A stretch of DNA of 64,000 nt from Archangium violaceum (GCF_016887565.1 NZ_CP069396.1:1515001-1579000), one strand, 5' to 3'; counted from the first letter of the stretch, positions 1 through 64,000 are shown. Made by a program: numbers and translations. The notes: generated by a model not told the origin, from the sequence alone.

Positions 1-1614
1 CTGGGCACCACCAACTCGTGCGTGGCGGTGGTGACGAACAACAAGCCGACGGTGCTGCGCTCGCGCGAGGGCTACAACACGATTCCCTCGGTGGTGTCGC
101 TCACGACGCAGGGCAAGCTGCTGGTGAGCCACCGGGCGAAGAGCCAGGTGCTGCTGCGTCCGGACCAGACCATCTACGGCGCGAAGCGTCTGGTGGGGCG
201 GCCCTTCGACAGCGCGGTGGTGAACCAGGTGCGCGAGCGCTTCCACTACGAGATCGTCCCCGACGCGCGAGGCCGGGCGGCGGTGCGGATGGGGGACAAC
301 GTACTGTCGCTGGAGGAGGTGCAGGGCATCATCCTGCGCGAGTGCAAGGAATTGGCGGAGCAGCACCTGGGGCAGAAGGTGGAGCGGGCGGTGGTGACGG
401 TGCCGGCGTACTACTCGGAGCCGCAGCGCGAGGCGGTGAGGCGGGCGGGGTGGATGGCGGGGCTGAAGGTGGAGCGCATCCTGAACGAGCCGACGTCGGC
501 GGCGCTGGCGTACGGGCTGAACCGGGACATGGCGAAGAAGGTGCTCGTCTACGACCTGGGAGGCGGCACGTTCGACGCGACGATCCTGCGCATCGACGGG
601 AACGTGTTCGAGGTGCTGTCCACGGGAGGCGACATCTTCCTGGGGGGAATGGACTTCGACACCCTCCTGGTGGACCTGTTGCTGGAGCGCTTCCAGCAGC
701 AGGAGAAGGTGGCGTTCCAGGGGGACCGGATTGCCTTGTCGCGGGTGACGGACGCGGCGGAGCGGGCGAAGGTGGCGTTGTCGGAGAGCAGCACGTACGA
801 GGTGCACATCCCGATGCTGATGATGGGCGAGGGGGGTCAGCCGCACGACCTGCACGTGACGCTCACGCGCGCGGAGATGGAGAGGGTGTGCATGCCGCTG
901 GTGATGCGCACGCTGGACGTGGTGCGGGACGTATTGCTGGACGCGAAGCTGCGGCCCGGGGAGATCGACGACATCCTGCTGGTGGGAGGACAGAGCCGGA
1001 TGCCGCTGGTGCGGGAGAAGCTGAAGGAAGTCTTCGGCAAACCGCCGCATGCGGGGGTGAACACGGACGAGGCGGTGGCATTGGGAGCGGCGCTGTACTC
1101 GAGCGCGGTGGACAAGGTGAGCAGCGTGGTGCTCATCGACGTGCTGCCGATGACGATTGGCGTGGCGATGCCGGGAGGAGGGTTCACGCGGGTCATCGAG
1201 AGGAACACGCCGCTGCCGGCGCAGCGCTCGTTCGCGATCTCCACGACGAGGGACAACGAAGAGGTGATGGAGCTGTCCATCTTCCAGGGAGAGGACAACC
1301 ACATCTCGGCGAACGAGTACCTGGGGACGGTGAGGCTGGAGGGCCTGCCGAAGGGCCCGAAGGGCTCCGTCCGGGTGGCGGTGACGCTGCGGCTGGATTC
1401 GGAGTGCGTGCTGCACGTGAACGCGCTGGAGTACTCGACGCGCAAGGAGATGAAGGCGACGTTGGCGACGCGCTACACGCCGGAGGAGCTGAGGCAGAGG
1501 CTGAACGTGGCCTCGGACGCGGCGAGGGCGGCGGAGGAGCGTCGAGGACAGGACCTGAAGGAGCGCTCGGGGCGTTTCTGGGGTTTCCTGAAGAAGGTGG
1601 TGGGAAAGGCCTGA
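1..1614 (+). CDS. Hsp70/DnaK-family chaperone, 5' end missing
   Basis: The reading frame is open from base 1, so the start codon lies just left of the window. The first residues LGTTNSCVAV are the phosphate-1 loop of an Hsp70 ATPase domain. DLGGGTFD near residue 185 and VGGQSRMP near residue 325 complete the nucleotide site, and EPTSAALAYG precedes the second phosphate loop. The visible part is 537 aa, so the protein is about 100 aa shorter than DnaK. What follows the ATPase domain is a short beta-type substrate domain with little or no C-terminal lid. Myxobacteria carry many DnaK paralogs, some tied to motility and development (for example SglK), and this is probably one of them rather than the housekeeping chaperone. 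No grpE or dnaJ is adjacent. Confidence 0.9.
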   Translation: MGTTNSCVAVVTNNKPTVLRSREGYNTIPSVVSLTTQGKLLVSHRAKSQVLLRPDQTIYGAKRLVGRPFDSAVVNQVRERFHYEIVPDARGRAAVRMGDNVLSLEEVQGIILRECKELAEQHLGQKVERAVVTVPAYYSEPQREAVRRAGWMAGLKVERILNEPTSAALAYGLNRDMAKKVLVYDLGGGTFDATILRIDGNVFEVLSTGGDIFLGGMDFDTLLVDLLLERFQQQEKVAFQGDRIALSRVTDAAERAKVALSESSTYEVHIPMLMMGEGGQPHDLHVTLTRAEMERVCMPLVMRTLDVVRDVLLDAKLRPGEIDDILLVGGQSRMPLVREKLKEVFGKPPHAGVNTDEAVALGAALYSSAVDKVSSVVLIDVLPMTIGVAMPGGGFTRVIERNTPLPAQRSFAISTTRDNEEVMELSIFQGEDNHISANEYLGTVRLEGLPKGPKGSVRVAVTLRLDSECVLHVNALEYSTRKEMKATLATRYTPEELRQRLNVASDAARAAEERRGQDLKERSGRFWGFLKKVVGKA

Positions 1615-1616
1615 GC

Positions 1617-1648
1617 CCAACAACCCCCAACAACAACAACAACAACAA
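1617..1648. repeat. (CAA)n microsatellite
   Basis: Directly after the DnaK-like stop codon there is an interrupted run of CAA triplets ending in about six perfect copies. It abuts the palindromic repeat that follows. It is non-coding and of slippage type. Confidence 0.7.
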
Positions 1649-1684
1649 CCCCTCTCCCTCTGGGAGAGGGACGGGGTGAGGGTA
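1649..1684 (+). repeat. Dispersed palindromic repeat, copy 1
   Basis: This is one of six copies in the window of an element built as CCCTCTCCC, three to four bases, GGGAGAGGG, then a tail ACGGGGTGAGGGTAT. The arms form a hairpin of about 9 bp. This copy lies between the DnaK-like gene and the antiporter, where it could act as a transcript 3' end. It resembles REP-type elements; no transposase is nearby. Confidence 0.8.
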
Positions 1685-1718
1685 TCGAGCATCCCGGGTT
1701 GAGCTACCCTGTGGTGCC

Positions 1719-3569
1719 ATGGCCGCCAGCCCCCAGGATCCCATCTACGTCCAGGCGCTCATCTTCCTTGGAGCGGCGGTCGTCGCCGTGCCGCTCTTCC
1801 GCAGGCTGCGCTTGGGCTCCATCCTCGGCTACCTGGCGGCGGGGCTCGTCATCGGCCCCTTCGGGCTCGGACTCTTCTCCGACTCCACCTCGGTGATGCA
1901 TGTCGCCGAGCTCGGCGTCGTGCTCTTCCTCTTCGTCATCGGGCTGGAGCTCAACCTCACGCGGCTGTGGGCCATGCGCCGCGACATCTTCGTGCTCGGC
2001 ACGGCGCAGGTCGTCTTCACCGGCCTGCTGGCCATGCTCTACCCGCTTCTCGTGGTGGGGCGCTCGTGGCAGGCCTCGCTCGTGGCGGGGCTCGGGCTCG
2101 CGCTCTCGTCCACGGCGCTCGTCATGCAGCTGCTCGGAGAGCGCGGCGAGGCGCAACACCCCCATGGCCAGAAGGCGTTCGCCATCCTCCTGTTGCAGGA
2201 TCTGGCCATCGTGCCGCTGCTCGCGCTCGTGGCGTTGCTCTCCCCGGTGAAGACGGCCGGGGGCGACCCGGTCTGGCTGTCCGGGGCGAAGATGCTGGGC
2301 GCCTTGGCGGTGGTGGTGCTCACGGGCCGCTACCTGCTCAGCCCCTTCTTCCGGGTGCTCGCGAGCGCGGGGGCCCATGAGGTGATGACGGCGGCCGCCC
2401 TACTCGTCGTCATCGCGGCGGCCACGCTGATGACGTACGTGGGGCTGTCCTCCGCGCTCGGCGCGTTCATCGCGGGCGTCCTGCTCGCCGAGTCGACCTA
2501 CAGGCACGAGCTCGAGGCGGACCTCGAGCCCTTCCGGGGGCTGCTGCTCGGGCTCTTCTTCATCTCCGTCGGGATGACGGTGGACCTCCGGGTCATCGCG
2601 CATGCCTGGCCCCTGCTGCTCGGCGCGGTGGTGACGCTCACGGTCATCAAGACGTCGGTGGTATACGGGCTGATGCGGCTGTTGCGCAACGGGCACGAGG
2701 TGTCCATCCGCACCGCGCTGTACCTGGGGCAGGGCGGCGAGTTCGGCTTCGTCCTGTTCTCCACCGCGGTGGCCGCCGGGGTGATGGAGCAGGTGATTGC
2801 CACGCGGCTCGTCGCGGTCGTGACCCTCACCATGGCGCTCACGCCGCTGCTGGCCGCGCTCGCCCCGAGACTCGCACGTACGCGCGCGGCACCCGAGCGC
2901 GAGGAGCGCTTCGAGGACGTACACGGCTCGGTGCTCATCATTGGCTTCGGGCGGTTCGGGCAGATCGTCAGCCAGCTGCTGCTGCCCGAGGGGGTCGACG
3001 TCACCACCATCGACAACGACGTGGAGATGATCGAGGCGGCCGAGCGCTTTGGCTTCAAGGTCTACTATGGCGACGGCACGAGGCTGGACGTGTTGCGCGC
3101 GGCGGGTGCGGAGCGTGCGCGGCTCATCTGCGTGTGTGTGGAGCGCCAGGAGACCGCCAACCGCATCGTGGAGCTGTGTCGGACGTCATTCCCCTTCGCG
3201 CGGCTGTACGTGCGCGCGTACGACCGAGGGCATGCGCTGGAGCTGCTGGAGCAGGGCGCGCACTTCCAGATGCGCGAGACCTTCGAGAGCGCGATCGCCT
3301 TCGGGCGCGCGGCGCTGGAGGAGCTGGGGCTGTCGAGGGAGCGCGTGGCGGAGGTGGAGGAGGATATCCGCCGGCGCGATCGCGAGCGCTTCGCCCTGCA
3401 GCAGCAGCAGGGCCGGGACCCCTGGGTGGGCAGCGACAGGCTCTACACCCGTCCCGCCCCTCGCCCCGAGCCGTTCACGAGCCCTCAGCGTCAGGGCGTC
3501 GCGCTGAACCCGGACGCGCTGACAGAGGGTTCCACCAGGCAGGACGAGGAGGGGGGCGGAGACGACTAG
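1719..3569 (+). CDS. CPA2-family cation/proton antiporter with RCK domain (KefB/KefC-like)
   Basis: The 616-aa protein exchanges monovalent cations (probably K+) for protons across the inner membrane. Residues about 5-390 form some twelve hydrophobic segments of the Na_H_Exchanger type; the stretch ALGAFIAGVLLAES is typical of the family's central helices. A TrkA-N/RCK nucleotide-binding domain follows from about residue 405, with the Rossmann motif GFGRFGQ and a downstream aspartate (TIDND). The charged tail after residue 540 is low complexity. Length and domain order match KefB/KefC. No KefF/KefG-like ancillary gene is next to it. Its stop codon overlaps the stop of the convergent DUF1622 gene. 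Confidence 0.9.
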   Translation: MAASPQDPIYVQALIFLGAAVVAVPLFRRLRLGSILGYLAAGLVIGPFGLGLFSDSTSVMHVAELGVVLFLFVIGLELNLTRLWAMRRDIFVLGTAQVVFTGLLAMLYPLLVVGRSWQASLVAGLGLALSSTALVMQLLGERGEAQHPHGQKAFAILLLQDLAIVPLLALVALLSPVKTAGGDPVWLSGAKMLGALAVVVLTGRYLLSPFFRVLASAGAHEVMTAAALLVVIAAATLMTYVGLSSALGAFIAGVLLAESTYRHELEADLEPFRGLLLGLFFISVGMTVDLRVIAHAWPLLLGAVVTLTVIKTSVVYGLMRLLRNGHEVSIRTALYLGQGGEFGFVLFSTAVAAGVMEQVIATRLVAVVTLTMALTPLLAALAPRLARTRAAPEREERFEDVHGSVLIIGFGRFGQIVSQLLLPEGVDVTTIDNDVEMIEAAERFGFKVYYGDGTRLDVLRAAGAERARLICVCVERQETANRIVELCRTSFPFARLYVRAYDRGHALELLEQGAHFQMRETFESAIAFGRAALEELGLSRERVAEVEEDIRRRDRERFALQQQQGRDPWVGSDRLYTRPAPRPEPFTSPQRQGVALNPDALTEGSTRQDEEGGGDD

Positions 3570-3994
3570 CGCCCGCCCTCGGGGCCCTGTGGCGCCTCCC
3601 CGGGCCGCTGCGCGGAAGCGCGAGGCTCCTCCTGCTTCAACCCCTTCAGCTTCAGCTCCGCGCTCTTCCAGGGCCAATGGCCCTCCAACTCCACGGCGAG
3701 GGTGAAGCTCAGGAAGGTGCGGATGAGCACGATGAGCCCGAGCACGAGCACGCCCTGGAGCGTGGGCTCCTCGCTGACGGTGCGGATGATGTCGGCGGCG
3801 ACGAGCAGCTCCAGCCCGAGCAGGATGGAGCGGCCGACCTTCTCTCGGAAGTGGCGGAAGAGGCTCTCACGGGTCTCTCGGCGCAGGCGCAGCGGCACCG
3901 AGACCGCCGAGAAGACGGTGCCCACCACCATGACGGCCACGCCGGCGCCCTCGAAGAGGCGCGCGGCCATCGACACCCATTCCGCGAAGGCCAT
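3566..3994 (-). CDS. DUF1622-family membrane protein
   Basis: A small inner-membrane protein of 142 aa. I chose the ATG at 3994 (MAFAEWVSMAARLFEGAG) because residues upstream of it in the frame are low-complexity read-through of the neighbouring remnant. Three hydrophobic segments are visible: near residues 12-32, 55-75 and 80-100. The pattern GVAVMVVGTV then RRETRESLFRHFREKVGRSILLGLELLVAADI is characteristic of DUF1622. The biochemical role of the family is unknown. The gene starts 8 bp after the stop of a broken inositol-phosphate synthase and may once have been its operon partner. It ends convergently on the antiporter gene with overlapping stops. Confidence 0.8.
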   Translation of the reverse strand: MAFAEWVSMAARLFEGAGVAVMVVGTVFSAVSVPLRLRRETRESLFRHFREKVGRSILLGLELLVAADIIRTVSEEPTLQGVLVLGLIVLIRTFLSFTLAVELEGHWPWKSAELKLKGLKQEEPRASAQRPGEAPQGPEGGR

Positions 3995-4002
3995 GGCCTC
4001 TC

Positions 4003-4259
4003 TCAATCGTAGCTCTCGGTGCCGGGAGGGCAGGAGGGCTCCTCGCCCATGAGCGAGCGCAGCGTGTTCTTGAGCTTCATGCTCTGCACGAACAGGTCTG
4101 CATGGGGTAACCCATCTGCGTGAGCGAGCCCACCGGCAGTCCCAGGGCCTTGCGGGCCAGGAGCACACCCGCGATGAACGTGCTGGAGACAGCGCCCATG
4201 TCGGGCAGCAGGACCGCGAGCTTCCCTCTTGGCGGGCGGATCGTGTCTGGTCGTTTCAT
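4003..4259 (-). pseudogene. Inositol-3-phosphate synthase remnant (large internal deletion)
   Basis: The frame starting at 4259 reads KLAVLLPDMGAVSSTFIAG then LPVGSLTQMG, the N-terminal NAD-binding segment of bacterial myo-inositol-1-phosphate synthase. It then shifts frame. In the next frame the tail HADLFVQSMKLKNTLRSLMG resembles the C-terminal end of the same family and stops at 4003. About 50 N-terminal and 34 C-terminal residues remain of roughly 370-440, so the catalytic middle is gone. Both ends survive, which points to one internal deletion that also broke the frame. It cannot make an active enzyme. The C-terminal assignment is weaker than the N-terminal one. Confidence 0.7.
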
Positions 4260-4540
4260 CTGTCCCTCGCTACCCCATGTGCTCGCCTAAGGCTTAAGTA
4301 CTCCTTGGACGTACAGCCACTTGCCCTCTCGACCAATGGCTCAACTCCACTGTGCTGTCCGTGGGTCGATGCGACCGTGGGGGTGTCGAGCGTCCGACGA
4401 CGACCAGGTTGTGTATCCAGAGACGCCTTGGAAAGTCCCGCGGTGCTGCTCACCCTGCGCGGAAGTTCTGCCTGCCGAGGTGCCGATGGCTCCAGCGGAG
4501 ATGACGACCGAGCAGCTCGAGCAGCGGGTGCGCTCGTTGA
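4260..4540. other. Degraded intergenic stretch
   Basis: No convincing gene is seen here. A + strand segment at 4485-4548 reads MAPAEMTTEQLEQRVRSLIE and looks like a leftover coding fragment out of frame with the glycosidase remnant that follows. Otherwise there are only short, biased open frames. Confidence 0.4.
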
Positions 4541-4834
4541 TTGAAGAGGTGGTTCCACTTCGAGGACCACCGGCTGGAGTCCGCGGTGGCGTGGCTCGAG
4601 AAGCTGGGCGTGAAGAAGCTGCGCACGGGCTTGAGCTGGGCGGATAGCCACCGGCCCAACTACGAGGCCTGGTTCGACCGGCAGATGAGCCTGCTCGAGG
4701 ACTTCGACGTGACGCTGACGTACTGCTTCACCCCGGGGTCGTGCGGCATCAATGAGCACCACACGAGCCCGCCCCGGAACATCGAGGAGTTCGCCGCCTT
4801 CTGCGCGCGCATGACGCGCCGCTACGCGAAGTAG
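4541..4834 (+). pseudogene. Glycoside-hydrolase-like fragment (N-terminal part only)
   Basis: This open frame of 97 residues reads LESAVAWLEKLGVKKLRTG, then LSWADSHRP, and near the end TSPPRNIEEFAAFCARMTRRYA. It resembles the start of (beta/alpha)8-barrel cellulase/beta-xylosidase-like proteins that often sit beside CDP-paratose-2-epimerase-like and GT4 genes. It stops just before the expected WNEPN catalytic acid motif, so most of the barrel is missing. The upstream edge is also abrupt. It is best read as a broken gene. A functional short protein is unlikely because no active-site residues remain. Confidence 0.6.
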
Positions 4835-4839
4835 GCCCT

Positions 4840-6609
4840 TCACACCTCGAAGGGGCGCGCGGGGGCGTCGAGGTGGTCGCGGAGCAGCGGGGTGTAGCGC
4901 TCCGCGGCCCGGCGCAACCGCGCGGCCTCCGCCGGGACGAGCGCCTCCAGCGCCGAGGCCGCCATCACGTGGTGGCCCACCTGGAAGGCCAGGTAGCACG
5001 GCCGGTAGAAGTCCAATAGCCGGGGGCTGACGGCGCGGCCGCTCGCGCGCGCCACGTACTCGGCGAGGATGTCCTGCTCGGCCGCGTCCAGCCCGAGCTC
5101 CACGGCGGCGCCCACCACGTCCCAGGCCACGTCCTGACAGCCGACCAGGTCATGAGCGTCGTGATGGTCCACCGCGTCCGCCTTGAGGAGCCGTCCGTCC
5201 GTGAGGACGAGCCACTCCCAGGCCTGGAGCTTGTTGTCCGTCTCCACCGGGCGCACCTCGGCGGAGAGCCGGTCGAGGCGCGAGGCCCAGACGTCGAGCG
5301 CTCCGGCGTACCCGTCACCCAGCACCCGCGCGGTGTTGTAGCGCGCCATCTCCAGCAGCTTCGCGAGGGAGGCGCCTCGTCCGGGCTCCGCGAGGAACCG
5401 GCGGGCACGGAAGCCGAGGTAGGCGCCCACGCGCGTCATCAGCTCCGCGCGATCCATCCCCCGTGACATCGGAAGGGGCCGGGCGCCCTCGAGCCACCGC
5501 TGGACGAGGAAGCCGTGCCGCAGCCCCTCGACGGGAGGCGCGAGGCTGGCGTCCGCGAGCTGGCGCGCACGTGCCAGGCGCCGCTCGCCATGGGCCCCGA
5601 GGCCGGCGAACTTGAGCAGGAACGTGCCGCGCTCGGCCAGGACGAGGTACTTGCGCCGCTCCTGCTGGATGTGGACCGCGGGCCAGTTCCGCTCGTCGGG
5701 GAAGACCTTGTGACGCCAGCCGCCGCCGCCCACGTCCACGATCGGGCCGTAGGCGGAGCCGGTGAGATCCTCGACCCAGGAGAGGAGGGGCTCCGGGTCG
5801 AAGTCGGCCGTGTACCGGCGTGCCTGGGCCCAGCGCGTCCGGTGGCGCTCGCTGGCCGCGGGCTCGAGCTCTCCCGCGTGACTCGGGAAGAAGAGCAGGC
5901 GCTCCCGGGGGACACCGTGGTCCTCCAGGAAGTCCGCCACCGCTCCGAACGAGCTGCCCGACATCCCGGGTCCCTCGTCCACGATGGCGACGTGCGCCTC
6001 GCTCGCGCGGGCCAGGAGCTCGCGCTCGAATTCGGGCGAGAGGTTGAGGGTGCGCTGGAAGGGGTGGCCTCCGGGCCGGACGGTGAGGGGAGGAACCGGG
6101 GAGTCCGCCGCGGCCGCGACCACGCACGCCAGACTCGTTCCGATGCTGCGGATGCCAATCACCAGAGGCGGGCGCGGCAGGGATTGGAGCGCGCTCGCGG
6201 CCTCCAGGTACAGCTCCGGGTAGAGCGCGTAGTAGGCGTAGCCCTCGGGGACCTTGACGGTCACCCGCTCCGGGAGCGCCTGGCTCTCGAGCGTGGCGAG
6301 CACCTCGTGGGGCACGGGGGTGTAGCGCGAGAAGCCGCTCCGGTAGGAGTCCCGGACAGCGCGCGCCAGGGCCATGGGGAGCGCGAGACATGCCTCGTGA
6401 AGGGGACTGAGCGTGTCCTGGTGCCGCTCGGCGAAGTCCGCGTCGAGCACGCCCTGCGCGAGCTCTCCCGCTTCGATGAGCAGGCCCACCAGTGCCGCAT
6501 GGCGACCGAGCCCCGGGGGCATGACGCCTACCTGGAGCAGGCGTTCACGAAGCGACGCGAGCACCTCGGCTGGCCTTACTTCGCGCGCATGGTCTCCATA
6601 GACGAGCAT
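4840..6609 (-). CDS. Predicted phosphoribosyltransferase-like / kinase-like fusion protein
   Basis: A 589-aa protein of unknown function with two recognisable parts. Around residues 110-270 a type-I phosphoribosyltransferase-like fold is suggested by PPLVIGIRSIGTSLA and a modified PRPP loop VAIVDEGPGMSGSSF, in which DEGPGMSGSS takes the place of the usual DDxxxTGxT. From about residue 290 the sequence resembles an aminoglycoside-phosphotransferase/kinase fold, with KYLVLAERGTFLLKFAG, then DNKLQAWEWL and a C-terminal QDVAWDVVGAAVEL. The start ATG at 6609 has a good ribosome site (AAGGGGGAGA). It sits beside nucleotide-sugar genes and reads in the same direction as the UDP-glucuronate decarboxylase. 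A role in making or transferring a ribosyl or phospho-sugar unit is inference only. Confidence 0.7.
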   Translation of the reverse strand: MLVYGDHAREVRPAEVLASLRERLLQVGVMPPGLGRHAALVGLLIEAGELAQGVLDADFAERHQDTLSPLHEACLALPMALARAVRDSYRSGFSRYTPVPHEVLATLESQALPERVTVKVPEGYAYYALYPELYLEAASALQSLPRPPLVIGIRSIGTSLACVVAAAADSPVPPLTVRPGGHPFQRTLNLSPEFERELLARASEAHVAIVDEGPGMSGSSFGAVADFLEDHGVPRERLLFFPSHAGELEPAASERHRTRWAQARRYTADFDPEPLLSWVEDLTGSAYGPIVDVGGGGWRHKVFPDERNWPAVHIQQERRKYLVLAERGTFLLKFAGLGAHGERRLARARQLADASLAPPVEGLRHGFLVQRWLEGARPLPMSRGMDRAELMTRVGAYLGFRARRFLAEPGRGASLAKLLEMARYNTARVLGDGYAGALDVWASRLDRLSAEVRPVETDNKLQAWEWLVLTDGRLLKADAVDHHDAHDLVGCQDVAWDVVGAAVELGLDAAEQDILAEYVARASGRAVSPRLLDFYRPCYLAFQVGHHVMAASALEALVPAEAARLRRAAERYTPLLRDHLDAPARPFEV

Positions 6610-6813
6610 TGGAGTCGTCTCCCCCTTGACGGAAGAAGATAGGGGGCCTCACCTCCGGAGGGAGGCTGTGTCCTGAGGAGCGCACTCCGAGGCACCGGGC
6701 GCTCGCATGGCCGCCCGCCTTGGGCAGACTGCCGCCGGGATTCACTGTCCTCGGGGGATGTCATGTCCTTTCGCTCGCTGGCGCCGCTGGAGGCCCTGCC
6801 CTGATGCCCGCCG

Positions 6814-7821
6814 TCAGACGACCGGGCCCGCGTCCACGCGCGTGTTGGACGTACGCGGGGGGTCCGAGTGCTCGGTCAGCCGGCGGAAGTACGCGATGGT
6901 CTCCCGGAGACCGTCCTCGAGTGCCACCCGGGGCTCCCAGCCGAGCAGCTGGCGCGCCCGGGTGATGTCCGGCTGGCGCTGCTTGGGATCGTCCTTGGGC
7001 AGCGGCTGGAAGGTGATGCGGCTGCCTCCGCCCATGGCCGCGCGCACCGCCTCGGCGAACTGGAGGATGGTCATCTCGCGCGGGTTGCCGATGTTGACGG
7101 GCTCCTCCACGTCCGACACCGCCAGGCGCACGATGCCGTCGATGAGATCCGACACGTAGCAGAACGAGCGAGTCTGGCTCCCATCTCCGAAGACGGTGAA
7201 GTCCTCGCCCCGGAGCGCCTGCCCCACGAAGGCGGGCACCACGCGCCCATCGTTGAGGCGCATGCGGGGACCGTAGGTGTTGAAGATGCGGACGATGCGG
7301 GTGCGGACCTCGTGCGCGCGCCGGTACGCCGCCACGATGGCCTCTCCGTAGCGCTTGGCCTCGTCGTAGCAGGAGCGCGGGCCAATGGGATTCACGTTGC
7401 CCCAGTACTCCTCGCGCTGCGGGTGCACCAGCGGGTCTCCGTAGATCTCCGACGTGGAGGCCTGGAGGAACACCGCGCCCTTGTTCTGGGCCAGCCGGAG
7501 GCCATTCTCGGTGCCGATGGAGCCCACCCGCAGCGTCTCGATGGGCAGCTGCGCGTAGTCGATGGGCGAGGCCGGTGAGGCCATGTTGAAGACGAAGTCC
7601 ACCGGACCCTCGAAGGCGAACGGCTCGGTGATGTCGTGGTGCAGCGATACGAAGCGCCCGTCCTTGCGCGGCTCGACGAGATTGCGTGCGTCACCCGTGA
7701 TGAAGTTGTCGACGCTCACCACCTCCGATGCGCCGTCGGCGAGCAATCGCTCGCAGAGATGTGAGCCCAGGAAGCCCGCTCCGCCCAGGACGATGATCCG
7801 CTTGCCGTGGATTCGGTTCAT
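6814..7821 (-). CDS. UDP-glucuronate decarboxylase-like SDR enzyme
   Basis: An extended short-chain dehydrogenase of 335 aa predicted to convert UDP-glucuronic acid to UDP-xylose with bound NAD. The Rossmann motif GGAGFLGSH is at residues 14-22. The active site shows [11 protein letters not shown] and the catalytic pair in YDEAKRYGE. The stretch [20 protein letters not shown] is diagnostic for UXS-type decarboxylases. Length matches bacterial UXS enzymes. The product would feed xylose or arabinose into surface polysaccharide or glycolipid. It is divergent from the epimerase/GT4 genes, with a 387-bp region between them holding two palindromes. Confidence 0.88.
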
Positions 7822-8027
7822 TCCTGGAGCTTGCGGCCAGGGCTGGAGCCGGGGGGAGCGGCCATCGCCGGCCCACGGGCCATGCGTTTTGTCCCCGACG
7901 CGTCAGGCGCCAGCCACGTCCGCCAGCAAGCAGCGGGGCCGTTCTCCGGTGCACGTCTCTCTCTCGGCGTCGGCTTGCCTGCTCGCGATGGACCCTGAAC
8001 TCCAGTTCTAGGACCGGCGTTCTACGA

Positions 8028-8077
8028 CTCACGCACGTGAGCGAGAGCACTCCGCGACAAGTGCGATGGATCCATCG
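8028..8077. promoter_or_regulatory. Two palindromes in the divergent sugar-gene promoter region
   Basis: CTCACGCACGTGAG (8028-8041; 6-bp arms, 2-bp spacer) and CGATGGATCCATCG (8064-8077; perfect 14-bp palindrome) lie 36 bp apart centre to centre. They fall between the UDP-glucuronate decarboxylase gene and the truncated epimerase. They look like protein-binding sites; the binding factor is unknown. The rest of 7822-8208 shows no gene. Confidence 0.35.
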
Positions 8078-8208
8078 GGCCCGGGGTACCGCCAGGCATC
8101 AGGGTGCTTACCCTTCCCGCGGAAAGACGGGGCCGTTCCACATCGGCTGGCCCCCTGACCTTCACAAACCAGAGACGCGCGTGGCGCGGCGGTTGCTGGG
8201 AGGGAATC

Positions 8209-8577
8209 ATGAGGCGCAAGCAGGTACTCATCACCGGAGGCGCGGGCTTCATCGGTTCGCATCTGGAGGATGGGATGCAGCAGCGTGACTTCGTCAACGT
8301 GCACGACGTGGCGCGCGCCTGCCGCCTGGCCATGGAGGTCGAGGACGCGGCCGGGCATGTGCTCAACATCGGCAGCGGCCGCTCCGTCAAAGTGATGGGC
8401 AAGCCACACATCCGGCCAGCGGTGACGGGCAAATACCGTATGGGCGACATCCGTCATTGCTTCGCCGACATCACGTTGGCTCGCGAGGTGCTGGGATACG
8501 AGCCTCGGGTCGAGTTCCAGCGGGGGCTGGCGGAATGGCTGAAGGCGGAGCTCGAGGCGCGAGGGCTGACCGTATGA
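8209..8577 (+). pseudogene. NAD-dependent nucleotide-sugar epimerase with in-frame internal deletion
   Basis: The ATG at 8209 has a clear ribosome site (GGGAGGGA). Residues 1-19 (QVLITGGAGFIGSHL) are the first strand and nucleotide loop of an SDR epimerase. Residue 20 onward (QQRDFVNVHDVARACRLAME, GKYRMGDIRHCFADITLA) is the C-terminal third of a dTDP-L-rhamnose-4-epimerase-like enzyme. Some 200 residues, including the catalytic YxxxK, are missing, yet the frame is kept and gives 122 aa. Its stop overlaps the start of the next epimerase (ATGA), so it may persist to keep translational coupling. Catalysis is very unlikely. Confidence 0.75.
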
Positions 8578-9680
8578 GCAAGACACGATCCCGGAGGAAC
8601 GGTCACGACAAGCCGGTGGTCATCTTCGGTGGGGCGGGCTTCATCGGCTCCAACGTGGCGGACCAGTTCCTGAGCGAAGGCCGGCTGGTGCGGGTGTTCG
8701 ACAACGTGTCGCGCGCTGGCGTGGTGCGCAACCTGCGCTGGCTCAAGGAGCGCCACGGGTCGCTGCTCAACGTGGTGGTGGCGGACATCCGCGACGAGGT
8801 GGCGGTGCGGGGCGCCGTGCGCGACGCGGGGGAGGTGTTCCACTTCGCGGCTCAGGTGGCGGGGACCACCAGCCCCGAGGGCCCGGTGCACGACTTCGAG
8901 GTCAACGCACGCGGCACCCTCAATGTGCTCGAGGCCCTGCGGGCCATGGCCGAGCCCGCGCCGCTGATCTTCACCTCCACCAACAAGGTGTACGGCGGGT
9001 TGCCGGGACTGGAGCTCGTCCAGGATGGCCGCCGCTACGGGCCCAGGGACGAGGCGACGCGCGCCCACGGCATCAGCGAGCGCTGCCCGCTCGACTTCGA
9101 GAGCCCGTATGGCTGCTCCAAGGGTTGCGCGGACCAGTACGTGCTCGACTACGGGCACTCCTTCGGGCTGAAGACAGCGGTGTTCCGGATGAGCTGCATC
9201 TACGGCCCGCGGCAGTTTGGCACCGAGGAACAGGGTTGGGTGGCGCACTTCCTCATCCGCGCGCTCGAGGGCAAGCCGATCACCCTCTACGGCGACGGCA
9301 TGCAGGTGCGCGACATCCTCTTCGTCGAGGACCTGGTGCGCGCCTTTCAGCTCGCGCAGGCCAACATCGACAAGCTCCGGGGGCAGGTCTTCAACATCGG
9401 CGGTGGCCCGGAGCGGACGGTGAGTCTGCTGGAGCTGCTCGACCTCATCGAGCAGCGCACCGGGCGGCGCCCCGAGGTCCGCTTCGAGGACTGGCGCACC
9501 GGAGACCAGCGCTACTACGTCTCCGATACCCGCAAGTTCCAGGAGGCCACCGGCTGGGCTCCGCGGGTGGACGTCGAGCAGGGCGTGACGCGGCTGCACG
9601 CGTGGTTGGAGACGCTGGCGGAGGAGCGCGCGAGTCATCCACCCATCAGAGGAGATGCGCTTGAAGCCTTCGCGGGCTAG
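8574..9680 (+). CDS. CDP-paratose 2-epimerase-like SDR enzyme
   Basis: An NAD-binding nucleotide-sugar epimerase of 368 aa. I chose the ATG at 8574, coupled by ATGA overlap to the upstream remnant. The Rossmann motif GGAGFIGSN is near residue 20. TSTNKVYGGLPGLEL and the catalytic YGCSKGCADQYVLDY follow, then RMSCIYGPRQFGTEDQG-like sequence (here RQFGTEEQGW), typical of the RfbE/CDP-tyvelose epimerase group. The natural substrate is uncertain, because this group occurs widely with UXS, GT4 and a cellulase-like gene in organisms not known to make paratose. The GT4 gene starts inside its 3' end, so the two are translated together. Confidence 0.85.
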   Translation: MSKTRSRRNGHDKPVVIFGGAGFIGSNVADQFLSEGRLVRVFDNVSRAGVVRNLRWLKERHGSLLNVVVADIRDEVAVRGAVRDAGEVFHFAAQVAGTTSPEGPVHDFEVNARGTLNVLEALRAMAEPAPLIFTSTNKVYGGLPGLELVQDGRRYGPRDEATRAHGISERCPLDFESPYGCSKGCADQYVLDYGHSFGLKTAVFRMSCIYGPRQFGTEEQGWVAHFLIRALEGKPITLYGDGMQVRDILFVEDLVRAFQLAQANIDKLRGQVFNIGGGPERTVSLLELLDLIEQRTGRRPEVRFEDWRTGDQRYYVSDTRKFQEATGWAPRVDVEQGVTRLHAWLETLAEERASHPPIRGDALEAFAG

Positions 9681-10836
9681 CTCGAACGGTATGGCCGCGA
9701 CACCGCCCGTGCGGCGGGTGTTGATGACCGCCGACACGGTGGGGGGCGTGTGGACGTACGCGCTCGAGCTGTGCCGGGCGCTCGCCGTGGACGGGGTGGA
9801 GGTGGCGCTCGCGACGATGGGAGCGCCGCTGTCCCCCGGGCAGTGGGCCTCGGCGCGGGAGGTGCCGGGGCTCTCCATCCACGAGAGCACCTACCGGCTC
9901 GAGTGGATGGACGACCCCTGGGAGGACGTCCGCGCCGCCGGCAAGTGGCTCCTCGAGCTGGAAGCGCGGCTGGAGCCCAACCTCATCCACCTCAATGGTT
10001 ATTGTCACGGCGCGCTCCCGTGGCGGGCCCCGACCCTCATGGTGGCGCACTCGTGCGTCCTGTCGTGGTGGGAGGCCGTGAAGGGGGAGTCCGCCCCCAG
10101 CCGCTATGACCGATACCGCGAAGAGGTGAAGCGGGGCCTGCGCGCGGCGGGGTGCGTGGTGGCGCCCAGCGCGGCGATGCTCGCGGATGCCGAGCGGCTC
10201 CATGGTCCGTTCCGCGCGACGCGGGTGATCGCCAATGCACGGCGGGCGGAGTCCTTCCCGCCCGGGCCCAAGGAAGACTTCGTGCTCGCCGCGGGCCGCC
10301 TGTGGGACGAGGCCAAGAACCTGGCGGCACTGGAGAAGATCGCTCCGTGGCTGCCGTTCCCGGTGCGGATAGCCGGTGAGACGCACCACCCCGGAGGCGG
10401 TGACTCGGCGCGGACGTGTCAGGTGGAGTCGCTCGGGCGCCTCACGTCGGCGGAGCTCGCGGGCTGGATGTCCCGGGCTGGCGTCTACGCGCTGCCCGCT
10501 CGCTACGAGCCCTTCGGTCTGTCCATCCTGGAGGCCGCGCTCGCCGGGTGCGCGCTGGTGCTCGGAGACATCCCGAGCCTGCGCGAGGTGTGGGGCGATG
10601 CCGCGCTCTTCGTGGACCCGGACGACTCCCAGGGACTGCTCGCCGCGCTGCGGAACCTGATGGAGCACCCCGCCGAGCGCGAGCGCCAGGCCGCTCGGGC
10701 CCGAGAGCGGGCGCTCACCTTCACGCCCCGCCGCATGGCGGAGGCCTACCTGGAGCTCTACGTCAACGTGTTGGATCCGAAGCGCGCGCGCGAAGAGGGC
10801 TTCACGTACTTCGGCATCGGCCGCGGCCAGTCCTGA
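9655..10836 (+). CDS. Glycosyltransferase family 4 (GT-B fold)
   Basis: A 393-aa cytoplasmic or membrane-associated glycosyltransferase. The N-terminal domain has MTADTVGGVWTYALEL, the loop that contacts the acceptor in glycogen-synthase-like GT4 enzymes. The C-terminal domain has the nucleotide-sugar motif ALPARYEPFGLSILEAALAG around residues 280-300 (E-x7-E). The start at 9655 overlaps the epimerase gene by 26 bp and has GAGGAG just upstream. It probably uses the nucleotide sugar made by the neighbouring epimerase. A perfect 9-bp hairpin follows 18 bp after the stop. Confidence 0.85.
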   Translation: MRLKPSRASSNGMAATPPVRRVLMTADTVGGVWTYALELCRALAVDGVEVALATMGAPLSPGQWASAREVPGLSIHESTYRLEWMDDPWEDVRAAGKWLLELEARLEPNLIHLNGYCHGALPWRAPTLMVAHSCVLSWWEAVKGESAPSRYDRYREEVKRGLRAAGCVVAPSAAMLADAERLHGPFRATRVIANARRAESFPPGPKEDFVLAAGRLWDEAKNLAALEKIAPWLPFPVRIAGETHHPGGGDSARTCQVESLGRLTSAELAGWMSRAGVYALPARYEPFGLSILEAALAGCALVLGDIPSLREVWGDAALFVDPDDSQGLLAALRNLMEHPAERERQAARARERALTFTPRRMAEAYLELYVNVLDPKRAREEGFTYFGIGRGQS

Positions 10837-10854
10837 GGACCGGGTCCGGAGGGA

Positions 10855-10876
10855 GCCCCCGTGTCTCCACGGGGGC
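10855..10876. terminator. Terminator-like hairpin between convergent genes
   Basis: GCCCCCGTG, loop TCTC, CACGGGGGC: a perfect 9-bp stem between the GT4 stop (10836) and the stop of the convergent alcohol dehydrogenase remnant (10883). No U-run is present, so termination strength is uncertain. Confidence 0.5.
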
Positions 10877-10882
10877 CGCCGC

Positions 10883-11630
10883 TCACTTCCGCAGGCTCGC
10901 GATGTCGATCACGAAGCGGTAGCGCACATCGCTCTTGAGCATGCGCTCATAGGCCTCGTTGATCTTCTGGATGGGGATGACCTCGATGTCCGAGGCCACG
11001 CCGTGCTTCGCGCAGAAGTCGAGCATCTCCTGCGTCTCGCGGATGCCACCGATCATCGAGCCACTGAGCTTGCGCCGGCGTGCGATGAGCGAGAAGGCCG
11101 CCACCGGGGTGGGGGTCTCGGGCGCGCCGACGATGATCATCGTGCCGTCCACCTTCAGCAGGCTGAGGTAGGCGTTGTAGTCGTGTGGCGCGGAGACGGT
11201 GTCGAGGATGAAGTCGAACGTGCTGGCGAGCGTCTTGAAGGTGCTCTTGTCGGATGTGGCGGCGAAGTGCTTCGCGCCCAGGGCCAGCGCGTCGTCGCGC
11301 TTGGACGGCGAGGTGCTGAGCGCAGAGCAGCGGCGCGGCGCGGTCCAGAGGGATCGACTCCGGCACGCGCAGCACGTACTTCTCGTCCACGGTGATCTGC
11401 GTGGAGTAACCGCCGTAGGTAGGCGTGTAGGTGCCCACCATGCCCTTGTCGCAGTACTGCTCCTCGCCCCGGGTGCACGAGGGGCACTCGCGGCAGGAGT
11501 CCACGAAACAGCCCACGCCGACGGCGTCACCGACCTTGAACTTCGTGACCGCGCCGCCGACCTTGCTCACCCGCCCGACGATTTCGTGGCCGGGCACCAT
11601 CGGGAAGATGGCGCCGCCCCACTCTCGGGC
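10883..11630 (-). pseudogene. Zinc alcohol dehydrogenase remnant (5' truncated, internal deletion, frameshift)
   Basis: The 5' part reads [18 protein letters not shown] and [20 protein letters not shown], giving the structural zinc loop of a YahK/cinnamyl-type alcohol dehydrogenase. After [10 protein letters not shown] the frame is lost. Homology resumes in the next frame at [19 protein letters not shown] and continues to the normal C-terminus (IDIASLRK). About 45 residues containing the NADP-binding GxGGLG loop are gone, as are some 48 N-terminal residues with the catalytic CGVCHSD cysteine. The gene is therefore dead twice over. Confidence 0.8.
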
Positions 11631-11696
11631 GCCGCGAAGAATCCGGGCCCTGGAAGGTCCGTTGAAGCGGGTATGTAGAGTCTCGGCGGGGGAGGA

Positions 11697-13442
11697 CTAG
11701 TGGCCCCCGTCCTTCGAGGGGGCCGCCTTGCCCTGGGTGAAGTCCTCACTCTCGACCAGCTCCGAGTCCTGGTTCAGGAACTCGCGGGCGACGCGGTCCA
11801 CGTCCTCGGCCTTGAGGCCGGTGAGCACCACGCTCGCCGCCTTCGTCCGGGCGACGAGCGCTGTCTCACCCAGTGCCCCGTGGATGCGCATGAGCGCCAG
11901 GTGGATCTCGGGGTCGAACGGGTCCGACGCCAGGGCCTCCATGTAGGACTGCTTGGCCTTCGGGTAGTCCTTGCGGAACAGGTAGATGCGGCCCAGGTGC
12001 ACGTTGGTGCTCGGCGAGCCCGGGTGCACGCGCAGCGAGCCCCGCAGCACCTGCTCCGCTTCGTCCAGCCGCCGCAGCTCCAGCAGCGCCAGCGCGTACT
12101 TGTTGGACACGGACTCGTACTTGTCGCCCACCAGCCTGTGCGCCTTGGCGTACTCCTCGGCCGCCGCCTTGATGCGGTTGCGCTCGCGCATCAGCTCGCC
12201 CAGGTGCGCGAACTTGCGCGCTGGCACCTCCGTCACCTCCGCGAAGTCCCCGAAGGAGATCTCCCGCCCCTTCTTCTTCTCGTCCTTCTCCTTCGCGTTC
12301 TCCTTGAGTACCACTTCCTCGCGCGGCAGCAGCTCCTTGGGGAAGGACTGCTTCTTGATGTGCGCCAGCCAGGACTTCTCGAAGAGCCCGAAGGGCATCC
12401 CCGTGGCCCCCTCCACCGCGTTCTTGTCCTGCTTGCCATCCTTCAGCCCGAGGATGATCTCCCGCAGGCCCTTGTTGCCCTGCGTCGTGTACACGTAGTC
12501 GATGGCGAAGAAGACCTCGGCGAACGCCGTGGCCGCGTCCTCCGCCGTGGGCAGCATGGCGATGGACGGGTGCATCTTCTCGAAGGGGATGAGCTTGTCG
12601 TCCTTCACCCGCTTGCCCAGCAACGCCAGCATCGACGGCGTCATCGCCTGCCCCGGCTTGCCTCGCCAGCGCGACTCCAGGAACTTCGCCAGTCCCTCGT
12701 GCAGCCAGATGGGCACCGTGTTGTGGCTCATCTGGCTCACCACCAGGTGCACGTACTCGTGCGCCAGCGTGTCCTGCCAGTCGTAACCCCTCGCCACCGC
12801 CTTGGGGCTCGTCACCATCAGCTTGTTGAACTTGCAGATGGCGATGGTTCCCGTCGTCTGTATTTGATTGTAGGTGAGCGTGCTCACCTTCGACAGCTCC
12901 CGCGCGTTGTTCACCACCTCCACGCGGATCTTCCCCGGCGGCCGGTGCCCCAGATCCTCCGCCAACGCCCGGTGGATGGACTCCAGCGTGTCCAGCGCGT
13001 ACGGCACCAGCACCTCGTCCTTCCCCTTCGGGTAGAAGAAGATGAAGTGCTCGCTCTCCGCTCGCGCGTGGTCCTTCACGATGTCGCGCGTTTCCTTCGC
13101 CAGCCTCAGGTAGCTGCCCGGCTTGTCCTCGATGTTGGCTCCCTCGAGCAGCTCCACCGCCTCCTGGTAGCGGCCCTCCTCGAACGCCACACGCCCCTGG
13201 AAGTATTTGAGCGGCTCGACGTCCTCCGGGACGATTCCCTCCAGCGCCTGCAGCTCCCTGCGCGCTCCCGGTACGTCCCAGTCGTCCAGCGACTTCTCCA
13301 CCTTCCCCAGCCGCTCCTTGGCCTCGCTCTTCAGCGCGTCCTGGGCGTACGCGCCCGTGGTGAGGAACAGGGAGAGGACGAGGGCGAAGACCCTCACCCC
13401 GGCCCTCTCCCAGGGGGAGAGGGTGCTCGCAACCCGGGTCAT
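11697..13442 (-). CDS. Exported TPR protein with gluzincin-type peptidase MA-like domain
   Basis: A 581-aa protein that enters the secretory path through an N-terminal segment ending FALVLSLFLTTGAYAQ. TPR-like helices come first. A zinc-metallopeptidase core follows around residue 225, with HEYVH and then WLHEGLAKFLE, the HExxH...E pattern of peptidase-MA proteins. More TPRs (residues about 395-520) close the protein. The ATG at 13442 overlaps the upstream stop by one base, so it is coupled to the DUF4175 gene. The first codons are made of a dispersed palindromic repeat (13390-13424), which supplies the residues just before the signal segment. Substrate unknown. Confidence 0.75.
   Translation of the reverse strand: MTRVASTLSPWERAGVRVFALVLSLFLTTGAYAQDALKSEAKERLGKVEKSLDDWDVPGARRELQALEGIVPEDVEPLKYFQGRVAFEEGRYQEAVELLEGANIEDKPGSYLRLAKETRDIVKDHARAESEHFIFFYPKGKDEVLVPYALDTLESIHRALAEDLGHRPPGKIRVEVVNNARELSKVSTLTYNQIQTTGTIAICKFNKLMVTSPKAVARGYDWQDTLAHEYVHLVVSQMSHNTVPIWLHEGLAKFLESRWRGKPGQAMTPSMLALLGKRVKDDKLIPFEKMHPSIAMLPTAEDAATAFAEVFFAIDYVYTTQGNKGLREIILGLKDGKQDKNAVEGATGMPFGLFEKSWLAHIKKQSFPKELLPREEVVLKENAKEKDEKKKGREISFGDFAEVTEVPARKFAHLGELMRERNRIKAAAEEYAKAHRLVGDKYESVSNKYALALLELRRLDEAEQVLRGSLRVHPGSPSTNVHLGRIYLFRKDYPKAKQSYMEALASDPFDPEIHLALMRIHGALGETALVARTKAASVVLTGLKAEDVDRVAREFLNQDSELVESEDFTQGKAAPSKDGGH
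13390..13424 (-). repeat. Dispersed palindromic repeat, copy 2 (inside a coding start)
   Basis: Reverse-orientation copy of the CCCTCTCCC/GGGAGAGGG element. It lies within codons 7-18 of the TPR/peptidase gene and is translated as LSPWERAGVRV immediately ahead of the hydrophobic signal segment. Confidence 0.75.
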
Positions 13443-16400
13443 CACTTGACCAGCTCCTCGTAGTAGCGCTTCACCTGGTCCCGGTATTTCTCCGGCGCAC
13501 CCTGCTTCATCGCGTCCAGCAGATCCTTCCGGAACTCCTTCGGCGCCTGGTAGGCCTCCTCGTCCGGAATCTCCACCTTGTCTCGCGGATCCCTCCCGTT
13601 GCCCTCTCTCTTCCCTCCCATCCCCATCGGCATCGGCAGTCCGCGCCCCTTGCCACGGCCCCGCTGGCTCTCCTTCATCTGCTGCTGGAACTGCTTGAGC
13701 CCCTCCAGCGCCGCCTGCTGCTCGCCGTAGCCCCGGTTCGCGTCCTTGCCCTGCATCCGCTGCGCCGCCTCGCCCATCCGCTCGCCGATCTGCTCCATCT
13801 GGTCCCCGGCCTCCTGGCCGAACAGCGGCGCCATCTGCTCCATCTCCTGCATCTGCTGGCGCAGGCCCTTCGCCTTCTGCTCCAGCTCCTGCTGTTGCTG
13901 GGCCAGTTGCTGCAGTTGCTGCCGCTCCTGCGGGCTCATCTGCGAGCCCGGCGGCGGGAAGAGCGACTGCAGCTTGCGGTTCACGTCCTCCACCGTCTTC
14001 GCGTCCTCCTCCAGCTCCTCCGCCAGCCGCGCCGACTGCTTGCGCACGTCCTCCGGATTGCCGTACAGCTCGTCCAGCGCGCGCTGCTGCTCGCCAAAGC
14101 TGGACAGCTGCTGCGCCGCCTCCGAGGCCCGCTGCGCCGACTCGGCCGCCAGGTCGTAGTCGTCCACCTTCAGCGCGTTCCTCGCGTTCTCCAGCTCGGC
14201 CTGGGCCTTCTCCAGCGGCTGCGACGCCCGGCTGCTCAACTCATCGGGCCGCAGCTGCTGGTAGCTCTTCTGCACCTGCTCCAGCTGGCGCTGCAGCTCG
14301 TCCTTCATCGCCTTGCCGCGCTCGGACAGCCGGTCCTTGTTCTGCTTGCGCGCCTGGTCTCTCAGCGCCTTGGTGGCGTCCGCCACGCGCTGCTGCTCCT
14401 GCGCCGTCTTCTCCAGGTCGTCCATGAACTGGCCGAACTTCTGCGCCAGCTCCGGGTGCTGCTGGTCGCCGAACTCGTCCTGCGCCTCGTTCAGGCCGTT
14501 GAGCATCTCGTCCATCTGCATGGACAGCTCCTGCAGCTTCGCGAGCGCCTCGTCCGTCTTCCCCTCGCGCATGAGCCGCTCCACGTCGTCGAGCGCGCTC
14601 TGCATGTCCTGGTCCTTCATCATCTCCTGAAGGGCCTCGGCGTTGAGGTGCTCGTCGCGGATGCCCTGGCGCATCTCGGACATGCGCTGCATCAGCTCCT
14701 GGATGCGGTTGCGCACCTCTTGAATCTGCTGCATCACCTGCTCGCGCACCTGCTCGTCCGGGTTCTGCTTGTACTGCTCGATGAGGTTGGCCAGCTCGCG
14801 CCGCTCGTTGGCCAGCTGCTTGGCCAGCTCCTGCAGCGCCTCCAGCTTCTGCCGGTCCAGCAGCGACTCCAGGTAGAGGATGTCCTTCTCCAGCTCGGAG
14901 ATCTCCTCTTCCACCAGCGCGCCCATGCGGGCCCCGGTGCCGAAGTCGTCGCCGGTGGGGCGGCGCTGCTGGGTGCGCAGGTAGATGCGCCGGAAGTCCG
15001 AGGTGGCGCGCACCCGCTGGCCCAGCGTCTCGGAGATGTTGATGAGCGCGGTGACGAGCTCGCCGGGCGTGTCCCGCTCGCGGTTCAGCTCCTGGGCCAG
15101 CGCGCGCATGTCTCCCACCAGCGTCAGTCCCGCGGTGTCCACCGACTGCGCCGAGGCCACCTTCTGCGCGTCCTTCGTCTTCTCCCGATCCGGGCCCTCC
15201 AGCCGGTCCGCCAGGTGGTCCACCATGCGGCCCCAGAGGGCCTCGGCCTTCTCCAGGGCGGCGCGCAGGTGCTCGGCGGCGCTGTAGATGCGCAGCACCT
15301 GGGTGCGGCTGACGCCCCGCTTGGCGCCCGCCACCGCGTCGTTGTCCTTGGCCTCCACGTAGTAGGAGATGCGGTCTCCCGCCTGCACCTTCAGCGTGCC
15401 CAGGTCCCACGTGTACGTGTTGCGCGCGCGCCGGCTGTCCTCGCGCGGCAGCGGGATGCGCGTCTCCTCCTTCGCGCCCGGCGTCCGGAAGACGAGTGCC
15501 AGGCCGCTCAGTCCGTAGTCGTCACTGGCCTCGTACTTGAGCGTCACCTTCTGGCCCGGGTCGATCTCCAGCTCCGCCGCGGGCGTGAGGAGGCTCACCT
15601 GGGGGTTGGCGTCCGCCTCCACGTTGAGCGGGATGTCCGGCCCGGTGGCGATGGGTGAGCGGCCCTTGTCGTAGAAGATGAAGTGGTAGTTGCCCGTCTT
15701 CTTCGCCACGAAGGTGCCCGTCAGCTCCCTCTTCCCCACGACGGTGAGCGGCAGCGTCTCGCCGTTGACGACCAGCTCCGCGCGCTCCACCTCGCGGTCC
15801 GAGCGCGTCTTGAGCTGCACCTCGGTGCCCGCCGGCGCGCTCACCTCGCCATTGGTGCCCGGCACGGTGCGCTGGGCGAGCCCCGTGTACGCCGGGTAGC
15901 GGTACGTCAGCTCGATGTCGCCGGTGATGGGCTCGCGCACCTCGGCCGCGGTCATGCGGCTGGCGGACTCGAGCGCCTTGGCGAAGCCCACGCGCCAGTG
16001 CGAGCCCGCCAGGCCCAGCACCACCGCCAGCACGAGCACCACGCCGCCCAGCGCGAGCCCCGCGTGCTCGAGCCGCTTGCGGTCCACCACCGTGCCCACG
16101 TCCACCTGCTCCGCGCGCAGGTCCATCTGCCGCAGGAAGGCGTCCGCGAGGTCCGCCGAGTGCTGGGGCTGGCCGGCGCGCTCGCGCGACAGCTCCACCG
16201 CGGCGAGCACGTCCAGCGACAGCTCGGGCCGGCGCTCGCCGATGAGGCGCGCGGTGCGGAGGTCATCCCCCACGGTGCGCAGGGAGAGCCCCACGCCGAA
16301 GGCACACGCCACCAGCGCGCCCGCCACCGGGGCCAGGAACAGCACCCAGCGCCCGAGTGCCGGGGCGGCGAGTGCCAGGAAGCCGCCGGCCACCGCCAGC

Positions 16401-16597
16401 ACCAGGAGGGTGGCCAGGCCCAGCAGCATGCCCTGCAGCCAGAGGTGGCGGCGCTGGCGGGCCCGTACGGCGGCGAGCAGTTTCTCCACGCCTTGTGAGC
16501 GCGGCTCCTCCTGGGGCTCCCGCGGCGGGGCGGAAGGCGGTGGGGGAGGCGGAGGCGAGAGCTCCGGGCCTGGGGTCTGCGGGGATTCGAAGTTCAC
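13442..16597 (-). CDS. DUF4175-family membrane protein with long coiled coil
   Basis: A large protein of about 1051 aa. A proline-rich leader is followed by two membrane segments near residues 55-100, a further one near 180, and an Ig-like periplasmic region (residues about 220-430). Then comes a very long Gln/Glu/Arg-rich coiled coil up to residue 950, with a basic Gly-rich tail. This layout matches DUF4175 proteins, whose function is unknown. I favour the GTG at 16597 (VNFESPQTPG), which has GAGCGGA nine bases upstream. An in-frame GTG at 16642 is the alternative. It is coupled to the TPR/peptidase gene, suggesting a joint envelope role. Confidence 0.75.
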   Translation of the reverse strand: MNFESPQTPGPELSPPPPPPPSAPPREPQEEPRSQGVEKLLAAVRARQRRHLWLQGMLLGLATLLVLAVAGGFLALAAPALGRWVLFLAPVAGALVACAFGVGLSLRTVGDDLRTARLIGERRPELSLDVLAAVELSRERAGQPQHSADLADAFLRQMDLRAEQVDVGTVVDRKRLEHAGLALGGVVLVLAVVLGLAGSHWRVGFAKALESASRMTAAEVREPITGDIELTYRYPAYTGLAQRTVPGTNGEVSAPAGTEVQLKTRSDREVERAELVVNGETLPLTVVGKRELTGTFVAKKTGNYHFIFYDKGRSPIATGPDIPLNVEADANPQVSLLTPAAELEIDPGQKVTLKYEASDDYGLSGLALVFRTPGAKEETRIPLPREDSRRARNTYTWDLGTLKVQAGDRISYYVEAKDNDAVAGAKRGVSRTQVLRIYSAAEHLRAALEKAEALWGRMVDHLADRLEGPDREKTKDAQKVASAQSVDTAGLTLVGDMRALAQELNRERDTPGELVTALINISETLGQRVRATSDFRRIYLRTQQRRPTGDDFGTGARMGALVEEEISELEKDILYLESLLDRQKLEALQELAKQLANERRELANLIEQYKQNPDEQVREQVMQQIQEVRNRIQELMQRMSEMRQGIRDEHLNAEALQEMMKDQDMQSALDDVERLMREGKTDEALAKLQELSMQMDEMLNGLNEAQDEFGDQQHPELAQKFGQFMDDLEKTAQEQQRVADATKALRDQARKQNKDRLSERGKAMKDELQRQLEQVQKSYQQLRPDELSSRASQPLEKAQAELENARNALKVDDYDLAAESAQRASEAAQQLSSFGEQQRALDELYGNPEDVRKQSARLAEELEEDAKTVEDVNRKLQSLFPPPGSQMSPQERQQLQQLAQQQQELEQKAKGLRQQMQEMEQMAPLFGQEAGDQMEQIGERMGEAAQRMQGKDANRGYGEQQAALEGLKQFQQQMKESQRGRGKGRGLPMPMGMGGKREGNGRDPRDKVEIPDEEAYQAPKEFRKDLLDAMKQGAPEKYRDQVKRYYEELVK

Positions 16598-16765
16598 GCT
16601 GTCACGTCCGCTCGGTCGTGTGGCAACCCATGGCCGGGCCACCTATTTCCCAAATCTGTAGCAGGACGGGGCTCGCGGCGCGTCCCCCCGGTTTCCGGGC
16701 GGGTTCCTTCCCCCGCCGGTTGTCGGCCGGTGGAAGCTTGGGCCGCGGCCGGAAGGCGGGGGGGT

Positions 16766-17362
16766 TCAGCGGGTGGCGCTCTTGGACGAGGCGCTGCCCT
16801 CGCCGTCCGGCGGCACCGGCAGCTCCTCGTCGGCCCTGTGCGAGGAGTTGCCGGTGGGGTTGTCGAGCGGGGCATCGCCGGAGCCCAGCTCCTCGGCGAG
16901 CGTGGCGAGCACCTCCTGGGCGGCCGCGAGGCGGGCGCGCGGCAGGCGGGCCAGCGCCCGTTGCACGGCGGCCTCCACGGTGCCGGTGGCGGGCACGTCC
17001 AGCGCCCGGCCCGACTCCGTGAGGGCGAAGAGCGCCTTGCGCCCGTCGAGCGGATCGGACTTGCGCTCGAGCAGCCCGCGCTTCTCCATGCGCTTGAGGA
17101 CTCCCGTGAGGGTGCTGGGGTGCACGTGGAGTATCTGCGCGAGCCGCCCCGCGGTGATGCCGGGGAATCGTCCCACCAGCCGCAGCACCAGCCGCTGCGG
17201 GCCCGTCAGGCCCAGCGTGGACTCCATGCGCTTCGAGGTCGACTGCAGGCCATGGTCCACGGCCCACAGCAATCGCATGAACTCCAGCACCTCTCCCAGC
17301 GGCTGCTGTTCCTTGTTCTTGTCCGCGGGCGATAAATCGCCGGCCTCGTCGATTGGCTTCAT
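16766..17362 (-). CDS. MarR-family transcriptional regulator
   Basis: A 198-aa winged-helix DNA-binding protein. The family core runs from about residue 30 to 150. The recognition helix region is AGRLAQILHVHPSTLTGVLKRMEKRG, shown here by its key run HPSTLTGVL, and the wing is DPLDGRKALFALT. I chose the ATG at 17362 because GGAGG lies eleven bases upstream; the longer open frame would need a TTG. The last 45 residues are a polar extension not usual in MarR proteins. An inverted repeat at 17416-17441 lies in its promoter region and may be its own operator. Ligand and targets are unknown. Confidence 0.85.
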   Translation of the reverse strand: MKPIDEAGDLSPADKNKEQQPLGEVLEFMRLLWAVDHGLQSTSKRMESTLGLTGPQRLVLRLVGRFPGITAGRLAQILHVHPSTLTGVLKRMEKRGLLERKSDPLDGRKALFALTESGRALDVPATGTVEAAVQRALARLPRARLAAAQEVLATLAEELGSGDAPLDNPTGNSSHRADEELPVPPDGEGSASSKSATR

Positions 17363-17415
17363 TTCTACAGTGTCCTCCAACTTCTACCTTGCTGTCGCCC
17401 GTCCCACCCTCTGGA

Positions 17416-17441
17416 CAGGTAGTAAGTCCGGGTCCTACCTG
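17416..17441. promoter_or_regulatory. Inverted repeat upstream of the MarR gene
   Basis: CAGGTAG (17416-17422) and CTACCTG (17435-17441) are perfect 7-bp inverted arms 12 bp apart, ending 54 bp upstream of the MarR start codon. The position fits autorepression, but the spacer is longer than in many MarR operators. Confidence 0.35.
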
Positions 17442-17781
17442 CTGGAAAAATCCGCAGACGGGGAGGCTGGAGCGGGCCAGGGCGCAGGGACCCCCTGGCG
17501 GGGACAGGACATGTCTTTGTTTGGTTCCCTACTAATTGCGCACGCCTCCAGGTCGACCTGGGGAGGGGGCAAGGCCTCGCCCGCAGGTTCACTACGAGAG
17601 CGGGTGGCTATCGCCTGCGCGTGCGTCAATCAAGTAGATACGAAACTTCCTTCATGTCAGGCATTGAGGACCTGGCACGAATTGCCAGGAGGCCGATGCC
17701 TCCGAGCTCACGGCCTGCTACCCGCCGGAGCCCGGGTGCGTGAGGCGCACGACAGAGTGCGTGTGGAGCTGCCCGTAGGCT
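17442..17781. other. Intergenic region without a recognisable gene
   Basis: About 340 bp upstream of the MarR gene and downstream of the TIGR02265 gene. It is lower in GC than its surroundings in places (AAAAATCC, GTCTTTGTTTGG). I see no gene or clear promoter in it. Confidence 0.4.
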
Positions 17782-18417
17782 TCACTCCCAGGAGAACTCG
17801 TACTCACCGTCGAGCAGCCCCGACGTCTGCCGGCCGCGCACCCGGATGTCCCGGGCGTTGCTCGTCTCGAGCAGCGCCCGCAGCACGCCCTCGTGGCTCG
17901 GCAGGGGGATGAAGTTGCGGGTGAGGATGTAGCGGCCGTTGGTGGGCCCCAACCACTCGACCTTGTGGTTGCCGAACGTCAGCGACATCCGGTAGGCCGA
18001 AGGCAGGGCGTCCACCAGCCGCCGGGGGTCTCCCCGGGCCAGCAGCTTCATCATGGTCTTGCCCGCCGCGGAGTCCATGAAGTCCGCCGCCGAGCGCCTT
18101 CCCAGCTGCCGCAGCGCCTCCTCCATGTTGCCGAACCTCGGCACCAGGAAGCGCGCTCCGGTGAAGACGACCCGGAGGTGCGCGCTGATGGGGTAGTTGA
18201 AGAAATCCACGAATCGCGACTGGCCGCTCGCCTCGAGGCAGTGGCTCACGGCCTCATCGCCCGCGAGGCCCCGCACCGCGTCCAGCAAGCCGTTGGCGAA
18301 CATGCCCCGGACGGAGTCCTCGGGTCGTGCCAGCCTCAACCGCTGCGCGAGATCCTGCTCCCAATAGTCGTACGGGTCGTACGACACGGAGACCGCCGCG
18401 GTGGCGTTGCTGTTCAT
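17782..18417 (-). CDS. TIGR02265/DUF2378 family protein
   Basis: A 211-aa protein of a paralogous family expanded in myxobacteria and of unknown function. Diagnostic stretches are SVRGMFANGLLDAVRGL, FVDFFNYPI and a C-terminal half with LTFGNHKVEWLGPTNGRYIL and FIPLPSHEGVLRALLE. I prefer the ATG at 18417 (MNSNATAAVS) with GGGGGAA just upstream; an ATG at 18462 would add 15 residues without a ribosome site. No signal peptide or membrane segment is seen, so it is probably cytoplasmic. It shares its strand with the sulfate operon upstream, from which 72 bp separate it. Confidence 0.8.
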   Translation of the reverse strand: MNSNATAAVSVSYDPYDYWEQDLAQRLRLARPEDSVRGMFANGLLDAVRGLAGDEAVSHCLEASGQSRFVDFFNYPISAHLRVVFTGARFLVPRFGNMEEALRQLGRRSAADFMDSAAGKTMMKLLARGDPRRLVDALPSAYRMSLTFGNHKVEWLGPTNGRYILTRNFIPLPSHEGVLRALLETSNARDIRVRGRQTSGLLDGEYEFSWE

Positions 18418-18489
18418 GAATTCCCCCGTCTCGAGCCGGCTTGCGTCTGCGATCAGGTCCATACAGGGGGAAAGGTACCCGCACTTGGC

Positions 18490-19551
18490 TCAGATAGCGA
18501 AATCACCGAGGAACACGGTGGCCGTCCTTACGTCCGCATGCACACGATCGCCCTCCACGACTCCCAGGTTCTCGAATTCGGAGCGGGGAACCTCGACTGT
18601 CACCGTTTCCCCGGTTGGTAGTTTGAGCAACACTTTCACGTATCCGCCCACGGATTTGAGCCGTTCGACCCGACCGGTGACGGGTTCCGAGGTACCCTGG
18701 GGGGGCTTGGCGAGCTTGATGTCGTGGGGACGGACGAAGGCGTGGACGGCCTCGCCCTCGCGAGCGCTGTTGGGGGCCTGCACCACCAGGGTGCCGACCT
18801 CGGCCCGGCCCGAGCGGACGTGGCCCCGCAGGACGCTGGTGCCCCCCACGAAGGAGGCGACGAAGGGGGTGGCCGGGCGGTCGTAGATGTCCTCCGGCGG
18901 ACCGGCCTGGGCCACGCGTCCCTCGGAGAGCACGACCACGTGCTGGGAGATTTCGAGCGCCTCCTCCTGGTCATGGGTGACGAGCAGGGTGGTGACACCC
19001 GTCTGCTCGTGGAGGGAGTGGAGCCACTCGCGCAGCTCCACGCGCACGCGGCTGTCGAGCGCGCCGAAGGGCTCGTCCAGCAGCAGCAGCTTGGGGCGGA
19101 TGGCGAGCGCCCGCGCGAAGGCCACGCGCTGCCGCTGTCCGCCGGAAAGTTGCGTGGGGTAGCGCTTGCCCAGATCCTCCAGCTGGATGAGGCGCAACAT
19201 CTCGTCCACGCGCGCCTCCACGTCGGCGCGGGGCAGCCGGCGCGTCTCCAGCCCGAAGGCGATGTTCTGCCGCACGGTCATGTGCTTGAAGAGCGCGTAG
19301 CTCTGGAAGACGACGCCGATGCCGCGCTGCTGCACGGGCAGGTGGGTACAGTCGATGCCCTCGATGCGGACGGAACCCGAGTCCGGCAGCTCCAGCCCGG
19401 CGATGAGGCGCAGCAGGGTGGACTTGCCCGCCCCCGAGGGCCCGAGCAGGGTGGTGATGGCGCCGGAGGGGGCGTGGAACGATACATCGGAGACGGCCGG
19501 AGTGCCCCCGGTGGTGAAGCGCTTGGTGAGCTGCTCGACGATGACACTCAT
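18490..19551 (-). CDS. cysA: Sulfate ABC transporter ATP-binding protein
   Basis: The 353-aa ATPase of a sulfate/thiosulfate importer. Walker A is GPSGAGKS at residues 37-44, the signature LSGGQ at 135-139 and Walker B LLLLDEP ending at about 161. The C-terminal 110 residues form the TOBE-like regulatory domain seen in CysA. Its ATG overlaps the cysW stop (ATGA). It is the last gene of sbp-cysT-cysW-cysA. Confidence 0.92.
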   Translation of the reverse strand: MSVIVEQLTKRFTTGGTPAVSDVSFHAPSGAITTLLGPSGAGKSTLLRLIAGLELPDSGSVRIEGIDCTHLPVQQRGIGVVFQSYALFKHMTVRQNIAFGLETRRLPRADVEARVDEMLRLIQLEDLGKRYPTQLSGGQRQRVAFARALAIRPKLLLLDEPFGALDSRVRVELREWLHSLHEQTGVTTLLVTHDQEEALEISQHVVVLSEGRVAQAGPPEDIYDRPATPFVASFVGGTSVLRGHVRSGRAEVGTLVVQAPNSAREGEAVHAFVRPHDIKLAKPPQGTSEPVTGRVERLKSVGGYVKVLLKLPTGETVTVEVPRSEFENLGVVEGDRVHADVRTATVFLGDFAI

Positions 19552-20396
19552 GGGACCTCGGCCTTCCACTCGACGTACTTCTTGACGGCCAACGTCACCA
19601 GCGCGAGCACCGTGAGCAGCGAGGCCACGGCGAAGGCACCGGCGAGGTTGTACTCGTTGTAGAGAATCTCCGCGTGCAGCGGCAGCGTGTTGGTCACCCC
19701 GCGCACGTGGCCGGAGACGACGGACACGGCGCCGAACTCGCCCATCGCTCGCGCGTTGCACAGCAGCACGCCGTAGAGCACGCCCCACTTCACCTTGGGC
19801 AGCGTGACGCGCAGGAAGGTGCGCCAGCCGCTGGCGCCCAGCGTGAGGGCGGCCTCCTCCTCGTCGGCGCCCTGCGCCTGCATGACGGGCAGCACCTCGC
19901 GCACGACGAAGGGGAAGGTGACGAACACGGTGGCCAGGACGATGCCGGGCACGGCGAAGATGATGTGGATGTCGTGCGCGTCCAACCACGGGCCCAGCCA
20001 CCCCTGCCGGCCAAAGAGCAGGACGAAGATGAGCCCCGCGATGACGGGCGACACGCTGAAGGGCAGGTCGATGAGCGTGAGGAGCACGTCCCGGCCGGGG
20101 AAGCGGAAGCGGGCGATGAGCCACGCGGCGGCCAGCCCGAAGACGAAGTTGAGGGGCACGGCGATGGCGGCCGCCAGCAGCGTGAGGCGGATGGCGCTCA
20201 GCGCCTCCGGCTCCAGGATGGCCGCCAGGTAGCTGCCCACGCCCTTCTGCAGGGCGTAGGTGAAGACGGCCACCAGCGGGACGACGAGGAAGACCCCGAG
20301 GAAGACGAGCGCCACGCCGATGAGCAGCCAGCGCACGGCGGCGGAGCCGGAGACGGTCCGCCTGTCGCGGCGTGGAGTGTGCGAGGTCGGGTGCAT
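19548..20396 (-). CDS. cysW: Sulfate ABC transporter permease CysW
   Basis: A 282-aa inner-membrane permease with about six helices. The ABC coupling loop EEEAALTLGASGWRTF at about residue 180 contacts the ATPase. The ATG at 20396 is preceded by GGAAA; the codon before it is an in-frame GTG. It follows cysT by 10 bp. CysW rather than CysT is assigned from SVVSGHVRGVTNTLPLH, a CysW hallmark. Confidence 0.92.
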   Translation of the reverse strand: MHPTSHTPRRDRRTVSGSAAVRWLLIGVALVFLGVFLVVPLVAVFTYALQKGVGSYLAAILEPEALSAIRLTLLAAAIAVPLNFVFGLAAAWLIARFRFPGRDVLLTLIDLPFSVSPVIAGLIFVLLFGRQGWLGPWLDAHDIHIIFAVPGIVLATVFVTFPFVVREVLPVMQAQGADEEEAALTLGASGWRTFLRVTLPKVKWGVLYGVLLCNARAMGEFGAVSVVSGHVRGVTNTLPLHAEILYNEYNLAGAFAVASLLTVLALVTLAVKKYVEWKAEVP

Positions 20397-20406
20397 CACG
20401 TGTTTC

Positions 20407-21246
20407 CTATCCGGTTCGGGCCTCGAGCCGACGGTTCGTCCAGCGCTGGATGAGGTTGGCGGCCAGCAGCAGCGCGAAGGAGACCGCCAGCATCACCCCG
20501 GCGATGGCCGTGGCCCCGGCGTAGTCGTACTGCTCCAGCCGGGTGATGATGAGCAGGGGGGCGATCTCCGTGCGCATGGGCATGTTGCCGGAGATGAAGA
20601 CGACGGAGCCGTACTCGCCGATGGCGCGGGCGAAGGCGAGGGTGAAGCCGCTGAGCAGGGCGGGCAGCACGCCGGGCAGGAGGACATGGGTGAAGGTCCT
20701 CCAGGGCGAGGCCCCGAGCGTGGCGGCGGCCTCCTCCACGTCGGCGTCGATTTCCTCGAGCACGGGCTGGACGGTGCGCACCACGAAGGGCAGCCCGATG
20801 AAGGTGAGCGCCACGATGATGCCCAGGGGCGTGAAGGCCACCTTGACGCCGAGCGCCTCCAGGTACTGTCCGTACCAGCCGTTGTGGGAGTAGAGGGTGG
20901 TGAGCGTCAGCCCGGCCACGGCGGTGGGCAGGGCGAAGGGCAGGTCCACCAGCGCGTCCACCAGCGCCTTGCCCGGGAAGCGGTAGCGCACCAGCACCCA
21001 GGCCACCAGCAGGCCGAAGACGACGTTGACCAGCGCGGCGACCAGGGCGGTGCCGAAGCTGAGCCGGTACGCGGCGAGCACACGCGGCGAGGCCACGGTG
21101 TCCCAGAACTGGTCCCAGGAGAGGGTGAACGTCTTGAGGAAGAGGCCGGACAGCGGCAGGAGGACGATGAGGCCGAGGTACAACCAGCTCAGCCCCATGG
21201 TCAGCCCGAAGCCCGGAAGGACACGGCGTCTCGCACTGTGCTGCAT
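20407..21246 (-). CDS. cysT: Sulfate ABC transporter permease CysT
   Basis: A 279-aa inner-membrane permease that pairs with CysW. The coupling loop reads EEAAATLGASPWRTF and the family stretch SVVFISGNMPMRTEIAPLLI is typical of CysT/CysU. The ATG at 21246 lies 12 bp after the sbp stop. Membrane helices begin at residue 13. Confidence 0.92.
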   Translation of the reverse strand: MQHSARRRVLPGFGLTMGLSWLYLGLIVLLPLSGLFLKTFTLSWDQFWDTVASPRVLAAYRLSFGTALVAALVNVVFGLLVAWVLVRYRFPGKALVDALVDLPFALPTAVAGLTLTTLYSHNGWYGQYLEALGVKVAFTPLGIIVALTFIGLPFVVRTVQPVLEEIDADVEEAAATLGASPWRTFTHVLLPGVLPALLSGFTLAFARAIGEYGSVVFISGNMPMRTEIAPLLIITRLEQYDYAGATAIAGVMLAVSFALLLAANLIQRWTNRRLEARTG

Positions 21247-21258
21247 GGCGGCTCCGGG

Positions 21259-22308
21259 CTACTGCGCCTTGGGGACGTAGAGACGGTCGAAGGCGCCGCC
21301 ATCATCGAAGTGCTTCTTCTGCGCCTGCTTCCAGCCGCCGAAGACCTCGTCGATGGTGAAGAGGCTCACGGTGGGGAAGTGGCTGGCGTACTTCGCGGCG
21401 GCCGCCTGGGCGCGGGGCCGGAAGTGGTGCTTCGCGGCCAGCTCCTGGCCCTCCTCGGAGTAGAGGAACTGGAGGTAGGCCTCGGCCGCGGCCCGGGTGC
21501 CCTTGCGGTCCACGTTCCGGTCCACCAGCGCCACGGGCGGCTCGGCGAGGATGCTCACCGAGGGGATGATGATCTCGAACTTGTCCTTGCCCACCTCGTC
21601 GGTGAGCAGGAGGGCCTCGTTCTCCCAGCCGATGAGCACGTCGCCGATGCCGCGCTCGGCGAAGGTGGTGGTGGCGCCGCGCGCGCCCGAGTCCAGCACG
21701 GGCACGTTCTTGAAGAGGTTGGAGACGAACTCCTGCGCCTTCGCCTCGTCACCGTTGTTCTTGCGCAGCGCGTAGCCCCAGGCGGCCAGGTAGTTCCAGC
21801 GCGCTCCGCCCGACGTCTTGGGGTTGGGGGTGATGACGGCCACGCCGGGGCGCAGCAGATCCTCCCAGTCGCGGATGCCCTTGGGGTTGCCCTTGCGCAC
21901 CACGAAGACGATGGTGGACGTGTACGGCGAGCTGTTGTTCGGCAACCGCGACTGCCAGCCCTCGGGGATGAGCTGGCCCTTGTCGTGGATCATGTCGACG
22001 TCGTACGCGAGCGCCAGCGTGACGACGTCCGCATCCAGGCCGTCGATGACGGCGCGCGCCTGCTTGCCCGAGCCCCCGTGGGACTGCTTGATGACGAGCT
22101 TCGTCCCGTGCTTCGCCTCCCACTGCTTCGCGAAGGCGGCGTTGACGTCGGTGTAGAGCTCGCGCGTCGGGTCGTACGACACGTTGAGCAGGGTGATGGG
22201 CTCCCCCTGCCCGGCGCCCGGCTTGGAGCAACCCTCCAGCGCGGGCACGGCGGACAGCAGCAGGCAGAACAGGGCGGCGGTGAGCTTGTGAGGGGAATGC
22301 GGCTTCAT
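21259..22308 (-). CDS. sbp: Sulfate/thiosulfate-binding lipoprotein
   Basis: A 349-aa substrate-binding protein of the sulfate importer. It has a signal peptide with a lipobox-like PALEGC, so it is probably lipid-anchored rather than free in the periplasm. Family motifs are [29 protein letters not shown] and GWENEALLL. It heads the operon. The start codon sits behind a perfect 9-bp hairpin (22312-22345) that buries the ribosome site GAGG, inside a leader with alternative pairings. A palindrome at 22557 is further upstream. Confidence 0.92.
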
Positions 22309-22311
22309 AGG

Positions 22312-22400
22312 GGTACCTCGATGCGGAAGATGGCCGCGAGGTACCGGGTGGGCTCGAGCGCCATGAATCTCGACAACCCACCGTCCCTCGCGGAGGTGGG
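22312..22400 (-). promoter_or_regulatory. Structured sulfate-operon leader with mutually exclusive hairpins
   Basis: Read on the minus strand, the leader holds CCCACC (22400-22395), GGTGGG (22382-22377), CCCACC (22352-22347), GGTACCTCG (22345-22337) and CGAGGTACC (22320-22312), then the sbp ATG at 22308. The central GGTGGG can pair with either flanking CCCACC; the downstream choice is extended by a TCGAG/CTCGA stem. The last two segments form a perfect 9-bp hairpin that contains the ribosome site. This is the layout of a translational riboregulator. It matches no riboswitch class I recognise. Confidence 0.5.
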
Positions 22401-22556
22401 TTCTCCAGAGCACGCGACCGTCAGCCTTCGGGCTTCCGGCGGGCGAGCACCCACCCCTCCTGCCAGAGGCAACGACAGAACATCCTGTGGCGGGGGGAGG
22501 TGGGCATTGAACGAGGGAGAAAGTGCCCGGGGGATGTCCGTTTGTCAAGAGGATCG

Positions 22557-22570
22557 TCCGCTATGACGGA
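22557..22570. promoter_or_regulatory. Operator-like palindrome, sulfate operon side
   Basis: TCCGCTATGACGGA, a near-perfect 14-bp palindrome. On the minus strand it lies 8 bp upstream of a TTGACA hexamer (22548-22543), an activator-like position for the sulfate operon. Two related sites occur at 24756 and 24798. Confidence 0.45.
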
Positions 22571-22701
22571 CGGCCTCCCGGATGTGCTGGGGCTGCTCGG
22601 ACCGGGGGATGCGTGATAGTCGGTGGCTCGGCGGCGGTGGCCGCGAGCCAGGGCATCTGGTGCCCGCGCATACGGATGGGGGGAGATGGAAGGAGACACG
22701 A

Positions 22702-23328
22702 GTGATTGACTGGCGACTTCCCAAGGGCGTGACGCGGATGGTGCTGGTGCGGCACGGGCAACCGGTGGAGGAGATGCGAGGCCGGTGCTACGGGCGGTTG
22801 GACGTGGGGCTGTCCGCCTCGGGCCGGCTGCAGGCCGAGCGGGCCGCGCGTTTCCTGGCCGAGGCACCCCTGTTGCGCATCTACGCGAGCCCGCGCCAGC
22901 GAGCGCTGGAGAGCGCGGCGCCGCTGGCGGAGCTCAAGGGGATGGCGGTGGATACGGAGGAGGCATTCCGGGAGCTCGACTTCGGTCTCTTCGAGGGGCT
23001 GAGCTACGAGGAGGCCGAGAAGCGCCATCCGGAGGTGTACGCGGAGTGGATGGCGCATCCGACGCAGGTGCGCTTCCCGGAGGGGGAGAGCTACCCGGAG
23101 ATGCGCGAGCGGGTGAGGTCGGCGGGCCGGGCGCTGCGGACGCGGCATGCGGGAGAGACGTTCGTGCTGGTGTCGCACGGCGGGGTGAACCGCACGCTGC
23201 TGGCCGAGGCCCTGGGGATGCCGGACGCCAACCTGTTCCGGCTCGAGCAGGGCTACGGGGCGGTGAACATCATCGACTTCTACGGTGAGGAGCCCATCGT
23301 GAAGCTGATGAACGTGACGTTCGGCTAG
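22702..23328 (+). CDS. Histidine phosphatase family protein (alpha-ribazole phosphatase/phosphoglycerate mutase-like)
   Basis: A 208-aa phosphatase using a phosphohistidine intermediate. The catalytic motif is VLVRHGQP near residue 18, the second arginine lies in SPRQRALE and the second histidine in VLVSHGGVNRTLL. The GTG at 22702 has a strong ribosome site (AAGGAGA). CobC-type alpha-ribazole phosphatase of the cobalamin pathway is possible, since it is short and the RELDFGLFEGLSYEE segment fits that group. It carries no riboswitch, and no other cobalamin synthesis gene is near, so the substrate remains open. Its stop overlaps the convergent porin stop. Confidence 0.8.
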   Translation: MIDWRLPKGVTRMVLVRHGQPVEEMRGRCYGRLDVGLSASGRLQAERAARFLAEAPLLRIYASPRQRALESAAPLAELKGMAVDTEEAFRELDFGLFEGLSYEEAEKRHPEVYAEWMAHPTQVRFPEGESYPEMRERVRSAGRALRTRHAGETFVLVSHGGVNRTLLAEALGMPDANLFRLEQGYGAVNIIDFYGEEPIVKLMNVTFG

Positions 23329-24620
23329 AAGCTCGCGTCGAGCTGGAGGCGGGCGAGGTGCCGCGCATCGCCGCCCGCGGAGCCGAAGATGTAGAAGTAG
23401 TCGCCTTGCAGCTTGAGGGCGTGGCCGTTCAGGTAGAGGTTGACGCCACCCCCGAGCTGCTTGCCCTGCGTCTGCGCGAGCTGCACCAGCTGCGGGTCGG
23501 TTCCCTTCCGGGTGAAGAGCTCCTCCCAGCGCGCGCTCACCTCCACCTGGGGATGCACCATCATGCCGCCCTGCACGAAGTAGCCGTAGCCGGAGCGGGT
23601 CGGCTCGCGGGTGACGGCGCCGCTCGTCTCGGTCCGCTCGAGCACATTCACATCTGCCCTTCGCCACAGGCCCTCGGCGAGCAGCGAGAAGCCCCGGTAC
23701 TTGAACACCAGATCCGCGGCGAGGTGGGTGTAGTTGGTGGTGCCGGCGGTGAAGGCCGTTCCGTAGGTGCTCTGGGCGCGCGAGGTGCGGAAGTTGTAGG
23801 CGGCCGCGACACCCAGGGCCAGCCGGGGCCTCGCCGCACGGGTCAGGTCTCCCTCCTGATCGTCATCGAAGGTGCCGAAGGGCCGCAGCGTGAGCCGCAG
23901 GACGGTGATGGGTCCGGGGGCGTACGCCGCGAAGCGGTTGCGCCCGTCGCCCCCGCCGATGAAGAACTGGTAGCCGAGCAGCTCGCGCAATCCAAAGAGG
24001 TTGTTGGACGAGAGCATCACGCCCACGTCCCGGTCGAGGCTCAGCTCGCGCACCACCAACTGCCGGTCCACTAGCTGCAGCGCGAACTCGCGGATGGTGC
24101 GGGCGCGATCGAAAGGCACGAAGAACTGCCCGACGCGGATGTTCAGGTCGCGGAAGCGGGTGTAGTCCACGAAGGCGTCGAAGATGGGGGAGTTGCTGCC
24201 CGTCTCGAAGTCACCGCCGCCGAAGGCGAGCTGGATGTTGTAGCGCAGCTCCGGCACCAGCACGTTTCCGTGCACCACGAGGCGCAGCGTCTTGACGTTG
24301 ATCTCGTTGGTGTCGCTGTTGCCGACGTGGAGGAACGTCTCCCGGAGCTGGATTCGCGCCCGGAGGCCCAGGGAGTAGCGGTCGTCGGGCGACCGCACCA
24401 GGATTCCACGCCCGGGCTCCGCGGTGATGATGGGCGGCGAGTTGGCTGGTGCCGCTGGGGCCGGCGCCGGCGCCGGAGCGGTGCCCTGCGTGGCGGCGGG
24501 CTCGTTCCCGGTTCGTGAAGGCTCGCTGCCCTGGGCCCGGGCGGCGGTGCCGAGCCCGAGCCAAAGCGTGAGGAGGATGTGGAAGACACCCAGGGAATGC
24601 TTCGAGATGTTTGAGGACAT
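23325..24620 (-). CDS. OprO/OprP-type porin
   Basis: A 431-aa outer-membrane beta-barrel protein. A signal peptide ends near TAARAQ. A Pro/Ala-rich linker (APAPAPAPAAPA) is followed by SLGLRARIQLRETF and repeated amphipathic strands. The stretch FDAFVDYTRFRDLNIRVGQFFVPFDR and the final SF terminus are typical of phosphate-selective OprO/P porins. I chose the ATG at 24620. Ion choice cannot be read from sequence. Operator-like palindromes upstream resemble the one at the sulfate operon, so an anion role under shared control is plausible. Confidence 0.82.
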   Translation of the reverse strand: MSSNISKHSLGVFHILLTLWLGLGTAARAQGSEPSRTGNEPAATQGTAPAPAPAPAAPANSPPIITAEPGRGILVRSPDDRYSLGLRARIQLRETFLHVGNSDTNEINVKTLRLVVHGNVLVPELRYNIQLAFGGGDFETGSNSPIFDAFVDYTRFRDLNIRVGQFFVPFDRARTIREFALQLVDRQLVVRELSLDRDVGVMLSSNNLFGLRELLGYQFFIGGGDGRNRFAAYAPGPITVLRLTLRPFGTFDDDQEGDLTRAARPRLALGVAAAYNFRTSRAQSTYGTAFTAGTTNYTHLAADLVFKYRGFSLLAEGLWRRADVNVLERTETSGAVTREPTRSGYGYFVQGGMMVHPQVEVSARWEELFTRKGTDPQLVQLAQTQGKQLGGGVNLYLNGHALKLQGDYFYIFGSAGGDARHLARLQLDASF

Positions 24621-24755
24621 GGAGGAATTCGCGCGGCTGCCACTGTGACGACATTCATTCCCAACCGCTCCGGCGCGCTTCGCGCCTGGGCGGTGACTCA
24701 TCGATGGAATGAGGATGGGCGACAACAGCGGCGGCGGACCTTCAGCATGGATTTG

Positions 24756-24811
24756 TCCAATATAACGGATGCCCCAGGGGAAACAAGCACTGGAACGTCC
24801 GCTATAGCGGA
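24756..24811. promoter_or_regulatory. Pair of operator-like palindromes 42 bp apart
   Basis: TCCAATATAACGGA (24756-24769) and TCCGCTATAGCGGA (24798-24811, a perfect palindrome) are spaced 42 bp, about four helical turns. They lie between the divergent porin and kinase genes and match the 22557 site at TCC..TAT..CGGA plus an upstream GGA. Two dimers bound on one DNA face is a reasonable reading. Confidence 0.5.
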
Positions 24812-24862
24812 GGATGAGGGCTCGTCGATGGGGGGCGAGGGAGTTGGATAGAGTGGCCCGCC

Positions 24863-26497
24863 ATGGAAGCCGCTCCTCCCCGAGTGTCGCACTCCTCCCG
24901 GCTGCTGCAGGAGTACCTGAACCAGGACGTCGTCCCGCGTGAGATGGCCATTGCCCGTTTCCTGCGCGGGATGATGGTGCTCGGTTGCGTGGCCTCGTTG
25001 CTGCTCATCGGAGTGATCGGCCCGGGCCTGTCGTTGACCCTCGCGGGGCTGACGGGCGGGCTGGGCATCTACTACTCCGTGATGCTGCGCGCGTTGCGGC
25101 AGGGCGGGTTCCACCCGGCGATGCAGTGGGTGGACAGTGCCGTCACCGTCTCCATTCCGGCGGTGGCGTGCGCCATCGACGCCTACTTCCACGATGCCGT
25201 GTACGCGCTCACCACGCCGCCGGCGTTGGCCTGGGGTGCGCTCATCGTGGTGTGCGCGCTCCGGGCGGGAAAGAAGCTGGCGTACGGGGCGGCGGCACTC
25301 GCGGCGGTGGAGTACATGGCGCTGTACCTCTTCGTGCTCCAGCCCCGGCTGCCGCCCGATGCCCTCAACACGCTGTCGTTCCCGATGGTGCTGCTGCGCT
25401 GCGTGTTCCTCTTCGCCTACGGGCCGCTGACGGCGACGCTGGCCGGCCTCATCGTGAGCAAGGCCGAGGACGCGCTGCGCGCCATCCGTGAGAAGGACGT
25501 GATGGGCAAGTACTTCCTCCACGAGCGGCTGGGCGCGGGCGGCATGGCCGAGGTGTTCCGCGCCACCTACAGCCCGGAGGGCGGCTTCGAGAAGCAGGTG
25601 GCCGTCAAGCGCATCCTGCCGGCCTACGCGGACAACGAGGAGTTCCTCGCCATGTTCCGGCGCGAGGCCGCGCTGGGCTCGCTGCTCATCCACCCCAACA
25701 TCGTGCAGGTGCTCGACCTGGGGCGGCACCAGGGCACGGTCTTCCTGGCCATGGAGTACGTGGACGGCATGCCGCTGAACTCGTTGCTGCGGCGCCTTCC
25801 CGCCCGCCGGCTGCCTGCGTCGGCGGTGGCCTATATCGGCGCGGAGGTCGCCTCCGCGCTGGCGCACATGCACGGCCGGACGGGCCCCAAGGGCGAGCCG
25901 CTGGGGCTGGTGCATCGCGACCTCAACCCTCCCAACATCCTGCTGTCGCGGATTGGCGAGGTGAAGGTGTCGGACTTCGGCATCGCGCGCGCGGCGAACC
26001 AGATGGCCCTCACCCAGGCGCAGACGGTGCGCGGCAAGGCGGGCTACATGGCGCCGGAGCAGGCCTACGGCAAGCCCCTGGATGGCCGGGCGGACCTCTT
26101 CGCGCTGGGCCTCACCCTGCACGAGGCCCTCACCGGGCAGCGCGCCCTGCAGGGCGACAGCGAGGCGGAGCTGATGATCGCCGCCACCCAGCAGGAGCTG
26201 CTTCCGCCTTCCTCCTTCGTGGCCGGCATCTCGCCCGCGCTGGATGCCATCATCATGGGCCTGCTCCAGCATGATCGGGAGCAGCGCACGCCCTCGGGCG
26301 AGGTGCTGCAACAGCAGCTCATGGCGCTCACCGGCTCCGAGGCGCCCTACCCCCAGGGGAGGCAGCAGCTCATCAATGCCTTGCGCCTGGTCATCACCCA
26401 GGTCTCGGTGCCCGTCCAGCCCCTCCAGCTCACGCCCGACATGGCCCTCACGGAGAGCGTCGAGGCGGCGACGCGGGCCCGCGCCGCGGGCGGGTGA
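24863..26497 (+). CDS. Membrane serine/threonine protein kinase
   Basis: A 544-aa kinase with an unusual order: an N-terminal block of about six membrane helices (residues 30-200) followed by a cytoplasmic Hanks-type kinase domain (212-485). The glycine loop is GAGGMAEV at 224-231, the ATP lysine is K249 in VAVKR, the catalytic loop is HRDLNPPN from 351, DFG is at 371 and APE at 397. All catalytic residues are present, so it should be active. The membrane block probably acts as a sensor. It is divergent from the porin gene and shares its palindrome-bearing promoter region. Confidence 0.9.
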   Translation: MEAAPPRVSHSSRLLQEYLNQDVVPREMAIARFLRGMMVLGCVASLLLIGVIGPGLSLTLAGLTGGLGIYYSVMLRALRQGGFHPAMQWVDSAVTVSIPAVACAIDAYFHDAVYALTTPPALAWGALIVVCALRAGKKLAYGAAALAAVEYMALYLFVLQPRLPPDALNTLSFPMVLLRCVFLFAYGPLTATLAGLIVSKAEDALRAIREKDVMGKYFLHERLGAGGMAEVFRATYSPEGGFEKQVAVKRILPAYADNEEFLAMFRREAALGSLLIHPNIVQVLDLGRHQGTVFLAMEYVDGMPLNSLLRRLPARRLPASAVAYIGAEVASALAHMHGRTGPKGEPLGLVHRDLNPPNILLSRIGEVKVSDFGIARAANQMALTQAQTVRGKAGYMAPEQAYGKPLDGRADLFALGLTLHEALTGQRALQGDSEAELMIAATQQELLPPSSFVAGISPALDAIIMGLLQHDREQRTPSGEVLQQQLMALTGSEAPYPQGRQQLINALRLVITQVSVPVQPLQLTPDMALTESVEAATRARAAGG

Positions 26498-26522
26498 GGG
26501 CCCTACCCGGGGCGAGGGAGGC

Positions 26523-26548
26523 AGGGTGCCCGTGACCCGGGACACCCT
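26523..26548. terminator. Terminator-like hairpin between convergent genes
   Basis: AGGGTGCCCG, loop TGACC, CGGG-A-CACCCT: a ten-pair stem with one bulge between the kinase stop (26497) and the stop of the convergent ComEA-like gene (26563). No U-run follows. Confidence 0.5.
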
Positions 26549-26562
26549 CCCAACCCACGCGC

Positions 26563-26943
26563 TCAGCGCTTCGCCGTCGCATCTCCGGTGGCGCGCACCT
26601 CGTCCTCCTCCACGGGCACCTTCTCCACCTTCAGCGAGGAAGGACCCTCCAGCGTCAGGTACGGCTTGAGCTTCAGGAATTGCTTCTTGCCGAAGCCCTT
26701 CACCCGGACCAGCTCCTCGATGCGCTTGAAGGCCCGCTTCTGCCGCCAGGCGATGATGCGCTGAGCGGCCTTCGGCCCCACGCCCGGCAGCAGGTCCAAC
26801 TGCGCCACCGTCGCCTCGTTCAGGTTCACCACGCCCGTGTACTGGATGCGCAGCTTCGTCCCCGACGCCTCGGAGACCCCGGGCATCCACAGCACCAGCC
26901 CCAGCACCACCGCCACCATCCTCGCCACCCCGCGTCCGCTCAC
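26563..26943 (-). CDS. ComEA-like helix-hairpin-helix protein, exported
   Basis: A 126-aa protein with a signal peptide (VAVVLGLVLWMPGVSEASG) and one (HhH)2 DNA-binding unit: VNLNEATVAQLDLLPGVGPK then RIEELVRVKGFGKKQF. This is the fold of ComEA, the periplasmic DNA receptor of competence, although here the length is short and a charged tail follows. I chose the GTG at 26943, which has GGGAGG six bases upstream and overlaps the previous stop (GTGA). A role in DNA uptake or in structural binding to extracellular DNA is inferred. Confidence 0.75.
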   Translation of the reverse strand: MSGRGVARMVAVVLGLVLWMPGVSEASGTKLRIQYTGVVNLNEATVAQLDLLPGVGPKAAQRIIAWRQKRAFKRIEELVRVKGFGKKQFLKLKPYLTLEGPSSLKVEKVPVEEDEVRATGDATAKR

Positions 26944-27194
26944 GAGTGGCCTCCCACCGGCAGCGAGTCCAGCCCGCCCTCCATCCCGTAGCGCCCGCCG
27001 CCGCCCGCCTGCGCCGTGTCCCGCTTCTCCGCCGCCTCGCGCACGTGCAGCTTCCCGTCCAGCGGCAGCACATCCAGCAGCACGTTGAGCGAGCCGTCCT
27101 TGTTCACGAAGGCGCTCCCCGCCCGCACCCAGATGCTCCCGCCCTTGCCCTCGCGGATGGAGAACACCGCCAACCGCTTCCCCGCCGTCAGCAT
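26940..27194 (-). CDS. Small conserved-looking protein of unknown function
   Basis: An 84-aa protein starting MLTAGKRLAVFSIREGKGG, with AAGGAG eight bases upstream of the ATG at 27194. The core GSAFVNKDGSLNVLLDVLPL and KLHVRE looks like a compact beta-fold of a type often seen in myxobacterial genomes next to DNA-related genes. The C-terminal part is Gly-rich. It is coupled to the ComEA-like gene by a GTGA overlap. I do not recognise a biochemical function. Confidence 0.65.
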   Translation of the reverse strand: MLTAGKRLAVFSIREGKGGSIWVRAGSAFVNKDGSLNVLLDVLPLDGKLHVREAAEKRDTAQAGGGGRYGMEGGLDSLPVGGHS

Positions 27195-27416
27195 CGACCA
27201 CACTCCTTCACCTCCGCGCCTCCATTGACGCGGTCGCCACCCCAAGAGCAGCCGCCGTGCCAGGGGCATCTCCCTCGGAGCTCGCGCTCCCGGGCCGTAC
27301 ACCCGTGCTCCAATCGTCCAGCGCATGGGACGGACACACCCGGTGGGGACTGGCCGCGATCTCCCTTCGTGCACACCCTGCGGCTCGCTTCCCCCCATGT
27401 GCTGGAGGGTATTCCC

Positions 27417-27998
27417 GTGGATCTGAAGTTCTCCGCGCTCGCCTCTCAGTTTCTCGATGACCCTCAGGCCGTGAGGCGTGCGGTGTGCTGGCCGGTGCTG
27501 GTGTGGGAGGCTCCTCCCATGGGGGTGCGTCCCCTCTTCACCCGGAGCACCCTGTCGGTCCCGAGCCTGTCGGCGCGGCGGCCCACCGTCGCCGAGCCGC
27601 TCGTGCTCGAGGTGCGCAAGCGTTCACGGGGCATCACTTCTCCCCATTCGCCCCACGACCTGGGCATCCACCTGGGGCGTACGCCCGACAACGACATCAT
27701 CGTGGAGGACCCCACGGTCTCGCGCGCCCACGCCACCTTCCACGAGGAGAAGCACACGGGGGTCTGGTGCGTCACCGACAGTGGGAGCCACAACGGCACC
27801 TGGCACGATGGCACCCTGCTCATCCCCGGCCGGGCCACGCCCCTGTTCGAGCGCGCCTCGCTGCGCTTCGGGGACGTGATGGCCACCTTCCTCCACTTCG
27901 CCGCCTTCAATCAGTTCATCCTCGACTGGTTGGCCCGCCACGCCCGAGCCTCCCGGGCCACCACCCTCACCGAGGGTGGCTTGACGCGCGGGGGTTGA
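27417..27998 (+). CDS. FHA-domain protein
   Basis: A 193-aa cytoplasmic protein with a single forkhead-associated domain in its C-terminal two thirds. Key residues are GRTPDND, SRAHATFH and SHNGTWHDG, the phosphothreonine-peptide contacts. The GTG at 27417 has GGAGGG seven bases upstream. FHA proteins bind threonine-phosphorylated partners, and two Hanks kinases lie in this window. The 220 bp before it hold no gene that I can see. Confidence 0.85.
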   Translation: MDLKFSALASQFLDDPQAVRRAVCWPVLVWEAPPMGVRPLFTRSTLSVPSLSARRPTVAEPLVLEVRKRSRGITSPHSPHDLGIHLGRTPDNDIIVEDPTVSRAHATFHEEKHTGVWCVTDSGSHNGTWHDGTLLIPGRATPLFERASLRFGDVMATFLHFAAFNQFILDWLARHARASRATTLTEGGLTRGG

Positions 27999-28025
27999 GC
28001 CCCTAGGAAGGGCCTGCCCTTGGGT

Positions 28026-28235
28026 GCCCATGTCGGGCCTTCAAGAGGGAAGCCGGTGAGAGTCCGGCGCGGTCCCGCCACTGTGATCGGGCGGCCCTGA
28101 CGTCAGGGCAGGGGTCCTCGGCAGTCGCCACTCCGGCTCGTGGGCCGGCGGAAGGCGGAGGAGCCCTTCTGGCAGGCGCGGCGTGCGCCTCGGCCGGAGT
28201 CCCGGGAGTCAGGAGACCTGCCCGGGGGTGTGGGC
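28026..28235 (+). promoter_or_regulatory. Cobalamin riboswitch 1
   Basis: The core GGGAAGCCGGTGAGAGTCCGG is followed by the conserved CCCGCCACTGTGAT and, 110 bases later, the B12 box AGTCAGGAGACCTGCC (28207-28222). The outer P1 stem pairs GCCCA (28026-28030) with TGGGC (28231-28235). It precedes the BtuB-like gene by 55 bp. A hairpin that covers that gene's ribosome site lies between them, which suggests translational repression when cobalamin is bound. Confidence 0.92.
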
Positions 28236-28253
28236 GCGATGCGTCCGCGATGG

Positions 28254-28283
28254 CCTTCTCTCTTCGACGGAGAGAGTGGAAGG
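28254..28283 (+). promoter_or_regulatory. Ribosome-site-sequestering hairpin after riboswitch 1
   Basis: CCTTC plus TCTC (28254-28262) can pair with GAGA and GAAGG (28272-28283). The 3' arm is the GGAAGG ribosome site of the receptor gene at 28291. This is the expected expression platform of the riboswitch. Confidence 0.55.
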
Positions 28284-28290
28284 CGGATGC

Positions 28291-30273
28291 ATGCGGCGGT
28301 CGTACCTCGCCGGGCGGTGGCTCTGCCTGGCGCTCAGCACGAGTGGAGTCGCGCTCGCCCAGGAGGCCGAGGAGCCCCTGCTCGTTCCCGCCGTGGAGGT
28401 GGAGGAGGCGCCCGTCGCCCCCGGTTCTCCCGAGGAGGCCTCGCGCAGGGACCCGAGCGGCGCCCTCACCGTCATCCGCGTGGACGAGTTCGGCGGCGCG
28501 GCCCGGGACACCGCGGCGATGCTGTCCACCGCCCCCGGCGTCACGGTGCAGGACGTGGGCGGGTACGGGCAGAGCAAGAGCCTCGTGGTGCGGGGCGCGT
28601 CCTCCAATGGGACGCTCGTGCTGCTCGACGGCATTCCCCTCAATGGCGCGGGTGGCATCGCGGACCTGTCGCGCGTGCCCGCCGCCCTGGCCGAGCGCTT
28701 CGAGGTGCTGCGGGGGGGTGCTGGAGCGCGCTACGGCTCGGGAGGGCTGGGCGGCGCCATCAACGTCATCACCCGCCGTCCCGGGGCGACTCCGCGCGTG
28801 GCGGGAGAGCTCTCCTACGGGAGCTGGGACACGGCCACGGGGTGGCTGTCCGCCACGGGGCCGCTCGCGGGCGGCGAGGCCTTGCTGCTCGTCCATGGAG
28901 GCACCTCCAGCGGGCGTTTTCCGTATTCCTTCGACCCGAGCCCCACGCTGCCCGGAGACGCGCTCATCGAGCGCCAGCGCACCAACAACGACGCACGGGG
29001 CGCCGGAGGCCTGCTGCGGTTGCGCAGGGAGCTCGGCCGGGGTTTCTTGGCGGACCTGCTGGGCGAGCTGTCCTTCGACGAGCGGGGCCTCGCCGGCACC
29101 GCGCAGAACCCGAGCGAGGACGCGCGGCAGTCCGGAGGGCGTGGCTCGGCCAACCTGCGGCTCGCGGGCACGCTGCCGGGCGGTGTGCGGACGAACGCGC
29201 GCGCGTACTTCCGGCGGGACCGGCTGGCGCTGTCCGGTGGTCCGTGGGGACAGCGGGACGCACAGGTGCAGTTGCTCGGTGGGATGGAGGTCGAGGGGCA
29301 GGTGCTGCTGGGCGGATGGCATTCGCTGTCCGCGCTGGTGGGCGTGGGCGGGGAGTCCGTGTCCGCCGCGGAGACCAACGCCGCCTCCGGTGGCGAGCCG
29401 ACGTGGCTGCGCGCCAGCGTGATGGCGATGGATGAGATGCTGCTGTGGGATGGGCTGCTCACCGTCGCGCCATCGCTGCGCGTGGAGCGGGCGGGCCCGT
29501 ACACGCTGCTGTCCCCGAAGGTGGGCGTCACCGTGGCGTTGCCCGCGGGCCTCGAGGTGCGCGCCAACGCGGGCCGCTCGCACCGCGCGCCCTCCTTCCT
29601 GGAGCTGTACGTGCGCCAGGGCACGCTGCTGCCCAACCCGGACCTGCGCCCCGAGAGCGCGCTGTACGCGGACGCGGCCGTGGTGCACCGCTCGGAGGTG
29701 TCCTTCGCCTCGGTGGGGGGCTTCGCCAGCCTCTATGAGGACCTCATCTCCTACGAGGCCTACCCTCCCGGCGCGGCGAAGCCGTACAACTTCGCCAACG
29801 CCCGCGTGGTGGGGCTCGAGGCCGAGGGCGAGTGGAGGCCCCATCCGCTCCTCTCCGGAGCCTTCAGCTATACGCTCACCGTCTCGAGCGACCTGCAGCG
29901 GGATGGGCGTTTCTACCTGCGCGAGCTGCCCTACCGGCCTCGACACAAGCTGGCCGCGCGAGTCCTGGGCGGCCCCCGGTGGCTCACGGGTCGGGTGGAG
30001 GTGGTGGCGCAGTCGGCCCATTTCCTCACCCGGGATGGCGCGATGTCCCTGCCCGGACGCACCTTCGTCCACGCGGGCCTGTCCAGTACCTTCGGCTCGC
30101 GCACGGAGCTCACGGTCTCCGGCGAGGTGCGGAATCTCTTCGACGTGCACGCCGAGGACTTCGTCGGGTATCCGCTCCCCGGCCGTGCTGTGTTCCTGTC
30201 GGTGGCGGGAGCCTTCGAGCCGGGTGTCCCCTCCGAGTCCTCTTCGGCTTCCAGGACGGAGGCTCCTCCATGA
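28291..30273 (+). CDS. btuB: TonB-dependent receptor, BtuB-like (cobalamin)
   Basis: A 660-aa outer-membrane receptor. The signal peptide ends near GVALAQ. A plug domain (about residues 50-165) has APGVTVQDVGGYGQSKSLVVRG-type sequence, visible as VRGASSNGTLVLLDGIPLNG and GGLGGAINVITRR. A 22-strand-like barrel follows with SYGSWDTATGW and FNLFDVHAEDFVGYPLPGR-type ends. The preceding cobalamin riboswitch makes vitamin B12 or a related corrinoid the likely ligand. The frame ends in an ATGA overlap with a lipoprotein gene, so receptor and lipoprotein are made together. Confidence 0.88.
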   Translation: MRRSYLAGRWLCLALSTSGVALAQEAEEPLLVPAVEVEEAPVAPGSPEEASRRDPSGALTVIRVDEFGGAARDTAAMLSTAPGVTVQDVGGYGQSKSLVVRGASSNGTLVLLDGIPLNGAGGIADLSRVPAALAERFEVLRGGAGARYGSGGLGGAINVITRRPGATPRVAGELSYGSWDTATGWLSATGPLAGGEALLLVHGGTSSGRFPYSFDPSPTLPGDALIERQRTNNDARGAGGLLRLRRELGRGFLADLLGELSFDERGLAGTAQNPSEDARQSGGRGSANLRLAGTLPGGVRTNARAYFRRDRLALSGGPWGQRDAQVQLLGGMEVEGQVLLGGWHSLSALVGVGGESVSAAETNAASGGEPTWLRASVMAMDEMLLWDGLLTVAPSLRVERAGPYTLLSPKVGVTVALPAGLEVRANAGRSHRAPSFLELYVRQGTLLPNPDLRPESALYADAAVVHRSEVSFASVGGFASLYEDLISYEAYPPGAAKPYNFANARVVGLEAEGEWRPHPLLSGAFSYTLTVSSDLQRDGRFYLRELPYRPRHKLAARVLGGPRWLTGRVEVVAQSAHFLTRDGAMSLPGRTFVHAGLSSTFGSRTELTVSGEVRNLFDVHAEDFVGYPLPGRAVFLSVAGAFEPGVPSESSSASRTEAPP

Positions 30274-31904
30274 CGTGGAAATACCCTCACCCCAGCCCTC
30301 TCCCAGAGGGAGAGGGGGCATACACGGTGTTGTGCCGGGTGACGTTGGTGATGGTGTTGTTGCTGCTGGCGGGGTGTCCCGACGAGGGCCCTCTGTGTGT
30401 CGAGGCGCAGACCCGCTGTGGTGAGGCCTGTGTCGACCTCTCCAGCTCCTCGTCTCACTGTGGGGCTTGTGGGGTTGTCTGCTCCGCCACGGAGGCCTGT
30501 GTCGAGGGCTCCTGCCGTTGTCGCTCGGGCGCCACGGTGTGCGGTGGCCAGTGTGTCGTCACCGCGTCGGACCCCTCCCATTGTGGTGGTTGCGCGGGCG
30601 AGGGCGGCACGGCGTGCGCTCCGGACCAGGTGTGCGAGCAGGGGCAGTGCAAGGCCGCCTGCACCCTGGAGTCCTCCGTCCGCTGCGATCGCTCGTGTGT
30701 GGACCCCGGCACGGATGCGTTCCACTGTGGCACCTGTGGCAACGTGTGCCCGGACGTCCAGAGCTGCCGCGGTGGGACGTGCACCTATGACCTCGTCGCC
30801 GCGTGCTTCAACACCGGACAGGTGGTGGGCCTCCAGGCGGGGCCGGACGTGAAGGGACCCGCGGTGGCGGTGGGCACCAGTCCCCAGTCCGTCGCGCGCA
30901 TGCAGGACGTGCTGCTGGTGCTGGATGCCTCCATGCGGCTCCTCCAGGCCCGGCTCTCCGACTACGGCGAGCTGCCCGCCCGGAACACCACGGGGCTGGT
31001 GCCCAACCAGCTCCTCGTTCGCGACCCCTACGTCTTCGTCCTCAACTCCACCAGCAACACCCTGCAGGTGCTCCGGCGCGACGAGGAGCCCTCCAACGGC
31101 CCCGGCCCCCGCTTCGCCGATGGCATCACGCTCACCAACGTGGGCAGCGTGAACTTCGGCGCGAACACCAACCCGTACGGATTCACGCAGTCGGGCTCGG
31201 ACGTGTACGTCACGCTGCTGGGCAATCTCCAGACGGACCCGTCCGCGGGCGGCAAGGTGGCCCGGGTCTCGATGGCGGATCCCACCGCGCCGGCCATCAT
31301 GGACGTCTTCACGTTGCCTACGGGCGAGGCCCTGAAGCCCTTCCCGGGCCGTACCACCGTCCCCACGCCAGCCGGCATCGCCGCGCGTCAGGGCCGGGTG
31401 TACGCCGCCCTCGGCAACCTGGACCCGAGGGACTTCACCGTCGGAGGCCCCGGGTTCCTGGCCCGCATCGACCCCACCACCCGCGCGGTGGAGCTCATCG
31501 AGCTCGGCGAGGGCTGCCTCAACCCGTTCTGGGTTGTCTCCATGGGGGAGCGGCTGCTCGTGAGCTGCGGCGGTGGGACGACCTATGACCGCGACTTCAA
31601 CCTCATCGACGTGAGGGGGACCGGCTTGGTGCTGCTCGGCGCGGACGACCGGGTGGTCGCCTCGCTCGCGCTGCGGTGCCCGGAGGGAACGTCGTGCCCG
31701 CTGCCCTCGGCTGGCCGCTTCTCCGTGGTGGGCAACCGCGCCTACGTCGGCGACAACAACGCGGGCCGTGTCTTCGTCATCGAGGTGGTGGGCGACTCGC
31801 TCGTGGAGCGGCGAGGATTCGGACCCGGTGCCGAGCCGCCCATTCTCGTCTGCCCGCGCGACAACAAGCCCTCCCTCGTCGGTGATGTCGTCGCGATGCC
31901 TTGA
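30270..31904 (+). CDS. Cys-rich, propeller-like lipoprotein coupled to the BtuB-like receptor (possible BtuG analogue)
   Basis: A 544-aa lipoprotein. Codons 5-16 are a palindromic repeat read as PHPSPLPEGEG. A hydrophobic segment with lipobox LLAGC follows (Cys36). Residues 37-170 are a stalk of Cys-rich units (CGACGVVCSATEAC, CGTCGNVCPDVQSC). The remaining 370 residues show repeated short beta motifs such as PNQLLVRDPYVFVLNS and GRVYAALGNLDPR, as in YncE/NHL-type beta-propellers. Translational coupling to the receptor and the riboswitch control suggest a surface corrinoid-binding partner, like the propeller lipoprotein BtuG of Bacteroides. That function is inference. Confidence 0.7.
   Translation: MTWKYPHPSPLPEGEGAYTVLCRVTLVMVLLLLAGCPDEGPLCVEAQTRCGEACVDLSSSSSHCGACGVVCSATEACVEGSCRCRSGATVCGGQCVVTASDPSHCGGCAGEGGTACAPDQVCEQGQCKAACTLESSVRCDRSCVDPGTDAFHCGTCGNVCPDVQSCRGGTCTYDLVAACFNTGQVVGLQAGPDVKGPAVAVGTSPQSVARMQDVLLVLDASMRLLQARLSDYGELPARNTTGLVPNQLLVRDPYVFVLNSTSNTLQVLRRDEEPSNGPGPRFADGITLTNVGSVNFGANTNPYGFTQSGSDVYVTLLGNLQTDPSAGGKVARVSMADPTAPAIMDVFTLPTGEALKPFPGRTTVPTPAGIAARQGRVYAALGNLDPRDFTVGGPGFLARIDPTTRAVELIELGEGCLNPFWVVSMGERLLVSCGGGTTYDRDFNLIDVRGTGLVLLGADDRVVASLALRCPEGTSCPLPSAGRFSVVGNRAYVGDNNAGRVFVIEVVGDSLVERRGFGPGAEPPILVCPRDNKPSLVGDVVAMP
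30281..30318 (-). repeat. Dispersed palindromic repeat, copy 3 (inside a coding start)
   Basis: Reverse-orientation copy (CCCTCACCCCAGCCCTCTCC... arms) lying wholly within the first codons of the propeller-like lipoprotein gene, translated as PHPSPLPEGEG upstream of the signal segment. Confidence 0.8.
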
Positions 31905-31911
31905 GCCTCCC

Positions 31912-32790
31912 ATGAAGACCCGCCTCGTCCCGTTCGTCCTGCTCGTCGCGCTGTGCCTCGTCTCCGTCGCGCACGCCGCCCCTCCCCATGTGGGCCCTCG
32001 CTTCCTGGGCCCCAAGCCTCCCGAGAAGGTGAAGCGTGTGGTGACGCTCGCCCCGTCACTCACGGAGACGGTGCTGGCCCTCGGGGCCGGGAGCACGCTC
32101 GTGGGCGTCTCGCGCTTCGACGAGCTCAAGGAAGTGGCCGGCCTTCCCCGCGTGGGCGGCTTCATCGACCCGTCCGTCGAGGCCGTGGTGGCCCTCAAAC
32201 CGGACCTCCTGCTCGTGCAGCCCGGCCCTGGCAACCAGCGGCCCGTGGAGAAGCTGGCCGAGCTCGGTGTGCCCGTGCTCCTGCTGCCCCTGCAAACCGT
32301 GGCGGATACCCTGGCGGCCCTGCGCGCCGTGGGAAAGGCGCTCGGAAGGGAGAAGGAGGCGAATGCCCTCGTCCAGGGCATCGAGTCCACGCGCACCCGC
32401 GTGCGTGAGGCCGCCAGGACGCAGAAGCCGCGGCGCGTCCTGTTCGTCTATGGCTTCGAGCCGCTCGTGGTGGCTGGGCCCGGCTCCTTCGCGGACGAGC
32501 TGTTGCGTGACGCGGGGGCCGTCAACGTGGCGGCGGACGCGGGCTCGGCCTACCCCGTCTACTCGCTCGAACGGGCGCTGACTGCTCGGCCGGACGTGGT
32601 GGTGGATGCCGCGGACGTGGACGTGGGCAAGGACAAGCTCGTGAGGCTTCCGGGGCTCTCCCAAGCGCGATGGGTGGAGGTGCCCTCGATGGCGTTGCTA
32701 CAGCCGGGGCCGTCGCTCGGAAGAGGACTGGAGGAGCTCTTCTCGCTGCTGTACCCCTCCATGAAGCCCGATGCGGGTACTGTGCGCTGA
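31912..32790 (+). CDS. btuF: Cobalamin-binding periplasmic protein BtuF-like
   Basis: A 292-aa class-III binding protein with a signal peptide (FVLLVALCLVSVAHAA). The fold signature is VVTLAPSLTETVLALGAGSTLVGVS, read in pieces as LAPSLTETV and VGVSRFDE. KPDLLLVQ and DELLRDAGAVNVA are family markers. It starts 7 bp after the lipoprotein stop and would hand corrinoid to BtuC. Iron-chelate specificity cannot be excluded from sequence alone, but the upstream riboswitch argues for cobalamin. Confidence 0.85.
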   Translation: MKTRLVPFVLLVALCLVSVAHAAPPHVGPRFLGPKPPEKVKRVVTLAPSLTETVLALGAGSTLVGVSRFDELKEVAGLPRVGGFIDPSVEAVVALKPDLLLVQPGPGNQRPVEKLAELGVPVLLLPLQTVADTLAALRAVGKALGREKEANALVQGIESTRTRVREAARTQKPRRVLFVYGFEPLVVAGPGSFADELLRDAGAVNVAADAGSAYPVYSLERALTARPDVVVDAADVDVGKDKLVRLPGLSQARWVEVPSMALLQPGPSLGRGLEELFSLLYPSMKPDAGTVR

Positions 32791-32800
32791 CCGTGTATGT

Positions 32801-32837
32801 CCCCTCTCCCTCTGGGAGAGGGCTAGGGTGAGGGTCA
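32801..32837 (+). repeat. Dispersed palindromic repeat, copy 4
   Basis: Forward copy (CCCTCTCCCTCTGGGAGAGGG plus GGTGAGGGTC tail) in the btuF-btuC gap. With copy 5, 43 bp downstream in the opposite orientation, it forms an inverted pair able to fold into a long hairpin in the transcript. Confidence 0.8.
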
Positions 32838-32858
32838 TTCCTCGTCCGTGGGTGAAGA

Positions 32859-33959
32859 ATGCGTGAGATGGGGACGGTAGACCCTCACCCCCGCCCCTCT
32901 CCCAGAGGGAGAGGGAGGAAGAGCTTCACCCTGGCACGAGCGCTCGGGCTCGGTGGGGCGTTCCTCGTCCTGTTGCTCGCGGTGTTCCTCCTGGCCGTGC
33001 GCTTCGGCGATCAGCCCATCTCCCTCTCCGACGCATTCGGCGATCCCAGCTCCTCCAGTGCCGTCATCTTCTGGTCGGTCCGCCTGCCGCGTGCGCTGCT
33101 GGCGGCCCTCGTGGGCGCGGGGCTCGCCGCCTCCGGTGTCACGTTGCAGGGCGTGTTGCGCAACCCGCTGGCGGACCCGTTCGTCCTCGGTGTGTCCGGT
33201 GGCGCGGCGCTCGGAGCCACCCTCGCCCTGGCCCTCGGGTTCGCCACCGTGGGGGAGGTGGCCATGGGCCTCGGAGCCGGGTTCGAGCGCCTCTCCGCGC
33301 CGGCCCTGTTCGCCTTCGTGGGGGCCGTGGCGGCCATGCTCTTCGTGCTCGCGGCCAGCCGGGGCCACGGTGGCCGCGCGCCCTATGCCGTGCTCCTCAC
33401 CGGTATCGTCTTCAACGCCTTCGCCTCCGCCGTCATCACGCTCGTGAAGACGCTCTCCGATCCGAACCGGCTCGGGGAGATCCTCTACTGGCTCGCGGGG
33501 ACGCTCGGTTACGAGCGCACGGGGACGCTCCTTCTGTCCGCGCTCCTCCAGGCCGTGGCCATCGGCGTGATGCTGGCGCTCTCGGGGCGGCTCAACCTGC
33601 TCACGCTGGGTGACGAGGACGCGGCCTCGCTCGGCGTGTCCGTGGTCTGGACGCGGCGGTGGTTGCTGCTCGCGGCGAGCGCCAGCGTGGCGGACGCCGT
33701 GGTGCTCTCGGGGCTCATCGGCTTCGTGGGGCTCATCGTGCCCCACCTGCTCCGGCTCGCCTTCGGGCCGGACCAGCGGTTGCTCGTGCCGCTCTCCGCG
33801 CTCGGCGGGGCGGCGTTCCTCCTGCTCGCCGACCTGCTGACGCGGCTGGCCATCCCGCTGTTCGGCTCCGAGCCCCCCGTGGGCGTGGTGACGGCGCTCC
33901 TCGGAGGGCCGCTGTTCCTGGCGCTGCTGTACCGGAGCGGGCGGCTGTCGGCGGGGTGA
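32859..33959 (+). CDS. btuC: FecCD-family permease, BtuC-like
   Basis: A 366-aa inner-membrane permease with about ten helices. Family motifs are LPRALLAALVGAGLAASGVT, LQGVLRNPLADPFVLGVSGG, and the coupling region GLIGFVGLIVPHLLRL. The annotated ATG at 32859 gives an N-terminus of which residues 8-19 come from palindromic repeat copy 5; the usual BtuC start would be nearer the first helix at residue 26. No better start codon with a ribosome site is obvious. Its ATPase partner is not next to it; the likely one is at 42316. Confidence 0.85.
   Translation: MREMGTVDPHPRPSPRGRGRKSFTLARALGLGGAFLVLLLAVFLLAVRFGDQPISLSDAFGDPSSSSAVIFWSVRLPRALLAALVGAGLAASGVTLQGVLRNPLADPFVLGVSGGAALGATLALALGFATVGEVAMGLGAGFERLSAPALFAFVGAVAAMLFVLAASRGHGGRAPYAVLLTGIVFNAFASAVITLVKTLSDPNRLGEILYWLAGTLGYERTGTLLLSALLQAVAIGVMLALSGRLNLLTLGDEDAASLGVSVVWTRRWLLLAASASVADAVVLSGLIGFVGLIVPHLLRLAFGPDQRLLVPLSALGGAAFLLLADLLTRLAIPLFGSEPPVGVVTALLGGPLFLALLYRSGRLSAG
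32881..32917 (-). repeat. Dispersed palindromic repeat, copy 5 (inside the btuC start)
   Basis: Reverse copy inside the first 20 codons of the btuC-like gene as annotated, inverted relative to copy 4. It is translated as DPHPRPSPRGRGR, a sequence with no resemblance to BtuC proteins. Confidence 0.8.
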
Positions 33960-34022
33960 AGCGCGGGCGCTGTCAGGAACGGATTTCCGCCGCGTCTTTT
34001 CTCGATGAAAGGAGCGGTGACC

Positions 34023-34175
34023 ATGACCACGGTGACGAAGCAGAGCCCGATGAACCCCGAGCACCTCAACGACGCTGACACTGGCATCGACGCGCTCTCG
34101 CGCACCGGTCTGGATACCGCTCTGGACCTTCTGGTTGGCCTCGAGTCCCTTCGCGGCCTACCGCCTGGAACCTGA
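34023..34175 (+). CDS. Small ORF (50 aa) with strong ribosome site and own terminator
   Basis: The ATG at 34023 is preceded by AAAGGAG at good spacing. The peptide starts MTTVTKQSPMNPEHLNDAD and ends GLESLRGLPPGT; it is acidic in the middle with an amphipathic helix-like DTALDLLVGLESL. No signal peptide, no Cys, no membrane segment. A perfect stem-loop with a U-rich tail follows at 34212. It lies between btuC and the tRNA-like array. I do not recognise it. It could be a small regulatory protein, a precursor peptide, or a chance frame. Confidence 0.45.
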   Translation: MTTVTKQSPMNPEHLNDADTGIDALSRTGLDTALDLLVGLESLRGLPPGT

Positions 34176-34211
34176 GCTCCGAGCCTCGTCACACGACGCG
34201 GCACGGTGCTC

Positions 34212-34255
34212 AGAGGCCGGGCTCCCAGCAAACGGGACCCGGCCTCTTCCTTTTC
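34212..34255 (+). terminator. Rho-independent terminator
   Basis: AGAGGCCGGG (34212-34221) pairs perfectly with CCCGGCCTCT (34238-34247), with an inner TCCC/GGGA stem, followed by TCCTTTTCC. It ends the small-ORF transcript just before the tRNA-like array. Confidence 0.8.
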
Positions 34256-34271
34256 CGGCTCCCGAGCTCCC

Positions 34272-34344
34272 GCCCCGTTCGTCTATCGGCGAAGGACACC
34301 GCGCTCTCAATGCGGAAAGACGGGTTCGACTCCCGTACGGGGTA
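34272..34344 (+). tRNA. tRNA-Glu (anticodon CTC)
   Basis: A full cloverleaf: acceptor GCCCCGT/ACGGGGT with a G-U first pair, D stem GTCT/GGAC, anticodon stem CCGCG/TGCGG with loop CTCTCAA, and T stem ACGGG/CCCGT with loop TTCGACT. U33 is present and the anticodon CTC reads GAG. The body matches bacterial tRNA-Glu. The 3' CCA is not encoded; CTCGCA follows. Confidence 0.85.
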
Positions 34345-34357
34345 CTCGCAGTCAGAA

Positions 34358-34428
34358 GCTTCCGGATGCGATTGGATCGCAGCACGGCCGTCTACCGTGT
34401 GAACAGGGTTCGATTCCCTGCGGAAGCG
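34358..34428 (+). tRNA. tRNA-like gene, anticodon position GTC, non-canonical loop
   Basis: All four stems pair perfectly: GCTTCCG/CGGAAGC, TGCG/CGCA, CACGG/CCGTG, CAGGG/CCCTG with T loop TTCGATT. The anticodon loop is CCGTCTA, which puts C instead of U at position 33 and GTC (Asp) in the anticodon. Position 8 is G rather than U and position 10 is T rather than G. Perfect stems with broken consensus positions suggest a specialised or diverging tRNA-like RNA rather than random decay. Confidence 0.6.
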
Positions 34429-34436
34429 CTCGCAAT

Positions 34437-34508
34437 GCGGCCGTGGCCGAGAGGTGAGGCCCCTGAGCGCCACTCAGGTGAACGCGGGTTCGACTCCCGC
34501 CGACCGCT
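34437..34508 (+). tRNA. tRNA-like gene, anticodon position GCC, non-canonical loop
   Basis: Acceptor GCGGCCG/CGACCGC has one C-A mismatch. Anticodon stem CCTGA/TCAGG is perfect, with loop GCGCCAC, so GCC (Gly) is the anticodon and C sits at position 33. T stem GCGGG/CCCGC has loop TTCGACT. The loop contains no U at all. The D arm resembles Glu/Gln-type tRNAs (TGGCCGAGAGG) more than tRNA-Gly. No CCA is encoded. Confidence 0.6.
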
Positions 34509-34532
34509 CTTCGCAGTCCAGCAGTCTCCGTT

Positions 34533-34607
34533 GCCGGAGTAGCCCAACTTGGTAGAGGCCCCAGATCGAGAGTCTGGTGGTTGCGGGTTCGAATCCCGCC
34601 TTCGGCA
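34533..34607 (+). tRNA. tRNA-like gene, anticodon position GAG, non-canonical loop
   Basis: Acceptor GCCGGAG/CTTCGGC pairs with one G-T and one A-T. Anticodon stem CCAGA/TCTGG is perfect, with loop TCGAGAG giving GAG (Leu) and C33. T arm GCGGG-TTCGAAT-CCCGC. The variable loop is only five bases, whereas bacterial leucine tRNAs have a long variable arm. Either identity is not Leu, or the gene is not a normal elongator. Confidence 0.6.
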
Positions 34608-34623
34608 CTCGCAGTGAATACAT

Positions 34624-34698
34624 GCCGCGGTAGCCCAACCTGGTAGAGGTGCTGCGCTCAGAACGCAGAGGTTGCGGGTTCGAATCCCGCCCGCGGTA
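34624..34698 (+). tRNA. tRNA-like gene, anticodon CAG, short variable arm
   Basis: Acceptor GCCGCGG/CCGCGGT (G-U first pair), anticodon stem CTGCG/CGCAG with loop CTCAGAA, anticodon CAG (Leu codon CTG) and normal U33, T arm GCGGG-TTCGAAT-CCCGC. The variable loop is short (AGGTT), unlike any standard bacterial tRNA-Leu. It is closely related to the previous gene in its D arm (TAGCCCAACCTGGTAGAGG). Confidence 0.65.
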
Positions 34699-34740
34699 CT
34701 CCCATTGACAACAGAAGCCGTCCGCCATATCCCGCGCCCC

Positions 34741-34913
34741 GTCTTCGGTTCCTCCACCCTGGGGTGGAGGCTCGAGGGAACCCGGTGCGAGTCCGGGACT
34801 GCCCCGCAGCGGTGAACGGGAACGAACGCCGTCAGGAAAGCACTGGTCCTCTGTCGAGGGCTGGGAAGCGACGGTCAGTAGGGCGCCCGTGAGTCCGAAA
34901 ACCTGCCGAGGAC
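34741..34913 (+). promoter_or_regulatory. Cobalamin riboswitch 2
   Basis: P1 pairs GTCTTCGG (34741-34748) with CCGAGGAC (34906-34913). The core GGGAACCCGGTGCGAGTCCGG is followed by GACTGCCCCGCAGCGGTGA, and the B12 box is GAGTCCGAAAACCTGCC (34891-34907). A hairpin CCGTGCC/GGCACGG follows at once and may be the expression platform. It starts 42 bp after the last tRNA-like gene and leads into the lipoprotein operon at 35068. Confidence 0.92.
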
Positions 34914-35067
34914 CCGTGCCACCCGGCACGGACATCACCGAGGCCTCCGAGGGGAGGCAGCGGGTGCGTGGCGGGTGCGTCCTCGTTCGGGCCGTGTCCC
35001 CCCTCGCATCCCGCCCCCGCTTCCCCTCGCAGGCATTGCGCCCGCGGGGGCGAGGAGCAGGACGCGC

Positions 35068-36402
35068 ATGAAGACGGCAATGAAGGGTTCGCGGTGGTTC
35101 GGTCGCTTCTCGGTGGCTCTGAGCGCCGCGGCGCTGGGGCTGCTGGTCACCGGCTGCGAGCCGGAGTGCGTGGATCGGTTCGACTGCGCCCGGAAGGGCA
35201 ACGTCGGCGAGGGCAAGCAGTTCGCCTGCGTGGACAACCGCTGCGTGACGCAGGACATCCCCAACGAGACGGGCTCGGATGCCGGGACGGGTTCGGATGC
35301 CGGGACGGGCTCGGATGCGGGTACGGACGCCGGGACGGGCTCGGATGCCGGGACGGACGCGGGCGTCGCGTGCGCGGATCTGCCGCATGATCCGAAGCTC
35401 GGCACGCTGCAGCTCCAGACCGGCTTCGCCGCCGCCGAGTCCGCCACGGTTCCCGAGGGAATCGGCGCGGTGACGGTCATCCAGAGCGGTAGCGAGTACA
35501 CGTTGTATGGCCTGCGCAATACCGACAACACCAGTGTCGCCGATGACAGCATCTACGCGCTCGGCACCTGGCCGAACGTCACCCTGGGGTCGGCGGCCCT
35601 CTACGCCGTCGTTCCCGATGCGGATCGCGGCAACAGCACGTACCCGAGCGGGTTCCTCACCAATGATGGCACCCGGCTGCTGACCGGGTACACCCGGGGC
35701 GCCGAGGGCAGTCCCGGCAATGTGCTCGTCTATGACACCGCCACCCCGAAGGACTCCGTCTACATCTCCGCGCCCGGCAATTTCTCCGCCGCCGCCGTGT
35801 CCGGCGCCTTCTTCATCAATGGGCTGGGAATCGACGGCGCGTCCCAGGGCGGTCTCGCCGTCTACGCCCTGAATGTGGCGTCCAAGCCCTTCCAGGGCTC
35901 GAAGCTGGCGACCTTCCCGACCACGAACGTACTCGCCGCCAGCGGCTACTCGGCGGTGACGAGCGACAAGGTCGCCGTGTTCGGCTACAGCGTCCCCGAC
36001 AGCTCCTCCAGCGACCCCTGGGCCCCCTACATCAACCACGTGCATGCGGTGTCCCCCGCGCTGTACACGCCGGCGGTCTCGAGCAGGTCGACCCTTGCCC
36101 TCTCCACCACCAACGCGCCTGAAATCTACTCGGGCAACGACCTCCAGTCGGTCGCGGGGTTCGGCAGTGGCGTGGCGCTGCATCGCGGTACCTTCACGGC
36201 CACTCGCGACGTCTCGCGCATCGAGCTGACGCCAGGCGGCATCAACCCCGAAGCCGTCACCGCGGGCGACCTCACGCCCGTGCTCACCACCAGCAACACC
36301 TGCACCAACGTGGTGTCGATGGCGCCCATGGGCCCGGACCTGCTCGTCGGCGTGAAGGACAAGAACGGCCGCCGGCTCGTCCGCCTCCAGCAGAAGCAAT
36401 AG
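35068..36402 (+). CDS. Lipoprotein under riboswitch 2, propeller-like
   Basis: A 444-aa lipoprotein with lipobox LLVTGC (signal peptide about 28 residues). A Cys-bearing segment is followed by a Gly-Ser-Asp-Ala-Gly-Thr tandem repeat linker (residues about 67-98). A C-terminal domain of roughly 320 residues has recurring short strands such as SEYTLYGLRNTDN, GNVLVYDTATP and GGLAVYALNVAS, ending LLVGVKDKNGRRLVRLQ, suggestive of a beta-propeller. I chose the ATG at 35068, which has GAGGAG upstream. With riboswitch control, a surface role in corrinoid capture is inferred. No direct homolog is recognised. Confidence 0.7.
   Translation: MKTAMKGSRWFGRFSVALSAAALGLLVTGCEPECVDRFDCARKGNVGEGKQFACVDNRCVTQDIPNETGSDAGTGSDAGTGSDAGTDAGTGSDAGTDAGVACADLPHDPKLGTLQLQTGFAAAESATVPEGIGAVTVIQSGSEYTLYGLRNTDNTSVADDSIYALGTWPNVTLGSAALYAVVPDADRGNSTYPSGFLTNDGTRLLTGYTRGAEGSPGNVLVYDTATPKDSVYISAPGNFSAAAVSGAFFINGLGIDGASQGGLAVYALNVASKPFQGSKLATFPTTNVLAASGYSAVTSDKVAVFGYSVPDSSSSDPWAPYINHVHAVSPALYTPAVSSRSTLALSTTNAPEIYSGNDLQSVAGFGSGVALHRGTFTATRDVSRIELTPGGINPEAVTAGDLTPVLTTSNTCTNVVSMAPMGPDLLVGVKDKNGRRLVRLQQKQ
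35268..35363 (+). repeat. 18-bp tandem repeat in a lipoprotein linker
   Basis: Unit GGCTCGGATGCCGGGACG repeated about five times with small changes, encoding GSDAGT. It forms a flexible spacer between anchor and domain and is likely length-variable between strains. Confidence 0.8.
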
Positions 36403-36404
36403 CC

Positions 36405-37085
36405 ATGAGGACGCACGGCACCGTGGCTCGCTGGAGCGCCTGGCTCGTCATGTCCCTGCTCGCCGTGGGCTGCGGGGGTCCCTCCGAGGAGGAGCCCCCC
36501 CAGGTCCTGGTGTGCCAGAGCGACAACGACCCGTTCGCGGACAAGGTCGTGTCCTTCTCTCCCGGGGAGGAGGCTGGTTTCGGTCAGGACGGCTACCCGG
36601 ACATCGTGCTCGGGCCTCCCCACGGGACGGGCTCCGGCATGGGCTCGCTGCACGTGCTCTCCCTCGGTAGGAGCGGGGAGATCGTCCTCGAGCTCACCGA
36701 CATCGGCGTGGTGGATGGGCCCGGTGTGGACCTGCTCGTCTTCGAGAACCCCTTCGGGTACTTCGCGGAGACGGGCGTGGTCTCGGTGAGCGAGGACGGC
36801 CAGACGTGGCGCGACTTCCCCTGCGACCCCACGAACAGGGCCGGTGGCTATCCCGGCTGCGCGGGCGTGAAGCCGGTGAGCTCTTCACCGGAGAATGGCA
36901 TCAGCCCCACCGACCCGGCCATGGCGGGCGGTGATGGCTTCGACCTGTCTGCCCTCGGCGTGGCCCGGGCCCGCTTCATCCGCATCCGTGACAGCGGGTC
37001 CAACTCCTATGGCTCCTCCGCGGGCGGGTTCGACCTGGACGCGGTCGCGGTGGTGAACGGCTCGCCCATCTGCGAGTGGAGGTGA
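36405..37085 (+). CDS. Second lipoprotein of the riboswitch-2 operon
   Basis: A 226-aa lipoprotein with lipobox LAVGC. The mature part begins SDNDPFADKVVSFSPGEEAG and contains LGPPHGTGSGMGS, VDLLVFENPFGYFAETG, and a closing ARFIRIRDSG and AGGFDLDAVAVVNG. This looks like a discoidin/jelly-roll-type beta sandwich found in surface proteins. It starts two bases after the previous stop. Operon position implies cobalamin-regulated expression and a shared surface function; ligand binding is inferred, not shown. Confidence 0.7.
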   Translation: MRTHGTVARWSAWLVMSLLAVGCGGPSEEEPPQVLVCQSDNDPFADKVVSFSPGEEAGFGQDGYPDIVLGPPHGTGSGMGSLHVLSLGRSGEIVLELTDIGVVDGPGVDLLVFENPFGYFAETGVVSVSEDGQTWRDFPCDPTNRAGGYPGCAGVKPVSSSPENGISPTDPAMAGGDGFDLSALGVARARFIRIRDSGSNSYGSSAGGFDLDAVAVVNGSPICEWR

Positions 37086-37090
37086 CGCGC

Positions 37091-37591
37091 ATGTCCCGCC
37101 CTCCTCCGGACTCGGAGTCGCGGGTGGAGCGGCGGGCCGTGCTCGGCTCGCTGCTCCAGGGCACCTGTGCTCTCGCCGCCCTCTGCGCCGGCTGCGGCCC
37201 CGAGTGGCGCGAGGCCACCGTGCTCTCCGATGAGCAGGTCTGCGGTGTCTCGCCCGGCCGCCCCGAGGACGGCTGGGTGGAGGTGAAGCTCTCCGACCAC
37301 CCCGAGCTGCGCGCGCGGGGTGGCTCGGCGGTGGTGCGCCGCCCCGACGCCCTGCTCGACGCGCTGGTGCTGCACACCGCGTCGGGCTGCTTCGCCGCCG
37401 TCTGGCACATCTGCACGCACGGTGACTGCCATGTCACCTACGTTCCCGGTGAGTCCCTCCTGGAGTGCCCGTGCCACGGCTCGCGCTTCGGCGAGGACGG
37501 CCGGGTGCTGCGCGGTCCCGCCACCCGCCCGCTCCAGTCCTTCAAGGCGGTGCGGGTGGGGGAGTCGGTGTGGCTCCACCGGCCTCGGTGA
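37091..37591 (+). CDS. Rieske [2Fe-2S] lipoprotein, probably Tat-exported
   Basis: A 166-aa protein with twin arginines (RVERRAVLG, residues 11-19) and a lipobox CAGC at 32-35. The cluster ligands are C108-T-H110 and C126-P-C-H129 (CPCHGSRF). C113 and C128 are placed to form the Rieske disulfide. I chose the ATG at 37091, with GGAGG eight bases upstream; a GTG at 37076 is less likely. It follows the previous gene by 5 bp and so belongs to the riboswitch-2 operon. No cytochrome b or oxygenase partner is present, so its redox partner is unknown. Confidence 0.85.
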   Translation: MSRPPPDSESRVERRAVLGSLLQGTCALAALCAGCGPEWREATVLSDEQVCGVSPGRPEDGWVEVKLSDHPELRARGGSAVVRRPDALLDALVLHTASGCFAAVWHICTHGDCHVTYVPGESLLECPCHGSRFGEDGRVLRGPATRPLQSFKAVRVGESVWLHRPR

Positions 37592-37657
37592 TGTCAGTTT
37601 TGACTCGCGTGTCAAGGGACGCGGAGGTGGGCCGGGTCGTGTAATCTCCCCGCCGCG

Positions 37658-39343
37658 ATGTGGCAGATCATCATCAACGGTCCGGGGTACTTCGACACCG
37701 CCTACGAGTTGCCAGAGGGCATCACGCACCTCGGCCGCGCGGATGAGAACGACATCGTTCTGGGGGGCGATCTCGTCTCGCGCCGGCACGCCCGCCTCGT
37801 GGTGGAAGGCGATTCCCTGTCCATCGAGGACCTCGGCAGCCGCAACGGCAGTCGCGTCAACGGCTCGCCCCTCCAGGGCAGCATCGATCTGCAACCCGGC
37901 GACACCATCTCCCTGGGGGAGAACACCCTCTCCGTCCGCCAGCCCGACAAGGTGGAGAACGCCGCCACGGAGATGGTGGATCTGGGCGCCGGGGGCGTGC
38001 GCCGCTTCGGTCATGGCGATGACGTGGGGCCCTCCGTCATCCTCGCCAAGAACGTCAAGAGCGTGGAGCTGCTGCGGGCGCTCGACAACTTCTCCGGCCC
38101 CCTGGATGACGGCACGCCCGCCACCGCGGCGCCCATCGCGCCGGCTCCGCCCACCGGCCCGCGCGGCGCCTACGAGACGCTCGTCCTCCTCTTCCACACC
38201 GCCGAGGCGCTCGCCACCGCCTCCAACCTGACGGCCTTCCTCGAGACCACCATGGACCGGGTGCTCGAGCGCATCGGCGCCACCACCGCCGTGGTGCTGC
38301 TGCGTCACCCCACCGGCGTGCTGGTGCCCGCCGCCGTGCGCCACCGCGGCGCGCTCGCCAAGGGCGAGGTCCCCGTCTCCGATGGCATCGTCGACGAGGC
38401 CCTGCGCCAGGGCCGCGCGCTCCTGGTGGGCGACGTGCGCGACGACCGCCGCTTCGCCAGCCGCGAGAGCGTCATCCTCTACGGCGTGGACCGGGTGCTC
38501 TGCATCCCCATCGGGCTGGAGGCGCCCTTCGCCGGCGTCCTCTACGTCAACACCTCCGCCAGGAACGACACCGAGCTGGAGGTCATGCTCGATGCCTGCA
38601 CCGCCGTGGCGCACCTGGTGGCCACTGGCGTGCAGAAGTTCTCCTCCACTTCGGCGGGCCAGACCCTGCGCCACCACCTGGAGCGCTTCCACGGCCCGGA
38701 GATGGTCGAGCGACGCGCGTCCGAGGCCCAGCGCGCCGGCGGCAAGCTGCCCGGCCTGGAGGAGCGCAACCTCACCGTCGTCCACGCGGAGCTCGTCGGC
38801 TTCGGCGCGCTGTGCCCCCGCGTCGGCACCGCGCGCGCCACCGTGCTGCTCAACGACTTCCACTCGCGCCTGGGGGGCCTCGTCTTCAGCTTCGAGGGCA
38901 CGGTGGAGGCCTTCGTCGGTGAGTCGCTGCGTGCCCTCTTCGGCGCGCCCTACGCCAGGCCCGATGACGCCGTGCGCGCCGTGCGCGCCGCGCTCGCCCT
39001 GCGGGCCGACTGGGAGCGCCACATGGCCCGCCGCCCCATGGACGAGCGGTGCGAGCTGCGCATCGGCATCAGCACCAGCCGCGCCATGGTGGGCATGGTG
39101 GGCCCCGACTCCCGTCCCTCGTACACGGCCGTCGGCGAGGGGGTGCATGTCGCCTCGTGGTTGGCCGGCACCGCCATGCCCGGGCAGGTGCTCATCACCG
39201 GCAAGACGCTGGCCGTCATCGGTGCCCGCTTCGACGTCATGCCCCTGGGCGAGCGCCTCATCCGCCCTCCTCGCGACAAGGTCGCCGCCTTCGAGGTGGT
39301 GGACGAGGAAATCCCCCAGCTCACCAACCCCGGTGTGCGTTGA
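37658..39343 (+). CDS. FHA-GAF-class III cyclase-like signalling protein (degenerate catalytic site)
   Basis: A 561-aa cytoplasmic protein with three domains. The FHA domain (20-95) has GRADEND, SRRHARL and SRNGSRVNGS. The GAF domain (about 165-330) has [22 protein letters not shown]-type sequence. The class III nucleotidyl cyclase homology (about 370-555) has LTVVHAELVGF, FVGESLRALFG and YTAVGEGVHVASWL. Both metal-binding aspartates are Glu (E378, E422), the transition-state Asn is His (H497) and the paired Arg is Trp (W501). Cyclase activity is therefore doubtful, and a sensory or scaffold role is more likely. It lies 66 bp after the Rieske gene. Confidence 0.85.
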   Translation: MWQIIINGPGYFDTAYELPEGITHLGRADENDIVLGGDLVSRRHARLVVEGDSLSIEDLGSRNGSRVNGSPLQGSIDLQPGDTISLGENTLSVRQPDKVENAATEMVDLGAGGVRRFGHGDDVGPSVILAKNVKSVELLRALDNFSGPLDDGTPATAAPIAPAPPTGPRGAYETLVLLFHTAEALATASNLTAFLETTMDRVLERIGATTAVVLLRHPTGVLVPAAVRHRGALAKGEVPVSDGIVDEALRQGRALLVGDVRDDRRFASRESVILYGVDRVLCIPIGLEAPFAGVLYVNTSARNDTELEVMLDACTAVAHLVATGVQKFSSTSAGQTLRHHLERFHGPEMVERRASEAQRAGGKLPGLEERNLTVVHAELVGFGALCPRVGTARATVLLNDFHSRLGGLVFSFEGTVEAFVGESLRALFGAPYARPDDAVRAVRAALALRADWERHMARRPMDERCELRIGISTSRAMVGMVGPDSRPSYTAVGEGVHVASWLAGTAMPGQVLITGKTLAVIGARFDVMPLGERLIRPPRDKVAAFEVVDEEIPQLTNPGVR

Positions 39344-39446
39344 TGGGTGTGTAGGTGGGTGTAGGGCGGGTTGAGACTCGCACTTGGACCCGGCTCCATG
39401 CGAGCATGGCCACCCCCCACCCGAGCATGATCGCCCCGCGTCCGGC

Positions 39447-42296
39447 ATGAACCCCACGTCTTCGAACGCTCGACTGCGTCCGTTCCGGCCGGTCCCGTTC
39501 GGCCGCTACACGTTGCTGTCCCAGCTGGCCACGGGCGGCATGGGGGAGATCTTCCTGGCGCGGCTGGAGGGCGTGCAGGGCTTCGAGAAGCTGTGCGTCA
39601 TCAAGAAGATATTGCCGCAGCTGGCGGCGGACCCCGAGTTCGTCGAGCGCTTCGTGGGCGAGGCGCGCACGCTGGTGAAGCTGACGCACGGCTCCATCGC
39701 GCAGGTGCTGGACATGGGGCTGCACGAGGGCGAAGCGTACATGGCCCTCGAGTACGTGGACGGCAAGGACCTGCGCAAGGTGGCGGCGAGGGCGCGCGAC
39801 AGGCAGAAGCCGCTGCCCCTCACCTTCGTGCTGTTCGTGATGGGCCGGGTGCTGGACGCGCTCGCGTACGCGCACCGCAAGAAGGGCGATGACGAGGGCG
39901 AGCTGAACCTCGTGCACCGGGACATCTCGCCGCAGAACATCCTCATCTCCTACGAGGGGGAGGTGAAGGTCATCGACTTCGGCCTGGCCAAGAGCCGGCT
40001 GAGCGCGGCGAAGACGAACCCGAGCATCATCCTCGGCAAGTTCCTCTACATGTCGCCGGAGCAGGCGCGGCACCAGCCGGTGGACAGGCGCAGCGACCTG
40101 TACGCGGTGGGCCTGTGTCTGTACGAGCTGATCTCCGGGAGGAACCCCTTCGACCTGCTGCCTCCCGGCGAGCTGATGTCCGCGGTGGTGCAGCCAGCCA
40201 TCCGGCCCCTGGGCGAGGTGATGCCGTCCGCGCCGCCCGCGGTGGCGCAACTGGTGATGAAGGCGCTGGCGGTGGACCCCGCGCAGCGCTTCCAGACGGC
40301 GGAGGAACTGCGCGGCAGGTTGACCGCCTGCATGCTGGAGCTGGACCCGGGAGCGGGCCCCGAGAGCGTCAGCCGGTACATGCATGAGCTCTTCGGTTCC
40401 GAGTACCAGGGCGAGCGGCGGCTGCTCGCGAGCCTCAAGGAAGCGGGGCGCCCGGCCGAGCCGGAGCAGGTGGTGATCGACATGCCGGAGGGCGCTGCGC
40501 CGAGAGCCGCCTCCACGCTGCCGCCGAAGACGATCCGGCTGGATGGTCCCGTGGAGCCGCTGTCCTTCCGGCCCACGCCGCGCACGCGCGACGGTGGTCC
40601 CGCGCGCGACGAGGGCGAGACACGGCCGGCCGTCGTGGTGGAGGAGCCCACCCGGCCCGCCGTCGCCGTGGAGGCCATCGAGGAGTCCGCGCGCGGCCGC
40701 GCGTCGTCGCCCTCACCCGGGGGCTCGCCCACGGTGGATGTGTCGGGCCTCACTGCGCCCGCCACCCCCAGGGTCTCCACGCCGGTGCCGCTCGGTGCGT
40801 CGCGCTCGACCACTCCGACGCGCGAGGTGCCGGTATCCACCGCCATGCTGCGGGCCTCCATTCCGCCCGGCGTGACGGCACCCACCGCGCGGGCCACGCC
40901 CGCCGCGCCTCCGCCGCCCGCTCCGGTGGCCATCGAGGACACCCCGGCCTGGTCGCCGCAGCTCGGTCTGGAGGAAGGGCCGGACGCCCACGAGTCGCCG
41001 GGGGAGGTGCGGGAGGAGCTGGCCGAGTCGTATGAGGATACGGGAGAGGAGTTGCCCGCGTGGAACGCGGAGCAGGACCCGTCCTCGGACATGTCGTGGG
41101 AGGAGGCCCAGGCCGGGGAGGAAGTCGAGACCCGGGAGCAGGACCTGCCCCAGGAGGACGAGCAGGGCGAGGGCGAGCTGCCCGCCGAGGAGAGCCCGCC
41201 CGAGGTGGACGTGCGCCTGGAGGACACGCAGCCGCGCATCCATCTGTCGTCCATCGCGCACGAGGACACGCAGCCGCGCATCTCCCTGCCGGACGTCTAC
41301 CACGAGGACACGCAGCCGCGCGTGGTGCTGGATCAGTCGCTCTTCCAGGAAACGGAGCAGGAAGAGGTGTCCCAGGGTGGCAGGCCACGGTCCGGTGCAC
41401 GTGGAGCCCGTCGCCGCACGACCTCGACGGGCCTCCCCGCCGTCTCCCCACGTCCGCAGTCCTCTCCGAGGATGGCGCCCGTTCCCTCCCGGAACAGGGC
41501 GGCGGAGAACGACTCCGGGGAGCGCACCGAGAAAGAGGTCCGGCCGCCTTCGCACGAAATCACCAGGCGCACGGCCATGCCCCAGCGGCCCAGGCGCTCG
41601 TGGGTGTGGATCTCCCTGGGACTCGTCCTGTTGCTGGGGAGCTGCGTGGGGGCCGTCCTCCTCTTCAAGCAGCGCCAGTCGGAGTCGGTGAAGCCTCCGG
41701 CCCCGCGCCCCCTGTCTCCGCCGGGCACCAAGGCGGGCCTGGTTCCGTCGCCGTCGGCCCCTTCGTCCTCTCAGGCCCACGAGCCCTCGGAGCCGGCTCC
41801 CATCGAGGTTGTCGCGGAGGAGTCGGGCTCCGCCGGAGGGCCAGACACCGTGGCCACACTCGAGGCCGTGGCCGCTGACGCGGGGACCTCCGAGGTGGGG
41901 GATGCGGGACCGCCCGCCACCGCTCCGGAGGGGACGCTCGCCGTGGCTCCCGACACGGAGTCGGACACGGACACCAACCTCGCTCCGCTCTCGTCCGCGT
42001 CCAACGACGCGGCGGCATCCGCTCCCGTCAAGCGCCCCTCCCAGCGCGGCAAGCGCACGGGTGGCATCTCCTCGCGTGCGCCCCAGTCGATGCTGATGAA
42101 GGAGTGGGCGCGCACGCGCACCGCCTACAAGGCGCTCACGAAGATCCACGCCTGCGAGAACCTCGAGTTCCTGTGCAGCCGCTACGAGAACCTGGAGGCC
42201 GAGGTGGTGGGCCTGGGTGACGTCGAGGACGCCGAGGTGCTCGGCAAGGTGAAGGCGCTGTACCGGGACATCCAGAAGAAGAAGAACGGCTCGTAG
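39447..42296 (+). CDS. Serine/threonine protein kinase with long linker and one membrane segment
   Basis: A 949-aa Hanks-type kinase. The catalytic domain (residues 20-300) has LATGGMGEIF, VIKKI with K53/K54, HRDISPQN at 157-164, DFG at 177 and SPE at 203; it should be active. A long acidic, Pro-rich linker follows, with three EDTQPR repeats near residues 592-632. These threonines are plausible phosphorylation sites. A single membrane helix lies near 718-742 (WVWISLGLVLLLGSCVGAVLLF-type). A further low-complexity stretch leads to a short C-terminal helical domain. I chose the ATG at 39447. Confidence 0.88.
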   Translation: MNPTSSNARLRPFRPVPFGRYTLLSQLATGGMGEIFLARLEGVQGFEKLCVIKKILPQLAADPEFVERFVGEARTLVKLTHGSIAQVLDMGLHEGEAYMALEYVDGKDLRKVAARARDRQKPLPLTFVLFVMGRVLDALAYAHRKKGDDEGELNLVHRDISPQNILISYEGEVKVIDFGLAKSRLSAAKTNPSIILGKFLYMSPEQARHQPVDRRSDLYAVGLCLYELISGRNPFDLLPPGELMSAVVQPAIRPLGEVMPSAPPAVAQLVMKALAVDPAQRFQTAEELRGRLTACMLELDPGAGPESVSRYMHELFGSEYQGERRLLASLKEAGRPAEPEQVVIDMPEGAAPRAASTLPPKTIRLDGPVEPLSFRPTPRTRDGGPARDEGETRPAVVVEEPTRPAVAVEAIEESARGRASSPSPGGSPTVDVSGLTAPATPRVSTPVPLGASRSTTPTREVPVSTAMLRASIPPGVTAPTARATPAAPPPPAPVAIEDTPAWSPQLGLEEGPDAHESPGEVREELAESYEDTGEELPAWNAEQDPSSDMSWEEAQAGEEVETREQDLPQEDEQGEGELPAEESPPEVDVRLEDTQPRIHLSSIAHEDTQPRISLPDVYHEDTQPRVVLDQSLFQETEQEEVSQGGRPRSGARGARRRTTSTGLPAVSPRPQSSPRMAPVPSRNRAAENDSGERTEKEVRPPSHEITRRTAMPQRPRRSWVWISLGLVLLLGSCVGAVLLFKQRQSESVKPPAPRPLSPPGTKAGLVPSPSAPSSSQAHEPSEPAPIEVVAEESGSAGGPDTVATLEAVAADAGTSEVGDAGPPATAPEGTLAVAPDTESDTDTNLAPLSSASNDAAASAPVKRPSQRGKRTGGISSRAPQSMLMKEWARTRTAYKALTKIHACENLEFLCSRYENLEAEVVGLGDVEDAEVLGKVKALYRDIQKKKNGS

Positions 42297-42315
42297 GCCG
42301 AGGCCCTCCCGACAC

Positions 42316-43113
42316 GTGGTGGACACGCTCCTCGACATCCAGGGACTGAGCGCCGGTTATGGGCCCTCGCCCGTGCTGCGGGGCGTGGACTGCGCCGTGC
42401 GTGCGGGAGAGCTGTGGGCGGTGCTCGGGCCCAACGGCACGGGCAAGAGCACGTTGCTGCGAAGCGTGCTCGGAGCGATGCCCTGGACGCGCGGAGTCAT
42501 CCGGCTGCTGGGGCGGGATCGCTCGGAGTGGGAGGCGCGGGCGTTGGCGCGGCAGGTGGCGTGGGTGCCACAGACCGTCGAGTCGGCCGAGGGCTTCAGC
42601 GGACTGGAGCTGGTGCTGATGGGGCGCAGCCCGCACCTGGGACTGTGGGGGCTCACCTCGGCGAGCGACGAGGCGCTGGCGCGGGAGGTGATGGAGGAGC
42701 TCGAGGTGGCCTACCTGGCGGAGCGCTCCTGCGAGGCCATGTCCGGAGGCGAGCGCCGGATGCTGCTGCTGGCGCGCGGGCTGGTGCAGCAACCGAGGCT
42801 GTTGCTGCTGGATGAGCCCACGGCCTTCCTGGACGTGGCCCACCAGGTGGGGGCGCTGGAGCGCGTGCGCGAGCGGGTGGACGCGGGCCTGGGCGCGGTG
42901 GCGGTGCTCCACGACGTCAACCTCGCGGCGGCCTTCGCCACGCACGTGCTGCTGATGCGTGACGGATTGGTGCTGGCCCAGGGCCCCGCGTCGGACGTGC
43001 TCCAACGCGAGCGGCTCGAGGCCCTGTACGGTGTGCCCATGGAGATGGCGAGCGCGCCCTCGGGAGCGCGCCTGTTCGCCCCGCGGGCACGAGGGCCGGC
43101 CGAGCGTCGCTAG
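42316..43113 (+). CDS. btuD: ABC ATPase of the BtuD/FepC type
   Basis: A 265-aa ATPase. Walker A is GPNGTGKS at residues 38-45, the signature is MSGGERR and Walker B is LLLLDEPTAFLD. VPQTVESAEGFSGLELVLMG is typical of cobalamin/siderophore importers. It starts with GTG 20 bp after the kinase stop, without a clear ribosome site. No permease is adjacent. The only orphan FecCD permease in the window is the btuC-like gene 8.4 kb upstream, so I assign the pair on that basis. Confidence 0.78.
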   Translation: MVDTLLDIQGLSAGYGPSPVLRGVDCAVRAGELWAVLGPNGTGKSTLLRSVLGAMPWTRGVIRLLGRDRSEWEARALARQVAWVPQTVESAEGFSGLELVLMGRSPHLGLWGLTSASDEALAREVMEELEVAYLAERSCEAMSGGERRMLLLARGLVQQPRLLLLDEPTAFLDVAHQVGALERVRERVDAGLGAVAVLHDVNLAAAFATHVLLMRDGLVLAQGPASDVLQRERLEALYGVPMEMASAPSGARLFAPRARGPAERR

Positions 43114-43126
43114 CGTGCCCTGACAC

Positions 43127-43486
43127 CTACTTCAGTTGGTCCATGGCCATCTTCCGGGCCGAGTCCGTGCCCGAGCCCACGCCCAGGGGCGCGGCCCTGC
43201 GCTCGCGGGGCACCGGTTGGGGCTGGCTGAGCATGTAGGGCCCCTGGTCTTCCCGCGCCGCGGAGTCCGGGTGGGTCTGCCATCGGTCGCCGGTGGAAAG
43301 CCCCGCGCTGCCGGAGCCACCCTGAGGGCTCTCGGCGTCCGAGCCGGGGGGCGACTTGTACTTCTGTTGCTCGGGCGTGTAGGGCGGGCCCATTACCTTG
43401 GCGCCCTGCTCCTGATTCTGGACGCAACCCGCGGCGAGCGCTCCACCCAGCCCCAGAACGACCGTCCATCCCAACCAGCGCTTCAT
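43127..43486 (-). CDS. Small lipoprotein, unknown function
   Basis: A 119-aa protein with signal peptide and lipobox (LGGALAAGC). GGAGAG precedes the ATG at 43486. The mature part is polar, Pro/Ser/Gly-rich (YKSPPGSDAESP, GSGSAGLSTGDR) and probably disordered. It ends 13 bp from the convergent ATPase gene. No family recognised. Confidence 0.65.
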   Translation of the reverse strand: MKRWLGWTVVLGLGGALAAGCVQNQEQGAKVMGPPYTPEQQKYKSPPGSDAESPQGGSGSAGLSTGDRWQTHPDSAAREDQGPYMLSQPQPVPRERRAAPLGVGSGTDSARKMAMDQLK

Positions 43487-43747
43487 CGTCTCTCTCCTGA
43501 GGGAAATCCGTCCACTTCCTTTCATGGAAGGTAGGGATGGACAGGAGAGGGACCACGCCGGGAAGGAGCGCCCGCCCGGCGAGGGCTTCCTCGCCAGGCT
43601 TCTTCCTGGTGACGCGCTGGTGCTCGCGCGCATCATCCTGCCCGATGGCCCGCACGAGCAGGTGAAGCGCTGTCAGGGAACCCTGGGCTCACGAGCCGTC
43701 GACCCTGCTCCTGTTACCCTATACTCCTCGTCTTCCCCAGGGGGTGT

Positions 43748-43981
43748 ATGAATTGGCGACTCATCGCTTGTTCGACGCTGCTGCTGGCTGTCTGCACGGG
43801 ATGTCCACACGCATGGGGACGGGGAGGCACCATCGATCGGGCCACGGCCCAGGACATCGACGAGATGCTGCACGAGGAGGATTGCCCCCTGGATGTACCT
43901 ACCTGGAGGGCACTCTGTGCGAATCCTGAAGCCTGGGAGTCGCTCGAGTGCCCGCCAAAATGCCGGGTCATCTACCAATGA
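43748..43981 (+). CDS. Small Cys-containing lipoprotein
   Basis: A 77-aa protein with signal peptide and lipobox VCTGC. The mature peptide (ATAQDIDEMLHEEDCPLDVP, then ECPPKC) has four further Cys. It overlaps the next gene by ATGA, so the two are co-translated. Function unknown. Confidence 0.65.
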   Translation: MNWRLIACSTLLLAVCTGCPHAWGRGGTIDRATAQDIDEMLHEEDCPLDVPTWRALCANPEAWESLECPPKCRVIYQ

Positions 43982-44844
43982 AGTGGCGTATGCCGCTCGC
44001 CATTCTTGTCGGGCTGCTTCTCGTGGCGCCGTTGGCCGGGTTGCTCCTCACGCTCTTCAACCGAGGGGCGCGACAGGCTTCGGACCCGAGGATGATCCCG
44101 ATGCTTTCTCCCGGGGAACGCCAGGGCCTGCTGACCTATGGACGCCAATGTCAGAGGAGCGATGAGTGTGAGTCTCCGCTCGGCTGTCTCTTCGATACGC
44201 GATTCATGACGAGCTACTGTACCGACAGCAGGTGCGTGACGGACCAGGACTGCTCGGAGGGATTCACCTGCCGCATCATGCCTCTGCGGGATGGCGTTTC
44301 CCGGGTCCGCATCTGTGCGCTCGTGGGGGTCAGGAGGGAGGGAGAGCCCTGCCTGGCATCATCCGACACACGTGAGTATGGGTGTGGGCCGGGGCTTTCC
44401 TGTCAGGGACGGTGTGGCCGCCCCTGCCGGTTGGAGGAGCCCGCGAGCTGCACCGAGGGATTCTTCTGCAACGACAGCCTTTACGGCCCTTCCTGCCTGC
44501 CCACGTGTGAGGGCCGGTCTTGTCCAGAAGGTCAGCAGTGCATCCGGGCCGACAAGCTTGCTTCGGTGTGCGCCGCGGTTCGCGGCCAGAACTGTCAGCA
44601 GCGGTCTTGCCCCGAGGGACAGAAGTGTCTGGTGCGCGAGCCTCCAAACCGTCCAGGCGAAGCCTGGATGGAGTGCGTCACGTTCTGCGGCTCGGGTGGG
44701 CGCTCTTGTCCCGAGGGGCTCGTCTGTCATCAGTCCAGGTGCCGGACGCCGTGTGACCCGGACGTCCCCGGAGCATGTGAACCCCACCAGAAATGCCGCC
44801 GCGATTCGGACGGTCAGCCCTGGACGTGCGAGCCAGACTTTTGA
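43978..44844 (+). CDS. Cys-rich membrane-anchored extracytoplasmic protein
   Basis: A 288-aa protein with one N-terminal membrane segment (PLAILVGLLLVAPLAGLLLTLF) and an extracellular part with more than 25 Cys. Repeats of the form CPEGQ(K/Q)C and C-x4-5-DC recur (SCPEGQQCIRAD, SCPEGQKCLVRE, SCPEGLVCHQ). It looks like a disulfide-stabilised, EGF-like surface protein. It is coupled to the small lipoprotein upstream. Partner and function are unknown. Confidence 0.7.
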   Translation: MKWRMPLAILVGLLLVAPLAGLLLTLFNRGARQASDPRMIPMLSPGERQGLLTYGRQCQRSDECESPLGCLFDTRFMTSYCTDSRCVTDQDCSEGFTCRIMPLRDGVSRVRICALVGVRREGEPCLASSDTREYGCGPGLSCQGRCGRPCRLEEPASCTEGFFCNDSLYGPSCLPTCEGRSCPEGQQCIRADKLASVCAAVRGQNCQQRSCPEGQKCLVREPPNRPGEAWMECVTFCGSGGRSCPEGLVCHQSRCRTPCDPDVPGACEPHQKCRRDSDGQPWTCEPDF

Positions 44845-44870
44845 GGTGGACGAGGCCTGCCTCGAACCTC
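44843..44870. terminator. Terminator-like hairpin between convergent genes
   Basis: Nested inverted repeats: GAGGT/ACCTC outside and CGAGG/CCTCG inside, between the Cys-rich gene stop (44844) and the DUF1275 stop (44878). No U-run. Confidence 0.4.
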
Positions 44871-44877
44871 CTCCCGC

Positions 44878-45633
44878 TCAGGTGGCGGGCGCGCGGGCCC
44901 CGGCGGGGCTGACGTCGAGCGCCATCACCAGGAGCAGCACGACGCACGGGGTGGCCATGGCGGGCGCGCCGATGCGCAGGAAGAGGGCCGAGCCGAGCAC
45001 ACTGCCACTCAGGAACGCGAGCACCAGTCCCAGGTGGAGCCGGGTGCGCTCGAACTGCTCGGCCGAGGGCAACTCACGCACCTTGTGCCAGAGGCCGAGC
45101 AGACCGCGCTCGCGCACGCCGTCGCGCACCCAGACGACCATGCGCACCAGTTGAATGCCGATGTCGGTGAGCACTCCGGTGAGGTGGGTGGTGCGCACCA
45201 CCGCGCCCGAGACCCGGGTGACGAGCGCGTTCTGCAGCCCCATGGCGAAGGCCAGGCCCCACATGAGCGTGGGCTCGTTGCTCTCGGGGTGCTCGTGCGT
45301 CCAGAGGCCGATGGCGCCCAGGGTCACCATCTCCACGAAGAGGGCCGGGGTGTGGCGGCCGCGCCGCCGGTGGCGCGAGGCATCCAGCAGCGCCGCGGCG
45401 GTGATGGCACCCACGACGAAGGCGAGAACCAGCTTGCCGGCCACGAGCGCGCCGCTCCACCGTCCCGTCGCGACCGCCTCGCCCACCGCGGAGACGTGCC
45501 CCGTCATGTGGGTGAGGTGCTGGCCGAAGGCGAAGAAGCTGGTGGCGTTGACCGCTCCCGCCGCCCCGGCCAGCAGCAGGGCGAGTGTGGAATACGCCAG
45601 GCGGTTGCGCGACGAGGTCGCGGCGCTGAACAT
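44878..45633 (-). CDS. DUF1275 (YoaK) family membrane protein
   Basis: A 251-aa inner-membrane protein with six to seven helices. Family hallmarks are AGAAGAVNATSFFAFGQHLTHMTGH-type sequence, read in pieces as AGAVNATSFFAFG and HMTGHVSAVG, plus AMGLQNALVTRVSGAVVRTTHLTG at the centre. Its function is unknown; transport has been proposed for the family. It reads with the HIT and GT22 genes upstream, 64 bp after the HIT stop. Confidence 0.88.
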   Translation of the reverse strand: MFSAATSSRNRLAYSTLALLLAGAAGAVNATSFFAFGQHLTHMTGHVSAVGEAVATGRWSGALVAGKLVLAFVVGAITAAALLDASRHRRRGRHTPALFVEMVTLGAIGLWTHEHPESNEPTLMWGLAFAMGLQNALVTRVSGAVVRTTHLTGVLTDIGIQLVRMVVWVRDGVRERGLLGLWHKVRELPSAEQFERTRLHLGLVLAFLSGSVLGSALFLRIGAPAMATPCVVLLLVMALDVSPAGARAPAT

Positions 45634-45697
45634 GGCTACGGCATCCCAGGAGAGACGGTGGATGCCTTTCTACCACGCGCGCGCACTCCACCGACAG

Positions 45698-46042
45698 CTA
45701 GCCTGGTGGCCACTCCATGGGGCGTCCGCCGAGCACGTGCAGGTGGATGTGGAACACCGTCTGTCCGGCGTCGCGGTGCGTGTTCATCACCAGCCGGTAG
45801 CCCTTGTCGGCGATTCCCCGCTGGTGGGCCAGCTTCGCCGCGGTGAGGTACAGGTGGCCCACCAGCTCGCGGTGGTCCCCCGTGAGGTCATTCACCGTGG
45901 GGATGTGCTCCAGGGGAATCACGAGCAGGTGCGTGGGGGCCTGGGGATTGACGTCCTCGAGGGCCATGCACTGCTCGTCCTTGTGCAACACCCTGGCGGG
46001 GATGTGGCCATCGCGAATCTTGCAGAAGATGCAGTCAGACAT
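45698..46042 (-). CDS. HIT-family nucleotide-binding protein (HinT-like)
   Basis: A 114-aa protein of the HinT branch. DCIFCKI at the N-terminus holds a Cys pair often binding zinc, and the catalytic triad motif is HIHLHV near residue 98. It hydrolyses nucleoside phosphoramidates in characterised members. Full length, ATG at 46042. It is between the GT22 and DUF1275 genes on the same strand. Confidence 0.92.
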   Translation of the reverse strand: MSDCIFCKIRDGHIPARVLHKDEQCMALEDVNPQAPTHLLVIPLEHIPTVNDLTGDHRELVGHLYLTAAKLAHQRGIADKGYRLVMNTHRDAGQTVFHIHLHVLGGRPMEWPPG

Positions 46043-46104
46043 AGACGCTCCGGATTAGCAGCGCGGCGCGGCGGTGGGAATGGCCCTCGCGTACGAACGT
46101 CGGC

Positions 46105-47571
46105 TCACGGGAGACGCGAGCTCCAGGCCGGGTCCGGAGCGCAGCGCGTGTTCGGCAGCCGCACGAGGACGAACGGGCCCTCGGAGGCCACCACCTCGCC
46201 CGCGACCGCCCCTCCCGCCACGGTGAGGACGTGGCTGTAGTGGCCGGACGCGTGTCCCGGGCCGTTGTGGGCGTAGAGGGGCACGTCGCGATGGAAGTAG
46301 CTGTAGCCGCCCGTCCAGGCCAGGTGCACCGCCTCCACCTTCAGGCCGCACACGTCCGGGAGCCGCCCGGCGGTGATGAGCAGCCGGTTGAGGGGACCGA
46401 AGTCGTCCCAGGCGCTCGCCCGGGGCTTCAGGTCCTCGTACTGCCCCAGGTCCCCGAAGGTGAGCCGCCCCACGCGCAGGCCGGAGAAGCCCGCCACCGC
46501 CACCACCGCCAGGGGCAGGGCCAGCCGCGCGGGCGAGGGCGGCAGGTGGCGCAGCACCGCGTCCAGCCCCACGCCGGCGAGCGCGGCGAACAGGGGCAGC
46601 ACGGGCACCAGGAAGCGCAGCTCCTTGTGCGGCTGAAGCGCGTGGAGCAGGAAGAAGGCGGCGGCCATGCCCAGCAGGCCCGGGGCCCTCCTCGCCGCGA
46701 GCAGTGAGAGCCCCACGCCCACCACCGTGACGGCGCCCATGGAGCGCATCAGGACGCGGCCGTAGTATTCGAAGGGCGCGGTGCCCCAGAGGGCGGCCTT
46801 GCCCTGCAGGAGGTTGAAGTCCAGGTAGACGATGGCCGAGTGGAACCAGCGGCCCCAGGTGAGCCGGTCCAGCAGCCCGAAGAGGAAGGCCCACCCGGCG
46901 AGCACGGCCAGCGCATCACGCGCCCCCCGCCAGTCGCGCCGCGCCACCAGCACCCCGAGGAGGCCCACGCAGAAGACGCCATTCTGCAGGCGCAGCAGCA
47001 CGGCCAGCCCCAGCAGCGAGGCCCCGGCCACCCCCGCGCGCCGCGAGGCCCCCGGGGTGAGCGCCAGGGCCAGTCCCAGCACCACGGGCAGCGCCGAGGC
47101 GTTCTCGCTCATGGCCCGGGGGGCGAAGTACAGGGGCACCGCCGTGAGCGCGAAGAGGCTGGCCCCCGCCGCCGAGGCCAGTGCCGACGCCCCGTACGCC
47201 CTTGCCAGCCGCCAGCTCCCCCAGGCCGTGGCCGCGCCGAGCAGCGCGAAGACGCCTCGCGTCAGGCCCAGGTACCCGCGCGGCTCCCCCAGCCCCACCC
47301 ACGTGGCCAGCTCGAACAGGGCCGCCACCAGCCCGGGCAGGGCCCAGTTTCGCGCCCCCTCGATGAACTCCCACGCCCGCAGGCCGTAGCCGAAGACGAG
47401 ACGGTGGGCCGGTTCCAGGCTTTGATAGACCTCGTCCGGCCAGTAGATGCCGTCATTCGACAGGCCCAACCACACCCGGAGTGCGGCTCCCACCCCGAGC
47501 GCCAGCACGAGGATGGCCCGAGCGAGGGGCCGCTCGGTGGATTCTCCAGGGGTGGGAGTGGGAGCGGACAT
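46105..47571 (-). CDS. GT22-type polyprenyl-phosphate-dependent mannosyltransferase
   Basis: A 488-aa integral membrane glycosyltransferase with about ten helices. The first luminal loop has WPDEVYQSLEPAHRLVFGYG, with the DE pair of GT-C enzymes. QPHKELRFLVPVLPLF matches the HKExRF signature of family 22 (ALG9/ALG12/PIG-B). The C-terminal 120 residues are periplasmic. Sugar donor and acceptor in bacteria are unclear; a glycolipid or surface glycan is likely. It is divergent from hprK with a 49-bp gap. Confidence 0.82.
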   Translation of the reverse strand: MSAPTPTPGESTERPLARAILVLALGVGAALRVWLGLSNDGIYWPDEVYQSLEPAHRLVFGYGLRAWEFIEGARNWALPGLVAALFELATWVGLGEPRGYLGLTRGVFALLGAATAWGSWRLARAYGASALASAAGASLFALTAVPLYFAPRAMSENASALPVVLGLALALTPGASRRAGVAGASLLGLAVLLRLQNGVFCVGLLGVLVARRDWRGARDALAVLAGWAFLFGLLDRLTWGRWFHSAIVYLDFNLLQGKAALWGTAPFEYYGRVLMRSMGAVTVVGVGLSLLAARRAPGLLGMAAAFFLLHALQPHKELRFLVPVLPLFAALAGVGLDAVLRHLPPSPARLALPLAVVAVAGFSGLRVGRLTFGDLGQYEDLKPRASAWDDFGPLNRLLITAGRLPDVCGLKVEAVHLAWTGGYSYFHRDVPLYAHNGPGHASGHYSHVLTVAGGAVAGEVVASEGPFVLVRLPNTRCAPDPAWSSRLP

Positions 47572-47620
47572 GAGGGTTCACCACGCAAAAGGTCCGGCGG
47601 GTGATATTCCACCCCTGCCG

Positions 47621-48582
<962 letters not shown>

Positions 48583-48586
<4 letters not shown>

Positions 48587-49449
48587 GCACCGCTCCGGCC
48601 AAGCACATCGTCGTCATCACGGGCATGTCCGGTTCGGGCAAGTCCACCGCCATCCGCGCCCTGGAAGACGTCAACTTCTTCTGCATCGACAACCTGCCGG
48701 TGCTGCTGCTGCCCAAGCTGACCGAGCTCGCCGGTGGCGGCCAGTTCGAGCACCTGGCGCTGGTGGTGGATGCGCGCGAGGGCATCTTCCTGCAGGAGGC
48801 GCCCCGGGTGCTCGACGAGGTGCGCCGGGCGGGGCACCACGTGGAGGTGCTCTTCCTGAACGCCAGCGACGAGAGCCTCATCCGCCGCTTCAGCGAGACG
48901 CGCCGCCGTCACCCGCTGGCCCCCACGGGCAGCGTGGCCGAGGGCATCCGCGCCGAGCGCGAGGCGCTCAAGGACCTGCGGGAGATGGCCGACCAGGTCA
49001 TCGACTCGTCGGCGCTCAACGTGCACGACCTCAAGCGCATGGTGCAGGCGCGCTTCAACCCGGAGCCGGCGAGCGGGCCTTCTCTGTCGGTGATGAGCTT
49101 CGGCTTCCGTCACGGCGTGCCGCCGCAGGCGGACCTGGTCCTCGACGTGCGCTTCCTGCCCAACCCGTACTTCGTCCCGGAGCTCAAGGGGCTGACGGGG
49201 AAGGACCCGCGCGTGGCCGCGTACGTGCTGGACCGCGAGGAGACGCAGCAGTTCGTGGAGAAGGTGGTGGACCTCTGCCAGTTCCTCTTCCCGCGCTACC
49301 AGAAGGAGGGCAAGGCGTACCTCACGGTGGCGCTGGGGTGCACGGGCGGTAAGCACCGCTCGGTGGCCATCGCCGAGGAGTTGCGCAAGCGTCTGTCCGG
49401 GGACCACCCGCGCGTGCAGCTCTGGGACCGGGACATCGAGAAGGAGTAG
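48583..49449 (+). CDS. rapZ: RapZ/YvcJ-type nucleotide-binding protein
   Basis: A 288-aa P-loop protein, full length for the family. Walker A is GMSGSGKS at residues 14-21. The C-terminal half has [20 protein letters not shown] and [16 protein letters not shown]. In E. coli RapZ is an RNase adaptor controlling glucosamine-6-phosphate synthase; in other bacteria its role is less clear. GTG start coupled to hprK. Co-location with hprK and ptsH is conserved in many proteobacteria. Confidence 0.93.
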
Positions 49450-49909
49450 GCGCCGTTCCCAGCCCTCCCGCCCCGCGCACGGGCCGTGGGCCCGGGGGCT
49501 CGGTGGTGGGCGCCACCTTCACCTCGATCGTCCTCGAGCTGAGCTGGTGGTTCCCCGCTGGCTGAGCCCTCGCTCACCCACCGACATGGGGGCCGTACCC
49601 GCGTCCTCCACCTCCGTCCTCACACCCCTGTCCACGGACCTCCATCTGGTCGAGAGGGCGATGCGCGGGGAAGGGGGGTCCTTCCCGCCTGCCCGCACTG
49701 CTTCCTCGTCTGGCAGCCGACAGCCTTTCGTTTCCTGGGCCGTGAAATTGTGGGCGGTGGGGCGGGACCTGTCTTACGTTCTTCCTGCAAGAGGAGGTGG
49801 GATGGGGTAGGGAGCAGGCTTGGGTGCCAGCGGAAACTTTCGGTGGGGGTTGCGCATCGCACCATTCAGGCGTAGTCAGGCAGCCCGGGGGGGCTGGTGA
49901 GAGGTGATC
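49450..49909. other. Intergenic region upstream of the PTS genes
   Basis: About 460 bp with no gene I can support. It probably holds the promoter of the PTS operon. I find no strong hairpin terminator and no convincing -35/-10 or sigma-54 site. Confidence 0.4.
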
Positions 49910-50356
49910 ATGGTCGGCCTCGTAGTGGCATCGCACGGACGTCTGGCGGACGAGCTGGTGGCGACCGCTGAGCAGATCGTGGGCAAGCTGCCCGCGGTGG
50001 CGACCTGCAACATCGAGCCTGGGACCTCTGTCGAGGACCTCCGGGTGAAGATGCGGCAGGCGGTCAGCGGCGTGGACCAGGGCGATGGCGTCATCGTCAT
50101 GGCCGACCTCTTCGGCGGCACTCCTTGTAAGGAGTCGCTGATGATGTGCTCGGAGCGCTGCCAGTCGGGTAAGCTGGAAGTGCTCGCGGGCGTCAACCTC
50201 CCCATGCTCCTGAAGGCCAACTCCCTGCGTTCCGAGGAGATGCCGCTGGCGGAGATGGCCACCCAGTTGATGTCCTACGGCCAGCGCAACATCACCTGTG
50301 CTTCGGCCCTGTTGCGCGAGGCGCAGCAGCGTCAGCAGGATGTGCCGCGAACTTGA
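49910..50356 (+). CDS. PTS mannose-family EIIA
   Basis: A 148-aa cytoplasmic phosphocarrier. The phosphorylated His9 lies in VVASHGRLADEL, and DLFGGTPCKESL is the second family motif. The ATG at 49910 has GAGAGG at good spacing. It takes phosphate from HPr and passes it to EIIB, encoded next after 33 bp. Confidence 0.92.
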   Translation: MVGLVVASHGRLADELVATAEQIVGKLPAVATCNIEPGTSVEDLRVKMRQAVSGVDQGDGVIVMADLFGGTPCKESLMMCSERCQSGKLEVLAGVNLPMLLKANSLRSEEMPLAEMATQLMSYGQRNITCASALLREAQQRQQDVPRT

Positions 50357-50389
50357 CGGCCCCCCAAGGGTGGGCGATTCGAGTCTGCC

Positions 50390-50875
50390 GTGATCACCCT
50401 GGTCCGCGTCGACAACCGCCTCATCCATGGTCAGGTCGTCGAGGCCTGGCTCCCCCACTTGAAGGTCTCGCGCGTCGTCGTCGCTGACGACGAGGCCGCC
50501 TCGAGCCCGTTGGTGCGTGCCGCCATGGCCCTGGCGGTGCAGAGCGCCATCGAGGTGCAGATCCTCCCCCTGGCGCAGGTGGACTTCGCGGCCATCTCGA
50601 AGGACGCGGTGAAGACGCTGGTGCTGCTGCGGGACGTGGCGGCGGTGCCCTTCGCCCAGGCGCACGGGTTGAAGGTGGATCAGCTCAACCTGGGCAACGT
50701 GCACTTCGGGACGGGCCGGCGGCAGGTGTCCCCGTCCGTCTTCCTGGCCGAGTCGGAGCTGCAGGCACTGCAGCGGCTGGCGGGCGAGGGGGTGCGGGTG
50801 GAGGCGAGGGCGGTGCCGGTGGAGAAGCCGGTGGAGCTGCCGGAACTGCAAGAGCGCTGGGGAAAGGCCGGGTGA
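50390..50875 (+). CDS. PTS mannose/fructose/sorbose-family EIIB
   Basis: A 161-aa cytoplasmic phosphotransfer protein. The active His13 is in RVDNRLIHGQVVEAW, a complete family signature, and LNLGNVHFGTGRR is also typical. GTG start. It transfers phosphate to the incoming sugar at the IIC/IID complex. Confidence 0.93.
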   Translation: MITLVRVDNRLIHGQVVEAWLPHLKVSRVVVADDEAASSPLVRAAMALAVQSAIEVQILPLAQVDFAAISKDAVKTLVLLRDVAAVPFAQAHGLKVDQLNLGNVHFGTGRRQVSPSVFLAESELQALQRLAGEGVRVEARAVPVEKPVELPELQERWGKAG

Positions 50876-50879
50876 GTCC

Positions 50880-51599
50880 GTGAGCGTGGGCTGGACCCAG
50901 GTGGCGCTCGCTGGCGTCTGGGGCGGCCTCGTCGCGGTGGAGCGCAAGGCCTTCCTCCAGGCCATGTTCTCCCGTCCCCTGGTGTCGGCCACCGTCATGG
51001 GGCTGCTGCTCAACGACGTGCCCTCGGGACTCTTCGTGGGCATGCTGCTGGAGCTCTTCCACCTGGGGACGGCGAACCTGGGCGCCTCGCTGCCGGACAA
51101 CGACACGCTGTCGGCCACCGGCACCTCGGCGGCGGCGGCCACCATGGCGGCGGCCACCGGCGCGGGCTCCACCCCGGCCCTCTGGTCGCTCGCGGTGCTC
51201 CTCTTCGTGGGGCTGGGGCGCGTGGGACAGCTCGTGGACCGGGCCCTGGAGCGCTACTCGGCGCGGCTGGCCCGCAAGGCCATGGCCTCGGCCGAGGCCG
51301 GTCAGCTCACCCGGGCCATGCAGCAGAACCTCTGGGGCATGTGGCCCCACTTCGTCCTCTTCGGGGCGATGACGGCCTCGTGCGCGCTGGCGGGCTTCTT
51401 CATCGGTCCGCTGCTGGAGCGGATGCCCCTGCCGCTGCTGCGCGGCCTGGCGTGGGCCTATCCCGCCATGGCCTCGGTGGCGGCCTCCCTCGCCGCCAAG
51501 GGCAGCCATGCCCGGCGCGCCCCCATGTATGCGGGCGTGGGCGCCGCCGTCGTCACCGTGGTGGTCGTCCTCCTCACCACCCTGCGGGGGTGTTCATGA
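50880..51599 (+). CDS. PTS mannose/sorbose-family EIIC
   Basis: A 239-aa inner-membrane subunit with about six to seven helices. VAVERKAFLQAMFSRPLVSATVMG and GMLLELFHLGTANLGASLPDNDT-type sequence (read in pieces) are EIIC-sorbose hallmarks. GTG start 4 bp after the IIB stop. It forms the sugar path with IID. Confidence 0.9.
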   Translation: MSVGWTQVALAGVWGGLVAVERKAFLQAMFSRPLVSATVMGLLLNDVPSGLFVGMLLELFHLGTANLGASLPDNDTLSATGTSAAAATMAAATGAGSTPALWSLAVLLFVGLGRVGQLVDRALERYSARLARKAMASAEAGQLTRAMQQNLWGMWPHFVLFGAMTASCALAGFFIGPLLERMPLPLLRGLAWAYPAMASVAASLAAKGSHARRAPMYAGVGAAVVTVVVVLLTTLRGCS

Positions 51600-52363
51600 G
51601 CGTGGCCAGCCCGCCGCTCAGCCGGGGAGTGCTGCTGCGCGTCTTCCTGCGCTCGCTCTTCCTGCAGGCCTCGTGGAACCCGCAGGGCATGCAGAACCTG
51701 GGGCTGGCCTACGCCCTCTACCCGGCCCTGGAGCGGCTCTACCCGGAGAAGCAGGACCTGGAGACGGCGGTGCGCCGCCACCTGGTCTTCTTCAACACCC
51801 ACCCCTACGTGGCGGCGGCCATCGTGGGAGGCGTCCTCTACCATGAGCAGCGGATTGCCCGGGGCGAGGAGCCACCGGACAAGGTGGTGGCCTTCAAGGC
51901 GGCGCTCATGGGGCCGCTGGCGGCGCTGGGGGACGGCTTCTTCTGGCTGTCGCTCAAGCCGGCGACGGGGGCGGTGTGCGCGGCGCTGGTGCCGGTGCTG
52001 GCGGCGTGGGCGGCGGTGCTCTTCCTCTTCCTCTACAACCTCGTCCACCTGACGCTCCGGGCCCGGCTGTACTTGCTGGGACTGACACTGGGGGACAGGC
52101 TGGTGGAGGCGGTGGCGCGGGCCAACCTCCCCACCCGGGGCGCCCGGCTGCGGGCGGTGGCGGCGGCGTGCGCTGGCGGGCTGGCCGCCTGGCTGGCGGT
52201 CACCTTCGGTGCCAACGCGGGGGGCCGGTTCGCGCCCCTGTTGTCCGCGGGCTGCCTGGCCCTGGGGGTGCTGTCCTACTTTCTGGTGTCGCGTCGGGTT
52301 CCCAACTACGTGGTGCTCTACCTCGCCGCGGGCCTTGCCTGTGCGGCCGGAGCCTTCCTTTAG
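51596..52363 (+). CDS. PTS mannose/sorbose-family EIID
   Basis: A 255-aa inner-membrane subunit. FLQASWNPQGMQNLGLAYAL and HPYVAAAIVGGVLYHEQRIA match EIID-AGA/Man proteins, and GPLAALGDGFFWLSLKP is the re-entrant loop region. ATGA overlap with EIIC. Complete, so the sugar porter IIA-IIB-IIC-IID is intact. Confidence 0.9.
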   Translation: MSVASPPLSRGVLLRVFLRSLFLQASWNPQGMQNLGLAYALYPALERLYPEKQDLETAVRRHLVFFNTHPYVAAAIVGGVLYHEQRIARGEEPPDKVVAFKAALMGPLAALGDGFFWLSLKPATGAVCAALVPVLAAWAAVLFLFLYNLVHLTLRARLYLLGLTLGDRLVEAVARANLPTRGARLRAVAAACAGGLAAWLAVTFGANAGGRFAPLLSAGCLALGVLSYFLVSRRVPNYVVLYLAAGLACAAGAFL

Positions 52364-52386
52364 AAGAGGGAGAATAGGGACTGGCA

Positions 52387-52665
52387 ATGTCGAGCGTGGC
52401 CGAAGGGACATTCGAAATCATCAACGCACTCGGGCTGCATGCCCGGGCGGCGGCGCAGTTGGTGCAGGTGGCCAACCGTTACAAGAGTGAGGTGACGCTC
52501 TTGTGCGAGGGCCAGAAGGCCAATGCCAAGTCCATCATGGGCGTGCTGATGCTGGCGGCCGCACAGGGCATGCACGTGACGGTGACGTGCAAGGGCGAGG
52601 ACGCCGAGGCGTGCCTGCAGGACATCCAGAAGCTCATCGCCAACAGGTTCGGCGAGTCGAAGTGA
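52387..52665 (+). CDS. ptsH: Phosphocarrier HPr
   Basis: A 92-aa HPr. The catalytic His18 is in LGLHARAAA. The regulatory serine is S49 in KSIMGVLML, the target of HprK, encoded 4 kb upstream. The start lies 23 bp after the EIID stop. Confidence 0.95.
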   Translation: MSSVAEGTFEIINALGLHARAAAQLVQVANRYKSEVTLLCEGQKANAKSIMGVLMLAAAQGMHVTVTCKGEDAEACLQDIQKLIANRFGESK

Positions 52666-52706
52666 CCAACCCCGCGCGGCGAGTCGCCGCAGACGAAGAA
52701 GGAACC

Positions 52707-54470
52707 GTGAGCAGCCAGGCCACCCCCACGTTGAGTCTGAAGGGCATCGGCGCCTCCCCGGGCGTGGCGGTGGGCCACGCCTACATCCTGGACCGCAAGC
52801 GGGTGCGCACGCCCAAGCTTCGGCTGGCCGAGGCCGAGGTCGACCCCGAGCGCATGCGGATGAAGACGGCGCTGGAGCTGTCCGACCGCCAGCTCTCCGA
52901 GCTCAAGGAGCAGATCTCCAAGACGGAGGGCCCCGAGCACGCGCTCATCCTCGAGGCGCACCGGTTGATGCTCCACGATCCGATGTTCGTGGACGAGGTG
53001 AACCGGCTCATCGTGGAGGACCGCATCAACGCGGAGTGGGCGGTGAGGAGGGTGGCGCGCAAGCTCAAGCACCTCTTCGACAACATCCCGGACGAGTACT
53101 TCCGGGAGCGGCGCTCGGACGTGGAGTACGTGGCGGACCGGGTGGTGCGCAACCTGCTGGGGCAGGTAGTGGACGAGGAGGTGACGCTGCCGGACCACGC
53201 GGTGGTGGTGGCGCACGACCTGTCGCCGGCGGACGCGGCGCTGATGGCGCGCAGCGGACGGGTGGCGGGCTTCGTCACGGACCTGGGAGGGCAGACGAGC
53301 CACACGGCCATCGTGGCGCGCGCCCGCTCCACGCCAGCGGTGGTGGGAGCTGGCCGGGCCAGCGAGCAGATCTCCCCGGGGGATCTGGTGGCGATGGACG
53401 GGGCGAGGGGCATCATCCTGGTGAACCCCACGGAAGACCAGCTCGCGCTCTTCCACGAGACGATGCGCCGGCACCAGGAGAGCGAGGCGCGGGCGCTGTC
53501 GGAGAAGGATCTGCCGGCGCAGAGCACGGATGGCTATCGCATGCGGCTGGTGGGGAACATCGAGTTCCCGGAGGAGATCCAATCGCTGTTGGACCACGGC
53601 GCGGAGGGCATTGGCCTGTACCGCACCGAGTTCATGTTCCTGGACCGAAAGAGCCCGCCGACGGAGGAGGAGCACTACCGGGCGTACCGGCAGGTGCTGG
53701 AGATGATGGGGGGCAGGCCGGTCACCATCCGCACGTTGGACCTGGGCGGAGACAAGGTGCCGGGGAAGGGCAAGCACGAGAAGGAGCCCAACCCGGCGAT
53801 GGGCCTGCGAGCCATCCGCTACTGCCTGGCGAACCGGGAGCTGTTCCGGGTGCAGCTGAGGGCGCTGCTGCGGGCGAGCGTGCACGGGAACATGCGGATG
53901 ATGTTCCCGCTCATCTGCGGGATGAGCGAGCTGCGCGAGGCGCGGAGCGAGCTGGAGGCGTGCCGCACGGAGCTGGGACGGGCGGGCGTACCGCTCGGCA
54001 AACGCTTCCCGGTGGGCATCATGGTGGAGACGCCGAGCGCGGCGCTCATCGCGGACCGACTGGCGCAGGAGGCGGACTTCTTCTCGGTGGGGACGAACGA
54101 CCTCATCCAATACTCGCTGGCGATCGACCGGCAGAACCGGGACGTGGCGTACCTGTACAAGCCGTTGCACCTGTCGGTGCTGCGCTCGCTCAAGAGCATC
54201 GTGACGGCGGCGAAGGACGCGGGGATACCGGTGGCGATGTGCGGGGAGATGGCGGGAGACCCGGTGTACGCGCTGGTGCTGTTGGCACTGGGCTTCGACG
54301 AGCTGTCGATGACGGCGGGGCAGATTCCGACGGTGAAGAGCTTCATCCGGCAGACGAGCCGGGTGGAGGCGCAACAGTTGCTCGAGACGGCGATGGACCT
54401 GACGACGGCGGAGGAGATCGAGCGTTTCATCCGCACGGAGATGGACAAGCGTTTCGCCTCGATAGACTGA
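52707..54470 (+). CDS. ptsI: PTS enzyme I
   Basis: A 587-aa phosphoenolpyruvate-protein phosphotransferase. The phosphorylated His199 is in GGQTSHTAIVAR. LGGDKVPG, GTNDLIQYSLAIDR and the C-terminal Cys512 in AMCGEMAGD complete the PEP site. I favour the GTG at 52707 (AAGGA five bases upstream); a GTG at 52661 overlapping the HPr stop would add 15 residues. It lacks the GAF extension of EI-Ntr, so it is sugar-type. Confidence 0.94.
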   Translation: MSSQATPTLSLKGIGASPGVAVGHAYILDRKRVRTPKLRLAEAEVDPERMRMKTALELSDRQLSELKEQISKTEGPEHALILEAHRLMLHDPMFVDEVNRLIVEDRINAEWAVRRVARKLKHLFDNIPDEYFRERRSDVEYVADRVVRNLLGQVVDEEVTLPDHAVVVAHDLSPADAALMARSGRVAGFVTDLGGQTSHTAIVARARSTPAVVGAGRASEQISPGDLVAMDGARGIILVNPTEDQLALFHETMRRHQESEARALSEKDLPAQSTDGYRMRLVGNIEFPEEIQSLLDHGAEGIGLYRTEFMFLDRKSPPTEEEHYRAYRQVLEMMGGRPVTIRTLDLGGDKVPGKGKHEKEPNPAMGLRAIRYCLANRELFRVQLRALLRASVHGNMRMMFPLICGMSELREARSELEACRTELGRAGVPLGKRFPVGIMVETPSAALIADRLAQEADFFSVGTNDLIQYSLAIDRQNRDVAYLYKPLHLSVLRSLKSIVTAAKDAGIPVAMCGEMAGDPVYALVLLALGFDELSMTAGQIPTVKSFIRQTSRVEAQQLLETAMDLTTAEEIERFIRTEMDKRFASID

Positions 54471-54502
54471 ATAGCCCGCCCACCCACCCAACCACCCAAC
54501 CA

Positions 54503-54540
54503 CCCCTCTCCTTCTGGGAGAGGGACGGGGTGAGGGTATC
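54503..54540 (+). repeat. Dispersed palindromic repeat, copy 6
   Basis: Forward copy (CCCTCTCCTTCTGGGAGAGGG with GGGGTGAGGGTAT tail) between the convergent ptsI and mgtC-like genes, preceded by a (CCACCCAA)n simple repeat. It may double as a transcription end for both. Confidence 0.8.
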
Positions 54541-54585
54541 TGACCCCGCGGGTTGCCCCCGTGTCACTCCAGATGCTCGTTCTCG

Positions 54586-55116
54586 CTAATCCCGCTTCCG
54601 TTCCATGTTCGCGCCCTCTCCGTCCGGAGAGAGGGCGGCGAGGTTGTCCTCGGGGGCGAGGCTGAACTGCTTCCGGAAGCGGCGGATGATTCGCTCCAGG
54701 AAGCGCAGGCCGACGAGGGTGACGAGAGCGAGTCCCGTGGTGACAGCGGCGAGCACCGGATAACCGAATCCAACGGCGAGGCCGACGGACGCGGTGAGCC
54801 AGAGGTTGGCGGCGGTGGTGAGGCCCTTGATGGTGGCGCCGTGGCGGAGGATGGCACCGCCGCCGAGGAAGCCGATGCCGACGACGACCTGGCTGGCGAT
54901 GCGGGTGATGTCGGCCCGGACATCCTGGGGCATGCCGGTCTCGAGCGGATGCGCGGCGAGGATGCTGCACACGGTGAAGAGACAGGCACCGAGGCAGACG
55001 AGGATATGGGTGCGCAGTCCCGCCACCTGCCCGCGCAGCTCGCGCTCGAGGCCGAGCACGAACCCGAGCCCGAAGGCGATGCAGAGTCGAAGGACGGCGG
55101 TGGTTTCGTCCGGCAC
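54586..55116 (-). CDS. MgtC/SapB-family membrane protein
   Basis: A 176-aa inner-membrane protein with four to five helices. LGLERELRGQVAGLRTHILV and GIGFLGGGAILRHG are family signatures. MgtC proteins aid survival under low Mg2+ and bind F-ATPase in some bacteria. GTG start at 55116 with GGGGAA upstream. It follows the lipoprotein gene by five bases, so they form an operon. Confidence 0.9.
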   Translation of the reverse strand: MPDETTAVLRLCIAFGLGFVLGLERELRGQVAGLRTHILVCLGACLFTVCSILAAHPLETGMPQDVRADITRIASQVVVGIGFLGGGAILRHGATIKGLTTAANLWLTASVGLAVGFGYPVLAAVTTGLALVTLVGLRFLERIIRRFRKQFSLAPEDNLAALSPDGEGANMERKRD

Positions 55117-55121
55117 GGTGG

Positions 55122-55715
55122 CTATTCCCCGAGCTCGATCTTCTCCTCGACGTCGCTCTCACCGAGCTGCGGGCGGGGGAGGGTGTCGAGGGTGGCGCTG
55201 AGGAGGCGGAAGGTGGGGGCGACGTAGGGGGTGACGTCGGGGCCGAGCTCACCGGTGTACTGGGCGGTGAGCTCCTTGTAGCGCTCGTCCTCGGAGGGCC
55301 AGCTGCCGGCGGCCTCGGCGCCCCAGACCTCCTGACCATCGCGGCAGCGGAGCAGCTGGGCCTTCACGGCGGCCTCCACGCCAGCGCCGGTGCGCTTGAC
55401 GGTGGGGAAGAGCCAGAGAATGCCCTCGATGCCCTCGACGCACAGGTCCTTGAAGGAGGTGTCCTCGGGGTTGCCGTCGACGGCGGTGTTGACCTTGGCG
55501 ATGAAGTCGCGGTTCTGGTTGACGTAGCGGCGGGCGATGAGGCTCCACAGCTCGCCCACCTTCTGGACGTTGTCGGGGAGAGGCTGGGTGACCACGGCCA
55601 GACGCTTGACCTGGGTCTTGTCCACGGTCTCGTAGTCGGGGCGGACGTGGCTGTTCTTCACGGTGGCGCAGCCGGCGAGCAGCGCGAGTCCCATCACGAG
55701 CGCGAGTCGGTTCAT
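55122..55715 (-). CDS. MXAN_6521/LA_1396-type lipoprotein
   Basis: A 197-aa lipoprotein with lipobox LLAGC (Cys16). The mature part has VRPDYETVDKTQVKRLAVV, then LWSLIARRYVNQNRDFI, and WLFPTVKRTGAGVEAAVKAQ, matching my recollection of this family. Its function is unknown. It is translated with the mgtC-like gene. The family name is assigned from memory of its pattern, not from a search. Confidence 0.6.
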   Translation of the reverse strand: MNRLALVMGLALLAGCATVKNSHVRPDYETVDKTQVKRLAVVTQPLPDNVQKVGELWSLIARRYVNQNRDFIAKVNTAVDGNPEDTSFKDLCVEGIEGILWLFPTVKRTGAGVEAAVKAQLLRCRDGQEVWGAEAAGSWPSEDERYKELTAQYTGELGPDVTPYVAPTFRLLSATLDTLPRPQLGESDVEEKIELGE

Positions 55716-55812
55716 GGTCGTTTTGTCTCCCGGTCCCGCTCCCGGCGCGGGAGGGGGGCGCCCGGTTCTACACCACGCGAGGGCTGGAATCGCATGCCCT
55801 CGCGCGTGCCGT

Positions 55813-56838
55813 TCACCGCACGGCCATCACCACCAGCCGGGACAGCCCGTAGACGAGCACGGCCATGAGCGCCGAGGCGGGGATGGTGAACACCCAGGCC
55901 CAGATGATGCGGCCGGCCACGCCCCACTTCACCGCGCGCCAGCCCTTGGTGGAGCCCACGCCCACGATGGCGCCGGTGATGGTGTGCGTGGTGGACACGG
56001 GGATGCCCAGCTTGGCCAGCGCGATGATGGTGACGCCTCCGCCCGTCTCCGCCGCGAAGCCTCCGATGGGCGCCAGCTTCGTCAGGCTGTGCCCCATCGT
56101 CTTCACGATGCGCCAGCCGCCGAAGAAGGTGCCCAGGGCGATGGCCGCGTGGCACGAGATGATCATCCACCAGTCGATGTGGAAGGTCCGGTCCCGCCAG
56201 ATGGTGCCGAAGAGCACCACCGCGATGATGCCCATCACCTTCTGCGCGTCATTGGTACCGTGGCTGTAGGAGAAGATGGCCGAGGACAGGAGCTGCAGCC
56301 GCCGGAACCAGGTGTCCACCTTCAGGGGCGTCTGCTTGTGCACCGTCCAGGTGCTCGCCAGCATCAGCAGCGTGCCGAGCAGCATGCCGATGAGGGGCGA
56401 GAGCACGATGAAGGCGGCGATCTTCGCGATGCCCGAGCCCACCAGCCCGGCGAAGCCGAGCACCGGCAGCGTGGCGCCAATCATTCCCCCCGCCAGTGCG
56501 TGCGAGGACGAGGAGGGCAGTCCCCACCACCACGTCAGCAGGTTCCAGGCGATGGCGCCCATCAACGCGGAGAAGATGACCAGCAGCACGGCTTCCGAAC
56601 CCTGGGCGCGCAGCATCTCGAAGTCGATGATGCCCTTGCCCATGGTGTTGGCCACCTTCACTCCACCGCCGAACGCGGCGACGAAGTTGAAGAAGGCGGC
56701 CCACGCCACGGCCAGGTTCGGCGACAGCACGCGCGTGGACACCACGGTGGCGATGGAGTTGGCCGCGTCGTGGAAGCCGTTGATGAAATCGAAGATGAGC
56801 GCGACCGCGACGATGAGGATGACAGCGGTGAGCAGCAT
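55813..56838 (-). CDS. Pit-family inorganic phosphate transporter
   Basis: A 341-aa inner-membrane symporter with about ten helices. The duplicated family motif appears as DFINGFHDAANSIATVVSTR near the N-terminus and GTNDAQKVMGIIAVVLF in the second half. It starts one base after the DUF47 stop, forming the usual pit/DUF47 pair. Low-affinity phosphate-cation symport is the expected activity. Confidence 0.93.
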   Translation of the reverse strand: MLLTAVILIVAVALIFDFINGFHDAANSIATVVSTRVLSPNLAVAWAAFFNFVAAFGGGVKVANTMGKGIIDFEMLRAQGSEAVLLVIFSALMGAIAWNLLTWWWGLPSSSSHALAGGMIGATLPVLGFAGLVGSGIAKIAAFIVLSPLIGMLLGTLLMLASTWTVHKQTPLKVDTWFRRLQLLSSAIFSYSHGTNDAQKVMGIIAVVLFGTIWRDRTFHIDWWMIISCHAAIALGTFFGGWRIVKTMGHSLTKLAPIGGFAAETGGGVTIIALAKLGIPVSTTHTITGAIVGVGSTKGWRAVKWGVAGRIIWAWVFTIPASALMAVLVYGLSRLVVMAVR

Positions 56839-56839
56839 C

Positions 56840-57466
56840 TCAGGAATGCTCCAGGACCACGCCTTCGATGACGTTGGCCACGTCCTGGCACTTGTCCGTG
56901 GCCGTCTCGATGAAGTCGTAGATCTCCTTCCACTTCATGACCATGAGCGGATCCGCGCCGCTCTTGAAGAGCCGGCCCAGTCCCGCCCGCAGCGCCTCGT
57001 CCGCCTGGGACTCCAGGCGCTTGATGTCCTTGCAGCCAGCGAGGATCTGGTCCGGCTTCTTGATGAGCCGCAGCGCCGCCACCACCTCCTGCACCTTCTC
57101 CGCGCACAGCACCAGCAGCCGGGCCAGCTCGGTGGCGTCCGGCAGGCTCGAGGGAATCTCGTAGTAGTGCAGCCGGGCCGCCGCGGCGTTGGTCAGGTCC
57201 AGCACGTCATCGATGCGCGACAGCAGCGAGTGGATCTGCGCCCGGTCGAACGGGGTGATGAACTGCTTGTGCAGCCGGTTGAAGGCGGTGTGCGTCACCT
57301 CGTCGCCCTTGTGCTCCACGTCCTTGAGGGCCTGCACCTTGGCGGGCACGTCCCGGTAGTCGCTCAGCAGGGCGTGCAGCATGCGCGCCCCCTCCACCGT
57401 CACGGCACACTGGGCATCGAAGTCGTCGAAGAACTCGTCCGACTTGGGCATCAGCTTCTCGAGCAT
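56840..57466 (-). CDS. DUF47 (PhoU-like) Pit accessory protein
   Basis: A 208-aa helical cytoplasmic protein. DEFFDDFDAQCAVTVEGARML, DVEHKGDEVTHTAFNRLHK and the E-D metal-type motif FDRAQIHSLLSRIDDVLDL are DUF47 hallmarks. It regulates the adjacent Pit transporter in other bacteria. GGAGAAG lies just before the ATG at 57466. Two Pho-box-like repeats are upstream. Confidence 0.92.
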   Translation of the reverse strand: MLEKLMPKSDEFFDDFDAQCAVTVEGARMLHALLSDYRDVPAKVQALKDVEHKGDEVTHTAFNRLHKQFITPFDRAQIHSLLSRIDDVLDLTNAAAARLHYYEIPSSLPDATELARLLVLCAEKVQEVVAALRLIKKPDQILAGCKDIKRLESQADEALRAGLGRLFKSGADPLMVMKWKEIYDFIETATDKCQDVANVIEGVVLEHS

Positions 57467-57486
57467 CGCGCTTCTCCATCGGCCGG

Positions 57487-57590
57487 ACGTGACACGCGCG
57501 TGACCCGTCCGTTGCCGGGGCGTGAACTACATCACCTGTGTGAAAGCGCCCAGCACGAAGATGCGCCCGCTTGTGACACTTTCGTGACGT
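57487..57590 (-). promoter_or_regulatory. Two Pho-box-like direct repeats upstream of the phosphate operon
   Basis: On the minus strand, GTCACGAAAGTGTCAC (57588-57573) and GTCACGCGCGTGTCAC (57504-57489) each contain two GTCAC half-sites with an 11-bp period, as in PhoB/PhoP boxes. They lie 107-122 and 23-38 bp upstream of the DUF47 start. Phosphate-starvation control of the pit operon is the simplest reading. Confidence 0.55.
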
Positions 57591-57629
57591 ACCGGCGGGC
57601 GCCGGGCCGGGCTGGGCGCTCCTCCCGGC

Positions 57630-59207
<1,578 letters not shown>

Positions 59208-59208
59208 T

Positions 59209-60819
59209 TCAGGCGCTCCTGGCTCGGTTGAGCCGCGCGAAGATGGCCTTGTTGCACTTGTAGAGGTTCACGAACTCGCGGAAGAGCTCGTCATAGAGCC
59301 CGCGGTGCTTGGGGTTGGGCTCGAAGGTGTTGGCGATGGGGACGAGCGAGGGGATCTCCTCCACCGTGAGGTGCCCGAGCGCCACCGCGGCCTGGAATGC
59401 CGCACCGCGCGCGTTGGCCAGCACGGGCTCGTCCACCTGATGAATCCGCCGGTCCAGCACGTCCGCGACGATCTGGCACCACAGCTTGGAGCGGGCACCG
59501 CCGCCGATGATGCGGATGGGCTCCAGCTTGCGGCCGACGAACTTCTCCACGTAGGTGAGGAGCCAGCGGGAGTTGTAGGCCACGCCCTCGAGCACGGCGC
59601 GCACCATGTGCCCGCGAGTCGTCTTGAGGGACTGGTTGAAGAAGCCGCCGCGCAGCAGCTGGTCGTCCACGGGGCTTCGCTCGCCATTGAGCCAGGGCAT
59701 GAAGATGAGCTGGTCGCTGCCCGCGGGGATGCGCTCGGCCTCCTTCTCGAGGACCTTGTAGAGGTCCACCGACTCCGGGCCGTGTGCTTCCTGGCCACCG
59801 CTGGAGAGCTCCTCGTGGCCGAAGAGGATGTTGTCCTTGAGGAAGGAGAGGCAGATGCCGGCGGACTCCTGCTCGTTGGTGAGCAGGTAGCGGCCCGGCA
59901 GTGCCGAGGGCAGGGTGCCCATCTGGTGGAGGACGTCCGTCTTCTTGTAGGGCACGTGGCAGCTGAGCCAGGAGGACGTGCCGATGCACAGGTGGGGCTC
60001 GTGGTCGCGCACGGCGCCCGAGCCGACGGCGGCGGCGAGGATGTCCGGGGCGCCGGTGATGACCTGGACGTTGTCGCCGAGCCCCAGGGCGCGGGCGGCC
60101 TCGGGCTGGAGGGGGCCGAGCACGGTGGCGGCGGGCACCAGCTCGGGCAGCTTCTCGCGAGGCATGCCCGTCATCTGGAGGAGCCGGTCGTCGTAGTTGA
60201 TGCGCGAGAGGTCGCGGTTGTCGGTCACCCAGTGCAGGGTGATGGAGTCATAGGAGGAGGCGAACTTGCCGCTCAGCCGCAGGTTGAGCCAGTCCTTGGG
60301 CTCCAGGAACTTGTAGGTGGCGCGGTAGACCTCGGGGTGCTCGCTCTGGAGGTAGAGGATGTGGCCGAGCGGGTCCTTCCCCGAGAGGGTGGGCGCGCCG
60401 CCGGTCAGCCGCACCCAGGTGAGCAGCCGGGCGATGCCGTAGCCCTCGATGGGCATGAACCCGTTGGCGACGCGCCGGACATGGGGGGCACCGCGCGAGT
60501 CCATCCAGATGATGGCGGGCCGCAGGGGCTTGCCCCGCTCGTCGACGGCGACGGTGCCGGACCACTGGGAGCTGACGTTGATGCCGATGATGTCGCTGAC
60601 GGGGACGATGCCCTTGTCCAGCAACCGGCGCGTGCCGCGGACGATGGCGGCCCACCAGGACTCGGGGTCCTGTTCGGCACCCCCTTCGGGCAGCAGGTCG
60701 AGCTCCAGCGGCTCGACCTCGCCGCCGAGAATCTTCCCTCGTGTGGTGACGGCCGCCAGCTTGACGGCCGAGGTCCCGAGGTCGATGGCGAGGATGGATG
60801 CGTTGGCGGGGGTGGGCAC
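59209..60819 (-). CDS. FGGY-family carbohydrate kinase (xylulokinase-like)
   Basis: A 536-aa sugar kinase. The ATP phosphate motif [10 protein letters not shown] is at residues 13-22. The FGGY core has [24 protein letters not shown]-type sequence, and [17 protein letters not shown] with FQAAVALG closes the family domain. GTG start at 60819 without a clear ribosome site. The substrate is unknown. Linkage to an S1P-lyase-like gene rather than a sugar isomerase is unusual. Confidence 0.85.
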
Positions 60820-60963
60820 GGAAGTAATCTAACGGGCCCTCGATGTTCGTGGGCCAGTGTCGTAGGCCCGCGAGCGTTTCCTACCGGAAAGCCAGGGAAG
60901 CACGCCCTCCCAGGTGCTGTGCTCATGGCTTTCGTTGCGCTCCTGCGGCAGTCTTGCTTTTTG

Positions 60964-61815
60964 ATGATTCGAGGCGAACACATCCAGTCACCCGGGGTGG
61001 CCCGGACCGGGCGCGCGGGAGACGCGCGGCTCGCCTTCGAGCGCGTGGGAAACCGCACCGTGGTGCGCACCGCGCTCGCGCACAGTCCCTTGCGGCTGCT
61101 GACGCCGCGCAACCACGGGCACGCCGCGTGGGTCTACACCAGCTCGCTCGGAGGGGGACTGGTGGATGGCGACCACCTCTCGGTGGAGCTGGACGTGGCC
61201 GAGGGCGCCGCCGCGCTCCTGTCGAGCCAGGGCTCCACTCGCGTGTACCGCTCGCCCCGGGGCTGCCGCAGTGACCTGTCCGCGCGGGTGGCGGAAGGGG
61301 CGCTGCTCGCGCTCGTGCCAGACCCCACCATGTGCTTCGCGGGGGCCCGATACGACCAGCGCCAGGACGTCCAGCTCGCCCCGGGAGCCTCGCTCATCTT
61401 GATGGACCTCGTCACCGCCGGCCGCAGCGCCAACGGCGAGCGCTGGGCCTTCACGCACTACTCCTCCGCGCTCCGCGTCCACCGCGAGGGGCGGGCGCTC
61501 CTCGACGAGCGCTGGCTGCTCGACCCGCACCAGGGGACGCTCCCCGAGCGCCTCGGCCGCTTCGACGCGCTCGGTACCGTGCTCCTGGTGGGACCCTCGC
61601 TGGCCTCCGCCCGGGAGGCGCTCGCCGAGCGCGTGGGGGCCCTGCCCGTCATCCCGCGCGCCGGGCTCGTCTGCTCCGCCAGCCCGCTCGGGCCCGATGG
61701 CCTGGTGCTCCGAGCCGCGGCCACCTCCGCCGAGGTCCTGCTGCGCACCGCCCGCGAGTGGCTGTCCTTCCTCTCCGGGATGCTCGGGGATGACCCCTGG
61801 GCACGCCGGGCGTGA
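60964..61815 (+). CDS. ureD: Urease accessory protein UreD
   Basis: A 283-aa protein that helps deliver nickel to apo-urease. LSSQGSTRVYRSPRG, PDPTMCFAGARYDQRQDVQL and LMDLVTAGRSANGERW are UreD/UreH signatures. I chose the ATG at 60964; an in-frame ATG at 60925 would add 13 residues. The structural gene ureAB follows after 91 bp. UreE, F and G would be expected to the right of the window. Confidence 0.92.
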   Translation: MIRGEHIQSPGVARTGRAGDARLAFERVGNRTVVRTALAHSPLRLLTPRNHGHAAWVYTSSLGGGLVDGDHLSVELDVAEGAAALLSSQGSTRVYRSPRGCRSDLSARVAEGALLALVPDPTMCFAGARYDQRQDVQLAPGASLILMDLVTAGRSANGERWAFTHYSSALRVHREGRALLDERWLLDPHQGTLPERLGRFDALGTVLLVGPSLASAREALAERVGALPVIPRAGLVCSASPLGPDGLVLRAAATSAEVLLRTAREWLSFLSGMLGDDPWARRA

Positions 61816-61906
61816 GCCCCAACCTGTTCTGGTAGTGGATGACGCATCGCGGTAGGGTGACTTGGAGTCCCCGGCCTCGGGCCTGGGGAACTCCCTGGAG
61901 GGCTGC

Positions 61907-62671
61907 ATGCACCTGTCGCCGCGTGAGATCGACAAGCTGCTGCTACATGGCGCGGGCTTCCTGGCCCAGAAGCGCCTGGCACGGGGGGTGAGGCTCAACT
62001 ACCCCGAGGCGGTGGCGCTCATCGCCACCCAGCTCCTCGAGCTCATTCGCGATGGCCGGAGCGTGGCCGAGCTGATGGACCTGGGGCGGAAGTTCCTGGG
62101 GCGCGCGCAGGTGATGGAGGGCGTGCCGGAGATGGTGGCGGAGGTGCAGGTGGAGGGCACCTTCCCGGACGGCTCGAAGCTGGTGACGGTGCACCACCCC
62201 ATCGAGGTCGAGCACGGGGACCTGTCCCTGGCGCTCTACGGCAGCTTCCTGCCCGTGCCTCCGCTGGAGCGCTTCGCGCGGGCCCCGCACGAGGAGGTGC
62301 GGCCGGGCGAGGTGCTCGTGCAGCCGGGCGAGCTGGTGCTCAACGAGGGCCGCGACACCGTCACCGTGGAGGTCACCAACAAGGGCGACCGCCCCGTGCA
62401 GGTGGGCAGCCACTACCCGTTCTTCGAGACGAACCGGGGCCTCGTCTTCGACCGCGCCAAGGCGTACGGACGGCGGCTGGACATCCCGGCGGGCACGGCG
62501 GTGCGCTTCGAGCCCGGGGAGAAGAAGACGGTGTCGCTCGTGGCCATCGCGGGCGACCGGGTGGTGCGGGGCGGCAACGCGCTGGGCTCGGGCCCGGTGA
62601 CGCCGGAGAACAAGGAGCGGGCCCTGGCCGAGGTGGCCTCGCGCGGCTTCGGACACGAGGAGGGCGCATGA
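61907..62671 (+). CDS. ureAB: Fused urease gamma/beta subunit
   Basis: A 254-aa fusion. Residues 1-100 are the gamma subunit ([36 protein letters not shown]). Residues about 128-254 are the beta subunit ([35 protein letters not shown]). The ATG at 61907 has GGAGGG. Fused UreAB occurs in Helicobacter and in scattered other bacteria. ATGA overlap with ureC. Confidence 0.94.
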
Positions 62672-64000
62672 GCCGGAAGATGGATCGCCGTCACTACGCG
62701 GACATGTTTGGCCCCACCACGGGCGACCGGATCCGGCTGGGGGACACAGGGCTGCTGGCGCAGGTGGAGAAGGACCTCACCGTCTACGGGGACGAGTGCA
62801 AGTTCGGCGGCGGCAAGGTGCTGCGCGACGGAATGGGCCAGAAGGCCGGGGTGGGGGACGCCGAGGCGCTGGACTGCGTCATCACCAACGCGCTCATCGT
62901 CGACTGGACGGGCATCTACAAGGCGGACATCGGCATCAAGGGCGGGCGCATCGCCGGCATCGGCAAGGCGGGCAACCCGGACGTGATGGCGGGGGTGACG
63001 CCGGGCATGGTGGTGGGCGTCACCACCGAGGCCATCGCGGGCGAGGGGCTCATCGTCACGGCGGGCGGCATCGACTCGCACATCCACTTCATCTGCCCGC
63101 AGCAGGCGGAAGAGGCGATCGCCAGCGGCATCACCACCTGGGTGGGAGGCGGCACGGGGCCGGCCACGGGCACCAACGCCACCACGTGCACGCCGGGCGC
63201 GTGGAACATCCGGCGCATGCTGCAGGCCACGGACACGATCCCGCTCAACATCGGCCTCACCGGCAAGGGCAACACCTCGCGTCCCGAGGGCCTGCTGGAG
63301 CAGATCGCCGCCGGGGCCGTGGGCCTGAAGCTGCACGAGGACTGGGGCACCACGCCGGCCACCATCGACAACTGCCTGTCGGTGGCCGAGGGCGAGGACG
63401 TGCAGATCACCATCCACACGGACACGCTCAACGAGTCGGGCTTCGTGGATGACTCCATCGCCGCCTTCAAGGGCCGCACCATCCACACGTACCACTCGGA
63501 GGGCGCGGGCGGCGGGCACGCCCCGGACATCATCCGCGTGTGCGGCGAGGCCAACGTCCTGCCGAGCTCGACGAACCCCACGCGTCCGTACACGGTGAAC
63601 ACGCTGGATGAGCACCTGGACATGCTCATGGTGTGTCACCACCTGGACCGGGAGATTCCCGAGGACGTGGCCTTCGCCGAGAGCCGCATTCGCGGGAGCA
63701 CCATCGCCGCGGAGGACATCCTGCACGACCTGGGGGCCATCAGCATGATGTCCTCGGACAGCCAGGCGATGGGGCGCGTGGGCGAGGTCATCACCCGCAC
63801 GTGGCAGACGGCGCACAAGATGCGCGAGCAGCGCGGGCGCCTGCGCGAGGAGCGGGGAGACAACGACAACCTGCGCATCCGCCGCTACGTGGCCAAGTAC
63901 ACCATCAATCCGGCCATCGCCCACGGCCTGGTGCACGAGGTGGGCTCGGTGGAGGTGGGGAAGCTGGCGGACCTGGTGCTGTGGCGGCCCGCCTTCTTCG
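62668..64000 (+). CDS. ureC: Urease alpha subunit, 3' end cut by the window
   Basis: The catalytic nickel subunit; 444 of about 570 residues are visible. Nickel ligands H138 and H140 are in GGIDSHIHF, the carbamylated lysine is K221 in [10 protein letters not shown], and [13 protein letters not shown] and [16 protein letters not shown] carry the next histidines. The mobile-flap region [22 protein letters not shown] is intact. No truncation within the visible part; it runs off the right edge. Confidence 0.96.

Follow-up and report, generated by a model that had tools for sequence, protein, structure and literature searches.

A riboswitch-controlled locus of Archangium violaceum predicted to serve lipoprotein-assisted corrinoid uptake

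Work on the lipoprotein-assisted capture of B12 has been done in gut Bacteroidetes, and descriptions of BtuH come mainly from that group. Does a myxobacterium possess a comparable system? It is not evident why Archangium violaceum should need uptake, because the genome itself also encodes cobalamin synthesis genes. A sequence-only reading of the window (the whole stretch of 64,000 nucleotides analyzed here) had proposed such a system, encoded by two operons that are each preceded by a complete cobalamin riboswitch. A literature search on BtuH and myxobacteria turned up the DUF4465 paper (PMC13398666) alone, and no description of this gene set was found.

Riboswitches and the core transport chain

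Comparison with Rfam identified both riboswitches (RF00174) at full length. Riboswitch 1 occupies positions 28005 to 28239 (53.1 bits; E value of 2.2e-10), and riboswitch 2 occupies positions 34729 to 34924 (96.3 bits; E value of 9.5e-23). Both lie above the gathering score of 31.5 bits and cover the whole model (positions 1 to 189 of 189), and the starts proposed earlier, 28026 and 34741, fall inside them. These and all other features of the window described below are on the plus strand. The predicted folding of the riboswitch 2 expression platform was no better than that of shuffled sequences (z = -0.8). Before btuB there is a hairpin (z = -2.5) that could mask the ribosome site.

Only four cobalamin riboswitches were found in the whole 13.2-Mb genome. 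The third is followed by genes for CbiX, CbiD, and an ABC ATPase, and the fourth by those for both subunits of the B12-independent ribonucleotide reductase (nrdAB). The rest of the regulon therefore consists entirely of established B12-related functions.

Operon 1, behind riboswitch 1, had been read as encoding a BtuB-like receptor, a propeller-like lipoprotein, BtuF, and BtuC. Its products are a TonB-dependent receptor with plug and barrel, a propeller lipoprotein, a protein of the Peripla_BP_2 family, and a permease of the FecCD type. The receptor (28291 to 30273; 660 amino acids) contains PF00593 and PF07715, and its best NCBIfam match is the B12 receptor model TIGR01779 (120 bits, under the cut-off of 599.7). 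The periplasmic binding protein (31912 to 32790; PF01497, E value of 3e-31) best matches the BtuF model NF002894, with 93 bits against an equivalog cut-off of 234. The best NCBIfam matches of the permease (32859 to 33959; PF01032, E value of 5e-81) are to BtuC, with 220 bits against an equivalog cut-off of 461. Since the equivalog cut-offs are not reached, although the B12 models are the best matches, we refer to these proteins as BtuB-like, BtuF-like, and BtuC-like. Five tRNA genes (34272 to 34699; ARAGORN) lie between operons 1 and 2, and the operons are therefore probably separate units.

A BtuD inside the operon was considered and rejected, as there is no ATPase gene in the interval between btuC and LP1, the first gene of operon 2. 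Detached from the operon, at about 42316 to 43113, is an ABC ATPase gene that matches the corrinoid ATPase model NF007082 (220 bits versus a cut-off of 537) and NF002981 (115.9 bits versus 281). Because these scores are below the NCBIfam equivalog cut-offs, we call the product a candidate BtuD. In relatives for which the region is complete, the homologue of this ATPase is syntenic with BtuF-BtuC, and in one distant locus (L172) it lies directly 3' of BtuC. The genome encodes two FecCD permeases, the BtuC-like one described here and one in a heme-type system, and the ATPase of the latter exceeds the heme-ATPase cut-off. The BtuC-like permease has no adjoining ATPase, and the genome's second-best match to BtuD is the ATPase at 42316, in the same window. 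Judged by sequence and synteny, this ATPase is likely to be the BtuD of the system. It was missing from the gene set of the sequence-only reading.

Predicted structures of the lipoproteins and the Rieske protein

The propeller lipoprotein of operon 1 (PropLP; 30270 to 31904) is comprised of an MXAN_6577-like Cys-rich N terminus (NF041328; 146 bits) and a C-terminal domain that folds as a beta-propeller in the AlphaFold2 model (pLDDT of 87). Structural matches to this model included a YVTN surface-layer propeller (Z of 34.1), 6-phosphogluconolactonases (Z of 33), and BtuG (Z of 29.2). BtuG structures were among the top matches, and the Foldseek TMt was mostly 0.59 to 0.69 for BtuG chains. Of the earlier suggestion that the protein is BtuG-like, the propeller itself is borne out by the prediction, but BtuG is not singled out, other propellers scoring higher. 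The case for a BtuG role therefore rests on position and regulation and not on fold: PropLP is a predicted beta-propeller lipoprotein that adjoins btuB and is under the control of a cobalamin riboswitch. It would probably act as a BtuG-like lid on BtuB.

Operon 2 had been described as encoding two further lipoproteins and a Rieske lipoprotein behind riboswitch 2, and our analysis agrees, finding two lipobox proteins (35068 and 36405) and a Rieske protein. The first lipoprotein, LP1 (35068 to 36402), has a lipobox, a linker rich in D, A, G, T, and S, and a domain of approximately 340 amino acids, and it is conserved behind the riboswitch. No relative of this domain was found in Pfam, NCBIfam, or the PDB. 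The possibility that LP1 is a PropLP-like propeller was rejected, as profile comparison matched the signal and Cys-rich parts only and the domains alone gave nothing. An internal match between the two ends of LP1 was discarded as a likely alignment artifact.

The second lipobox protein, LP2 (36405 to 37085), gave an AlphaFold2 model with a pLDDT of 85.6, which was realigned to the 1,000 best Foldseek candidates (VIA Z). Among these candidates, the best fold match was BtuH2 with B12 (BT_1956; PDB 7biz), with a Z of 13.6 over 157 residues at 2.9 Å, followed by the BtuG1 H-domain (8blw; Z of 12.4), PAPP-A (Z of 9.9), and discoidin/CBM32 domains (Z of at most 9). The model thus predicts the fold of the BtuH B12-binding domain for LP2. 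BtuH has been described in gut Bacteroidetes as having no known structural homologue. When a profile of 48 LP2 sequences was compared with 177,635 PDB sequences, 7biz also ranked first, with an E value of only 0.11. This alignment pairs N115-x-F117 of LP2 with N399-x-F401 of BtuH2 (construct positions 299 and 301). The offset of 100 between the two numberings was inferred; it fits a construct of residues 103 to 593 plus a tag, and within the aligned stretch no other offset places Asn and Phe at 399 and 401. In BtuH2, Asn399 touches the B12 phosphate and Phe401 touches the lower ligand (PMC8941943). All 48 LP2 homologues have N115, and 46 of the 48 have F117. What LP2 and BtuH2 share is thus the fold and the Asn-x-Phe pair, which in BtuH2 contacts the nucleotide loop and the lower ligand. 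The two differ in sequence (18% identity) and in domain length (about 190 residues in LP2 versus about 270 in BtuH), and the other BtuH2 contacts (Gln333, His476, Tyr510, Trp511, and Trp577) lie outside the stretch that can be aligned with LP2. Q61 of LP2, found in 40 of the 48 homologues, is a possible counterpart of Gln333. LP2 is the strongest candidate for B12 binding in the locus. It had previously been listed merely as a lipoprotein.

The DUF4465 B12-binding proteins (BtuJ; PMC13398666) resemble LP2 in being riboswitch-linked lipoproteins with a jelly-roll type fold. Unlike them, LP2 has no Pfam DUF4465 match, and none was obtained among the 48 LP2 homologues at E values up to 1. Assignment of LP2 to the DUF4465/BtuJ proteins was rejected on this basis; a distant kinship is conceivable, BtuJ structures having been absent from the compared lists.

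The last gene of operon 2 (37076 to 37591, with the true start probably at 37091) encodes a Rieske [2Fe-2S] protein (PF00355; E value of 5e-11) that carries a twin-arginine signal as well as a lipobox. Its sequence contains the C-x-H and C-x-x-H ligand motifs together with the pair of disulfide cysteines typical of the bc type (C113-T-H115-G-D-C118 and C131-P-C133-H134). In an alignment of 25 sequences, C113, H115, and C118 are at least 90% conserved, and C131, C133, and H134 are invariant. Rieske proteins of the bc type usually are of high potential.

Conservation of the locus and a distant relationship to Leptospira lipoproteins

A genome-neighborhood survey, which the sequence-only reading had proposed, revealed that the order btuB-PropLP-(btuF-btuC)-LP1-LP2-Rieske recurs across relatives and that this arrangement holds throughout the family. 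In 36 of 41 copies, a riboswitch immediately precedes LP1. Three of the five exceptions are on short or truncated contigs, and the other two, in congeners (G007 and G028), have lost riboswitch 2 by deletion; in G007 the flanks remain and most of the aptamer is gone. Some loci keep LP1 and LP2 without the Rieske gene. Conservation across the family, together with the presence of only four cobalamin riboswitches in the A. violaceum genome, rules out a chance association.

LP2 was present in 100 of 195 sampled Myxococcota genomes, and none was found on plasmids. Of 35 scanned loci, most of them from outside the family, 19 carry a same-strand cobalamin riboswitch no more than about 1.7 kb upstream of LP2, and in 2 others a riboswitch lies elsewhere in the locus. 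Three loci outside the family (L172, L173, and L174) contain a BtuB-like gene alongside LP2. A system of this one myxobacterium, as originally envisaged, is therefore too narrow a description; the locus spans the family, and LP2 spans much of the Myxococcota.

In distant Myxococcota, LP1 is replaced, between the riboswitch and LP2, by a gene for a lipoprotein with one to three repeats, and 11 of 12 such genes match the Leptospira LIC13354 family (NF047669) with E values of <0.01. LP2 itself is distantly related to LIC_13355 (NF033170), with 47 of 48 homologues matching this NCBIfam model (best E value of 4e-13). These matches point to the gene pair of Leptospira. All of them are below the curated cut-offs, and the window has LP1 in place of a LIC13354-type gene. 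In host-adapted L. interrogans, LIC13354 and LIC13355 were reported to be induced together, 3.77- and 3.72-fold, and an RNA survey of Leptospira placed cobalamin riboswitches at LIC12374 (btuB) and LIC20135 only (PMC3953431). Earlier work on LIC_13355 treated it as a lipoprotein that binds laminin and plasminogen (PMC11891782). We infer that the LIC_13354-LIC_13355 pair may have a corrinoid-related role.

Proposed function and comparison with known systems

We consider it quite probable that the locus encodes a capture and import system repressed by cobamides, in which LP2 acts as a BtuH-like holder and PropLP, in the manner of BtuG, as the partner of BtuB. The riboswitches, the gene content, and the predicted PropLP propeller beside BtuB are in keeping with the original proposal of a corrinoid uptake locus that is assisted by lipoproteins and regulated by B12. 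Both riboswitches would permit expression at low intracellular cobamide levels. BtuB and PropLP would form the outer-membrane entry, PropLP probably being the lid. LP2, by means of its BtuH-type domain, and probably also LP1 would be located at the surface, hold the corrinoid outside the outer membrane, and then hand it over, and BtuF, BtuC, and the detached 42316 ATPase would move it across the inner membrane. As a conserved partner, the Rieske lipoprotein may set the oxidation state of the cobalt or take off the upper ligand.

Other readings of the locus were weighed against this one. The receptor could have as its ligand another corrinoid-like compound or metal chelate (incomplete corrinoids, cobinamide, or heme) in place of vitamin B12, given that the transport proteins are under the B12 equivalog cut-offs and that heme and siderophore models also match. 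We regard this as unlikely, since a B12 model is the best NCBIfam match for each of BtuB, BtuF, and BtuC, the receptor is under riboswitch control, and the genome has a separate heme-type ABC system. It also seems quite unlikely that LP1 and LP2 are regulated by the riboswitch but do not bind corrinoids, LP2 being a discoidin-like (CBM32/F5-8C) carbohydrate or protein binder, scaffold, or adhesin. The first Foldseek ranks for LP2 are indeed discoidin/CBM32 domains, 7 of 48 homologues have weak F5_F8_type_C matches (best E value of 0.06), and laminin and plasminogen binding is reported for its relative LIC_13355 (PMC11891782). After realignment, however, BtuH is clearly above every discoidin domain (13.6 versus at most 9.9), the contact residues are conserved, and the linkage to B12 riboswitches is repeated.

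That operon 2 is a redox or cofactor-sparing unit, in which a Rieske electron carrier and its lipoprotein partners replace a B12-dependent function at low B12, strikes us as very improbable. Such a unit would have a parallel in nrdAB, which is B12 independent and here also under a cobalamin riboswitch, and Rieske proteins are classic electron carriers; on the other hand, operon 2 adjoins btuB-btuF-btuC in many genomes, LP2 is BtuH-like, and several loci have LP1-LP2 but no Rieske gene.

A more specific and rather doubtful proposal is that of a distinct cobamide capture unit of myxobacteria and their relatives. In it, a BtuH-type lipoprotein would be joined by a Tat-exported Rieske lipoprotein that alters the oxidation state or upper ligand of the captured corrinoid outside the cytoplasm, and Leptospira LIC_13354-LIC_13355 would represent another branch of this corrinoid-binding system.

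The occurrence of a BtuH-type lipoprotein behind riboswitches in much of the Myxococcota, including organisms that have cobalamin synthesis genes, suggests that this mode of capture is much more widespread than had been supposed, being either ancient or shared among many lineages. The locus offers testable functions for the uncharacterized families LP1, LP2, LIC13354, and LIC_13355, and it raises the question of what place a Rieske protein has in a B12 operon.

With the E. coli BtuB-BtuCDF system, the locus shares the core transport chain; the E. coli system is without surface lipoproteins or a Rieske protein. The cobamide loci of Bacteroides thetaiotaomicron (BtuB, BtuG, BtuH, BtuJ, BtuK, and BtuL; PMC10404256, PMC8941943, and PMC12751083) belong to another phylum, and no reported counterpart of the LP1 family or the Rieske lipoprotein was found for them. 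The A. violaceum locus also differs in that LP2 is not joined to PKD or propeller domains, the N terminus of PropLP is rich in Cys, the ATPase is detached, and the host has cobalamin synthesis genes. Common to both are cobalamin riboswitches, a BtuB beside a propeller lipoprotein, an additional lipoprotein of BtuH-type fold, and BtuF and BtuC within the locus. The capture system had been thought independent of that of Bacteroides; the BtuH B12-binding fold predicted for LP2 and its matching contact residues do not bear out this independence.

Regulation and gene content of the second operon

In two congeners, the cobalamin riboswitch that precedes the first lipoprotein gene of the second operon (LP1; 35068) has been lost (loci L065 and L066, in genomes G007 and G028). 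In G007, a clean deletion removed most of the riboswitch 2 aptamer, whereas the flanks are still present. Because the aptamer is mostly deleted, the second operon may be constitutive in G007.

In other genomes, lipoproteins under riboswitch control are encoded between the riboswitch and the BtuH-like LP2 (loci L158, L143, L125, L119, L140, L153, L154, L162, L135, L146, L165, and L156). These proteins contain a repeat unit of about 95 residues in one to three copies and are relatives of the LIC13354 family of Leptospira exoproteins. At a distant locus, the gene in this position (L172:4195-5370) resembled a YVTN-type propeller lipoprotein by eye; a Pfam search with its product returned no match. 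Several copies of LP1 and LP2 stand in tandem in some genomes (L083, L079, L098, and L099), with up to three cobalamin riboswitches per locus.

A candidate BtuD

An ABC ATPase of the FecE/BtuD class is encoded at 42316-43113, about 5 kb past the Rieske gene. In the loci of relatives, it is syntenic with BtuF-BtuC, and it is probably a detached BtuD.

Other sequence features of the window

A 5' ureB sRNA was matched by Rfam at 62821-63112 on the minus strand (92.6 bits). This possibly reflects merely conserved urease coding sequence on the opposite strand and not a genuine small RNA. The palindromic repeat CTCTCCCAGAGGGAGAGG is dispersed in six copies (1651, 13405, 30298, 32803, 32897, and 54505), with none expected. 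The propeller lipoprotein and BtuC reading frames contain two of these copies at their 5' ends, and the true starts of both genes therefore may be further downstream.
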